Source: a virus
Virus record (IMG/VR): IMGVR_UViG_3300044638_000476
Coordinates: 1 to 35,983 of that record
Length of the DNA: 35,983 nt
Direction: 5' to 3' (one strand)
The position numbers were made by a program, and so were the translations under genes. The notes under the pieces are model-generated. The model saw only the letters and a program-made list of their open reading frames with translations. It was not told the DNA's origin and ran no database searches. Numbering within the stretch: the first letter of the stretch is position 1; each line of letters opens with the position of its first letter. Shown here piece after piece: positions 1 to 35,983 of the stretch.

Positions 1-193
1 CTTCGCTGCTGGCGACATCGTGTCGATCTTCAACAACACGACCGGCAACATCACGATCACCTGTTCGATCACCACGGCCTACATCGCAGGCACGAATACG
101 GACAAGGACACGATGACATTGGCGACCAGAGGCGTTGCGACGATCCTGTTTATCAGCGGCACAGTTTGCGTCGTTACAGGAAACGTGTCATGA
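1..193 (+). CDS. C-terminal fragment of tail fibre / carbohydrate-binding-like protein
   Basis: The window opens inside a gene. The reading frame starting at base 2 runs to the TGA at 191-193. It encodes the same C-terminal end as the complete gene at 33993-35039: an FNNTTGNITITCS segment, then a beta-rich tail ending in TGNVS. The two copies differ by about seven bases over 193, mostly at third codon positions, so this is the same locus sampled twice with real sequence variation, not a distinct gene type. Its stop overlaps the adhesin start as ATGA, exactly as at 35036-35039. See the entry for 33993-35039 for function. Confidence 0.8.
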   Translation, partial: FAAGDIVSIFNNTTGNITITCSITTAYIAGTNTDKDTMTLATRGVATILFISGTVCVVTGNVS

Positions 194-334
194 GTGGCAT
201 TATGGCAATGCTGTTGGGCAGGCTTGCTGCTGGCGGCGGCGCACTGACCGTTGTCCAGACCTTTACCGCATCTGGCACTTGGACTGCACCTACTGGCGTG
301 ACCGAGGTTGAGTACCTTGTAGTCGCTGGTGGTG
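1..334 (+). repeat. Left copy of the overlap locus (5' conserved flank)
   Basis: Matches 34847-35180 at a constant offset of 34846. Differences are about seven bases in the first 193 and four in the next 140, almost all third-codon-position changes. Confidence 0.9.
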
Positions 335-1740
335 CAAGCGGTGGAAGTTCTGGTGGTTATGGTTCCGGCGGAGGTGGCGCAGGTGGCTTTCGTACTGGAA
401 CCGGCTTAGGCGTTACAGCCGGAACTGATTACACGATTACCGTTGGTGCTGGCGGTACGGCTCTTGCAGCAAATAACACCGGAGCTAATGGAAGTAATTC
501 AGTATTTTCAACGATTACTTCTACTGGTGGTGGTGGCGGTGGTGCTGATTTGGGGCCGTCAGCTAGTAATGGTCAAAGTGGTGGGTCTGGAGGTGGTGGC
601 TCTAGTAATTCTAATGGTGGAGCAGGAAACACGCCAAGCACAACTCCGTCGCAAGGAAGCAGCGGTGGCAATGGAAGCGTACCCGGTCAAACTGGTGGCG
701 GTGGCGGTGGAGCTGGTGCTGTTGGAAGTGTTGGCGGAAATCCAAGTGGCGGCAACGGTGGTAATGGAACCGCTTCTTCAATAAGCGGTAGTAGCGTTAC
801 CTATGCAGGTGGTGGTGGTGGTGGGGCTAGATACCAAACTGTTGCATCTGGTGGCACAGGCGGAACTGGTGGTGGTGGCAATGGCTCATCCAATCCTTCT
901 CCGGGTGCAGCGGCAGGTACAGCCAACACGGGTGGTGGCGGTGGTGGTGCTTCAAGTTCTGTTTCAACAGGCGGCAACGGCGGCTCCGGCATCGTCATCC
1001 TGAAATACACCGTCGCATCACAGACTGTCTTTACCTTCAAGTCATCGACCAAGTGGGTTGCCCCAACCGGTGTGACCAGCGTGGATTATCTGGTCGTGGC
1101 TGGTGGCGGTGCAGGAGGTGGAGAAGTTGGCGGCGGTGGTGGCGCTGGTGGATTCCGAACAGGCACGGGGTTGTCTATTACTGGGGGAACAGAATACACA
1201 ATCACCGTTGGCGCTGGAGGTGTAGGCGCTTCTCAAGCCACTGGAACAGATGGCTCCAATTCTGTTTTCTCAACCATCACGTCCAATGGCGGCGGCAGAG
1301 GTGGGTCATCAGCATCAGGACAAACTGCCACTGGCAACACCGGCGGTTCTGGGGGTGGTGGCGCTGGATTTGGCTCTGCTGGCGGCGCTGGAAACACGCC
1401 TTCAACATCGCCGTCACAGGGCAATAACGGTGGCAGCGGTTCTCCTAATGGGCCTTTTTATGGCGCTGGTGGGGGTGGCGGCTCTGGTGCTGTTGGTGGT
1501 GCTGGACAAAGTAATGCTGGCGGCTCTGGCGGGGCTGGTAGCTCTTCATCAATTAGCGGGAGTTCTGTCACTTATGCTGCTGGTGCTGGTGGTGGGCTTT
1601 ATGCGAGCCCAGCAACCAATGGCTCAAGCGGAACGGCGAACACCGGAAATGGTGGCGGCGGCGGTCAACGCGAAAATTCAGGAGCGTCAGCAGGTGGAAA
1701 CGGCGGTTCTGGCATCGTAATCATCAAAATCAATCAATAA
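190..1740 (+). CDS. Glycine-rich tail adhesin with two tandem glycine-rich modules
   Basis: A 516-residue protein extremely rich in Gly with Ser, Thr, Asn and Ala. I chose the ATG at 190 (MSGIMAMLLG) because it overlaps the upstream stop as ATGA and matches the start of the second version at 35036; an in-frame ATG at 166 is less likely. Two modules follow in tandem, about residues 20-277 and 278-516. Each opens with a hydrophobic beta segment (W-x-APTGVT-x-V-x-YLVVAGG) and continues with AGGFRTGTGL, TDYTITVGAGG, NSVFSTIT, a GNTPST-SPSQG strip, an ISGSSVTYA strip and a closing GGSGIVI-K. Long GGGGG runs separate them. This matches phage glycine-rich-domain proteins. Polyglycine-II sandwich adhesins (gp38 of T-even phages) use such runs to carry variable receptor-binding loops. 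A role in host recognition at the tail tip is inferred from this and from the fibre genes just upstream. Confidence 0.75.
   Translation: MSGIMAMLLGRLAAGGGALTVVQTFTASGTWTAPTGVTEVEYLVVAGGASGGSSGGYGSGGGGAGGFRTGTGLGVTAGTDYTITVGAGGTALAANNTGANGSNSVFSTITSTGGGGGGADLGPSASNGQSGGSGGGGSSNSNGGAGNTPSTTPSQGSSGGNGSVPGQTGGGGGGAGAVGSVGGNPSGGNGGNGTASSISGSSVTYAGGGGGGARYQTVASGGTGGTGGGGNGSSNPSPGAAAGTANTGGGGGGASSSVSTGGNGGSGIVILKYTVASQTVFTFKSSTKWVAPTGVTSVDYLVVAGGGAGGGEVGGGGGAGGFRTGTGLSITGGTEYTITVGAGGVGASQATGTDGSNSVFSTITSNGGGRGGSSASGQTATGNTGGSGGGGAGFGSAGGAGNTPSTSPSQGNNGGSGSPNGPFYGAGGGGGSGAVGGAGQSNAGGSGGAGSSSSISGSSVTYAAGAGGGLYASPATNGSSGTANTGNGGGGGQRENSGASAGGNGGSGIVIIKINQ
979..1130 (+). repeat. Left copy of the overlap locus (3' conserved flank)
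   Basis: Matches 35834-35983 at an offset of 34855 with only two differences seen. The offset shift of 9 relative to the 5' flank equals three codons gained in the right-hand copy. Confidence 0.9.
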
Positions 1741-1742
1741 CT

Positions 1743-1997
1743 ATGGACACAAAAATCTACCGCTTCTATGGCATTGACGTAGCGATGCAGATGCTACGTC
1801 CGGGTGCTAAATGGGAAATCAGCAATGGCGTCTTCACTCGCTGGGAAGACCCTCGCCCTTGTCCGAGCATCGAGGAGGTCTACTGGGTGATGGACAAGAT
1901 AAAAGAGTTTGAGGACAGCATCCCGACCATTTACTTGCCAGAGCAACTTGAAGCCATGAACGCGCAGGTCAAAGAAATAGAGGATGCAATCGCATGA
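1743..1997 (+). CDS. Small acidic hypothetical protein downstream of adhesin
   Basis: Encodes 84 residues, beginning two bases after the adhesin stop and ending in an ATGA overlap with the oxygenase-like gene, so it is translationally coupled on both sides. The N-terminal half contains a WEISNGVFTRWEDPRPCPS segment. The C-terminal half is a predicted helix ending in a heptad-like EQLEAMNAQVKEIEDA. No signal peptide or membrane segment is visible. I do not recognise a named family. Position after a tail adhesin suggests a tail-fibre accessory or assembly factor, but that is only context. Confidence 0.7.
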   Translation: MDTKIYRFYGIDVAMQMLRPGAKWEISNGVFTRWEDPRPCPSIEEVYWVMDKIKEFEDSIPTIYLPEQLEAMNAQVKEIEDAIA

Positions 1998-2596
1998 ATA
2001 TGCACAACCTGTTTCCGATACCTATCGGGATGTTTGACCTTGACCGTTCATTAACCGACGAAGAACTGCTATTTGTTCGCGGTCAGGAGACTCGGCCAAA
2101 CGAAGGTAACACCACTAGCGTAAACAACTTTGTGCTACGCGAACAAGTAATGACTTCCCTGCGGGATTGGATTGAGGGTTGCGTTGCTGAATACTTCAAG
2201 GCGACTACCGACCCAAAGCATGATGTTGACTTGCGAATCACACAGTCGTGGTTCAACTATTCAGAGCAGGGGCAGTGGCATCACAAGCACGCGCACCCAA
2301 ACAGCTTTGTGTCAGGGGTGTTCTACCTGAACACTAACCCGGATGACCGCATTTATTTCTATCGCTCTGGCTGGCAACAGATTAAGTTTCCACCTGAAAA
2401 CTGGAACTTGTACAACTCCGAGTCATGGTGGTTTGAAGCTATTGCAGGGCGGCTGATTCTATTTCCGTCATCACTTGAACATAACGTGCCGACGGTTCAG
2501 GGTGACGATATGCGTATCAGTATGTCGTTCAACACGTTCCCGGTCGGTGTCGTTGGCGATGAGTTAAGTTTGACTGGATTAAAACTGGAGGCTTGA
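1994..2596 (+). CDS. Putative 2OG-Fe(II) oxygenase-like protein
   Basis: Encodes 200 residues. The pattern is that of the phage-associated putative 2OG-Fe(II) oxygenase family (PF13759 type): a W-x-N-x-Y-x-x-G-x-W-H segment, the H-x-H-x-N strip (H99, H101, N103) followed by SGVFYLN, then GRLILFPSSLEH (H163) and an Arg in MRISMSFN (R174) that would bind the 2-oxoglutarate carboxylate. These enzymes use Fe(II), O2 and 2-oxoglutarate to hydroxylate a protein, nucleic acid or small molecule; the substrate here is unknown. The gene overlaps its upstream neighbour by ATGA and sits in the late operon beside the adhesin, so modification of a virion or tail protein is a reasonable guess. A second in-frame ATG two codons in cannot be excluded as the start. 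Confidence 0.75.
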   Translation: MNMHNLFPIPIGMFDLDRSLTDEELLFVRGQETRPNEGNTTSVNNFVLREQVMTSLRDWIEGCVAEYFKATTDPKHDVDLRITQSWFNYSEQGQWHHKHAHPNSFVSGVFYLNTNPDDRIYFYRSGWQQIKFPPENWNLYNSESWWFEAIAGRLILFPSSLEHNVPTVQGDDMRISMSFNTFPVGVVGDELSLTGLKLEA

Positions 2597-2597
2597 A

Positions 2598-2954
2598 ATG
2601 GCGCACTTTGCAGAACTGGACAGCAACAACATCGTGCTGCGCGTGATCGTGGTGGACAACAAGGACACTAGCGACGCTAACGGCGTGGAGAAGGAACACA
2701 TCGGCGCGGCCTTCTGCGAGCGCTTGTTCGGTGGAGCGTGGAAGCAGACCAGCTACAACGGCACGATCCGCAAACACTATGCAGGCGTTGGCTACACCTA
2801 CAACGCTGTGCGCGATGCCTTCATCCCACCGCAGCCGTATCCGAGCTGGACGCTGGACGATGACGCCAACTGGCAACCGCCTGTAGCGATGCCGACCGAC
2901 GGTGAGCGGTACAGCTGGAACGAATCGGCGCAGACTTGGGATGCTGTTGAATAA
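2598..2954 (+). CDS. Conserved phage hypothetical protein (MAHFAELD family)
   Basis: Encodes 118 residues starting MAHFAELDSNNIVLRVIVVD. This opening and the central FGGAWKQTSYNGTIRKHYAGVGYTY stretch recall a small protein widespread in cyanophages and other aquatic phages, usually near tail fibre genes; its function is unknown. The C-terminal part is rich in Trp and Pro (PYPSWTLDDDANWQPP) and ends with WNESAQTWDAVE, suggesting a compact beta fold. The start follows the oxygenase-like gene by one base, with an SD-like GGAGG at the end of that gene. A tail-associated or fibre-chaperone role is possible from context alone. Confidence 0.75.
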   Translation: MAHFAELDSNNIVLRVIVVDNKDTSDANGVEKEHIGAAFCERLFGGAWKQTSYNGTIRKHYAGVGYTYNAVRDAFIPPQPYPSWTLDDDANWQPPVAMPTDGERYSWNESAQTWDAVE

Positions 2955-2956
2955 TC

Positions 2957-3235
2957 ATGGAAGACTTAATAACAAAGATTGCCGTGGGCATTGGCGGTAT
3001 CGGCGCTGGTGCTTGGGCGATGTACCAGAAGATCAAGGTTGATAACCGCAACAACCATGCGGCTGACGTTACTGGTGCCGCTTGGGAGCAGGTGGTTGTC
3101 ACCTTGCGTGAGGAAGTCGAGCGCCTGTCGCAGCGGCTGGCTGCGGTCGAAGAGCAGAACCGTAAGTGCGAGGAAGCTAACGACAGCCTGCGCGAAGAGA
3201 TCATCAGCATGAAGAAGCAGCTCCACCTGTTCTGA
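2957..3235 (+). CDS. Small membrane-anchored coiled-coil protein
   Basis: Encodes 92 residues. An N-terminal hydrophobic helix (about residues 5-24, IAVGIGGIGAGAWAMYQKI) is followed by a strong coiled coil (about 45-92, LREEVERLSQRLAAVEEQNRKCEE). It starts two bases after the upstream stop. The layout of one N-terminal anchor plus a long charged helix resembles i-spanin-like or holin-accessory proteins, but a dedicated Rz/Rz1 pair exists further downstream (5512-5976), so a lysis role is not assigned. It could equally be a virion-associated membrane protein. Confidence 0.7.
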   Translation: MEDLITKIAVGIGGIGAGAWAMYQKIKVDNRNNHAADVTGAAWEQVVVTLREEVERLSQRLAAVEEQNRKCEEANDSLREEIISMKKQLHLF

Positions 3236-3239
3236 TGTT

Positions 3240-3938
3240 GTGCTTGACCCGATCACAATTGCTGCGGCTTACAAGGCCTGTACCACAGCAATCGATCTTG
3301 CCAAGCGCGGAGTCGAGTTATACAAGCAGATTAAATCCACGAGCGGGGATGTCAGCGACGTACTGAAAGACCTGAAGGAGCAGTACCATAAGATAGTTGA
3401 TCCAAGCCCGGAGCAGAAGAAGCAGTACAACGCCGAAGTGCAGCGGGTGCAGGAAGTAGCCAAGGCAGTACCTGATGATGTGCTAAATGACATCTGGTCA
3501 AACCTTGGAAACTTTATTGATCAGTATGAGGCGCTGTTAAAAATCTATGTGCAGAGCGAGGCAGCAGCAAAGGAAGTATACCGAGGCGATCAATCGCTTG
3601 GCCGCAGGGCATTAGAACGTATTAGGCTTGAGTCTAAGCTGAACGAGATGCTGGCTCAAGTACGCGAACAGATGGTATTTGGGACACCTCAAGAGCTTGG
3701 CTCAGTGTGGAGCCGTTTTGAGAAGGCTTGGCAAGACATTCAGAATGAGCAGGCAGATGCGCTGGCAATAGAAACCAGAAAGATTCAGGCGGCTAGATGG
3801 CAACGAAGGCAGGCGGTAAATCGGCTCAAGGGTCGTCTGGTATGGATTGGAGCAGTCGTGTTCGTAATTCTATGGGCGGTGGGTCTAATGTGGCTGGTAA
3901 TCAGAAGCGCGACAATGAGGATGTACCTTGGTCATTGA
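3240..3938 (+). CDS. Helical virion-associated-type protein with C-terminal membrane segment
   Basis: Encodes 232 residues from a GTG start at 3240; no in-frame ATG lies between it and the upstream stop. It begins LDPITIAAAYKACTTAIDLAKRGVELYKQIKS, a pattern seen in small proteins of marine podoviruses placed between the fibre and lysis genes. The middle is helical and charged. A single hydrophobic helix lies near the C-terminus (about residues 201-220, LVWIGAVVFVILWAVGLMWLVI). The last 142 bases overlap the next gene in another frame. The function is unknown; a membrane-associated role late in infection is inferred from the anchor and the position before the endolysin. Confidence 0.65.
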   Translation: MLDPITIAAAYKACTTAIDLAKRGVELYKQIKSTSGDVSDVLKDLKEQYHKIVDPSPEQKKQYNAEVQRVQEVAKAVPDDVLNDIWSNLGNFIDQYEALLKIYVQSEAAAKEVYRGDQSLGRRALERIRLESKLNEMLAQVREQMVFGTPQELGSVWSRFEKAWQDIQNEQADALAIETRKIQAARWQRRQAVNRLKGRLVWIGAVVFVILWAVGLMWLVIRSATMRMYLGH

Positions 3939-4102
3939 TTGCTACAGTGATGGCCGTGGTGCTGATGTTCTTTATCGTCATGCCGATCTTGGCCTTCATG
4001 TACTACGATATGTATTACGCCACGCAGGCGGCAGTGCATGAGGTCAGGAAGATGCGAGAGCTGCGGCGTGAGATTCAAAGCGAAAGGATGTATGGCAAAT
4101 GA
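3797..4102 (+). CDS. Small single-span membrane protein overlapping the upstream gene
   Basis: Encodes 101 residues with one strong membrane helix (about residues 49-70, LIATVMAVVLMFFIVMPILAFM) between a Gly/Ser-rich N-terminus and a charged C-terminal helix. The ATG at 3797 has AGGCGG just upstream and gives a 142-base out-of-frame overlap with the preceding gene. Later in-frame ATGs at 3842 and 3872 would shorten it but still overlap. The stop overlaps the endolysin start as ATGA. A holin-like or lysis-timing function is possible because of position and topology, but a two-helix holin candidate lies downstream (4887-5330). Confidence 0.65.
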   Translation: MATKAGGKSAQGSSGMDWSSRVRNSMGGGSNVAGNQKRDNEDVPWSLIATVMAVVLMFFIVMPILAFMYYDMYYATQAAVHEVRKMRELRREIQSERMYGK

Positions 4103-4755
4103 TTAGTCGCAACGCATTCAAAAAGTTTATCCCTAAGAGCAAGTACGCTGACCAGTGGTACGACGCATTGTTCAGTCCGCAAATAGAATTCAGTGGAAAG
4201 TCTTTGCTCGAAGAGTACGAGATCAACACTCCGAAGCGCATCGCTGCTTTCCTTGCCCAGACCAGTCATGAGTCAGGCGGCTATGTATTCCTGACAGAGA
4301 ACCTGAACTACAGTGCTGAAGGTCTGGTCAGAATATTCAACAAGTATTTCCCAGACTTAGCAGCGGCCAAGCCCTATGCCCGTAACCCTGAGAAGATAGC
4401 TAATAAGGTTTACGCTAACCGCATGGGCAATGGTGATGAGGCCAGCGGAGATGGGTTCAAATTCCGTGGAAGAGGAATTTTGCAACTCACCGGAAAAAAT
4501 AATTATTTTTGGTTTGCTGCTTCGCTTGAGATCACACCTGAAGAAGCGGCTGAATATTTGCAGACCTTCGAGGGAGCAGCGCAAAGTGCTTGCTGGTACT
4601 GGAGTGAAAACAAACTCAATCGTTTCGTTGATGCGAATGACTTTAAGGGATTAACCAAGGCAATCAATGGCGGCTACATAGGACTGGAAGACAGGGAACA
4701 TCACTATGAAATTGCGCTCAATAGCTTTAATACTTCTGGCACTCGCATGGCTTAG
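4099..4755 (+). CDS. GH19 chitinase-like endolysin
   Basis: Encodes 218 residues of glycoside hydrolase family 19 type. Visible signatures are AAFLAQTSHESGG with the catalytic Glu at about residue 58, and the FRGRGILQLTG motif at about 122-132, followed by a NYFWFA segment where GH19 phage lysins usually have an NY pair. The C-terminal part has the usual SACWYWS helix and a KAINGG segment near the end. Such enzymes cleave the beta-1,4 glycan bonds of peptidoglycan at lysis. There is no signal peptide or SAR helix, so export would depend on a holin. It starts in an ATGA overlap and its last 50 bases overlap the small lipoprotein gene. Confidence 0.92.
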   Translation: MISRNAFKKFIPKSKYADQWYDALFSPQIEFSGKSLLEEYEINTPKRIAAFLAQTSHESGGYVFLTENLNYSAEGLVRIFNKYFPDLAAAKPYARNPEKIANKVYANRMGNGDEASGDGFKFRGRGILQLTGKNNYFWFAASLEITPEEAAEYLQTFEGAAQSACWYWSENKLNRFVDANDFKGLTKAINGGYIGLEDREHHYEIALNSFNTSGTRMA

Positions 4756-4906
4756 TGGGTGTGAGGACCGCTTCAGGTATCCTTGTATGGATAAGGCTAA
4801 CTGGAAGAAACAGGAATGCCAACGTCCAGACTGCGCTATCACTGGCACCTGCCCTGACCAACTACTGAAACAGGAGGACATGAGAAATGAAAACACTAGC
4901 CCCTGA
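4706..4906 (+). CDS. Small predicted lipoprotein in the lysis cassette
   Basis: Encodes 66 residues with a lipoprotein signal: MKLRSIALILLALAWLSGC, with LSGC as the lipobox and the acylated Cys at position 19. The mature part is about 48 residues with four further Cys. It starts 50 bases inside the endolysin gene in another frame and ends 20 bases inside the holin candidate. It is not Pro-rich like a typical o-spanin, and a clear Rz1 lies downstream, so its exact lysis role is open. An outer-membrane-anchored factor is the simplest reading. Confidence 0.72.
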   Translation: MKLRSIALILLALAWLSGCEDRFRYPCMDKANWKKQECQRPDCAITGTCPDQLLKQEDMRNENTSP

Positions 4907-5330
4907 GCAGATGGATGCTCTGCTAAAGCTTATCATTGGCTCGACGTTCTGTCTTGTTGTGCTGACCATGACGATGCTGTCGATGTACTCGGTCGTCTTC
5001 GTGACTCAGCCTATGGTTGGTATGGCACCTGCTGACAAACAATTTTTTCTACTCCTTTCCGATATGTCAAAATACATATTGGGTGCATTGGGAACATTAC
5101 TTGCCATTAAAGGAAAAGATGGTGTCGCCAAATTAATTGACCCTCCACCCGGTGTAAGCAAAGCGAGTGACTGGGCTGATCCGACTCCACCTAAAGCGCC
5201 ACCACCTTCACCTACACAGGCTCCTGTTCGCATGGAACCTACGATTGATTCAATCTCTTCAACATCTGTAGCCACAGGCTATGGCGGTAAGGCAGCACCT
5301 GTTCAACCACCTCACCCGGAGATTTCATAA
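4887..5330 (+). CDS. Putative holin with two membrane helices
   Basis: Encodes 147 residues. Two hydrophobic helices are visible, about residues 13-40 (IIGSTFCLVVLTMTMLSMYSVVFV) and 61-76 (MSKYILGALGTLLAI), joined by a short loop. A Pro-rich, mostly soluble tail follows (PTPPKAPPPSPTQAP). An AGGAGG-like SD (caggaggacatg region) lies upstream. Position between endolysin and spanin genes and the two-span topology support a class II-like holin that would permeabilise the inner membrane for the GH19 enzyme. The long Pro-rich tail is unusual for a holin. The assignment is by topology and context, not by family motif. Confidence 0.65.
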   Translation: MKTLAPEQMDALLKLIIGSTFCLVVLTMTMLSMYSVVFVTQPMVGMAPADKQFFLLLSDMSKYILGALGTLLAIKGKDGVAKLIDPPPGVSKASDWADPTPPKAPPPSPTQAPVRMEPTIDSISSTSVATGYGGKAAPVQPPHPEIS

Positions 5331-5515
5331 TGCTGATCTATGCGCGTATGGCTGTCACAGTTATTGCCAGTTTGTTCTTGGCTTTCCAAATCCATGCTGG
5401 CGAGACAAAGAAGGTTTGCCACGCTGAGAAGGATAAGAAGGGCAAAGAGGTTCAGGTCTGCCGCGAGGTAAAGATTCATAAGAAGCTTGACGGTACTAAG
5501 GTGCCGCCCAAATGA
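5330..5515 (+). CDS. Small secreted Lys-rich protein with two cysteines
   Basis: Encodes 61 residues with a cleavable signal peptide (AVTVIASLFLAFQIHA, probable cleavage after HAG or AGE). The mature peptide of about 38 residues is strongly basic and contains two Cys about 14 residues apart (KVCHAEKDKKGKEVQVCREVKIHKK) that could form a periplasmic disulfide. It overlaps the holin-candidate stop by one base and the Rz start by ATGA, so it is firmly inside the lysis operon. I do not know its function. A periplasmic lysis accessory is inferred. Confidence 0.7.
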   Translation: MLIYARMAVTVIASLFLAFQIHAGETKKVCHAEKDKKGKEVQVCREVKIHKKLDGTKVPPK

Positions 5516-5976
5516 ATCCCTATTTCGTGGCCGGTGCCGTTATCGCTGTCGCCCTTGCAGGCGCTGGTGGCTATGTCAAAGGCACAGCGCACGGTAAGGC
5601 AGAGGTCCAGTCGGCATGGGATCAGGAACGTGCCAAGCAGGCAGAGGAATATGCGAAGGCACAAGCTGCTGCGCGTGAGAAGGAGCAGGAGCTACAGGCA
5701 CAGGCTGACCAGTTAAGGAAGGAGTCTTATGAACAAATCAGGGATATTAATGCTCGGTCTGACAAGCTTATTAACAGCTTGCGCCAGCGCCCCGAGCGCC
5801 CCACCACCTCGGCAAGTGCCGTGTCCGGTGCCACCCAATCTTGCGGTGGAGCGAGTGGAGCGGAACTGGCAAGCCGAGATGCAATCTTTCTTGCAGGGTA
5901 CAGTGCCGATGCCGCAAGACTCCAAGCAGCCCTCGACACCTGCGTCAAACAGTACGAAGCCTTAAGACCTAAGTAA
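5512..5976 (+). CDS. Rz: Rz-like inner-membrane spanin
   Basis: Encodes 154 residues with an N-terminal membrane anchor (about 3-22, VAGAVIAVALAGAGGYVKG) and a long charged coiled coil (about 30-95, AWDQERAKQAEEYAKAQAAAREKEQELQ). This is the classical i-spanin (DUF2514/Rz-like) layout. It would span the periplasm and pair with the lipoprotein Rz1 to fuse inner and outer membranes at the last step of lysis. Its start overlaps the preceding stop as ATGA. A complete Rz1-like gene lies within it in the +1 frame. It ends directly against the convergent gene at 5977. Confidence 0.88.
   Translation: MNPYFVAGAVIAVALAGAGGYVKGTAHGKAEVQSAWDQERAKQAEEYAKAQAAAREKEQELQAQADQLRKESYEQIRDINARSDKLINSLRQRPERPTTSASAVSGATQSCGGASGAELASRDAIFLAGYSADAARLQAALDTCVKQYEALRPK
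5729..5965 (+). CDS. Rz1: Rz1-like outer-membrane spanin lipoprotein, nested in Rz
   Basis: Encodes 78 residues, entirely inside Rz in the +1 frame, as in lambda. The start is MNKSGILMLGLTSLLTAC with lipobox LTAC (Cys about residue 18). The mature protein begins ASAPSAPPPRQVPCPVPPN, the Pro-rich content typical of o-spanins. An AGGAAGGAG-type SD lies just upstream (5715-5723). It would be lipidated, anchored in the outer membrane and bind Rz across the periplasm. Confidence 0.87.
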   Translation: MNKSGILMLGLTSLLTACASAPSAPPPRQVPCPVPPNLAVERVERNWQAEMQSFLQGTVPMPQDSKQPSTPASNSTKP

Positions 5977-6267
5977 CTATTCGCCGATCATCCGCTTGGT
6001 ATTGAACAGTTCCTTGTGCTGCGGGAAAGTCTGTTGCCATAGCCTTGCGTAGAAGGCGATGTGGTTGTTGCTGATCTTGAATTCTTCGCCTGTGGTGACG
6101 ATGTAGACTTCCCAGCGGATGCGGTTAATGATCAGCCAATGGCTAATTTTTTTCCGTCTTTTTGCCACGGCTTCGAAGGCAAACTTCTGGAAGTATTCCC
6201 ATACCATCGGGTTCTCTCGGTGGTAGTCTTCCCATTCGCGCTTACGTTCTTCAAATGTCTGTCTCAT
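5977..6267 (-). CDS. Hypothetical basic protein at the end of the leftward operon
   Basis: Encodes 96 residues (MRQTFEERKREWEDYHRENPMVWEYFQKFAFEA...), rich in aromatic and charged residues with no membrane segment. An AAAGGGG SD sits about seven bases before the ATG at 6267. The NPMVWEYF and INRIRWE segments recall small phage proteins of unknown function seen next to replication and recombination genes. It is the last gene of the leftward operon and its stop abuts the Rz stop with no gap. A DNA-related role is suggested by context only. Confidence 0.72.
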   Translation of the reverse strand: MRQTFEERKREWEDYHRENPMVWEYFQKFAFEAVAKRRKKISHWLIINRIRWEVYIVTTGEEFKISNNHIAFYARLWQQTFPQHKELFNTKRMIGE

Positions 6268-6494
6268 GGCGCACCCCTTTCGCGGATAGCAGCAGCATAT
6301 TGGCTACCAAAGTAAAGGTCATCATCTTCAACCATATCACATAGCTTCGCGCACTCCTCCCGTTCCGTTTCCAATAGCCGTTTGATGTCATGGATACTTG
6401 CTGTGTAAAGAGAAACTGGGAATTCAAATCCTTGCACTTTGACTTCTGTGAATCCAGCCTCCCGCGCCATGCGGATAATGTCTTCTGTGTTCAT
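6264..6494 (-). CDS. Small hypothetical protein (MNTEDIIRMAREAGF)
   Basis: Encodes 76 residues starting MNTEDIIRMAREAGF, a helical N-terminus common in small phage proteins, with a C-terminal ETEREECAKLCDMVEDDD...YGSQYAAAIR-type helix. I chose the ATG at 6494 because a TAGGGA stretch lies at SD distance. An upstream ATG at 6536 would add 14 residues and overlap the nuclease gene by ATGA but has no visible SD. The end overlaps the next gene by four bases. Its function is unknown. Confidence 0.7.
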   Translation of the reverse strand: MNTEDIIRMAREAGFTEVKVQGFEFPVSLYTASIHDIKRLLETEREECAKLCDMVEDDDLYFGSQYAAAIRERGAP

Positions 6495-6532
6495 TTTTTT
6501 CCCTATGTTTAGTTGTCGCTTACGCCACAAAC

Positions 6533-6847
6533 TCATTTCAGATCGTCCAAGTCCGACAAGTCTCTGGCTGTTGTGAGTACCGCTATGATTGCTTGCTCTG
6601 AACTATTGACAACATTGACATGGCCGCGCCAGTCTCTATGCCAGATCACTTGGTCTGGCGTGAGCTTCTGTTGCGACGGTGACTTGTTGCCGTCCTTCAC
6701 CTCCAACAATATGTTGAATCCCTTATAGCCGACGAGCAGGTCCGGGCATCCAGCGCCGACGCTATGCAGATGTTGAACGGAACAGCCGAGAGTCCGCAAT
6801 GCTTTGACGATCTCCTTCTGGTTGTCATCCACCTTTGCGGCTCTCAT
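6533..6847 (-). CDS. VRR-NUC type nuclease (Holliday-junction-resolvase-like fold)
   Basis: Encodes 104 residues of the VRR-NUC (PD-(D/E)xK) class. The visible core is GAGCPDLLVGYKG with the catalytic Asp at about 36, then NILLEVKDG giving the ExK pair (E49, K51), then SPSQQKLTPDQVIWHRDW with the conserved Gln and the usual W-H helix. Stand-alone phage VRR-NUC proteins are thought to cut branched or flap DNA during replication or packaging. An AAAGGA SD precedes the ATG at 6847. It lies in the operon with YqaJ and RecT, in line with a recombination role. Confidence 0.85.
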   Translation of the reverse strand: MRAAKVDDNQKEIVKALRTLGCSVQHLHSVGAGCPDLLVGYKGFNILLEVKDGNKSPSQQKLTPDQVIWHRDWRGHVNVVNSSEQAIIAVLTTARDLSDLDDLK

Positions 6848-7037
6848 TCCATTCCTTTCTTTTTATCAGCACATCATCTTTGACTGGATCGTACTTGTCA
6901 CATTCGTGGACGGTTCGGATCGGCATGAAGACAGCGCCTTTGCTATACAGGTCAGCTGCCATACATCTACCGAATCCGACTCGAACATGAGATGGATAGT
7001 CTCTCAGGTTAAAGTTCACACAGTGTAGGCAGAACAT
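6825..7037 (-). CDS. Small Cys-containing protein (MFCLHCVNFNLRDYP)
   Basis: Encodes 70 residues from the ATG at 7037, beginning MFCLHCVNFNLRDYP with a CxxC pair, followed by further Cys (GRCMAAD, HECDKYDP), which suggests a small metal-binding or redox-active fold. A longer frame reaching an ATG at 7133 would run through the neighbouring zinc-ribbon gene and is unlikely. A GGA at SD distance precedes the chosen start. The 3' end overlaps the VRR-NUC start by 23 bases. The function is unknown. Confidence 0.65.
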   Translation of the reverse strand: MFCLHCVNFNLRDYPSHVRVGFGRCMAADLYSKGAVFMPIRTVHECDKYDPVKDDVLIKRKEWNESRKGG

Positions 7038-7200
7038 TATTTTTTCCGTAGAAGCTAGGTGACTTGAGTTCGGCACAGGACAGGCAGACCCACCGCCTAG
7101 TCTTGCGGCATTGTTTCCAATAGCCCCCTTCAATCTCCCTTCGGCTGTTGCAGGCGCTGCACCACTTTAGGTTTTCTTCGGTCTTTACACTCTGGGTCAT
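7009..7200 (-). CDS. Small zinc-ribbon-like protein
   Basis: Encodes 63 residues from the ATG at 7200, which has an AGAGGA SD five bases upstream. Two CxxC knuckles (WCSACNSRREI at about 14-17, and VCLSCAELKS about 38-41) separated by about 20 residues suggest a treble-clef or zinc-ribbon fold; a further Cys sits between them. Such tiny zinc proteins in phage early regions often bind nucleic acid or host RNA polymerase, but nothing here identifies a partner. It overlaps both neighbours in other frames. Confidence 0.65.
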   Translation of the reverse strand: MTQSVKTEENLKWCSACNSRREIEGGYWKQCRKTRRWVCLSCAELKSPSFYGKNNVLPTLCEL

Positions 7201-7342
7201 TGCGTTCCTCTGGCTTTTGTTTTTGGGTAGACATGGCATCGGCATAGCCCCGCTTGTACTCGGCTATGTTTTTTTCTGACAGCGTGAGTGCGCCCCAAAA
7301 GATTGCTGCCGTTCCAATTAGAAGGACAAGTAAGTGAGTCAT
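7130..7342 (-). CDS. Small single-span membrane protein of the early operon
   Basis: Encodes 70 residues with an N-terminal membrane helix or signal anchor (MTHLLVLLIGTAAIFWGALTL) followed by a basic, Lys/Pro-rich soluble tail (KRGYADAMSTQKQKPEE). The start overlaps the HTH gene stop as ATGA with AAGG upstream. The last 71 bases overlap the zinc-ribbon gene in another frame. A small early membrane protein could act in takeover or exclusion, but this is not shown by sequence. Confidence 0.62.
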   Translation of the reverse strand: MTHLLVLLIGTAAIFWGALTLSEKNIAEYKRGYADAMSTQKQKPEERNDPECKDRRKPKVVQRLQQPKGD

Positions 7343-7557
7343 AAGAGTGCCTTAATATCTTTGATGGGTACTTCAAATGTCTCATGCACTTTTAGGATGA
7401 GGTTGGCGGTGACTGGTCTGCCTGACCGGAACTTGCTGACGGCAGATGGTCCGACCTCTAGCAGTTGCGCTAGTTGATAGTCACTTTTGATACCGAATCT
7501 TTCTATCAAAAAATCGAATAGGCGATGCGGCTTGTTGTTTGCTTTTGCTGTGTTCAT
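7339..7557 (-). CDS. Cro/XRE-like helix-turn-helix regulator
   Basis: Encodes 72 residues from the ATG at 7557 (82 from an ATG at 7587). It contains a recognisable Cro/C1-type HTH: FLIERFGIKSDYQLAQLLEVGPSAVSKFRSGR, where QLAQLLEV and PSAVSKFRSG form helices 2 and 3. This is a single DNA-binding domain without an added dimerisation or cleavage domain, as in Cro-like repressors. It probably binds a phage operator to down-regulate early transcription, but no site can be assigned. Neither candidate start has a strong SD. It overlaps the 3' end of the 7481-7708 gene by 77 bases or more. Confidence 0.8.
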   Translation of the reverse strand: MNTAKANNKPHRLFDFLIERFGIKSDYQLAQLLEVGPSAVSKFRSGRPVTANLILKVHETFEVPIKDIKALL

Positions 7558-7708
7558 GTTGGTATTCCGTCCATGTTTGTCTGACATTGGTTTCGATTGA
7601 CTTGCGCGGGATGAACCGAGTCGGGTCGGACTGATCCTGTTCGCAGATGTATTTCTTGCGATCCCGTAGATACTGCTTTGCTATTTCAAGTTTGACGTTG
7701 TGGTCCAT
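7481..7708 (-). CDS. Small basic hypothetical protein overlapping the HTH gene
   Basis: Encodes 75 residues (MDHNVKLEIAKQYLRDRKKYI...), very basic and hydrophilic. The ATG at 7708 has a strong AAGGAAG SD, and the frame fills the otherwise empty gap between the HTH gene and the RecT gene, so I accept it despite the out-of-frame overlap at its end. It also overlaps the RecT C-terminus by 23 bases. No family is recognised. A nucleic-acid-binding role would fit its charge. Confidence 0.6.
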   Translation of the reverse strand: MDHNVKLEIAKQYLRDRKKYICEQDQSDPTRFIPRKSIETNVRQTWTEYQHEHSKSKQQAASPIRFFDRKIRYQK

Positions 7709-8708
7709 GATCTTCCTTCACGTTGTCAGATTTGCCTTCCTCTTCCCGCATCTGGTGGCCTAGCCAAGCCAGTCTGGTCTGGTGGCCTTGCGTTAGCACC
7801 ACCTTGACTAGCGTGGGGGCTCGCTTGATCGTTGGATCGTTGGCCTCTCGCAGTTCACGCAGGGCTGTCATCCTTGCTCTGGGTGCTGCCCTGCCTGCAC
7901 CAGCGGTCTTGTCTGCCAGCGCGTTGTACTCTTTGAGCCACTCTTCCAATGACGATAGTTCCTGCGGGTCTTTGCGAGGTGTGTACAAAAGCCATCCACC
8001 CCCAGAAGTTTCTGGTTCCTCTGGTTCTGCGACGACTTCTACTACCTCTGCTTCAACGGTAACTGTACCATCGACCACTTCTACAGCGGCTTCCTGATAG
8101 GCAGGTTCTATTACTTCAGGCAAATCGATAGCATCCAATGGATTCTTAGGCGTGATGTCCTTGGCTTCTTGCTTGGCTTCTGCTGGGTAATCCTCTGCTT
8201 CCTCAGTAGTTATCAAACCTTTAAGTGCATCTGGGAAAGCATCGCGCAGGGCAAAACCTCTGGCTCTCATTTGCAACATTCTCTTTGGGTAGCTAGTCCA
8301 CGGCCCTTGCTTATTCCACAAGCCTGCCCTCTTTGCGTCTTCGACTGAGAACTTGGCTGTGACGGGTTTACGGCCTCGTCTGTGGGCGATACAAACCGCG
8401 ATAGGGTTCGGTGTACCTTCGCCCTCAAAGAATTCCTCTACGCCCTCACAGGCTGGGTGTGCCTGCACCAGTGCCATTGCTGCGTCACCGTAGACGGATG
8501 GCTTGCCATTGATGACGCTGATATTTTGCAGTGCCTGCATGGGTGCTAGTCCAATCTCGTTGCCCCATTGGATAGCCACCAGTATGTCCAGTGGCTTGCC
8601 TGCATAGGCTTTGGGTACTAGGTTGGATGCTGCTAGTTCGCCTGCGAAGGTCTTAGCTTCTGAAAAGGTTGTCGGCAGGAAGCCGTTTCTTACTGTCAAG
8701 TTGCTCAT
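7686..8708 (-). CDS. recT: RecT-family single-strand annealing protein
   Basis: Encodes 340 residues. The N-terminal two thirds match the RecT core: FSEAKTFAGELAASNLVPKAYAGKPLDILVAIQWGNEIGLAPMQALQNISVINGKPSVYGDAAMALV..., then MLQMRARGFALRDAFPDALKGLITTEEAED near residues 145-172. The remaining part is acidic then basic, of low complexity, and ends with a Lys/Gln-rich tail. RecT proteins anneal complementary single strands after 5' resection; the matching exonuclease is the YqaJ-type protein two genes upstream. A GAGGA SD precedes the start, which overlaps the upstream stop by ATGA. Confidence 0.9.
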   Translation of the reverse strand: MSNLTVRNGFLPTTFSEAKTFAGELAASNLVPKAYAGKPLDILVAIQWGNEIGLAPMQALQNISVINGKPSVYGDAAMALVQAHPACEGVEEFFEGEGTPNPIAVCIAHRRGRKPVTAKFSVEDAKRAGLWNKQGPWTSYPKRMLQMRARGFALRDAFPDALKGLITTEEAEDYPAEAKQEAKDITPKNPLDAIDLPEVIEPAYQEAAVEVVDGTVTVEAEVVEVVAEPEEPETSGGGWLLYTPRKDPQELSSLEEWLKEYNALADKTAGAGRAAPRARMTALRELREANDPTIKRAPTLVKVVLTQGHQTRLAWLGHQMREEEGKSDNVKEDHGPQRQT

Positions 8709-8917
8709 TTTGTCCTCGCTTTCATCATTGCATCGGCTATTTCATAGGCCATTTCAGACCAAAACCCAGCCAGATTCTTTTGTGGATAGTCTTTTGGGGC
8801 TTCTTGAAAAGCATCGGGAATCATCCCTTGCAAGGCCGCTGCCGCAAAGTAATCGCGCAAGTCCATGCCCTCGTGATCGTCAAACGTATTCACTGCTTTG
8901 AGCGGAAACGCTTTCAT
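8705..8917 (-). CDS. Small acidic protein between RecT and YqaJ genes
   Basis: Encodes 70 residues (MKAFPLKAVNTFDDHEGMDLRDYFAAAALQGM...). The GMDLRDYFAAAALQG segment followed by YEIADAMMKAR is a pattern very common in small phage and prophage proteins located beside recombination genes; its function is unknown. A clear AAGGAG SD precedes the ATG. Both ends overlap neighbours by ATGA, giving a tight translational chain exonuclease, this protein, annealing protein. Confidence 0.82.
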   Translation of the reverse strand: MKAFPLKAVNTFDDHEGMDLRDYFAAAALQGMIPDAFQEAPKDYPQKNLAGFWSEMAYEIADAMMKARTK

Positions 8918-9870
8918 TGTTTTTTCTCCTTAATGGTTAGAGATGATTGCCGAATTGAGTACGCTTCTTTGGCTGGGATGACTCGCTCGGCTGCTGCTTT
9001 GTAGTGGCGCATAGGCCAGCTTACTTGGTACTTCCCGATCTCAGCTTTGGTGGCTGTTTGCATTGCTTCTTTGATACGTTTCTCTCTGTCATCTATGATG
9101 TCTTCGCATTGCTTGATGTCCTGCTTTGCTTCGTAGATGTCTCGCGCCCACTGTTCGAACTCGCCTGCTAGGTGGACTGTGACATCTTCGGCAGTCCCCC
9201 ATGTTCTGTTGGCATCGTCACTGTTGACAGGTGGATAGTATTCAATATGCCTATCTGCTTTCCAGATGTCAAGTCTACGTTGGAAATCGAGCGTGGCTTT
9301 TTCGATAGCTCGGAGGGTGTTTTCGTGTGGTTTGAACAGGAAGATGCGTAGTTCTGTGCCGCGATATAAGACCGCCAAGGCACCCCATTTAGCGCGAGTG
9401 ATATCCATCTGTGCCTGTAGCTGAATCGGACCTCTGTAGAGGGCTGGTGAATGCTCAGGGGAAACAGCAGTTAGTTTCGCTTCCAAGACTCCGCGCCCTT
9501 CTAGTGTGATGGTATCGGAGTCCATGACCATGATTCCGAGATCGGGGTTATTCTGCACAATTACCCCGTTGCCTTCGGCGGTAGCATCAAGGCTACAGGC
9601 AAGCGGCAGCAGTGGATGAAAGCAGGGTTCAGGGTATTCAGTTATCAAATTTGATAGACCTAGCCGGACTGCCGCCATTTCTAGTATCGGTTTTTCGAAT
9701 CTGTTCCCCCATTCCATTGCTTCATTGGTAATGTTTGGCGGTTCTTTGCCGCCGAGTGCGTCAATGGCAGAACTCAGTTCGTCATTAGGACTGCGGTATT
9801 TGCTGTAGCCCATGATTGAGGGCAAACGAGAAGCGGACAGCATCGTGTTGGGTGTAACTTTTCCGACCAT
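8914..9870 (-). CDS. YqaJ-type viral recombinase (5'-3' exonuclease)
   Basis: Encodes 318 residues from the ATG at 9870, chosen because AAGGGG lies at SD distance (an upstream ATG at 9921 overlaps the neighbour). The YqaJ/lambda-exonuclease fold is visible: SASRLPSIMGYSKY near the start, the conserved MEWGNRFEKPI, SLDAT with Asp about 95, and GVLEAKLT with the E-x-K pair at about 130-132, followed by P-IQLQAQMDIT. The C-terminal third is helical. It would resect double-stranded ends to give 3' single strands for the RecT protein, in phage recombination, replication or concatemer formation. Confidence 0.88.
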   Translation of the reverse strand: MVGKVTPNTMLSASRLPSIMGYSKYRSPNDELSSAIDALGGKEPPNITNEAMEWGNRFEKPILEMAAVRLGLSNLITEYPEPCFHPLLPLACSLDATAEGNGVIVQNNPDLGIMVMDSDTITLEGRGVLEAKLTAVSPEHSPALYRGPIQLQAQMDITRAKWGALAVLYRGTELRIFLFKPHENTLRAIEKATLDFQRRLDIWKADRHIEYYPPVNSDDANRTWGTAEDVTVHLAGEFEQWARDIYEAKQDIKQCEDIIDDREKRIKEAMQTATKAEIGKYQVSWPMRHYKAAAERVIPAKEAYSIRQSSLTIKEKKQ

Positions 9871-9883
9871 GATAGACCCCTTA

Positions 9884-10075
9884 TTAAAATGGAAAGATGA
9901 CTCGTTCGATGATGCGTTCAATCATTGAGTGATTGATTGAGTATCCTTGTTGCTGTGATAAGTGCAATAAATGCAGCACTTGGTAGGCATCGGATTCTGT
10001 CAGGTCTTGGTTAATTTCTTGGATGACTGACAGCGATACAGGGATAGATGGTTGCTTGGCTAGGCAGACTGGCAT
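9884..10075 (-). CDS. Small helical hypothetical protein
   Basis: Encodes 63 residues (MPVCLAKQPSIPVSLSVIQEINQ...), mainly helical with Gln, Ser and His, no membrane segment. An AAAGGAAG SD precedes the ATG. It is the first gene after the intrinsic terminator at 10104-10128, and its leader shares the AAACC..AAAGGAA motif of three upstream genes. No known family is recognised. Confidence 0.68.
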   Translation of the reverse strand: MPVCLAKQPSIPVSLSVIQEINQDLTESDAYQVLHLLHLSQQQGYSINHSMIERIIERVIFPF

Positions 10076-10103
10076 GATGGCTTCCTTTCGGTTTATAGGG
10101 CTT

Positions 10104-10128
10104 TAAAAAAGCCGGAAAGGTTCCGGCT
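10104..10128 (-). terminator. Intrinsic terminator inside the leftward operon
   Basis: On the minus strand an 8-bp perfect stem (AGCCGGAA / TTCCGGCT, plus-strand 10110-10117 and 10121-10128) with a 3-base loop is followed by six T residues (10110-10105). It would stop leftward transcripts after the 26-residue peptide gene and before the 10075 gene. A second hairpin (GGCTTT/AAAGCC, 10099-10104 with 10108-10113) overlaps the terminator's downstream arm. Confidence 0.8.
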
Positions 10129-10163
10129 TAGTACTGCAAAGAAAACGGCTTGTAGGGCCTGTA

Positions 10164-10244
10164 TTAGAACGAGAGCAATACAAAGAGAAAAGCCCACATT
10201 ATCAGGAAAGCAATTAGGCCACCGATCATTTCGAGGATGTTCAT
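10164..10244 (-). CDS. 26-residue hydrophobic membrane peptide
   Basis: A small frame, ATG at 10244 to TAA at 10164, encoding MNILEMIGGLIAFLIMWAFL followed by FVLLSF: a single membrane helix with almost no soluble part. An AAGGGG SD lies five bases upstream, and the start overlaps the preceding gene's stop as ATGA. These two features support translation despite the size. Its function is unknown; tiny phage membrane peptides can modulate host membrane proteins or lysis. It is the last gene before the terminator at 10104-10128. Confidence 0.6.
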   Translation of the reverse strand: MNILEMIGGLIAFLIMWAFLFVLLSF

Positions 10245-10447
10245 TTGACCCCTTTTATCAATCCGTTTTCCATGATGACATTGGCAAAGAATTCTCTCCC
10301 TTGGCCGGTAATGTGCGGTCTATTGGCACCCGTTAACATCCCATCGGGCTTGTATTCGGGTCCAAACATCGATGTCTCGATGTACTTTAAAGGCTTGCCG
10401 ATGGAAGCTTTGAGTTCTTTTTTGGATGGGTAATTGAAGATAATCAT
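10241..10447 (-). CDS. Conserved phage hypothetical protein (MIIFNYPSKKELK family)
   Basis: Encodes 68 residues starting MIIFNYPSKKELKASIGKPL and containing YIETSMFGPEYKPDG and ANRPHITG...REFFANV. This is a well-spread small phage protein of unknown function, recalled from cyanophages and pelagiphages. An AAAGGAAAA SD precedes the start within the shared AAACCTGAAAGGAAA leader. It is compact with mixed alpha/beta character and no membrane segment. It lies next to the GP88-family gene. Confidence 0.78.
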   Translation of the reverse strand: MIIFNYPSKKELKASIGKPLKYIETSMFGPEYKPDGMLTGANRPHITGQGREFFANVIMENGLIKGVK

Positions 10448-10467
10448 TTTGCATTTTCCTTTCAGGT

Positions 10468-11112
10468 TTAGGCAGCTAGCTTGATTGAGATAACTTTGTG
10501 CATTTTCTTGCCATGCGCAGGGTAGGCAATGACTTTTACCTTTTTGTCATAACAGGCTCGGCATCCGTTACACTTTCCCTCGTTTTCATAAGCTTGGCAA
10601 AGTGTCATCCCCTTCTTGACATCTTCGGGTGTCGGAATAATCACTGAGCCGTGCAAGCTTTTTGTGTACTCACCTGTCACGCTGTCGGATGAAAAGCGAA
10701 CGGAAACATTCTTCAATGCTTGCATTTCCGACAATACTTGTCTGAACTTCGGGAACTTGTACATCCGGGTCGGTAGCCAATGTTGGCACCAAGGTGTCCG
10801 TTTCATAACCTCTAGGATTTTCTCGGCAAGGGCTAGGGTGTACATATCACCCGAATCAAACCAGCGGAAAAACCTATCTTTGGATAGCTCGGCAACCATG
10901 TCATCCGACCATGTCATCCGTTTCCAATCCTCTTTATTGTGTAGCCTTGGAGCCTTTACATTGGCAAAGCGATAATTGCCTGTCGTTGCATAGCAACCCT
11001 TGCAAGCATCGACGAGTTCACCCGGAGCGGCAACAGAGCCGGGACAGGTATCAATGGCCTGTAAAGACCAAGAGCGGATGCCGTCAAGCTTTGAAGTTAC
11101 TGAGATTTTCAT
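10468..11112 (-). CDS. GP88-family protein
   Basis: Encodes 214 residues resembling the phage 'gene product 88' family. Landmarks are a TCPGS segment, CKGCYA near residue 37-42, RFFRWFDSGDMYTLALAEKILEVMKRTPWCQHWLPTRMYKFPKF in the middle, VRFSSDS at about 137, and a C-terminal Cys cluster (KCNGCRACYDK). The conserved Cys pairs suggest a bound metal or Fe-S centre; the biochemical role is not established. The gene has the AAACCTAAAAGGAAACGAC leader seen also before the 11376 gene. Its early position suggests a role in nucleic-acid metabolism or takeover. Confidence 0.8.
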   Translation of the reverse strand: MKISVTSKLDGIRSWSLQAIDTCPGSVAAPGELVDACKGCYATTGNYRFANVKAPRLHNKEDWKRMTWSDDMVAELSKDRFFRWFDSGDMYTLALAEKILEVMKRTPWCQHWLPTRMYKFPKFRQVLSEMQALKNVSVRFSSDSVTGEYTKSLHGSVIIPTPEDVKKGMTLCQAYENEGKCNGCRACYDKKVKVIAYPAHGKKMHKVISIKLAA

Positions 11113-11114
11113 GA

Positions 11115-11133
11115 TGTCGTTTCCTTTTAGGTT
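11115..11133 (-). repeat. 19-bp leader repeat, copy 2
   Basis: Identical to 11377-11395. It contains the AAAAGGAA Shine-Dalgarno of the GP88-family gene. Conservation extends beyond the ribosome binding site on both sides, so it is more than a chance SD match. Confidence 0.8.
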
Positions 11134-11139
11134 TAGACA

Positions 11140-11153
11140 GCCCCCGAAGGGGC
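11140..11153 (-). other. UUCG-type intergenic hairpin
   Basis: On the minus strand GCCCC-TTCG-GGGGC forms a five-bp G:C stem with a UUCG tetraloop between the 11161-11376 gene and the GP88-family gene. There is no T tract after it, so it is not a canonical terminator. It could protect or set an mRNA end. Confidence 0.5.
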
Positions 11154-11160
11154 GGGTTGA

Positions 11161-11376
11161 TTAGTGGTTGGCTAGGTGTCTGAAGTTATAGCTGATTGAT
11201 TCACGCTTGCACCAAGCGACGATCTCTGCGCGTTCTTTGAGGTTGTCCGTTTCGTTAGCAATGACACGCAAGGCACTAAAAACAATTTCCTGCCTTGGCT
11301 CTAGCCAATGAATGACAGCGTAGCCATTGTCGCGAATGAATCGACGCGCTGCTTTGTATTCTTTGCGAGTAATCAT
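11161..11376 (-). CDS. First gene of the leftward operon, small hypothetical protein
   Basis: Encodes 71 residues (MITRKEYKAARRFIRDNGYAVIHWLEPRQEIVF...), basic and mixed alpha/beta, with a C-terminal LKERAEIVAWCKRESISYNF segment. The KEYKAARRFIRDNGY opening is a motif I associate with small early phage proteins of unknown function. AAAAGGAAACGACA precedes the ATG, in a 19-base leader identical to that of the GP88 gene. It would be the first protein made from the leftward promoter. Confidence 0.68.
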   Translation of the reverse strand: MITRKEYKAARRFIRDNGYAVIHWLEPRQEIVFSALRVIANETDNLKERAEIVAWCKRESISYNFRHLANH

Positions 11377-11395
11377 TGTCGTTTCCTTTTAGGTT
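11377..11395 (-). repeat. 19-bp leader repeat, copy 1
   Basis: TGTCGTTTCCTTTTAGGTT on the plus strand (minus: AACCTAAAAGGAAACGACA) directly precedes the ATG at 11376. An identical 19-mer is at 11115-11133 before the gene at 11112. Related AAACC(T/G)..AAAGGAA versions precede the genes at 10447 and 10075. It includes the ribosome binding site. Confidence 0.8.
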
Positions 11396-11466
11396 GTTGA
11401 CGTTTTGATAATCAGGCATTGCCCTTAGGCAGAATATTAGACTAGTTTCCGTTTGCCATGATTGAT

Positions 11467-11475
11467 TGTTACTAT
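11467..11475 (+). promoter_or_regulatory. Candidate extended -10 promoter for the RHH gene
   Basis: TG-T-TACTAT has an extended -10 arrangement (TGn plus a 4/6 -10 hexamer at 11470-11475). A start near 11482 would leave a leader of about 25 bases before the ATG at 11507. No good -35 is visible. The element overlaps the left arm of the inverted repeat at 11471-11498. Confidence 0.4.
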
Positions 11476-11498
11476 CGGAAAATGCCATTTGTGATAGT
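11471..11498. promoter_or_regulatory. Inverted repeat, candidate RHH operator
   Basis: ACTATCggAAA (11471-11481) and TTTgtGATAGT (11488-11498) form an inverted repeat of 11-base arms with nine matches, separated by six bases. It lies eight bases before the RHH gene start and overlaps the candidate -10. CopG/Arc-type repressors bind such sites and repress their own promoters. Confidence 0.55.
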
Positions 11499-11506
11499 CT
11501 GCGTCA

Positions 11507-11689
11507 ATGGCACATAAGGCTACTCTATTGAGGTTGCGTCCCGAAGTTAGGGAAATGCTTGACAAGCTTGCGGAGGATCAACGCAGGTCAAGGGTGAGCA
11601 TTGTGGAAGCGGCTGTCAGGGAATATTACCGCAGCAGAGAGAGTACAGAAGATAAACTTAGCAGGATGATAACTAATGCAAAGCTTTGA
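11507..11689 (+). CDS. Ribbon-helix-helix (CopG/Arc-like) regulator
   Basis: Encodes 60 residues. The N-terminal strand KATLLRLRPEVREMLDKLAEDQRRSRVSIVEAAVREYYRSR is the ribbon-helix-helix pattern: a beta strand with alternating residues, then two helices joined by the RSRVS turn. RHH proteins bind DNA as dimers through the strand. It is the first gene of the rightward early unit, divergent from the leftward operon, with an inverted repeat over its promoter. It likely autoregulates and may also control the leftward promoter. No strong SD precedes the ATG. The stop region overlaps the next gene by 14 bases. Confidence 0.82.
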   Translation: MAHKATLLRLRPEVREMLDKLAEDQRRSRVSIVEAAVREYYRSRESTEDKLSRMITNAKL

Positions 11690-12443
11690 GATACCCGAAG
11701 CCCCGAGGATCAGGGAAGCGAAGCCGATTGATCGGAGGCAGTATTCAGTCATCCCGATCAGGGCAGCGAGTGACAAGCGGCTGAGAGCGACAGCATGGCG
11801 CGTATTAGTTAGCGTATGCAGTTATGCGAACAGGGCAGGGCTTTGTTGGCCGGGATATGAAAACCTAGCCGCAACCCACGGAGTAACTCGGCAGGCAGTA
11901 GGCAGGCAGATCAAGAAGCTTATCGCTTACGGCTATTTGCAAAAGGTTAAGAATCACTCATGGGGAAGAACCGCGCAAATACTCCGGGTTATCTATGACG
12001 AAACATTGTCTGATAGGCAATTGCTTGAGCGGATACCGTTCGAAGAGAAGCCGCCGGGACATCAGTGGAAAGTGTTAAAAGATGCGAAGGAAGAATTTAA
12101 CAATCACGAACAAATGGGGACACACCACGAGGTTGCGATAACGGCAAAGGAACAGGGTGAGGATGAACTAGGTTTGGATGAACTGTTGTCAATGTGGAAG
12201 TCTGCTTGTAACCAAGCCAACATTGCCAGAATCATAACTCCAGAAGATAGGCAGGCTGCTGCGTCCCTTGTTACGTATGCAGTCAGCAAGGCCTCATTCG
12301 AACGTGTGCTTGCCGAAGTCTTCGAAGCATGGCGGCTGCATCGTCGCGAACCTCCGCATCGACTCGCATGGTTCGTGCAACGCCTGCGACACGCACCCAC
12401 CCTTGCCCCCTCCCCTATCGCCCCTACCGATGTGGGGACCTAG
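11676..12443 (+). CDS. Helix-turn-helix replication-initiation-like protein
   Basis: Encodes 255 residues. Residues about 20-110 contain a winged-HTH like that of phage replication proteins (PF13730 type): YSVIPIRAASDKRLRATAWRVLVSVCSYANRAGLCWPGYENLAATHGVTRQAVGRQIKKLIAYGYL. The C-terminal part has a DELGLDELLSMWKSACNQA segment and ends in a basic, Pro-rich tail. Together with the SSB-like gene downstream and the absence of a phage polymerase, it probably marks the origin and recruits host replication. A DnaD/RepA-like role is inferred. It overlaps the RHH gene by 14 bases. Confidence 0.75.
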   Translation: MQSFEIPEAPRIREAKPIDRRQYSVIPIRAASDKRLRATAWRVLVSVCSYANRAGLCWPGYENLAATHGVTRQAVGRQIKKLIAYGYLQKVKNHSWGRTAQILRVIYDETLSDRQLLERIPFEEKPPGHQWKVLKDAKEEFNNHEQMGTHHEVAITAKEQGEDELGLDELLSMWKSACNQANIARIITPEDRQAAASLVTYAVSKASFERVLAEVFEAWRLHRREPPHRLAWFVQRLRHAPTLAPSPIAPTDVGT

Positions 12444-12959
12444 CTCAATTTTTGGCAGGATTTTCAGGATTTGTTGTCAACTAGGCCAAGCGGCAGCCGA
12501 AGGGAACTGCTGCGATGGCCGTGTTCCACTGCCTTGTTTATAAGGTGGAGACACGGAACCGAGGTAGGTTTAGAACTTTTAATTATATAAAATGGGGAGT
12601 CTCGGTTCCTCTGGGATGGGAGTTGGACCGGCAGTGGGAAGGTTGAGGCTAGGTACCTCACGGGGTGGACGATAGAACACCTAACCCATATTTTTTTATG
12701 GGTACGATCCATTGCTGGATGCTTGCTCTTGTTTATCTAGGCTAACAGAGGTGTCAGTCTCTGCAAGAACTATGTGTCCCGATATTCTCTACCTGATCCC
12801 ATCCGGGGGTATGAATAAGGAGTACCGTCCTATTCGCCACGTTTATTCCCTTGGTCGCAAGCTACCTACGGGAGGGCTGGGTTATGGCCCCGAAATGAAG
12901 TATAGTGGATGGGCAGAATACTGCAAATAACTTTTAGTAATCTCTTAGGAGAGTCATAT
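12444..12959 (+). ncRNA. Gene-free 516-bp stretch with candidate structured RNA
   Basis: No convincing gene lies here on either strand. Three strong helices abut with no unpaired bases between them. P1: GGCC 12484-12487 with 12517-12520, plus GCGGCAG 12490-12496 with CTGCTGC 12507-12513 (one G-U). P2: GTGTTCCAC 12521-12529 with GTGGA-g-ACAC 12545-12554. P3: GGAACCGAG 12555-12563 with CTCGGTTCC 12601-12609. Further hairpins: TGAGG/CCTCA 12644-12660, ACCCATA/TATGGGT 12684-12703, CAGAG/CTCTG 12746-12763, GCAG/CTGC 12913-12924. An alternative 8-bp pairing joins 12526-12533 with 12630-12637. This density suggests a structured RNA of about 450 nt. I do not recognise an Rfam family; the strand is taken from the flanking genes. 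Confidence 0.5.
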
Positions 12960-13256
12960 ATGAGTGGGTACACAACGCCGTATGAGTTGAAAGATGACAG
13001 AGGGAATCTTTTTTTGAATAAAAAGAAAAAGAAGGAAGATAGTCCGGATTGGTCGGGTAAGTTGAAGTTGAATGGACAGGAGTTTTATCTGTCAGCATGG
13101 GAGAAGAAGACCAAGGCTGGAGATACGTTTTTCAATATTTCATTAGGAAAGATGGTCCCAGCACAGCCGACAATGAGTCAGCATTCAATAGATAAAGGCA
13201 ATGGCTATGCTCCCGGCGATAGGAAAGAGACGCTGGATGAGGAAATTCCGTTCTGA
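12960..13256 (+). CDS. SSB-like DNA-binding protein with acidic C-terminal tip
   Basis: Encodes 98 residues from the ATG at 12960, with AGGAGAG at SD distance; an upstream ATG at 12909 would extend into the structured region and has no SD. The body (YELKDDRGNLFLNKKKKK...WSGKLKLNGQEFYLSAWEKKTKAGDTFFNISLGKMV) is a strand-rich, OB-like small protein common in phages. The C-terminus is TLDEEIPF, the acidic-aromatic tip by which single-strand binding proteins recruit partners. It would coat single-stranded DNA for the recombination and replication proteins. Canonical SSB motifs are not seen, so this is SSB-like, not proven. Confidence 0.72.
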   Translation: MSGYTTPYELKDDRGNLFLNKKKKKEDSPDWSGKLKLNGQEFYLSAWEKKTKAGDTFFNISLGKMVPAQPTMSQHSIDKGNGYAPGDRKETLDEEIPF

Positions 13257-13431
13257 TATAGTTACCACGGGGAAAGCGGATTTTACTGTTCGGCATATGC
13301 CCCCATGCGGCAGAAGTTCAGTAATGTAGCGAGTACCCGTTATAACAACTATGGGGGAAAGCCGTGTCGATCAATCGTAGGTCGTCAAGGGTTACGGTTA
13401 GTACCCCGCCCAATAGTCCGAAAGGAGCCAC
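13257..13431 (+). ncRNA. Second compact non-coding segment with repeated GGGGAAAGC
   Basis: Between the SSB-like gene and the 49-residue gene lie 175 bases without a supported gene. GGGGAAAGC occurs twice (13269-13277, 13354-13362). ACGGG 13267-13271 can pair with CCCGT 13336-13340. GGCATATGCC (13292-13301) is palindromic, and GCAT/ATGC (13293-13308) forms a small hairpin. It may continue the structured RNA upstream of the SSB-like gene or be a leader of the cysteine-rich gene. Confidence 0.35.
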
Positions 13432-13581
13432 ATGAAATACCTATTCGCATTCTGGCTAGCAATCACAGCCCCTCTCGTTTACGCTTCCTGCACAGATCGT
13501 ACCTATTGCGACCAAGGCAAGTGCATGACCTGTGTAACCTGTTGCCATTTTGGTGTAAGCTGCAGCACAACCTGTAACTAA
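13432..13581 (+). CDS. 49-residue secreted cysteine-rich protein
   Basis: A small frame from ATG 13432 to TAA 13579-13581, preceded by an excellent AAAGGAG SD. Residues 1-18 (MKYLFAFWLAITAPLVYA) form a Sec signal peptide with an A-x-A-type end (VYAS). The mature part of about 31 residues contains eight Cys (SCTDRTYC, GKCMTCVTCC, SCSTTC), enough for four disulfides or a metal cluster. No known family is recognised. An imperfect intrinsic terminator follows immediately. A periplasmic or extracellular role, or toxin-like activity, is possible but unproven. Confidence 0.7.
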   Translation: MKYLFAFWLAITAPLVYASCTDRTYCDQGKCMTCVTCCHFGVSCSTTCN

Positions 13582-13589
13582 TGACGGGT

Positions 13590-13618
13590 TGCCCAGCCGA
13601 AGGTGGCGCAGGTTTTTT
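13590..13618 (+). terminator. Intrinsic terminator after the early rightward unit
   Basis: TGCcCaGCC 13590-13598 pairs with GGTgGcGCA 13602-13610 (seven pairs including one G-U, two mismatches, GAA loop), followed by GGTTTTTTCTCGTTTTTTCT. The two T tracts make termination plausible despite the imperfect stem. It would separate early from late rightward transcription. Confidence 0.6.
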
Positions 13619-13652
13619 CTCGTTTTTTCTCCCTGCTAACAGCGGCAGCAGA

Positions 13653-13676
13653 AGTCAATACCTCCAAGTGTTGACT
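13653..13676 (+). other. Stem-loop upstream of the terminase operon
   Basis: AGTCAA 13653-13658 and TTGACT 13671-13676 form a perfect 6-bp stem with a 12-base loop, flanked by further weak CAG/CTG complementarity. It lies between the early terminator and the terminase small subunit gene, and could be an mRNA 5' structure or a protein-binding site. Confidence 0.4.
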
Positions 13677-13689
13677 GACTCTGCGGACA

Positions 13690-13705
13690 CCCCGGAAAGA
13701 CGGGG
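13690..13705 (+). promoter_or_regulatory. Hairpin holding the only SD-like sequence of terS
   Basis: CCCCG-GAAAGA-CGGGG is a 5-bp hairpin whose 3' arm (GGGG, 13702-13705) is the only purine SD-like stretch at a workable distance from the ATG at 13715. Pairing would mask it. Confidence 0.45.
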
Positions 13706-13714
13706 CTAACAACT

Positions 13715-14167
13715 ATGGCCGTCAATAAACAAATACCCTCACTAAAGAACTGGGGTGGCATCAGAACCGTTCAGCAACGGCTGGGTGGGTCAACGACCAT
13801 CGCTAAGAACCGAGAAGCCGTCGCCTACTCGTTGTTGACTATTGCCAATACCAAGATCACCGACATCATGGAATGGGATGATCAAGGCAATATCAAAGTC
13901 AAAGCTAGTAAGGATATGCCCGAACACGCCCTGCAAGCCATCAAGTCCATTAAGGTCAATGAGAAGTACGACAAAGAAGGCGGGTGTATCAGGACATTGG
14001 ACATCGAACTCTACGATAAAGTCGGTGTGCTACGAATACTGGCAAAGGCAAGTGGCCTCTTAGATACCGTCGAAGAATCCGATAAGCCGAGTGTCATTGG
14101 CATTAACGTGAAAGCACCCGAAATCATCGACATAGAGCCAGCCCATGAAAACCAAAGAGTCGAGTAG
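13715..14167 (+). CDS. terS: Terminase small subunit
   Basis: Encodes 150 residues. The first part is basic (KNWGGIRTVQQRLGGSTTIAKNREAVAYSLLTIANTKITDIMEWD), followed by ALQAIKSIKVNEKY and LDIELYDKVGVLRILAKASGLLDTVEE, the DK-x-x-AL-x-LA-x-x-x-GL-type pattern of phage small terminases. It would recognise concatemeric DNA at the packaging site and deliver it to TerL. The gene overlaps TerL by 23 bases and starts the late operon after an intrinsic terminator and a hairpin. Confidence 0.85.
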   Translation: MAVNKQIPSLKNWGGIRTVQQRLGGSTTIAKNREAVAYSLLTIANTKITDIMEWDDQGNIKVKASKDMPEHALQAIKSIKVNEKYDKEGGCIRTLDIELYDKVGVLRILAKASGLLDTVEESDKPSVIGINVKAPEIIDIEPAHENQRVE

Positions 14168-15698
14168 TAAAGCATTGCCCACCACAGGGCTAAACCTTGA
14201 CTTCTCCACCAGCCCAATGGTCTGGAAGTTTCTACAATCAAAAGCTTTCGTGCGCGGCATCATGGGGCCAGTAGGGTCGGGTAAGTCATACGCCTGCTGC
14301 GCTGAAATCATGATGAAAGCCGTTCAGCAAAAGCCTAGTCCCGTGGATGGCATCAAGTACAGCCGCTTTGCCATCGTGCGAAACAGCTACCCGATGCTGA
14401 AAACAACGACCATCAAGACATGGATAGACCTGTTTCCAGAGAGTACCTTCGGTCCACTCCTGTGGACACCACCGATTACCCATCATATCCGACTACCCGC
14501 CAGAGATGGTGCTGCTGGTATCGACTGCGAGGTGATTTTTCTTGCGCTGGATCAGCCAAAGGATGTCAGAAAGCTGCTCTCGTTGGAGTTGACCGGCGCA
14601 TGGGTGAACGAAGCGCGTGAATTACCCAAAGCAGTCATCGACGGTCTGACACACCGAGTCGGACGATACCCGACTAAACGTGATGGTGGAGCCAGTTGGC
14701 ACGGCATCATTATGGATACCAACCCAATGGACGACGATCATTGGTGGTTCCGCATGGCAGAAAAGGAGAAAATGAGTGGGGCATACAAATGGGACTTTTT
14801 CAGACAGCCCGGAGGTGTCCAAGAAGCCGATGTTGCAGAATTGCCAGAAAATCCTGAAGCTAACGACCATATATATAGCGCAGGTCGATGGTGGAAACCC
14901 AATGCCAAAGCAGAAAATACGTCTAACCTGCCGGGGGGTTACTACCAACAAATGCTGCTCGGCAAAAACCTCGACTGGATCAGGTGCTACGCCGAAGGGA
15001 AATACACCTATGTGCAAGAAGGCAGGCCAGTCTGGCCCGAATACGACGACAACCTGATGTCGCAAGACTTGGACTACGAGCCAAACCTGCCCATCCAAGT
15101 CGGCCTCGACTTCGGTCTGACTCCAGCCGCCGTCATCGGCCAGAAACACCCCTCCGGCGCATGGCACGTACTCCACGAAATCGTCACCTTCGACATGGGC
15201 CTTGAGCGATTCGGCCAACAACTGCTCGGCGAACTCAATGCAAGGTTTCCAAAAGCACAAATAATGATCTGGGGCGACCCAGCCGGTATGCAGCGCGACG
15301 CAATCTACGAAGTTACCGCCTTCGACCACCTGCGAACCCTTGGCTTGAGAGCGCAACCTACCCCAAGTAACGATTTCAAAGTCCGGCGAGAGTCCGCAGC
15401 CGCACCCATGCAGCGACTAATTAGCGGAAAACCCGGATTGCTCGTGGACAAATCCTGCAAACTTCTTAGGAAATCCCTAGCAGGCGGCTATCACTTCAAG
15501 CGGGTGTCCGTTGGCTCCGGCCAAGAACGCTTCCGAGATGCCCCCAACAAGAATGAACACTCCCACGTGGGTGATGCCTTCGGCTACCTGCTACTCGGCG
15601 GCGGCGAACACCGTAGAATGACCAAAACACCCCTCGGTCTAAGCGGCCAGTTCGTCCAACAAGGCAACGCCAGTACGGATTTTGATGTCTTTGCATAG
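14145..15698 (+). CDS. terL: Terminase large subunit
   Basis: Encodes 517 residues. Walker A is GPVGSGKS at 41-48. A hydrophobic strand ending in AWVNEARELPKAVIDGLTHRVGRYP fits the Walker B region, and IIMDTNPMDDDHWWF fits the coupling motif. The C-terminal RNase H-like nuclease shows VGLDFGLTPAAVIGQ with Asp about 322 and HVGDAFGYLLLGGG with Asp about 477. It is the packaging ATPase and nuclease that cuts and pumps DNA into the procapsid. Length is normal for the family. It overlaps terS by 23 bases. Confidence 0.95.
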   Translation: MKTKESSSKALPTTGLNLDFSTSPMVWKFLQSKAFVRGIMGPVGSGKSYACCAEIMMKAVQQKPSPVDGIKYSRFAIVRNSYPMLKTTTIKTWIDLFPESTFGPLLWTPPITHHIRLPARDGAAGIDCEVIFLALDQPKDVRKLLSLELTGAWVNEARELPKAVIDGLTHRVGRYPTKRDGGASWHGIIMDTNPMDDDHWWFRMAEKEKMSGAYKWDFFRQPGGVQEADVAELPENPEANDHIYSAGRWWKPNAKAENTSNLPGGYYQQMLLGKNLDWIRCYAEGKYTYVQEGRPVWPEYDDNLMSQDLDYEPNLPIQVGLDFGLTPAAVIGQKHPSGAWHVLHEIVTFDMGLERFGQQLLGELNARFPKAQIMIWGDPAGMQRDAIYEVTAFDHLRTLGLRAQPTPSNDFKVRRESAAAPMQRLISGKPGLLVDKSCKLLRKSLAGGYHFKRVSVGSGQERFRDAPNKNEHSHVGDAFGYLLLGGGEHRRMTKTPLGLSGQFVQQGNASTDFDVFA

Positions 15699-15727
15699 AA
15701 AGTGATATCAAAGAGATAGCATTTATA

Positions 15728-15755
15728 TTGCTGTTTGCAGGGAAAAGCATACAAT
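15728..15755 (+). promoter_or_regulatory. Candidate sigma70 promoter before the 15786 gene
   Basis: TTGCTG (15728-15733), 16-base spacer, TACAAT (15750-15755). It lies in the gap after terL, with AGGAG at 15775-15779 before the next ATG. The arrangement is the same as that before the capsid gene (21605-21632). Confidence 0.6.
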
Positions 15756-15785
15756 TTTTGGAAAATGTTTTGTTAGGAGAACGAT

Positions 15786-16181
15786 ATGCCATTATGGATT
15801 GCAGGTGCAATGCTGCTTGGTTCTAGTTATCAAGCAAATGAGGCTAGAAAAAGCGCCAGAGAAGCACGGGCTGTTGCTGAACGTGAAACAGCAATTCTTG
15901 AGCGTCAGACCAGAGCGCAGATCGAAGCCCAGCAGCAAAATGCTTCTATCGCCAGAGAGCGACTTTCCGCTGAAAAAGAAAAGTATGCGGCAGAAAAGTC
16001 TACGATGGAGAAAGAAGCTATGCGCGTGGCTCAAGAACTAGAGTCCGAGCGTCGCAAAATGGGATCGGAAGAGTCCTCAAGAATGAGAGCCAGAATCCGT
16101 GGCGGTAAACGCGCCCTGTTGTCCGAAGAACGCCTAGCACCAGAGGTCGGAATGCTCGGCACAGGAGTATCGTATGGCTAA
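15786..16181 (+). CDS. Coiled-coil protein with N-terminal hydrophobic segment
   Basis: Encodes 131 residues. A short hydrophobic start (MPLWIAGAMLLGSSYQANEARKSAREA) leads into a long charged helix (about 20-95, rich in Glu, Arg, Lys and Ala). It ends with RIRGGKRALLSEERLAPEVGMLGTG, recalling the small RGG/LLS-containing proteins often found between terL and portal genes of podoviruses. An AGGAG SD precedes the start. It may be a minor virion or head-assembly protein. Confidence 0.68.
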   Translation: MPLWIAGAMLLGSSYQANEARKSAREARAVAERETAILERQTRAQIEAQQQNASIARERLSAEKEKYAAEKSTMEKEAMRVAQELESERRKMGSEESSRMRARIRGGKRALLSEERLAPEVGMLGTGVSYG

Positions 16182-16755
16182 AAAATTAACGCCGTACCAA
16201 AAACAAATTCAGGCTCTGACAAAAACCTATCAAGCAAGCATTGCGTCGGCTGGTCCAGAGTATGAAAAAGCCTTTGCAGCAAAGCAGCAAAAGTTGTCTG
16301 CTTACAATGAGCAACTTTCGTCGTATCAGCAAAGACTAGATCAATACAATACCAAATTACAAGAATCAATTAAGTCAAAGCTTTCATTTAGTGATGGCCT
16401 TGATGAGTATCCTAATCGTGATTGGAAGCGAGGCATAAGCTATTACGTTGAAGGAGTTGGCCGAGTGCTGCCAGCAACTCTTGAGGCGAAGGGCTGGGAA
16501 GTTATTGGCAATAATCAAGTTGGATTGGTTGAGATTCGTAAGCCGAGACCTGCCCCGTTTACAGAAAAAGAACCCGCCAAGCCAGACTTTTCTGCTTCTG
16601 AACAAGAACTAGAAAATATTCAGGCTAATAAGCAAGGCGCAAAACAAACATTAGAGCGTGAGATCACCGAACGTCGATCTGCACGACTCCGTGCGGTAAC
16701 CCAAGGCTCAAGAGAGCGCCCTATGCTGTCAAAAGGAGTGACACTCAATGGATAA
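16174..16755 (+). CDS. Coiled-coil hypothetical protein of the head region
   Basis: Encodes 193 residues. Residues about 1-65 form a Gln/Tyr/Lys-rich coiled coil (YQKQIQALTKTYQASIASAGPEYEKAFAAKQQ...). The middle holds a small globular segment (SYYVEGVGRVLPATLEAKGWEVIGNNQVGLVEIRKP). A second helix and a basic tail follow (ERRSARLRAVTQGSRERPMLSKG). It overlaps both neighbours by 8 bases. No enzymatic motif is visible. A virion-associated or head assembly role is inferred from position. Confidence 0.68.
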   Translation: MAKKLTPYQKQIQALTKTYQASIASAGPEYEKAFAAKQQKLSAYNEQLSSYQQRLDQYNTKLQESIKSKLSFSDGLDEYPNRDWKRGISYYVEGVGRVLPATLEAKGWEVIGNNQVGLVEIRKPRPAPFTEKEPAKPDFSASEQELENIQANKQGAKQTLEREITERRSARLRAVTQGSRERPMLSKGVTLNG

Positions 16756-16903
16756 GTTCCAAAAGAAAGTGCAGAAAGTCATGCGCGAGTATAAGGCTGG
16801 CGGCCTACATTCTGGCAAAGGCGGTCCTGTGGTCAAAGACCCCAAGCAAGCGCAAGCCATTGCCCTGTCCGAAGCACGTAAGGCTACTAAGCAAAAGGCG
16901 TAA
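16748..16903 (+). CDS. Small protein with DUF6496-like sequence
   Basis: A 51-residue gene, ATG 16748 to TAA 16901-16903. The sequence KVMREYKAGGLHSGKGGPVV and KQAQAIALSEARKA resembles the DUF6496-type pattern (K-V-M-x-E-[YF]-K-x-G-x-L-x-S-G, then AIAIALSEAR) found in many phages and bacteria with no known role. AAAGGAG lies at SD distance. It overlaps the preceding gene by 8 bases. Confidence 0.78.
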   Translation: MDKFQKKVQKVMREYKAGGLHSGKGGPVVKDPKQAQAIALSEARKATKQKA

Positions 16904-16905
16904 TC

Positions 16906-17085
16906 ATGGAAATCAAGATCATCATTGGCGAAGAAGAAAAAGAAGACGAAGAGATGCCTATGCAGCGCACACCGTTTCAGCGTAAGGCTGCAAGAATGTT
17001 CGCAAAAATGGCGGGAAGAAGCAAGCCCAATGCAGAGGACATGAAGAAAGCCGCTGAAATCGAACACGAAGGCGAAGAAGACTAA
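16906..17085 (+). CDS. Small acidic/basic hypothetical protein
   Basis: A 59-residue gene, ATG 16906 to TAA 17083-17085. The N-terminus is highly acidic (IIIGEEEKEDEEMP), the middle is basic (RTPFQRKAARMFAKMAGRSK) and the end is acidic (EIEHEGEED). It starts two bases after the previous stop and its stop overlaps the next ATG (TAATG). The bipolar charge suggests a small head-assembly or DNA-contacting protein, but no family is recognised. Confidence 0.65.
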   Translation: MEIKIIIGEEEKEDEEMPMQRTPFQRKAARMFAKMAGRSKPNAEDMKKAAEIEHEGEED

Positions 17086-17678
17086 TGGCCGTTACCGAAG
17101 TTGCCCTCGAATCACTGACAACTAAGTCCCGGTTCGTCACGCAGGTTCAAAAAAACAACGCTGGCAACTATGTTGTAGCAGGCGCTGATGCGCCATCCAT
17201 TGTCGTTGATGTCAACCATCAGCGTAACCACGACGGCAGAGCCTTCTTTGCCTACAAGATGTACCCGACCAGCGCAAAACTAGCGGCGGGTGCAAGTATC
17301 GATATTGCAATAGCATCACCTTCTGGGGTTTATCCTCATTTAACTGTTGAGGCGCTGTGTATCGGCGACGCAGAACTGTACATCTATGAAGCGGCAACGG
17401 CCAGTGGCGGCACAGCATTTACCCCGATTAGCAGAAACAGAAACTATGCAGTTAGTAACCCAAGCCAAGTCGCAATGGTCATCGGCCCAACAGTCACAGC
17501 ACTGGGTACTCAGCTTGATGCACAGATTATCCCCGGTGGCGTAGGCAAGAAAGCAGGTGGTGGCGATGCAGGCTCACTAGAGTATGTGCTAAAGCCACTG
17601 ACAACGTATCTGTTTCGACTGACAAATGTAAACGGCGTTTCACACGCAGCGCATCTAGCCTTGGAGTGGTATGAATAA
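17085..17678 (+). CDS. Putative minor virion structural protein
   Basis: Encodes 197 residues, strand-rich with few charges. A central AFFAYKMYPTSAKLAAGASIDIAIASPSGVYPHLTVEA stretch and a C-terminal YLFRLTNVNG...AHLALEWYE resemble the beta-sandwich proteins often located between terminase and portal or near capsid genes (head-decoration or fibre-type). No signal peptide or catalytic motif is visible. It is coupled to both neighbours by one-base overlaps. Confidence 0.65.
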   Translation: MAVTEVALESLTTKSRFVTQVQKNNAGNYVVAGADAPSIVVDVNHQRNHDGRAFFAYKMYPTSAKLAAGASIDIAIASPSGVYPHLTVEALCIGDAELYIYEAATASGGTAFTPISRNRNYAVSNPSQVAMVIGPTVTALGTQLDAQIIPGGVGKKAGGGDAGSLEYVLKPLTTYLFRLTNVNGVSHAAHLALEWYE

Positions 17679-18073
17679 TGCCTAATTTGAATCTTACGCC
17701 TGCTGAAGAGAACATCGTCAAATACCATCGTCGGTCTATTGAGACAGGCAATGTTGGCTCTGACCCTGAAGGCAATCCGATTACGGTGTACTCATCGACA
17801 ATTTACATCCCTGAAGGAAAATACAAGGGACAGTTTGCTACTGTGCCGGGATGGGTAGACAACAAGATCGTAACAGATGAAGATGAACTCTATAAGGTTT
17901 GGAAAGCCGACATTGAGAAAGGCGATTGGCCTATTTATCAAAGTGGCGAGGCGGGTGGTAAACGCGCCGAAGAAATACACTCGGTTATGGATGATGAGGA
18001 ACAACAAGCGAGGGCAGTAATGAAGCCCCGCCAAGTTGATCGTCCAATGTTAATGAAAGAAAAATTAAAGTGA
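17678..18073 (+). CDS. Hypothetical protein of the head module
   Basis: Encodes 131 residues (MPNLNLTPAEENIVKYHRRSI...), containing ITVYSSTIYIPEGKYKGQFATVPGWVDNKIV, a strand-rich segment, and an acidic-to-basic helical end. Phages with the same portal type often carry a protein like this just before the portal gene. It is coupled to its downstream neighbour by a GTGA overlap. Its function is unknown. Confidence 0.68.
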   Translation: MPNLNLTPAEENIVKYHRRSIETGNVGSDPEGNPITVYSSTIYIPEGKYKGQFATVPGWVDNKIVTDEDELYKVWKADIEKGDWPIYQSGEAGGKRAEEIHSVMDDEEQQARAVMKPRQVDRPMLMKEKLK

Positions 18074-18243
18074 TAAACAAATCCAAAAAAGAAGTGTGGG
18101 ATAAAGAGCGTCCTAAAGATTTGGGTGAGCCGAAGAAGATGAGCGAATCGCAAAAGCGTAGTGCTATGCGTCGCGCACAACAAGCCGGTCGTCCTTATCC
18201 TAACTTAATCGACAACATGGCCGCAGCACGGGGCGGCAAGTGA
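18070..18243 (+). CDS. Small basic protein (QKRSAMRRAQQAGRPYPNLIDN), GTG start
   Basis: A 57-residue gene from GTG 18070 (GTGA overlap) to TGA 18241-18243. It is strongly basic, with KKMSESQKRSAMRRAQQAGRP and the conserved-looking YPNLIDNMAAARGGK end, a short phage pattern I recognise from other head modules without a known role. Its stop overlaps the next start as GTGA. DNA or capsid binding would suit its charge. Confidence 0.75.
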   Translation: MINKSKKEVWDKERPKDLGEPKKMSESQKRSAMRRAQQAGRPYPNLIDNMAAARGGK

Positions 18244-18569
18244 GCAAGTACAAAGACCCTGAAGGCGGGTTGACCGAAGCTGGTCGGCGCAAGTTCGAGG
18301 CATCCGGTGAGAGTAAGAATCTAAAGCCGGGAGTCAAAGAATCGTCGCCAACAGGTGAGAAGGCCAGACGCAAGGGTTCTTTTTTAACGCGCTTTTATAC
18401 CAACTTGAGTGGGCCATTGGTTGATGAGGATGGCGATCCAACAAGATTGGCGTTAGCAGCGAACGCATGGGGTGAGCCTGTGCCAAGAACACGCAGTTCT
18501 GCCGCACGGTTGGCAGCTAAAGGTCGAAACCTATTAGAGAAATACAAGCTGGAGAGCGATAATGGCTGA
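18240..18569 (+). CDS. DUF6321-like protein
   Basis: Encodes 109 residues from a GTG start. The pattern DPEGGLTEAGRRKFEASGESKNLKPGVKE, EKARRKGSFLTRFYTN, GPLVDEDGDPTRLALAANAWGEPVP and ARLAAKGRNLLEKY matches what I know of the DUF6321 family, common in phages. The function is unknown. Its basic surface and location beside the portal suggest a DNA- or head-related role. It overlaps the portal gene by 8 bases. Confidence 0.75.
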   Translation: MSKYKDPEGGLTEAGRRKFEASGESKNLKPGVKESSPTGEKARRKGSFLTRFYTNLSGPLVDEDGDPTRLALAANAWGEPVPRTRSSAARLAAKGRNLLEKYKLESDNG

Positions 18570-20193
18570 AATGTCCTACACGAAGGGTACGCGCCGCAAA
18601 GCATACCAAGGCAACAAAATGCCAACGGATGAGATTTTGCGTCGTGCCGAGAAAGCGCAGCGCGATAAAGACTTGTTCGAGTCTTTGTACCGCGATGCCT
18701 ATGAGTTTGCCCTGCCGCAACGACAGTTGTATGGCTACTATGACGGCAACTCCAAAGGCGCAAAGAAGATGGCGCGTGTGTTTGATTCAACAGCCATTAA
18801 CTCTACCCAGCGTTTTGCGAACCGCTTGCAATCAGGCATCTTCCCACCACAGCGTAAGTGGTGCCGACTAGAGCCGGGGTCAGATGTTGACCCACGCCAG
18901 AAAGACCAAGCACAGGCCATCATGGATGTGTACATGGAGAAGATGTTTACCGTCATTAAGCAGTCGAACTTCGACATTGCTATCGGTGAATTCCTGCTAG
19001 ACATGGCAGTTGGCACGGCTTGCATGATGATTCAGCCGGGGGATGATGTGTCCCCGATCAACTTCACGCCAATCCCGATGTTCCTTGTGTCCTACGAGGA
19101 AGGTGCGAACGGTACGGTAGACAAGATATACCGTCGGATGCGGATGAAGGGCGAGGCTATTGAGCAGCAATGGAAGGATGCCGTATTTTCCGAACACTTG
19201 CAGCAGATGATCGATGCCAAGAAGACCGACGAGTTTGACTTGTTGGAGGCGACCGTCTACGACGCAGAGCGTGGCGACTGGTGTTATCACGTTATTGAAT
19301 CAGGCAGCAAAGAGGAGATCGTCTATCGTCGCATGATGTCCTCTCCGTGGGTGATCAGCCGCTACTCGAAAGTCGCTGGTGAAATCTATGGTCGTGGTCC
19401 GCTGTTAACAGCATTGCCTGACATCAAGACGCTGAACAAGACGCTTGAGTTGCTATTGAAGAATGCCTCATTGGCAGTCGCTGGTGTCTACACGGCAGCA
19501 GACGACGGTGTGCTGAACCCACAGACGGTTAAGATCGTTCCGGGCGCTATCATTCCGGTGGCAAGAAACGGTGGCCCACAAGGTGCATCGTTGACTCCGT
19601 TGCCTCGTGCCGGTGACTTTAATGTCAGCCAGATTGTCATTAATGACCTGCGTCAAAACATCAAGCGTACTCTGCTGGATGAATCGTTGCCACCAGACAA
19701 TATGTCTGCCCGTAGCGCGACAGAAGTCGTTGAGCGTATGAAGGAACTGGCGCAGAACTTGGGTTCAGCGTTTGGTCGTCTGATCAACGAAACCATGATC
19801 CCAATGGTGGCGCGTATCCTGCAAGTGATGGATGAGCGCGGCCTGATCAATATGCCGCTGAAGGTCAATGGCCTAGAGATTCGTGTTAGCCCTGTTGCCC
19901 CGTTGGCAATGGCGCAGAACATGGAAGAGATCAACAACATTATGCAGTTCATGCAGATTACCGCAACGATGGGTAACGAAGGTCAGCTTGCGGTTAAGAC
20001 AGGTGAGTTGATTGACTACATCGGTGACAAGCTGGGCATACCAAGTTCGGTTCGCAACACCGGAGCAGAGCGTGGCTTCCTAATGCAGCAGCAGCAAGAG
20101 ATGATGCAGCAGCAGCAATTGATGCTGGCAATGGCCGGTCAGCAGCAAGCCTTAATGGAAGGTCAACCAGAAGGAGGTCCGGGTGGAATGTGA
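18562..20193 (+). CDS. Podovirus portal / head-tail connector protein
   Basis: Encodes 543 residues of the T7-gp8-like head-tail connector family. Landmarks include LFESLYRDAYEFALPQR near the start, VFDSTAINSTQRFANRLQSGIFPPQRKWCRLEPG, SRYSKVAGEIYGRGPLLTALPDIKTLNKTLELLLKNASLAVAG, and the clip/stem region AGDFNVSQIVINDLRQNIKRTLLDESLPPDNMSARSATEVVERM. The C-terminus is Gln/Met-rich (QQQQEMMQQQQ). It forms the dodecameric ring at the packaging vertex. Length agrees with the family. Confidence 0.94.
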   Translation: MAEMSYTKGTRRKAYQGNKMPTDEILRRAEKAQRDKDLFESLYRDAYEFALPQRQLYGYYDGNSKGAKKMARVFDSTAINSTQRFANRLQSGIFPPQRKWCRLEPGSDVDPRQKDQAQAIMDVYMEKMFTVIKQSNFDIAIGEFLLDMAVGTACMMIQPGDDVSPINFTPIPMFLVSYEEGANGTVDKIYRRMRMKGEAIEQQWKDAVFSEHLQQMIDAKKTDEFDLLEATVYDAERGDWCYHVIESGSKEEIVYRRMMSSPWVISRYSKVAGEIYGRGPLLTALPDIKTLNKTLELLLKNASLAVAGVYTAADDGVLNPQTVKIVPGAIIPVARNGGPQGASLTPLPRAGDFNVSQIVINDLRQNIKRTLLDESLPPDNMSARSATEVVERMKELAQNLGSAFGRLINETMIPMVARILQVMDERGLINMPLKVNGLEIRVSPVAPLAMAQNMEEINNIMQFMQITATMGNEGQLAVKTGELIDYIGDKLGIPSSVRNTGAERGFLMQQQQEMMQQQQLMLAMAGQQQALMEGQPEGGPGGM

Positions 20194-20506
20194 ACTGCAT
20201 CACCATTTTGCAGAAGGGTTGTACGCCAAAGAGTATATGTTGCCCAAAGGGTATGCCATCCCACAACACGCGCATACCTATTCCCACTTGTCGATTCTGG
20301 CAAAGGGCGAAGTCGTTTTAGATGTAGACGGAGTGCAAAAGTTTTACAAGGCTCCGGCTTGCATCGAAATAGCCGCAAACAAAATCCACGTAATCGTGAC
20401 TCAGACAGATACGATCTGGTACTGCATTCACGCAACAGAACAGGCAGAAGAGGCAGCTTCGGCTCCGATTGTGCCAAGCAAGGAGGCTTATGGCTGGGTG
20501 GGATGA
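20183..20506 (+). CDS. Cupin-fold protein between portal and scaffold genes
   Basis: Encodes 107 residues from GTG 20183, with a perfect AAGGAGG SD inside the portal's end (11-base overlap). Cupin motif 1 is visible: QHAHTYSHLSILAKGEVVLDVDG with metal-ligand candidates H29, H31 and H35. Motif 2 is IEIAANKIHVIVTQTDTIWYCIH with H69. The Glu normally found in motif 1 is replaced near H35. Small single-domain cupins bind a divalent metal; substrates vary widely. Whether this is an enzyme or a structural factor is not known. Confidence 0.78.
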   Translation: MECELHHHFAEGLYAKEYMLPKGYAIPQHAHTYSHLSILAKGEVVLDVDGVQKFYKAPACIEIAANKIHVIVTQTDTIWYCIHATEQAEEAASAPIVPSKEAYGWVG

Positions 20507-20744
20507 TCTAGATGCAATGCAGGAGTCGATGGCTCCTAGAGAATCAAGTGATGCAGATAAATTGTGCCTGCGTGTGTTTGGCACAGAAGAAGGGCAGAAG
20601 TTGCTCAAATGGCTACGGGATACCACCATTGAGCAGCCATGCTGGGGACCGGGAAGCGATGCTTCTTACGGTTATTTTTTAGAGGGACGATGCTCTTTAG
20701 TTAAGGAGATTGAGTCCCGCATCCATAGAGCGAGGAACCTTTGA
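20490..20744 (+). CDS. Bbp19-like phage protein
   Basis: Encodes 84 residues from the ATG at 20490, chosen because of the AGGAGG SD five bases upstream. The body FGTEEGQKLLKWLRDTTIEQPCWGPGSDASYGYFLEGRCSLVKEIESRIHRA resembles Bbp19-type proteins found beside portal/scaffold genes in podophages such as BPP-1. It is helical, with a conserved-looking EG(Q/R) pair and aromatic residues. The role is unknown. It overlaps the scaffold start by TTGA. Confidence 0.75.
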   Translation: MAGWDDLDAMQESMAPRESSDADKLCLRVFGTEEGQKLLKWLRDTTIEQPCWGPGSDASYGYFLEGRCSLVKEIESRIHRARNL

Positions 20745-21532
20745 GCGATAACGAAACGGCAGTCGAGCCTAGTAATTCAGAAGCGTCTGAACCTACTGGC
20801 CTACTTGACAACGTAGAGGCTAGTGAAGACAAAGCTCCTGTAGACAGCAATCAAAGTGCGGTAGATCACCGTGCCGCAGAATCCATCCCCGATGACGAGG
20901 CGGTTGACCGACCCGACTGGTGGCCTGAAAACTTCTGGAACAAAGACAACAACGAACCTGATCTGGAGGGCATGGCGAAGTCTTGGAAAGACCTTCGTAA
21001 GATGGTTTCCAAGGGAGCGCACAAGGCTCCACCAGAGGGCAAGTACGACGTTTCTGCCTTTGGTGAGAACGCAGAGAATATGCAGTTTGTGCCAATGTTC
21101 AAGGACTGGGCTGCTGAAAATGGCATCTCCCAAGCCGCATTTGATGATATTGCACAAAAGCTAACAGGTCTGGCTAATGAGGCAGTTGGCGTTTCTGACG
21201 TTGACATTCAGGCCGAACGTAAGGCATTGGGTCCAAATGCCGATGCTGTGATCAATGGCATGGTCAATTGGGCAAGGGGTCTGGTAAGTAAGGGTGTCTG
21301 GTCATCCGAGGATTTCGAGGAATTCAAACTGATGGGTGGGACTGCCCGTGGTCTGAAAGCACTCTCGAAAGTCCGTGAGGCCTACGAAGGCCGCATCCCG
21401 ACACAAGTTCAGCCAACAGAAGGCCAGCTAACAGACCTAGAACTGCAAGCAATGGTCGGCGATCCGAAGTATGATACCGATCCATCCTATCGTGCCAAGG
21501 TAGAACGCTTGTTTCACCAGCGGTACGGATAA
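20741..21532 (+). CDS. Scaffolding protein, TTG start
   Basis: Encodes 263 residues. The start is TTG 20741, overlapping the previous stop (TTGA); no ATG fits. The N-terminal third is acidic and disordered, then comes RPDWWPENFWNKDNNEPDLEGMAKSWKDLRKMVSKGAHKAPPEGKYD, a pattern typical of podovirus scaffolds. A helical middle and a basic C-terminal helix (DTDPSYRAKVERLFHQRYG) that would bind the capsid follow. It guides procapsid assembly and leaves before maturation. The intrinsic terminator at 21557-21582 ends this part of the operon. Confidence 0.85.
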   Translation: MSDNETAVEPSNSEASEPTGLLDNVEASEDKAPVDSNQSAVDHRAAESIPDDEAVDRPDWWPENFWNKDNNEPDLEGMAKSWKDLRKMVSKGAHKAPPEGKYDVSAFGENAENMQFVPMFKDWAAENGISQAAFDDIAQKLTGLANEAVGVSDVDIQAERKALGPNADAVINGMVNWARGLVSKGVWSSEDFEEFKLMGGTARGLKALSKVREAYEGRIPTQVQPTEGQLTDLELQAMVGDPKYDTDPSYRAKVERLFHQRYG

Positions 21533-21556
21533 GAGTCTTTCTCCCCTGTGGCTTTG

Positions 21557-21582
21557 TCCCCGGTTCGTCCGGGGATTTTTTT
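21557..21582 (+). terminator. Intrinsic terminator after the scaffold gene
   Basis: CCCCGG 21558-21563 and CCGGGG 21569-21574 form a 6-bp G:C stem with a 5-base loop (TTCGT), followed by A and seven T residues. It lies 25 bases after the scaffold stop and before the capsid promoter. Confidence 0.9.
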
Positions 21583-21604
21583 GCAAAAAAACTATCGTTA
21601 CCCC

Positions 21605-21632
21605 TTGCACAATAGACAAACCTGATTACAAT
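21605..21632 (+). promoter_or_regulatory. Candidate sigma70 promoter of the capsid gene
   Basis: TTGCAC (21605-21610), 16-base spacer, TACAAT (21627-21632, 5/6 match). It lies directly after the terminator. A start near 21639 would give the capsid mRNA a leader of about 135 bases. Confidence 0.65.
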
Positions 21633-21638
21633 ATGTAA

Positions 21639-21773
21639 CCGAGGCATATCAGATCACCGACCCTCACATGGTTGTACCCAACTGGCTGGCATCCTACTGC
21701 AAGCAGACGGCCCGGACCCCCGGCTCACCGACAGCGAGAAACCTCTTTATAACTTTGTCAAAAGGTAAACAAA
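21639..21773 (+). promoter_or_regulatory. Long capsid mRNA leader
   Basis: No gene is present. The leader contains a C-rich stretch (ACGGCCCGGACCCCCGG, about 21707-21723) with self-complementary CCGG/CCGG, a GTTG/CAAC pair at about 21672-21683, and an AGCGAGAAACC strip. It ends in AAAGGTAAACAAA before the ATG, with AAAGG as the SD. It may fold to stabilise or boost capsid mRNA. Confidence 0.4.
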
Positions 21774-22613
21774 ATGGCTATTAATCTGTCTACAGCCTTT
21801 GTAACCCTGTTTGATGCGGAAGTTAAGCAAGCCTATCAGGCTTCGGCGGTTCTCCGTCCTGCTGTCCGTATCCGTTCGGGTGTCGAAGGTTCAACTTACA
21901 AGTTCCCGAAGATCGGCAAGGGTGTTGCTCAAATCCGCATTCCGCAGACTGACGTTACCCCGCTGAACGTAACCTACTCGCAAGTGACCGCAACTCTCAG
22001 CGACTACATCGCTGCTGAGTATTCGGACATCTTCATGCAGGCCAAGGTCAACTTCGATGAGCGTCGTGAACTGGTCAAGGTTGTGTCGAACGCAATCGGT
22101 CGTCGTCAGGATCAATTGATTCTGGACGCGCTGACTGCATCGAGCGCAACATCGGTCAGCAACGACATCGGTGGTTCTGACACCAACATGAACGTGGCTA
22201 AACTGCGCTCGGCAGCTCAGACGCTGAACGCTAACAACGTGCCTATGGATGGCCGTCACATTATCATCCATGCAAGTTCTTTGGCTTCGTTGTTGTCTGA
22301 AACCGCTGTTACTTCGTCTGACTTCAACACCGTCAAGGCGCTGGTACAAGGCGAGATCAACACTTTCTTGGGCTTCACCTTCCATGTTCTGGGTGATCGC
22401 ACTGAGGGTGGCCTGATTAAGGATGGCTCCAACGACCGTACCTGCTTTGCATTCCACAAAGACGCAGTTGGTCTGGCAGAAGGCATCGCCCCTAAAACTG
22501 AGATCAACTACGTTCCAGAGAAGACTTCCTTCCTGATCGCGTCGATGTTCTCGGCTGGTGCTGTGGCGATTGACGATGAAGGTATCGTCAAGATCGTCTG
22601 CCGCGAATCTTAA
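21774..22613 (+). CDS. Major capsid protein (HK97-type fold)
   Basis: Encodes 279 residues. The sequence opens MAINLSTAFVTLFDAEVKQAYQASAVLRP. Strand-rich segments such as TYKFPKIGKGVAQIRIPQ, YSDIFMQAKVNFDERRELVKVVSNAIGRRQDQLILDAL, VPMDGRHIIIHASSLASLLSE, and a C-terminal INYVPEKTSFLIASMFSAGAVAIDDEGIVKI fit phage capsid proteins of the short HK97-fold type found with this portal. It has its own promoter and strong flanking terminators, suggesting high expression. No protease gene is visible nearby, and the N-terminus shows no delta-domain. Confidence 0.9.
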   Translation: MAINLSTAFVTLFDAEVKQAYQASAVLRPAVRIRSGVEGSTYKFPKIGKGVAQIRIPQTDVTPLNVTYSQVTATLSDYIAAEYSDIFMQAKVNFDERRELVKVVSNAIGRRQDQLILDALTASSATSVSNDIGGSDTNMNVAKLRSAAQTLNANNVPMDGRHIIIHASSLASLLSETAVTSSDFNTVKALVQGEINTFLGFTFHVLGDRTEGGLIKDGSNDRTCFAFHKDAVGLAEGIAPKTEINYVPEKTSFLIASMFSAGAVAIDDEGIVKIVCRES

Positions 22614-22628
22614 TCTAGGAGGCTAATC

Positions 22629-22901
22629 ATGGCATTTTCCGCAACTGGTTGGGTCACGGTGTGTGCTGCCAAAGCTGGCAACGCACCCTCAATGTACCTA
22701 TACAAGACCGCTGATACTCAGGCAACCGTCAACACGGCAGATTACTTTCTGTCGTTAAAGGACACCCTGAAGGTTGGCGATATTATCTTTGTCTATGACA
22801 CTACGACTCCAAGTCTGGTTCTGACATACGTCAACGCCGTTTCGTCTACCGCAGTAGACATTGCTGACGGTACGACTGTTTCGGCAACTGATACGGACTA
22901 A
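22629..22901 (+). CDS. Small capsid-associated (decoration-type) protein
   Basis: Encodes 90 residues, beta-rich and low in charge (WVTVCAAKAGNAPSMYLYKTADTQATVNTADYFLSLKDTLKVGDIIFVYD...VDIADGTTVSATDTD). Pair position directly after the capsid gene, a strong AGGAGG SD and a shared terminator suggest it is made in similar amounts. A head-decoration or cement role is inferred; no motif proves it. Confidence 0.72.
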   Translation: MAFSATGWVTVCAAKAGNAPSMYLYKTADTQATVNTADYFLSLKDTLKVGDIIFVYDTTTPSLVLTYVNAVSSTAVDIADGTTVSATDTD

Positions 22902-22920
22902 CCCGTAGTTACGCAGTATA

Positions 22921-22958
22921 GGGCTAGTTCTGGGGAGACTTAGGACTAGCCCTTTATT
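22921..22958 (+). terminator. Intrinsic terminator after the capsid pair
   Basis: GGGCTAGTTC 22921-22930 pairs with GGACTAGCCC 22943-22952 (10 pairs, one G-U) around a 12-base loop, then TTTATT. The first T tract is weak but the stem is strong. Tail genes continue downstream, so partial read-through or another promoter is implied. Confidence 0.75.
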
Positions 22959-22973
22959 ACATGAGAGGTTCGT

Positions 22974-23588
22974 ATGGCCGCAGGAGATACCCCAGTTTCA
23001 ATTTGTTCTGACGCGCTAATTCTGTTGGGCGCAAAGACGATTTCGTCATTTAACGACGGAACAGATGAAGCGAACTCCTGTGATCGTCTGTATCCAGACG
23101 TTCGGGATATGACGCTATCCATGTATCCGTGGTCGTTTGCGTACAAGAAAACACAGCTAAATAGGTTAATCACAACGCCGGTCAGCGAGTGGCGTTACGA
23201 ATATCAGTTGCCCGGAGATCGTCTAGGCAACCCTCGCGCCTTGTTTGAAACGTCAACCGCTTATGCCCGTCCGGTCAAAGAGTGGGAAATCCAAGGCGAC
23301 AAAATCCTCACGAATTACGAGCAAGTCTATATTGACTATCCTTACCAAACGCCAGAGTTTGCGATGCCGCAATACTTCGTGCAATTGCTGAAGTACATGA
23401 TGGCGTGGCACTTGGCGTACCCGATTACCGAACAAGAGGCAAAGACCGGATACTGGCAAAGTGTTGCTGTCGGCTCACCGTCAGAAAATGGTCGTGGCGG
23501 TTACTTTAGACAGGCGGTCAATATTGACGGTCAGGGTCAGCCGCCACAGGTTATCGAAGATTATGAGTTGGTTGCGGTGAGATATTAA
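22974..23588 (+). CDS. Tail tubular protein A (adaptor, T7 gp11-like)
   Basis: Encodes 204 residues with the typical adaptor layout: ICSDALILLGAKTISSFNDGTDEANSCDRLYPDVRDMTLSMYPWSFAYKKTQLNRL near the start, YEYQLPGDRLGNPRALF and IDYPYQTPEFAMPQYFVQLLKYMMAWHLAYPITEQEAK in the middle. It would form the ring between portal and nozzle. The stop overlaps the next gene by one base, and MRGSY-like AGAGG SD precedes the start. Confidence 0.92.
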   Translation: MAAGDTPVSICSDALILLGAKTISSFNDGTDEANSCDRLYPDVRDMTLSMYPWSFAYKKTQLNRLITTPVSEWRYEYQLPGDRLGNPRALFETSTAYARPVKEWEIQGDKILTNYEQVYIDYPYQTPEFAMPQYFVQLLKYMMAWHLAYPITEQEAKTGYWQSVAVGSPSENGRGGYFRQAVNIDGQGQPPQVIEDYELVAVRY

Positions 23589-25801
23589 TGGCACGGTTCA
23601 TTGACTTCCAGACGAACTTCAGCACGGGTGAACTTGACCCGTTGCTACGCGCTCGTGTGGACATCCCGCAGTACGCCAATGCTTTAGCAAAGGCCACCAA
23701 CGTCATTGTTCAGCCACAAGGCGGTGTGCGCCGTCGTCCCGGAACCAAGCACATCTTTGAGTTGCCTAACAGCAGCACCCCATCTGCGGCCAATGGCGTT
23801 CGGCTCATTGCCTTTGAGTTCTCGGTTGATGACAGTTATATGCTTTGCTTTGTGGCAGGCAGGATGTACGTTGTCAAAGACGGGGCGTTGATCACAAACA
23901 TCAATGGCTCTGGTAATAACTACCTGACTGTTTCAAACATAACGGGTGCCATGTTGTCGTCGTTGTGCTGGACGCAATCGGCTGACACGCTGATCGTAGT
24001 TCACCCGGATTTGCAGCCGATCAAGATTGTTCGTGGTGCCACAGATTCGTCTTGGACGGCAACAACAATTACGTTTGACTCTATTCCAAAGTATGCGTTT
24101 ACCCAGACATTTACCAATCCGGCAACGACGCTAACTCCGTCTGCTGTGGCTGGGAATATTACGCTGACTGCTGGTGCAGCCGTATTCCACGATGGTCGGA
24201 CTGGCACGGCTCAAGCCGGGGCATCGACTACCATTACCTTGGACGCTGGCGCGGTAGCAACCGACGACATATACAACGGCGCAAGCATTACGATCACTAG
24301 CGGCACAGGCGCTGGTCAGACACGAATCATCTCTGACTATGTTGGGTCAACTAAGGTTGCGACGGTATCAACAAGCTGGACGACGACACCCAACAACACA
24401 TCGGTGTTTAGCGTGACCAGTCAGGTTGACCAGTATATCAACGCATCACCGCAGGGCCGTTTGCGTATCACAAAGTTTATTAGTGCCACATCGGTCGAAG
24501 CAATTACAGAGTTTCCGTTTTTCAACACAACAGCCGTTGTATCTGGCAACTGGGAATTGGAATCTGGCTATGAAGATGTTTGGTCTACTTCAAGAGGTTG
24601 GCAAAGAAGCGTATCGTTCCATGAGGGACGCTTATACTTCGGCGGCTCTAAGTCTCGCCCGTCTACGATCTGGGGTAGCAAAGTTGCCCTTTTCTTCGAT
24701 TTCAAGCCCTCTGAGTTTTTGGACGATGATGCTGTTGAAGCTACCCTTGATACTAATCAGCTTAATATTATTGTTGACATTATCTCTGGTCGCGACCTTC
24801 AAGTCTTCACCACGGGTGGCGAGTTTTATGTCCCGCAGCAAGGGACTGATCCGGTTACGCCGCTGACGTTTACGTTCAAACAGGTTAGTCGCAATGGTAC
24901 AAGGCCGGGGACTCGCGTTGAAGCGTTGGAGTCTGGCTCGTTGTTTGTTCAGAAGCAAGGTAAGTCGCTTAATGAATTCTTGTTCTCGGACACACAACTT
25001 ACCTACGTGACGCAGAGAATCTCTTTGCTGTCAGGCCACCTCTTAAAAGACCCAACTCGCTTATCATTACGTCGGGCGACATCAACAGACGAAGGCGATC
25101 TGTTGTTGATTATTAATGAAGAAGACGGAACCATTGCGTCTTACTCCATCTTGCGCTCACAGCAGATCGTGGCTCCTTCAGAGTTTACGACAGACGGTGA
25201 ATTCCTTGACGTAAGTGTTGACGTTACTGATATCTATGCAATTGTTAAACGGGTTTTTAACGGGACTACTAGGTACTTTGTTGAGTTATTTGATGATGAT
25301 CGCCTTACTGATTGCGCCTTTATTGGTGGTGTCGCAGCTTCTGCTAGCAGCCTACCGCATATTGGCAAGTCATTAAACGTCATCTGCGATGGCGTTCCAC
25401 AGAGCAATGAGACTGTCAGCAGTGGTGGATCGGTAACATTTGACCGCGCTAGCACGGCAAGTTACGAGGTTGGCCTGCCTATTACGGTTTATGTCAAAAC
25501 CATGCCTGTGGAGGTCAAGCTACAGACAGGGACTCGTGTCGGGTTCAAGAAGCGTATCGTTGAAGCAAACGTCATTGTGAACAATACGCAGCACTTAAAT
25601 ATCAACAACCAGCCTGTCCCGTTCCAGAACTTTGACAACCCATTGCTGGATATAGCCATCGCGCCGTTTACTGGTATCAAGCGGCTGAATGGCATTCGTG
25701 GATATACCCGTGATGCAGTTATTGAAATCACGCAAACCTTGCCTCTCAAGATGACATTGCTCGGTCTTGAGTATAAGGTAGCTGTGAATCAGGGGACATA
25801 A
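23588..25801 (+). CDS. Tail tubular protein B (nozzle, T7 gp12-like)
   Basis: Encodes 737 residues. The start (FQTNFSTGELDPLLRARVDIPQYANALAKATNVIVQPQGGVRRRPGTKHIFEL) is diagnostic of podovirus nozzle proteins. WQRSVSFHEGRLYFGGSKSRPSTIWGSK near residue 340 and the C-terminal GLEYKV are typical too. A variable beta-rich insertion (about 185-280, Thr/Ala-rich) may contact tail fibres. Six copies would form the tail tip gate for DNA ejection. Confidence 0.92.
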   Translation: MARFIDFQTNFSTGELDPLLRARVDIPQYANALAKATNVIVQPQGGVRRRPGTKHIFELPNSSTPSAANGVRLIAFEFSVDDSYMLCFVAGRMYVVKDGALITNINGSGNNYLTVSNITGAMLSSLCWTQSADTLIVVHPDLQPIKIVRGATDSSWTATTITFDSIPKYAFTQTFTNPATTLTPSAVAGNITLTAGAAVFHDGRTGTAQAGASTTITLDAGAVATDDIYNGASITITSGTGAGQTRIISDYVGSTKVATVSTSWTTTPNNTSVFSVTSQVDQYINASPQGRLRITKFISATSVEAITEFPFFNTTAVVSGNWELESGYEDVWSTSRGWQRSVSFHEGRLYFGGSKSRPSTIWGSKVALFFDFKPSEFLDDDAVEATLDTNQLNIIVDIISGRDLQVFTTGGEFYVPQQGTDPVTPLTFTFKQVSRNGTRPGTRVEALESGSLFVQKQGKSLNEFLFSDTQLTYVTQRISLLSGHLLKDPTRLSLRRATSTDEGDLLLIINEEDGTIASYSILRSQQIVAPSEFTTDGEFLDVSVDVTDIYAIVKRVFNGTTRYFVELFDDDRLTDCAFIGGVAASASSLPHIGKSLNVICDGVPQSNETVSSGGSVTFDRASTASYEVGLPITVYVKTMPVEVKLQTGTRVGFKKRIVEANVIVNNTQHLNINNQPVPFQNFDNPLLDIAIAPFTGIKRLNGIRGYTRDAVIEITQTLPLKMTLLGLEYKVAVNQGT

Positions 25802-26467
25802 ATGGTAGACAAAGTAAACCCAGTAAATACCCGTGCAATGGGGTTATACGCCGCCAGCGGCTTGGTCGCTGGGGTTGGCGCAGCTTACGCTCAACAGGCG
25901 GCTGGTTACTATCAATCGGCTGGCTATTCGATCCAAGCGCAAGAAAACCTGCGGCTGGCTGGATTACGCGCAGACAAAGTTGTCGAGTACGGTGAGGCGG
26001 CATTTAAGCGCAATCTGATGAAGATTGAGTATGACTCGATTAACTACAAGATTCAGGCTAACACGCAACTGGCTCAACTACGCAAGGCCAATGCAACTGC
26101 ACTCGCTCGTGGCTATGCCTCTGGCGTGGTTGCGACGGAAGGTACTTACGGCGGCATCCGTGGTGCTAACGTAAGAGCAGCGTTTCAAGACATTGCCATT
26201 ACGGACTTAAATGCCATGACGGCAAGAATCCTTGGGTATGAGGATGCCACCGCAATGTTGCAATCATCGTATGACAGCGCGTTCTATGACCGTGAAGCTG
26301 CAATCTCCAATTCGAGAACTGCACAGCGTACAGGCGACATTGCTGTCAAGAGTGGCGGTCTTATGGCTGGTGTGCAGTTGGCAACATCTGCGACCAACTT
26401 TGCGATGACGTTCCCGTCCAAAGGCGTTGATTTTTTTGGCTCCAATAAAACAGAAGCGAAAGAATAA
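25802..26467 (+). CDS. Internal virion protein A (T7 gp14-like position)
   Basis: Encodes 221 residues, mainly helical. An Ala/Gly-rich amphipathic N-terminal region (MGLYAASGLVAGVGAAYAQQAAG) is followed by long helices (RADKVVEYGEAAFKRNLMKIEYDSINYKI). This fits podovirus internal core proteins that leave the virion first and form a pore across the outer membrane. The assignment rests on composition and position right after the nozzle. Confidence 0.78.
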   Translation: MVDKVNPVNTRAMGLYAASGLVAGVGAAYAQQAAGYYQSAGYSIQAQENLRLAGLRADKVVEYGEAAFKRNLMKIEYDSINYKIQANTQLAQLRKANATALARGYASGVVATEGTYGGIRGANVRAAFQDIAITDLNAMTARILGYEDATAMLQSSYDSAFYDREAAISNSRTAQRTGDIAVKSGGLMAGVQLATSATNFAMTFPSKGVDFFGSNKTEAKE

Positions 26468-26469
26468 TC

Positions 26470-28710
26470 ATGGCTGATCCAATCCAATTATTGCAGCCCG
26501 GAAGGACACAGTTAGCTGACGTTTCGTCGCTTCCACAGCCTAACCTCAACTTTGGTCAGCGTCGGCCAGAAATAGAATATCAGGCGGCGGCAGAGGCCAG
26601 CACCGCGCTTTCTCGTACATTTTCCAATCTTGCTACCAATATGTTTGGTACGGCAGAAAAGTTTGCTGAAGCGGCTGGCGAAGAATTTGTCCTTGCCAAT
26701 CCAATTAGCCGTAAGCAATTGGAGGCCATGAGCAAGGGCAACGCAGATAAGTTCAAAAAAGAATTTAGCCTCAATGCTTTTTCTGCCGCCACCCAAAAGT
26801 ATCGTTCTAACGAAATTGCGGCTCATGCTCAAGTAGAAATAATTAACAAAACCAATGAGATTCAGCGCAAGATTGATTTAGGTCGGGATGAACAAGGTAA
26901 CACATTTGATGTTGATACCAAAAAGATTACTGATGAACTAACTGCTTTAACTAAAGGTTGGTCTGATAGCTTAATGCAGGTGTCACCAGATGCTGCTTAT
27001 ACATATAGAGCTACGGCGGCGACTCATGCAAACCGAGTCATCTTGGCAGCAGCCAAAAAAGAAGACCAGCTTAACTTTACCAAGAACAAGGTAAAGATTG
27101 TTAATGACGTTGACAACAATTATGTAAATGCCGTCACCAACATTATCCGTGGCGGTAATGCTTTTAGTCCAAAAGACAATGTCGTCATTACTGTTAATGA
27201 ATTAATACAAAAAGAGCGTGAGGCCTTAATCAGCCGAGCGTTTGGCTTGGGCGGCATTGACGGCATGAACTACGCAATGGAACGTGCCGACAAGATTGAG
27301 GCAGAAATAAAAACAGCAATCTTGGAAGAGGCTGTGTTGTCTCGCCGTGATGATATTGGTGGCGACTTGGTTGGCCTAAACGCAAATATTCAAAATCGAA
27401 CATTGCCAGTAGACCTGCAAAATGTTTGGGATAGTATGTCTTTACCGCAGCAAAAAGTTGCGCGTGACAAGATGATTGCCCAGTATGATCAGTTTATTAA
27501 ATTAAAGACAACAGATCGTGCTAACAGAAAAGCTGACGCAGCAATTTCGATAAACAACCATATACTTAATTACCTTAATCGCGATACTACTGACAAGCAA
27601 CGGGCTGAAATTGTTGTAGCCCTTGAGGATTATTCAAGAGAATTTCCTGAACAAATTTCAGCGGAGAAGATTCGTACTGAGTTGCCAAAGCTACTACAGC
27701 AGGAAGTTGACGAAGATCACGTAAATGTGGGCAAGCTTACTGACAGACTTCGCGCTAAAGACCCAACGCTTCGTACAACAGAAGAAATTCTTACTTGGGC
27801 AAGTGGTAATCGTGTTAAAGCAACGACGGCCCTTGATTTAGCTGGCAGATTCTTGCCTAAAGAATCGGCGGCAAATGCTCGTGCTTTAAGCGCAATGGAT
27901 GTTGAATATTTCATCCGCACCAAACGGGTCGACCCAATTAGCAAGCGAGTCATTAAGACACCGGCTGATGCCAAAGCTGCTTATGAAGCGCGTGGTTTGA
28001 CAATGGATGATGCGCCATCCAATTTAGGTGCTTTGTTGGTTGCCGAGCCAGAAGGTGAGGGCGACGTTATTGATGTTATTAATCAAGTTGACCGTGGAGT
28101 TATTACAACAGATACGCAATTGCGTTCTGTATTAAGCGGCAGAGTTGTTTCTAAAGGAACAATTGAAGGCCTGCAAAAACGTATTGGAGACAGGCGAAAC
28201 CTGCTTGAATCTCAAGCAAATACGGGTGCCGATACAGTTGCTAATCTTTCTGGCTCACAAAACCCGAAGACAAAAGCAAAAATCAAAATAGATGCTGCCC
28301 AAGCCATCCAAGATAAACACGCCGCCATGATGAAAGAATGGGAAGATGGTGGCCGTAAGGGTCAAGCCCCTACTGTGCAGGATGCGACAAGAGAGGTTCA
28401 AAAACGCGCATTAAGCCAAGCAGAGCAAAAGCAGATTGATGCGACTAAGCAAAGCATTGTGGACAACTATGGTCCTAGTGGTACTGTCCTGCCTAAATCT
28501 GTCAAAGATGCCAAGATCGACTTGTCGGCAGTCAGGCCAAGCTTTGAGCCGGGAGAGCCTGTGCGCGTCACAGCAAACTATCGCCGTGTGCTGACTGATA
28601 TGCTGAAAAAAGGTGGCGCATCGCAGGCAGAGATCGACTCCATTGTGACGGCCATGGTCCAGCAGCAAGTGTTTATTGAGAGAACCAATCGTAATAGGAG
28701 TGTGAAGTAA
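26470..28710 (+). CDS. Internal virion protein B (T7 gp15-like position)
   Basis: Encodes 746 residues, almost entirely helical and hydrophilic with regular Ala, Lys, Asp and Asn (TALSRTFSNLATNMFGTAEKFAEAAGEEFV... ). Its size and place between the gp14-like protein and the largest internal protein match the T7 gp15 ejection protein, which forms the periplasmic channel. The gene uses more A/T-ending codons than its neighbours, a possible sign of mosaic origin. No enzymatic motif is visible. Confidence 0.78.
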   Translation: MADPIQLLQPGRTQLADVSSLPQPNLNFGQRRPEIEYQAAAEASTALSRTFSNLATNMFGTAEKFAEAAGEEFVLANPISRKQLEAMSKGNADKFKKEFSLNAFSAATQKYRSNEIAAHAQVEIINKTNEIQRKIDLGRDEQGNTFDVDTKKITDELTALTKGWSDSLMQVSPDAAYTYRATAATHANRVILAAAKKEDQLNFTKNKVKIVNDVDNNYVNAVTNIIRGGNAFSPKDNVVITVNELIQKEREALISRAFGLGGIDGMNYAMERADKIEAEIKTAILEEAVLSRRDDIGGDLVGLNANIQNRTLPVDLQNVWDSMSLPQQKVARDKMIAQYDQFIKLKTTDRANRKADAAISINNHILNYLNRDTTDKQRAEIVVALEDYSREFPEQISAEKIRTELPKLLQQEVDEDHVNVGKLTDRLRAKDPTLRTTEEILTWASGNRVKATTALDLAGRFLPKESAANARALSAMDVEYFIRTKRVDPISKRVIKTPADAKAAYEARGLTMDDAPSNLGALLVAEPEGEGDVIDVINQVDRGVITTDTQLRSVLSGRVVSKGTIEGLQKRIGDRRNLLESQANTGADTVANLSGSQNPKTKAKIKIDAAQAIQDKHAAMMKEWEDGGRKGQAPTVQDATREVQKRALSQAEQKQIDATKQSIVDNYGPSGTVLPKSVKDAKIDLSAVRPSFEPGEPVRVTANYRRVLTDMLKKGGASQAEIDSIVTAMVQQQVFIERTNRNRSVK

Positions 28711-29252
28711 TGGAAGACGACTTCAAATATTACGACGACTACCAGTATTTCAGGGAATACCCTGATGCGCCTGACTATACCGAGATGATGGACGGGATGC
28801 AACTGGCTATGGCAGATACTGGCCGGATGCCAGAGGTTGTGGTTACTGGTCAGCCAGAGCCGGAGTTTAAGAAGATTGAACCTGCTGGTGGCATGGCTGC
28901 ATTAAAGACCGTAGGCGAGGCAATGCAAGCTGGCGCAGAAAAGATTGACTTTGATGTGATTGGCTTTCCGGGTATTGGTACGCTGACGCTGAAGGACTTA
29001 ACCGTTGGTGACTTGGGTAAAGTGCTGGTCAACATTGCAGAAGGATTCCCGCCGGTAGAGTTCCAAACTGCGACAGGAAGATTGAAGGTTCCACGCCCAA
29101 CGATGGAATCACTAGAATTGATCAACGCACCAGTTGCAGCAGGGATCGCAAAGAAGGCCGTAAAGACGATGGCAAAGTCCAAGAAGGCAACGGCAGCGGC
29201 AGCGGCAACGGCAGCGCCAAAGTCATTGGCGACGAATGAGGAACAGAAATAA
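28710..29252 (+). CDS. Hypothetical protein between internal virion genes
   Basis: Encodes 180 residues. It starts with an acidic, Tyr-rich segment (MEDDFKYYDDYQYFREYPDAPDYTEMM), has a middle domain (VIGFPGIGTLTLKDLTVGDLGKVLVNIAEGFPPVEF) and ends with a Lys/Ala low-complexity tail encoded by GGCAGC repeats. It overlaps both neighbours by one base. A minor core or ejection accessory protein is likely from context. Confidence 0.68.
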   Translation: MEDDFKYYDDYQYFREYPDAPDYTEMMDGMQLAMADTGRMPEVVVTGQPEPEFKKIEPAGGMAALKTVGEAMQAGAEKIDFDVIGFPGIGTLTLKDLTVGDLGKVLVNIAEGFPPVEFQTATGRLKVPRPTMESLELINAPVAAGIAKKAVKTMAKSKKATAAAAATAAPKSLATNEEQK

Positions 29253-32200
29253 TGGCTATCAACAGATCGCTTGAGGCACGGTTAGATACAGCTATCTCAT
29301 CGGAGAACTTAGTCGATGAGATGACCAAGCCGTTGACCAATGAGCCAGCAGATGGCATCCCTGTTCAGCAGAACCTTGAATTCCCTGAATACGAACAGGA
29401 AGCTGGATTAGGCTCAATTGCGCCAGTTATTAAAAAGCTTAAGCCCAAGGCTGCTTTAGAGCCCTTGCTTCAAAAAGGCGTTCGGATTAGCCAAGAGCCG
29501 AAGATTATTCCTGACCCGCCACCTGTCGCACCAGCCCCAATTGTTACGCAGCCAAAAGCCACAAAGCAAGGACCAAAGCCGGATATTGCCCCTGTGCCGG
29601 GGGGGGAGATGCTTGACGCTGTAGCAAAGCGTGAGGCAATGATTGAGTCTGGCTCTGCTGCGACAACGCCAGAAACACCAATTAGCAATCTTGCTTTTGA
29701 CAATGAAGGCTTGCAAGCAACCGTTCGTGTGATGGCAGAGAACGCTGTCAAGAACGAGCCAACGATGTCCGTGCGTTCCATCAAGATGCGAATGATGAAT
29801 GCTGGCGTACCAGAAGGTATTGCCAACCGTTTGCTTGAAGGTCAGCCACTTGAGTCCACCATCGGGTCATCCGAGTTAGCCAAGACGGTATCGGGTGTCG
29901 TTGAATTGCATGACCAAAGTGCAAAGATGCTGGATAACTTGATGGAGAAGATGGCGGCTGGTCAGTTGGATCAGGCCGGTCAGCTTGAACTACGTCAGCA
30001 GATGGCGTTTCACAATGTCATTACCTCGTCGCTCAAGGGCGTACAAGTTGATGTGGCTCGTTCGATGAACGTATTTAAGCGCGTCAAGGATGCTGGTCCC
30101 GGGTTCCGTCCGATTGATATGAGAGCCATCTTGGATGATGCCGGTGGTGAAAGAGCATTGTTACAGCTTGCCAATGATTACGTCAGATTAGAGCGCAGAA
30201 AAGGCAAGAACCAGCTTATTGAGGTTGGTCTTGGTAAGCGGCTACGTGATGTTGTAATTAATGTGTGGCAGTCTAACCTGCTGACTGACATTGCGCCTCA
30301 TGCGTATAGCCTTGTGTCTGGAATAATCAACACGGCCCGTGCGCCTTTTGAGCGCATGGTTGCCGTTGGTGTTGGACAAATTCGTCAAAGCGGCGCAGGT
30401 GGGTTTAAGTTAATAAATGACGGCGTACCTCCGGCAGAATATTCTGTTGCTGACCGTTATTACATGGCAGACATCCAAGCAAGAATGTCAGGCATTCGGA
30501 ATGGCTTGTATGACGCATGGACTACTCTTGCGAGAGGTGGTCCTGTCGTAAAGGTTCCGTTTACTGATGTCAATGTAACGCTGCCTACACCGTTTAGCAA
30601 AGATTATGCGTTGCGCTCGAATGCCAAAGGCGATGCGGTAGTAGAGCCTTTATCTGGGGCGGCATTTAGCGATGTGCCTGTGCGACTGCCATTTAGTTCG
30701 ACTGAGTTGTTCCGCACTCCAGACTTTACTAATGGGTTTGTTGGGAAAAGCCTAAACGCAATGGGCTATCTGTATAGCGTTCCATTCCGTGCATTAAGGG
30801 CTGCTGACGACTTTGTTGGCATGACAGTTTCCCGTATGCAACTGCACGAGGAAGCGTGGCATATTGCACAAAAAGAATATGACTTATTAGTATCCAAAGG
30901 CGCTACGCCTGAAGACGCTTTGGCTGAGACTCAACGTATTGTTGCTTCTTTTGCTAATGAGCGCCCAGCGTCATTGCAAGCCAGCATGGAAAAGGCTCAT
31001 AAAATTGCTACAGCATCGGAAGACTTTAACAGGGAAACTAAGCTTAATGAGTTTTACTGGAAGACGGACAAGATGTTTCAAAGTGCTGCATTAAAGCCTT
31101 TCCTTCCTTTTTCCAGATCACTCACGAATGATTTCTTGCATACCGCTGCTGCAACGCCGGGGTGGAATCTTGTTAGCCCAAAGTTCTGGGACGCATGGAA
31201 TGCTGGCGGTAAAGAACGTGACTTAGCCATTGCTAGATTAAGTATTGGTGGAACTGCTGGGTATATAGCTGTTGACTTGGCAACGGATGGACGATTGACA
31301 GGTAATGGCCCTCCACAACTTCAAGATAGAAAAGCTTTGGAGGCGACTGGGTGGCAAAAGAATTCTATTGTTTTTAGCCCCGGAGAACTTAGCGACAGCG
31401 TTAAATCCAAGTTTTCTTCCATTGCCTCAGTAACTGAAGGCAAAGGTAACTTAAGTGGTTATACATTTGTTAGCTTCGCACGGTTTGGCGTTGTCTCTCC
31501 AATATTTTCTCAAGGCGCTGATTTTGCTGATGCACAAAGATTCCATGTTGGCAAACCCGATGAGGAAGAATGGTCCAAGTTGGCATTGGCTTATGCCGCA
31601 TCAAACCTTGAGTATTTGCAAAACCAACCTCAAGCAGCAGCCTTTGGAGACATCATCGGTCTTGTTAGGTCTAGGGCTGAAGATGGCGGGGAGAAAGTCT
31701 TTGATGTTTTAAACCGCATAGCTAAACAGTATATCGATGTTTTATATACCGGCACACCCCTGCTGGGTTCTACTAATGCTTCTGCAATAGCTCACATTGA
31801 AAGACTTAATGACCCGCTGATTAGGTCTACCCGTTCTGACATGATGAATGTCCCAGCCCACTTGCGTCTTTTCCACGAGCAATGGAACCGAGTTACGAGC
31901 AGGTTGCCGGGATGGTCCAGCAAGTTGAGCGAGGAATTTGATGATATTGGTCGCCGTCGGTATGTTGAGGACAATATGTTTGAGACATACGCCAATTTCG
32001 TCCCAGTCGTTCAAGCAAGGAAGGGCAAGCGTGATCCGTTCATGGAGGCTATGGTTTCCATCGATCATGGCGTGTCCAGACCACGCGAGGTATGGGACGG
32101 TGTAAGGCTGTCAGGACCGCAATTTAACCGCTACAAAAAGCTTTATGGGCAAGAGGTGATGATCGACCCATCCTTGTTCGTTTCGACGGCTACAGGCGCT

Positions 32201-32497
32201 CCTATGAACCTTGAGATGGCAATGCCTATGCTACTCAAAGAGAAAGAGGCTTACGAGATTTCTGAAGGCCGGACATTCGGTAAGGGCGACGCACAGAATT
32301 TTGCTGACAGCGTTATCAAAAAGTACAGACGTATTGCCAAGTTGAGAATGATTGGTTTTGATCCTAGCCCAGAGTTAGGCCAGACCGAGATACCAGACCT
32401 AAGTGAATCTGGTTTCTTAGATGAGAAGGTCGAGTTCCCAGAGTTGGGCGCAGCTATTGACAAGACCAAAAAGTTCTATAGCTTATATGGCAAGTAA
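29252..32497 (+). CDS. Large internal virion / DNA ejection protein (T7 gp16-like position)
   Basis: Encodes 1081 residues, by far the largest gene. It is helical, with Pro-rich linkers near residue 85-120 (PDPPPVAPAPIVTQPKATKQGPKPD) and a long central domain that includes hydrophobic segments such as LIARLSIGGTAGYIAVDLA. Size and order (after two internal proteins, before fibres) match podovirus gp16-type ejection proteins. I see no clear lytic transglycosylase motif (no E-SxxxGLMQ-like strip), unlike T7 gp16, so cell-wall opening during ejection may rest elsewhere. Confidence 0.75.
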   Translation: MAINRSLEARLDTAISSENLVDEMTKPLTNEPADGIPVQQNLEFPEYEQEAGLGSIAPVIKKLKPKAALEPLLQKGVRISQEPKIIPDPPPVAPAPIVTQPKATKQGPKPDIAPVPGGEMLDAVAKREAMIESGSAATTPETPISNLAFDNEGLQATVRVMAENAVKNEPTMSVRSIKMRMMNAGVPEGIANRLLEGQPLESTIGSSELAKTVSGVVELHDQSAKMLDNLMEKMAAGQLDQAGQLELRQQMAFHNVITSSLKGVQVDVARSMNVFKRVKDAGPGFRPIDMRAILDDAGGERALLQLANDYVRLERRKGKNQLIEVGLGKRLRDVVINVWQSNLLTDIAPHAYSLVSGIINTARAPFERMVAVGVGQIRQSGAGGFKLINDGVPPAEYSVADRYYMADIQARMSGIRNGLYDAWTTLARGGPVVKVPFTDVNVTLPTPFSKDYALRSNAKGDAVVEPLSGAAFSDVPVRLPFSSTELFRTPDFTNGFVGKSLNAMGYLYSVPFRALRAADDFVGMTVSRMQLHEEAWHIAQKEYDLLVSKGATPEDALAETQRIVASFANERPASLQASMEKAHKIATASEDFNRETKLNEFYWKTDKMFQSAALKPFLPFSRSLTNDFLHTAAATPGWNLVSPKFWDAWNAGGKERDLAIARLSIGGTAGYIAVDLATDGRLTGNGPPQLQDRKALEATGWQKNSIVFSPGELSDSVKSKFSSIASVTEGKGNLSGYTFVSFARFGVVSPIFSQGADFADAQRFHVGKPDEEEWSKLALAYAASNLEYLQNQPQAAAFGDIIGLVRSRAEDGGEKVFDVLNRIAKQYIDVLYTGTPLLGSTNASAIAHIERLNDPLIRSTRSDMMNVPAHLRLFHEQWNRVTSRLPGWSSKLSEEFDDIGRRRYVEDNMFETYANFVPVVQARKGKRDPFMEAMVSIDHGVSRPREVWDGVRLSGPQFNRYKKLYGQEVMIDPSLFVSTATGAPMNLEMAMPMLLKEKEAYEISEGRTFGKGDAQNFADSVIKKYRRIAKLRMIGFDPSPELGQTEIPDLSESGFLDEKVEFPELGAAIDKTKKFYSLYGK

Positions 32498-32499
32498 AT

Positions 32500-32505
32500 T
32501 ATAAT
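32500..32505 (+). promoter_or_regulatory. Possible -10 box before the tail fibre gene
   Basis: A perfect TATAAT sits in the 28-base gap after the 1081-residue gene, with GGAAGGA as SD downstream. No convincing -35 is seen, so promoter activity is only possible. Confidence 0.3.
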
Positions 32506-32525
32506 TTTGTTGGAAGGATTAAATC

Positions 32526-33989
32526 ATGTCAGTACCTATTAGCAATGTGACAAGGAGGGTGGTCTATGCCGCATCCGGCACAGGGCCATATGCCTTCACG
32601 TTTGAAATTCTGGCTGCTGGCGACATCGCGGTTTATCGTGATGATACCTTGCTGACATTGACGACTGACTATACGGTCACGATTAATGCAAACGGAACTG
32701 GCTCGGTCACGCTAGTAGCTGCTCCAACTGGTGCAACGCAGATCGCCATTGTCGGCAACCGCACTATATCGCGCACAACAGACTTCGTGACCGGCGGTGA
32801 CTTCTTTGCCAACACGCTAAACGATGAACTAGATCAGCAGACCATCTTCAACCAGCAGAATGCTGAAGGTCTAGGCCGTGCATTGCAGGCACCGCAGACT
32901 GATCCGACAACGATCAACATGACTCTGCCACGCGCATCGCTTCGTGCCAATAAGGCGCTAGGCTTTGATGCTAACGGCAATCCTGCAATTGCAGAAACTC
33001 TTGGTAGTAACCGTGGCAACTGGGCAGCATCTACGCTTTACTACGCACGGGATATTGTCAAGGACACCACCAACAGTAATATCTGGCAGTGCTTGGTGCA
33101 GCACACATCGACTGGTTCGCAGCCGATCAATACCAACACAGACAGCGCCAAGTGGTTCTTGCTCGTGGATGCTGCGACTGCTTCAACGTCTGCCACCAAT
33201 GCGGCTGCGTCAGCCTCTGCTGCGGCGACAAGCGCATCTAATGCTTCGTCATCGGCCAGCACCGCAAGCACAGCAGCCTCGAATGCTTCAACGTCAGCAA
33301 CTAATTCGGCAAGCTCTGCCTCGACAGCCTCGACCGCTGCCACTACGGCCAGCACCGCTGCAACCAATGCCGGGAACAGCGAAACTGCTGCGGCAACATC
33401 GGCGACCAACGCATCAAACAGCGCCTCTGCTGCTAGTACGTCGGCCACTAACGCTGCAAGCTCGGCATCGTCTGCATCGACTTCAGCCAGCAACGCATCG
33501 ACCAGCGCGACTAACGCATCTAACTCTGCTAGTTCGGCAAGCACCAGCGCGACCAGTGCTTCAAGCAGTGCGTCGGCAGCATCAACAAGTGCAACAAATG
33601 CAGCGACTAGCGCAACTAATGCGGCATCTTCTGCGACTACCGCCAGCACCGCAGCCACTAACGCTGCTGCCAGCTATGACGCATTTGACGATAGATACCT
33701 TGGCGCTAAGTCAACAGCGCCGAGCGTAGACAACGATGGCAACGCATTGCTGACCGGTGCCTTGTACTGGAACACAACAGCAAGTCAACTTTATATCTGG
33801 ACAGGCTCTGCATGGGATGCGGCTGCATTTAGCGTATCTGGTGCGGTGACTAGCTTTAATACTAGAACCGGCTCAGTAACATTGACAAGCACTGATGTTA
33901 CTGACGCACTAGGCTTTACCCCTGCAACCGCTGCATCTGTCTCAGCCATTCCCGATCCCGTGGCAATGGCACTTGTTTTCGGGAGTTAA
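32526..33989 (+). CDS. Tail fibre protein with Ala/Ser/Thr-rich shaft
   Basis: Encodes 487 residues. The N-terminal about 150 residues (NVTRRVVYAASGTGPYAFTFEILAAGDIAVYRDDTLL...DELDQQTIFNQQ) match the virion-attachment domain of T7-type tail fibres. About residues 215-375 form an Ala/Ser/Thr/Asn repeat shaft (SATNAAASASAAATSASNAS), as in lambda and T7-like fibres that trimerise as a coiled coil. The end carries GAVTSFNTRTGSVTLTSTDVTDALGFTPA, the lambda side-tail-fibre repeat type. It would carry the downstream receptor-binding proteins. Confidence 0.88.
   Translation: MSVPISNVTRRVVYAASGTGPYAFTFEILAAGDIAVYRDDTLLTLTTDYTVTINANGTGSVTLVAAPTGATQIAIVGNRTISRTTDFVTGGDFFANTLNDELDQQTIFNQQNAEGLGRALQAPQTDPTTINMTLPRASLRANKALGFDANGNPAIAETLGSNRGNWAASTLYYARDIVKDTTNSNIWQCLVQHTSTGSQPINTNTDSAKWFLLVDAATASTSATNAAASASAAATSASNASSSASTASTAASNASTSATNSASSASTASTAATTASTAATNAGNSETAAATSATNASNSASAASTSATNAASSASSASTSASNASTSATNASNSASSASTSATSASSSASAASTSATNAATSATNAASSATTASTAATNAAASYDAFDDRYLGAKSTAPSVDNDGNALLTGALYWNTTASQLYIWTGSAWDAAAFSVSGAVTSFNTRTGSVTLTSTDVTDALGFTPATAASVSAIPDPVAMALVFGS
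33170..33675 (+). repeat. Low-complexity Ala/Ser/Thr codon repeat region
   Basis: About 500 bases of GCx/AGC/TCx/ACx codons encode the fibre shaft. The units are imperfect repeats of about 21 bases (seven residues, S-A-T-N-A-A-S type). Such stretches are prone to length change by slippage or recombination, which would alter fibre length. Confidence 0.7.
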
Positions 33990-33992
33990 ATC

Positions 33993-35039
33993 ATGGCACT
34001 AAAAGGCAAACCAATCGCGGTCGGGACTTCTGATACCGATCTTTACACTTGTCCGTCAACAATTGAGGCATCTGTCCACGGCTTAGTATTTGCCAATGGC
34101 ACAGGTAGTGCTGCAACGATTACGGTCAAGGTCTACATTCAAAGCACTGCGGCAACGACCACGATTATTACTGGTCAAACCGTGGCAGCGAATACAGCAT
34201 TCACTTGGCCGAAGCCGATCAACCTGAATGCAGGCGACAAGATTATTGCCAGCGCATCAACTGGGTCAGCCATTGTCTGTTTATACTCAGCTTACGAAGG
34301 CAGTGCTGCACCAGTGGCCGTGGGCTTCACGCCTCGCGGTGCTTGGTCAAGTGGCGCAAGCTACGTTACTAACGATGTCGTCAGCTTGAGCGGCTCAAGC
34401 TACTTGGCAATTCAAGCCAGCACCAACCAAAGCCCATCTTCAGCAACAGCCTACTGGCTAGTGTTAGCAGCTAAAGGTGACGCTGGTTCTGGTAGTGGTG
34501 ATGTTACCGGCCCATCTAGCTCGGTCGATAACGAGATCGCCCTGTTCTCCGGTACTGGAGGTAAGACGATCAAGCGGTCAACCACGACCGGTGTGCTAAA
34601 AGCAACGTCTGGTGTGATCGCTGCTGCTACTGCTGGTACAGATTACGTCGCTCCCGGCGGTGCGTTAGGAACACCGTCAAGCGGTACGCTGACGAATTGC
34701 ACAGCAGACGGGACAAACTCAGTCGGCTACCGCAATGTGCCGCAGTCTGGCTCAGACAAAACGACTTCTTATAGCTTGACCACAGGCGACATCGGTGAGT
34801 TTGTCGGCGTTGGTTCGGGTGGGTCGATCACGATCCCGAACTCGACATTCGCTGCTGGCGACATTGTGTCGATCTTCAACAACACGACCGGCAACATCAC
34901 CATCACCTGTTCGATCACCACGGCCTACATCGCAGGCACGAATACGGACAAGGACACGATGACGTTGGCGACCAGAGGCGTTGCGACGATCCTGTTTATC
35001 AGCGGCACAGTCTGCGTCGTGACAGGGAACGTGTCATGA
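33993..35039 (+). CDS. Tail fibre-associated protein with carbohydrate-binding-like domain
   Basis: Encodes 348 residues. The N-terminal about 110 residues form a beta-rich domain (GLVFANGTGSAATITVKVYIQSTAATTTIITG). Residues about 115-155 (PRGAWSSGASYVTNDVVSLSGSSYLAIQASTNQSPSSATAYWLVLA) match the CBM5/12 (chitin-binding-like) pattern with aromatic residues at W-x(4)-Y-x-x-x-D-V. A C-terminal beta domain (VPQSGSDKTTSYSLTTGDIGEFVGVGSGGSITI...) ends in TGNVS. It probably binds cell-surface sugar. Its last 193 bases recur at the left end of the window. Confidence 0.82.
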   Translation: MALKGKPIAVGTSDTDLYTCPSTIEASVHGLVFANGTGSAATITVKVYIQSTAATTTIITGQTVAANTAFTWPKPINLNAGDKIIASASTGSAIVCLYSAYEGSAAPVAVGFTPRGAWSSGASYVTNDVVSLSGSSYLAIQASTNQSPSSATAYWLVLAAKGDAGSGSGDVTGPSSSVDNEIALFSGTGGKTIKRSTTTGVLKATSGVIAAATAGTDYVAPGGALGTPSSGTLTNCTADGTNSVGYRNVPQSGSDKTTSYSLTTGDIGEFVGVGSGGSITIPNSTFAAGDIVSIFNNTTGNITITCSITTAYIAGTNTDKDTMTLATRGVATILFISGTVCVVTGNVS

Positions 35040-35180
35040 GTGGCATTATGGCAATGCTGTTGGGCAGGCTTGCTGCTGGTGGCGGCGCACTGACCGTTGT
35101 CCAAACCTTTACCGCATCTGGCACTTGGACTGCACCTACTGGCGTGACCGAAGTTGAGTACCTTGTTGTCGCTGGTGGTG
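34847..35180 (+). repeat. Right copy of the overlap locus (5' conserved flank)
   Basis: Partner of 1-334. It holds the end of the carbohydrate-binding-like gene and the start of the adhesin. Confidence 0.9.
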
Positions 35181-35983
35181 GTGGCGGCGGCGGTGACAGA
35201 GGAGGCGCAGGTGGGGCTGGTGGATATAGAACGGGTACTGGATTATCTGTTACAGCAGGAACTGATTACACCGTAACTGTTGGTGGCGGCGGTGCTGCTA
35301 GTGCTACTACTGGCAATTCAGGCTCAAATTCTGTGTTTTCAACTATTACGTCTAACGGCGGTGGGGCTGGTGGTTATTGGAATACGAACGGAACTGCTGG
35401 CGGTTCCGGTGGTGGTGGCGGTGGAGGCGGTGCTGCTGTAACAGGTGGGGCAGGAAACACACCATCAACTTCACCCTCGCAAGGTAGCAATGGTGGAAAT
35501 GGCGCAGATGACACAATAAGTTGGGGCGGTGCTGGTGGTGGCGGTGGTGGTGCTAGTGCTGTTGGAAGTGCGGCTCCAGCTACAAATACTGGTGGTGCAG
35601 GAGGCAATGGAACCGCATCAACTATTTCAGGCTCATCTGTAACTTATGCAGGTGGCGGTGGCGGTGGTGCGGGTAATCCTTCTCCTGCTTCTGGTACTGG
35701 TGGTGCAGGAGGCACAGGCGGTGGTGGTCGAGGTGGAGCAACACTTACACCTGAAAGTGGGACTGCTAACACAGGTGGTGGCGGTGGTGGAGGCGCAGGA
35801 AATCATCCCACTGCTGGATATACATCAGGCGCAGGCGGCTCCGGTATCGTCATCCTGAAATACACCGTCGCATCGCAGACTGTCTTTACCTTCAAGTCAT
35901 CGACCAAGTGGGTTGCCCCAACCGGTGTGACCAGCGTGGATTATCTGGTCGTGGCTGGTGGCGGTGCAGGAGGTGGAGAAGTT
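35036..35983 (+). CDS. Glycine-rich tail adhesin, variant copy, truncated by the window end
   Basis: Starts ATG 35036 (ATGA overlap) and is open to the window end, 316 codons so far. It has the same N-terminus (MSGIMAMLLGRLAAGGGALTVV) and first beta segment as the 190-1740 gene and the same second-module start from 35834. The interior of the first module (35181-35833) differs greatly in the glycine-rich strips but keeps the anchor strips (GSNSVFSTIT, GNTPSTSPSQG, ISGSSVTYAGG). Function as for 190-1740. Confidence 0.75.
   Translation, partial: MSGIMAMLLGRLAAGGGALTVVQTFTASGTWTAPTGVTEVEYLVVAGGGGGGGDRGGAGGAGGYRTGTGLSVTAGTDYTVTVGGGGAASATTGNSGSNSVFSTITSNGGGAGGYWNTNGTAGGSGGGGGGGGAAVTGGAGNTPSTSPSQGSNGGNGADDTISWGGAGGGGGGASAVGSAAPATNTGGAGGNGTASTISGSSVTYAGGGGGGAGNPSPASGTGGAGGTGGGGRGGATLTPESGTANTGGGGGGGAGNHPTAGYTSGAGGSGIVILKYTVASQTVFTFKSSTKWVAPTGVTSVDYLVVAGGGAGGGEV
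35834..35983 (+). repeat. Right copy of the overlap locus (3' conserved flank)
   Basis: Partner of 979-1130. The window ends within the start of the adhesin's second module. Confidence 0.9.

Follow-up and report, generated by a model that had tools for sequence, protein, structure and literature searches.

A freshwater phage adhesin gene built from two tandem glycine-rich modules appears to be diversified by the exchange of whole modules, and the two versions of this gene found at the ends of a single metagenomic contig represent one locus read from two haplotypes and not a pair of genes. The window, that is the whole stretch of DNA analysed here, covers a virus record from end to end (35,983 bp, class 'linear'). 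Its end overlaps its own start; among relatives the cassette at the heart of each module is decoupled from the genomic background, common cassettes recur in unrelated backgrounds, and the tracts exchanged are whole units with edges in the surrounding conserved sequence. Since near-identical domains sit in otherwise unrelated phages, these phages appear to change their grip by trading whole domains.

The explanation that we favour, and hold as a whole to be very probable, combines haplotype overlap with homologous exchange of whole modules. The contig would have circled a genome of ~34.8 kb and continued past its start, so that one adhesin locus was read as two haplotypes. The interior of each module (~600-700 nt) would be an exchangeable allele, a conserved glycine scaffold carrying about nine variable loops, and homologous recombination would carry alleles between phages as whole units, crossing over in the conserved N-terminal anchor, the inter-module linker or the gene end. 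Purifying selection would preserve the protein within an allele, in which case new variants would arise mainly by swapping and not by point mutation, and swaps drawn from a large allele pool may alter host range.

Architecture and surroundings of the adhesin gene

The complete adhesin gene (haplotype A) occupies positions 190-1740 and is an ORF for a protein of 516 aa in which two Gly_rich_2 (PF21722) modules stand in tandem; it lies on the plus strand, as do all of its parts given below and their haplotype B copies. The PF21722 match to the haplotype A protein falls in two stretches (E 2.9e-54, 184.9 bits against a cut-off of 24.3), both modules are members of this family, and it is the sole Pfam family reported; an NCBIfam search gave no match. 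Haplotype B (35036-35983; PF21722 E 1.8e-30) is truncated by the contig end. The gene comprises an N-terminal anchor (TVVQTF..PTGVTEVEYLVVAGG) at 247-333, copied in haplotype B at 35093-35179; the module-1 cassette, as allele A at 334-978 and allele B at 35180-35833; the inter-module linker at 979-1107, copied at 35834-35962; the module-2 cassette at 1108-1701; and a C-terminal anchor (GGSGIVIIKINQ and the stop) at 1702-1740. In an alignment of 73 relatives, the glycine scaffold of each module is invariant, and variability is concentrated in about nine loops that separate the glycine runs. Module 2 is hypervariable among related phages like module 1, a property that the first-pass annotation of this DNA had missed.

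AlphaFold2 models of the full adhesin (pLDDT 91, pTM 0.83) and of haplotype B module 1 (pLDDT 87, pTM 0.86) show the same strand pattern. A Foldseek search of the PDB placed the Pam3 fibre and the Bxb1 tail tip closest among solved folds, and a sequence search of solved structures returned only weak monobody/fibronectin matches. Together with the variable loops and the location among tail genes, the predicted fold suggests that the modules probably bind host receptors.

Upstream lies a tail-fibre-like gene with a CBM_5_12 domain (33993-35039, plus strand), which is strongly mosaic, with identity often of 45-60% between loci that have a module-1 cassette in common. The adhesin is followed by a small gene and then by a 2OG-Fe(II) oxygenase (phrog_81, 1994-2596), which in many relatives stands directly downstream of the adhesin. 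A GP88-family protein (PF17338) is encoded at 10468-11112 on the minus strand. The one isolate with the adhesin, DSL-LC04 (L313, OR003939), has a circular genome of 61.5 kb and is a possible experimental system; its local order of adhesin, small gene, 2OG-Fe(II) oxygenase and small gene is that of the window. Its adhesin homologue has 562 aa and two modules, and its cassettes have no close match among the fetched alleles.

Cassettes in relatives and the edges of exchange

We fetched about 310 loci (L-numbers are locus labels), and the relatives used to detect exchange are all metagenome contigs. Exact-DNA scans of viral_contigs with the window gene start and the linker gave no match, and near-identical records may be absent there. 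Two modules are present in 107 of 119 complete adhesin genes in the first locus set. The adhesins of L101, L106, L127, L131 and L148 contain three or four, which suggests module gain and loss. Tandem adjacent adhesin genes occur in L094, L097, L111, L125, L133, L136, L139, L141, L142 and L145; these have two modules each and differ in their N-terminal parts.

Across 722 locus pairs, the median identity of module 1 stayed at 0.61-0.62 over the whole span of background identity from under 0.6 to 0.97, and module 2 was independent of background in the same way; the linker had an identity of 0.82-0.91. Because module identity is flat across background identity, cassette and background are decoupled. 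Cassettes were in common as a rule solely at a background identity of at least 0.97, mostly where one phage had been sampled twice, and the window A/B pair is an exception, with a near-identical background and differing cassettes. The 396 modules sampled fall into 355 allele classes, far from saturation. The allele A class is common to L082, L083 and L085, and the allele B class to L014 at 82%. Diversity along the gene in these alignments is far from uniform, in keeping with the hypervariable cassette that had been described from the window alone.

Near-identical cassettes were found in backgrounds that are otherwise unrelated. Window allele A is 98.6% identical over 645 bp to module 1 of L163/L060, with identity of 71% upstream and 62% further downstream. 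L082, L083 and L085, from three metagenomes, have a cassette that is 100% identical over 645 bp and upstream sequence of 49-62% identity, and L121/L128 have one of 99.7%. Module 2 is exchanged as well, at 100% in L069/L180 and 99.8% in L092/L103, again in unrelated backgrounds, with L079/L086 as a further case. Alleles also change position: module 2 of L233 corresponds to module 1 of L244 (94.8%), and module 1 of L101 to module 3 of L226 (93.9%). The modules thus behave as flexible allelic modules, near-identical variants standing in different backgrounds with sharp edges, and the whole-cassette exchange within a common background proposed in the first-pass annotation is borne out. A role of module 2 as donor for the difference between A and B finds no support, as module 1 of either haplotype is only 64-65% identical to it in amino acids, although cassettes do move between positions among relatives. 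Codon differences within 11 exchanged-cassette pairs number 192 synonymous and 47 nonsynonymous, and this mostly synonymous change implies that alleles are conserved once made.

In exchanges whose tract is at least 98% identical, the distinct left edges, six in number, all lie at -83 to +1 relative to the cassette start, which places the left crossover zone of single-module exchanges in the N-terminal anchor. Seven right edges lie at +11 to +141 past the cassette end, in the linker, the second crossover zone, or at the gene end, where module-2 exchanges have edges at +14 and +23 by the C-terminal anchor. The right edge of L079/L086 is 702 nt downstream, and a few near-identical pairs that are seemingly one phage have edges farther out, at -227, -344 and +685. 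No edge falls inside the cassette in the set of at least 98% identity. At identities under 98%, computed edges are intra-cassette in a few pairs (L104/L157, L194/L213, L101/L226), and occasional internal crossovers may take place. Partial cassette sharing (at least 80 nt at no less than 92%) was seen in 0 cases, against 38-40 full-length near-identical matches. Together with the clear edges in the outer anchor and linker, this count speaks against the earlier proposal that the internal strips NSVFSTIT, GNTPST-SPSQG and ISGSSVTYA act as recombination tracts; they are conserved scaffold of the family.

At conserved 4-fold residues the same codon is used at a frequency of 0.56 in the linker, compared with 0.38 in the cassettes, 0.41 in the downstream oxygenase and 0.39 in the upstream gene, among pairs that are not independent. 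This excess in the linker is as expected from homogenisation by recombination; another DNA-level constraint is possible.

The main rival to module exchange is chimeric assembly, in which different phages are joined at the conserved linker to produce false mosaics. The linker is indeed the longest common stretch in the gene, and 10 of the 21 right contig ends that lie within the gene fall in the linker zone (Poisson p ~0.007, the zone having been chosen post hoc), a mild excess that also fits coexisting haplotypes. We nevertheless consider chimeras unlikely. The left anchor shares just 7-19 exact nt in L066/L188, L233/L244, L101/L226, L092/L103 and L159/L181, too short for typical assembly joins, and the common cassettes often carry scattered, mostly synonymous changes, so they are not copies of one sequence. 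Moreover, one cassette was recovered from three metagenomes with three backgrounds.

The contig overlap and its two haplotypes

The window end (34,848-35,983) repeats the window start (2-1,128), and the last 108 nt (35876-35983) are an exact repeat of 1,021-1,128; we know of no standard assembler k-mer length that fits this 108-nt tail. The repeat takes in the 3' end of the upstream tail gene (34848-35035, plus strand, repeated at 2-189) and halts at both contig ends, indicating that the contig overran its own start. The implied circle length is 34,846 bp, and the simplest reading is that the contig circled a closed or permuted genome of this length and met a second haplotype. The two versions on this one contig suggest that A and B may coexist in one sample.

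The first-pass annotation had reported two versions of the cassette in one assembly, and both are present at the positions it gave, diverging from 335 (35,181) to 978 (35,833); they are not separate genes, given that the contig end overlaps the start. The near-identical flanks and strongly divergent, in-frame interiors that it described are equally real. The left flank (2-334) has 10 mismatches, an eleventh being contig base 1, and the right flank (979-1128) has 2. Flank identity is 97-99% with 0 amino acid changes, all codon differences there (6+4+2) being synonymous. Between the flanks, the interiors at 335-978 and 35,181-35,833 are ~60% identical and differ in length by 9 nt, with 70 nonsynonymous codon differences (70 amino acid changes) and 74 synonymous ones.

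Two real adhesin copies per genome, arising by duplication or as imperfect terminal repeats, would also place both versions on one contig, and tandem adhesin genes do exist in some relatives (e.g. L094, L111, L136). We regard this as quite improbable, because the repeat extends into the 3' part of the upstream gene and runs out where the contig does on either side, as a wrap-around would, and because 34,846 bp agrees with the size of the nearest cultured relative, MEP301 (portal protein, 71% aa), whose assembly is a circular contig of 34,774 bp (PMC8024684). In addition, the upstream flank occurs twice in just 1 of 15 matching relatives, as two partial, weaker matches, and the tandem genes of relatives adjoin each other and differ at their 5' ends.

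Fast diversification of the loops by point mutation under positive selection would account for variability that sits between the glycine runs, but is very improbable. The conserved glycines of the A and B interiors use the same codon in 33 of 73 cases, a synonymous divergence of the scaffold at the level of unrelated alleles beside flanks that are near identical; changes within an allele class are mostly synonymous, and identical cassettes occur in unrelated backgrounds. Programmed diversification, which a variable region beside constant flanks in a tail gene might suggest, can be set aside as extremely improbable, as the phage has no RVT_1, resolvase or tyrosine/phage integrase match even at E 10, and the window has no inverted repeats of at least 40 nt and no template copy of the variable region apart from the contig overlap. 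Both a diversity-generating retroelement (reverse transcriptase with template repeat) and an invertible or site-specific tail-fibre switch or shuffling system (serine or tyrosine recombinase, long inverted repeats) were rejected on these searches.

Homologous exchange of whole modules could be served by genes of the phage itself. A RecT-like ssDNA-annealing protein (7686-8708; PF03837; phrog_561 E 2.1e-46) and a RecE/YqaJ-like exonuclease (8914-9921; phrog_434 E 1.3e-27; PF09588 just under cut-off) are encoded on the minus strand. Such a pair could in principle suffice for short-homology recombination, and we infer that it may carry out the exchange. A broader proposal, that the modules form a widespread, multi-genus adhesin 'cartridge' system with a very large common pool of whole modules fitting either position, a linker tract conserved at the DNA level and perhaps service by RecT and the exonuclease, is tentative and at present rather doubtful.

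Relation to known systems

These data offer a direct and countable natural view of a possible way for uncultured freshwater phages to alter their host specificity, with the trading of complete, putatively receptor-binding domains between distant phages as the proposed route. As cassette-sharing phage pairs are now identified, it becomes possible to test how fast exchange proceeds, which rules crossovers follow and how the module allele relates to the host strain. They also show why adhesin genes of this kind break or wrap metagenome assemblies.

It is established that gp38 adhesins swap specificity by recombining between conserved motifs (Tetart 1998, cited in PMC12529663 and PMC7468147), and the gp38 of S16 and PP01 contains a PGII sandwich (PMC12892980). 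T-even gp38 is located at the tip of the tail fibre and recognises a receptor in the outer membrane. Like T-even gp38, the window adhesin has hypervariable loops within conserved glycine-rich motifs and appears to be exchanged naturally through recombination at conserved sequence. The comparison with gp38 made in the first-pass annotation is therefore apt for the mechanism, and its description of a 'distinct system' goes too far, such swapping being established already for gp38 (PMC12529663). In contrast to gp38, the window adhesin has no gp38 Pfam match, S16 gp38 is absent from the Foldseek PDB matches of both models, and the unit exchanged within the two tandem modules is a whole module of ~215 aa with edges in the outer linkers. 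The exchange would work like gp38 swapping; judged by profile and predicted fold, the protein is not a gp38.

The nearest solved fold is the fibre gp24 of cyanophage Pam3 (7ypx, E 2e-4 and 4e-7), which has TNF-like and glycine-rich receptor-binding domains according to the accessible text of PMC9608196. In gp24, strands of a beta-sandwich alternate with glycine-rich stretches and the tip is variable, an arrangement that the modelled window adhesin may share. TM scores of 0.28-0.54, varying with model and normalisation, indicate folds that are similar, not close. Unlike the window adhesin, gp24 as presented in that text has a single such domain behind a helical shaft, and no swapping is described there. 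The Gly_rich_2 (PF21722) model in Pfam carries no function, and no mention of the accession was found in the literature searched.

Cryoconite phages with near-identical core genomes have divergent variants of host-recognition genes, and near-identical variants recur in other combinations, from which recombination was inferred (Bellas 2020, PMC7468147). There the unit is the gene, whereas in the window it is an intragenic domain, with two independent units per gene and a conserved linker as crossover zone. Adhesin swapping in gp38 is thus established, and gene-level shuffling of alleles in natural phages has been described (PMC7468147); what is new here is the whole intragenic module as the unit, two to a gene, together with exchange between positions and the size of the pool.
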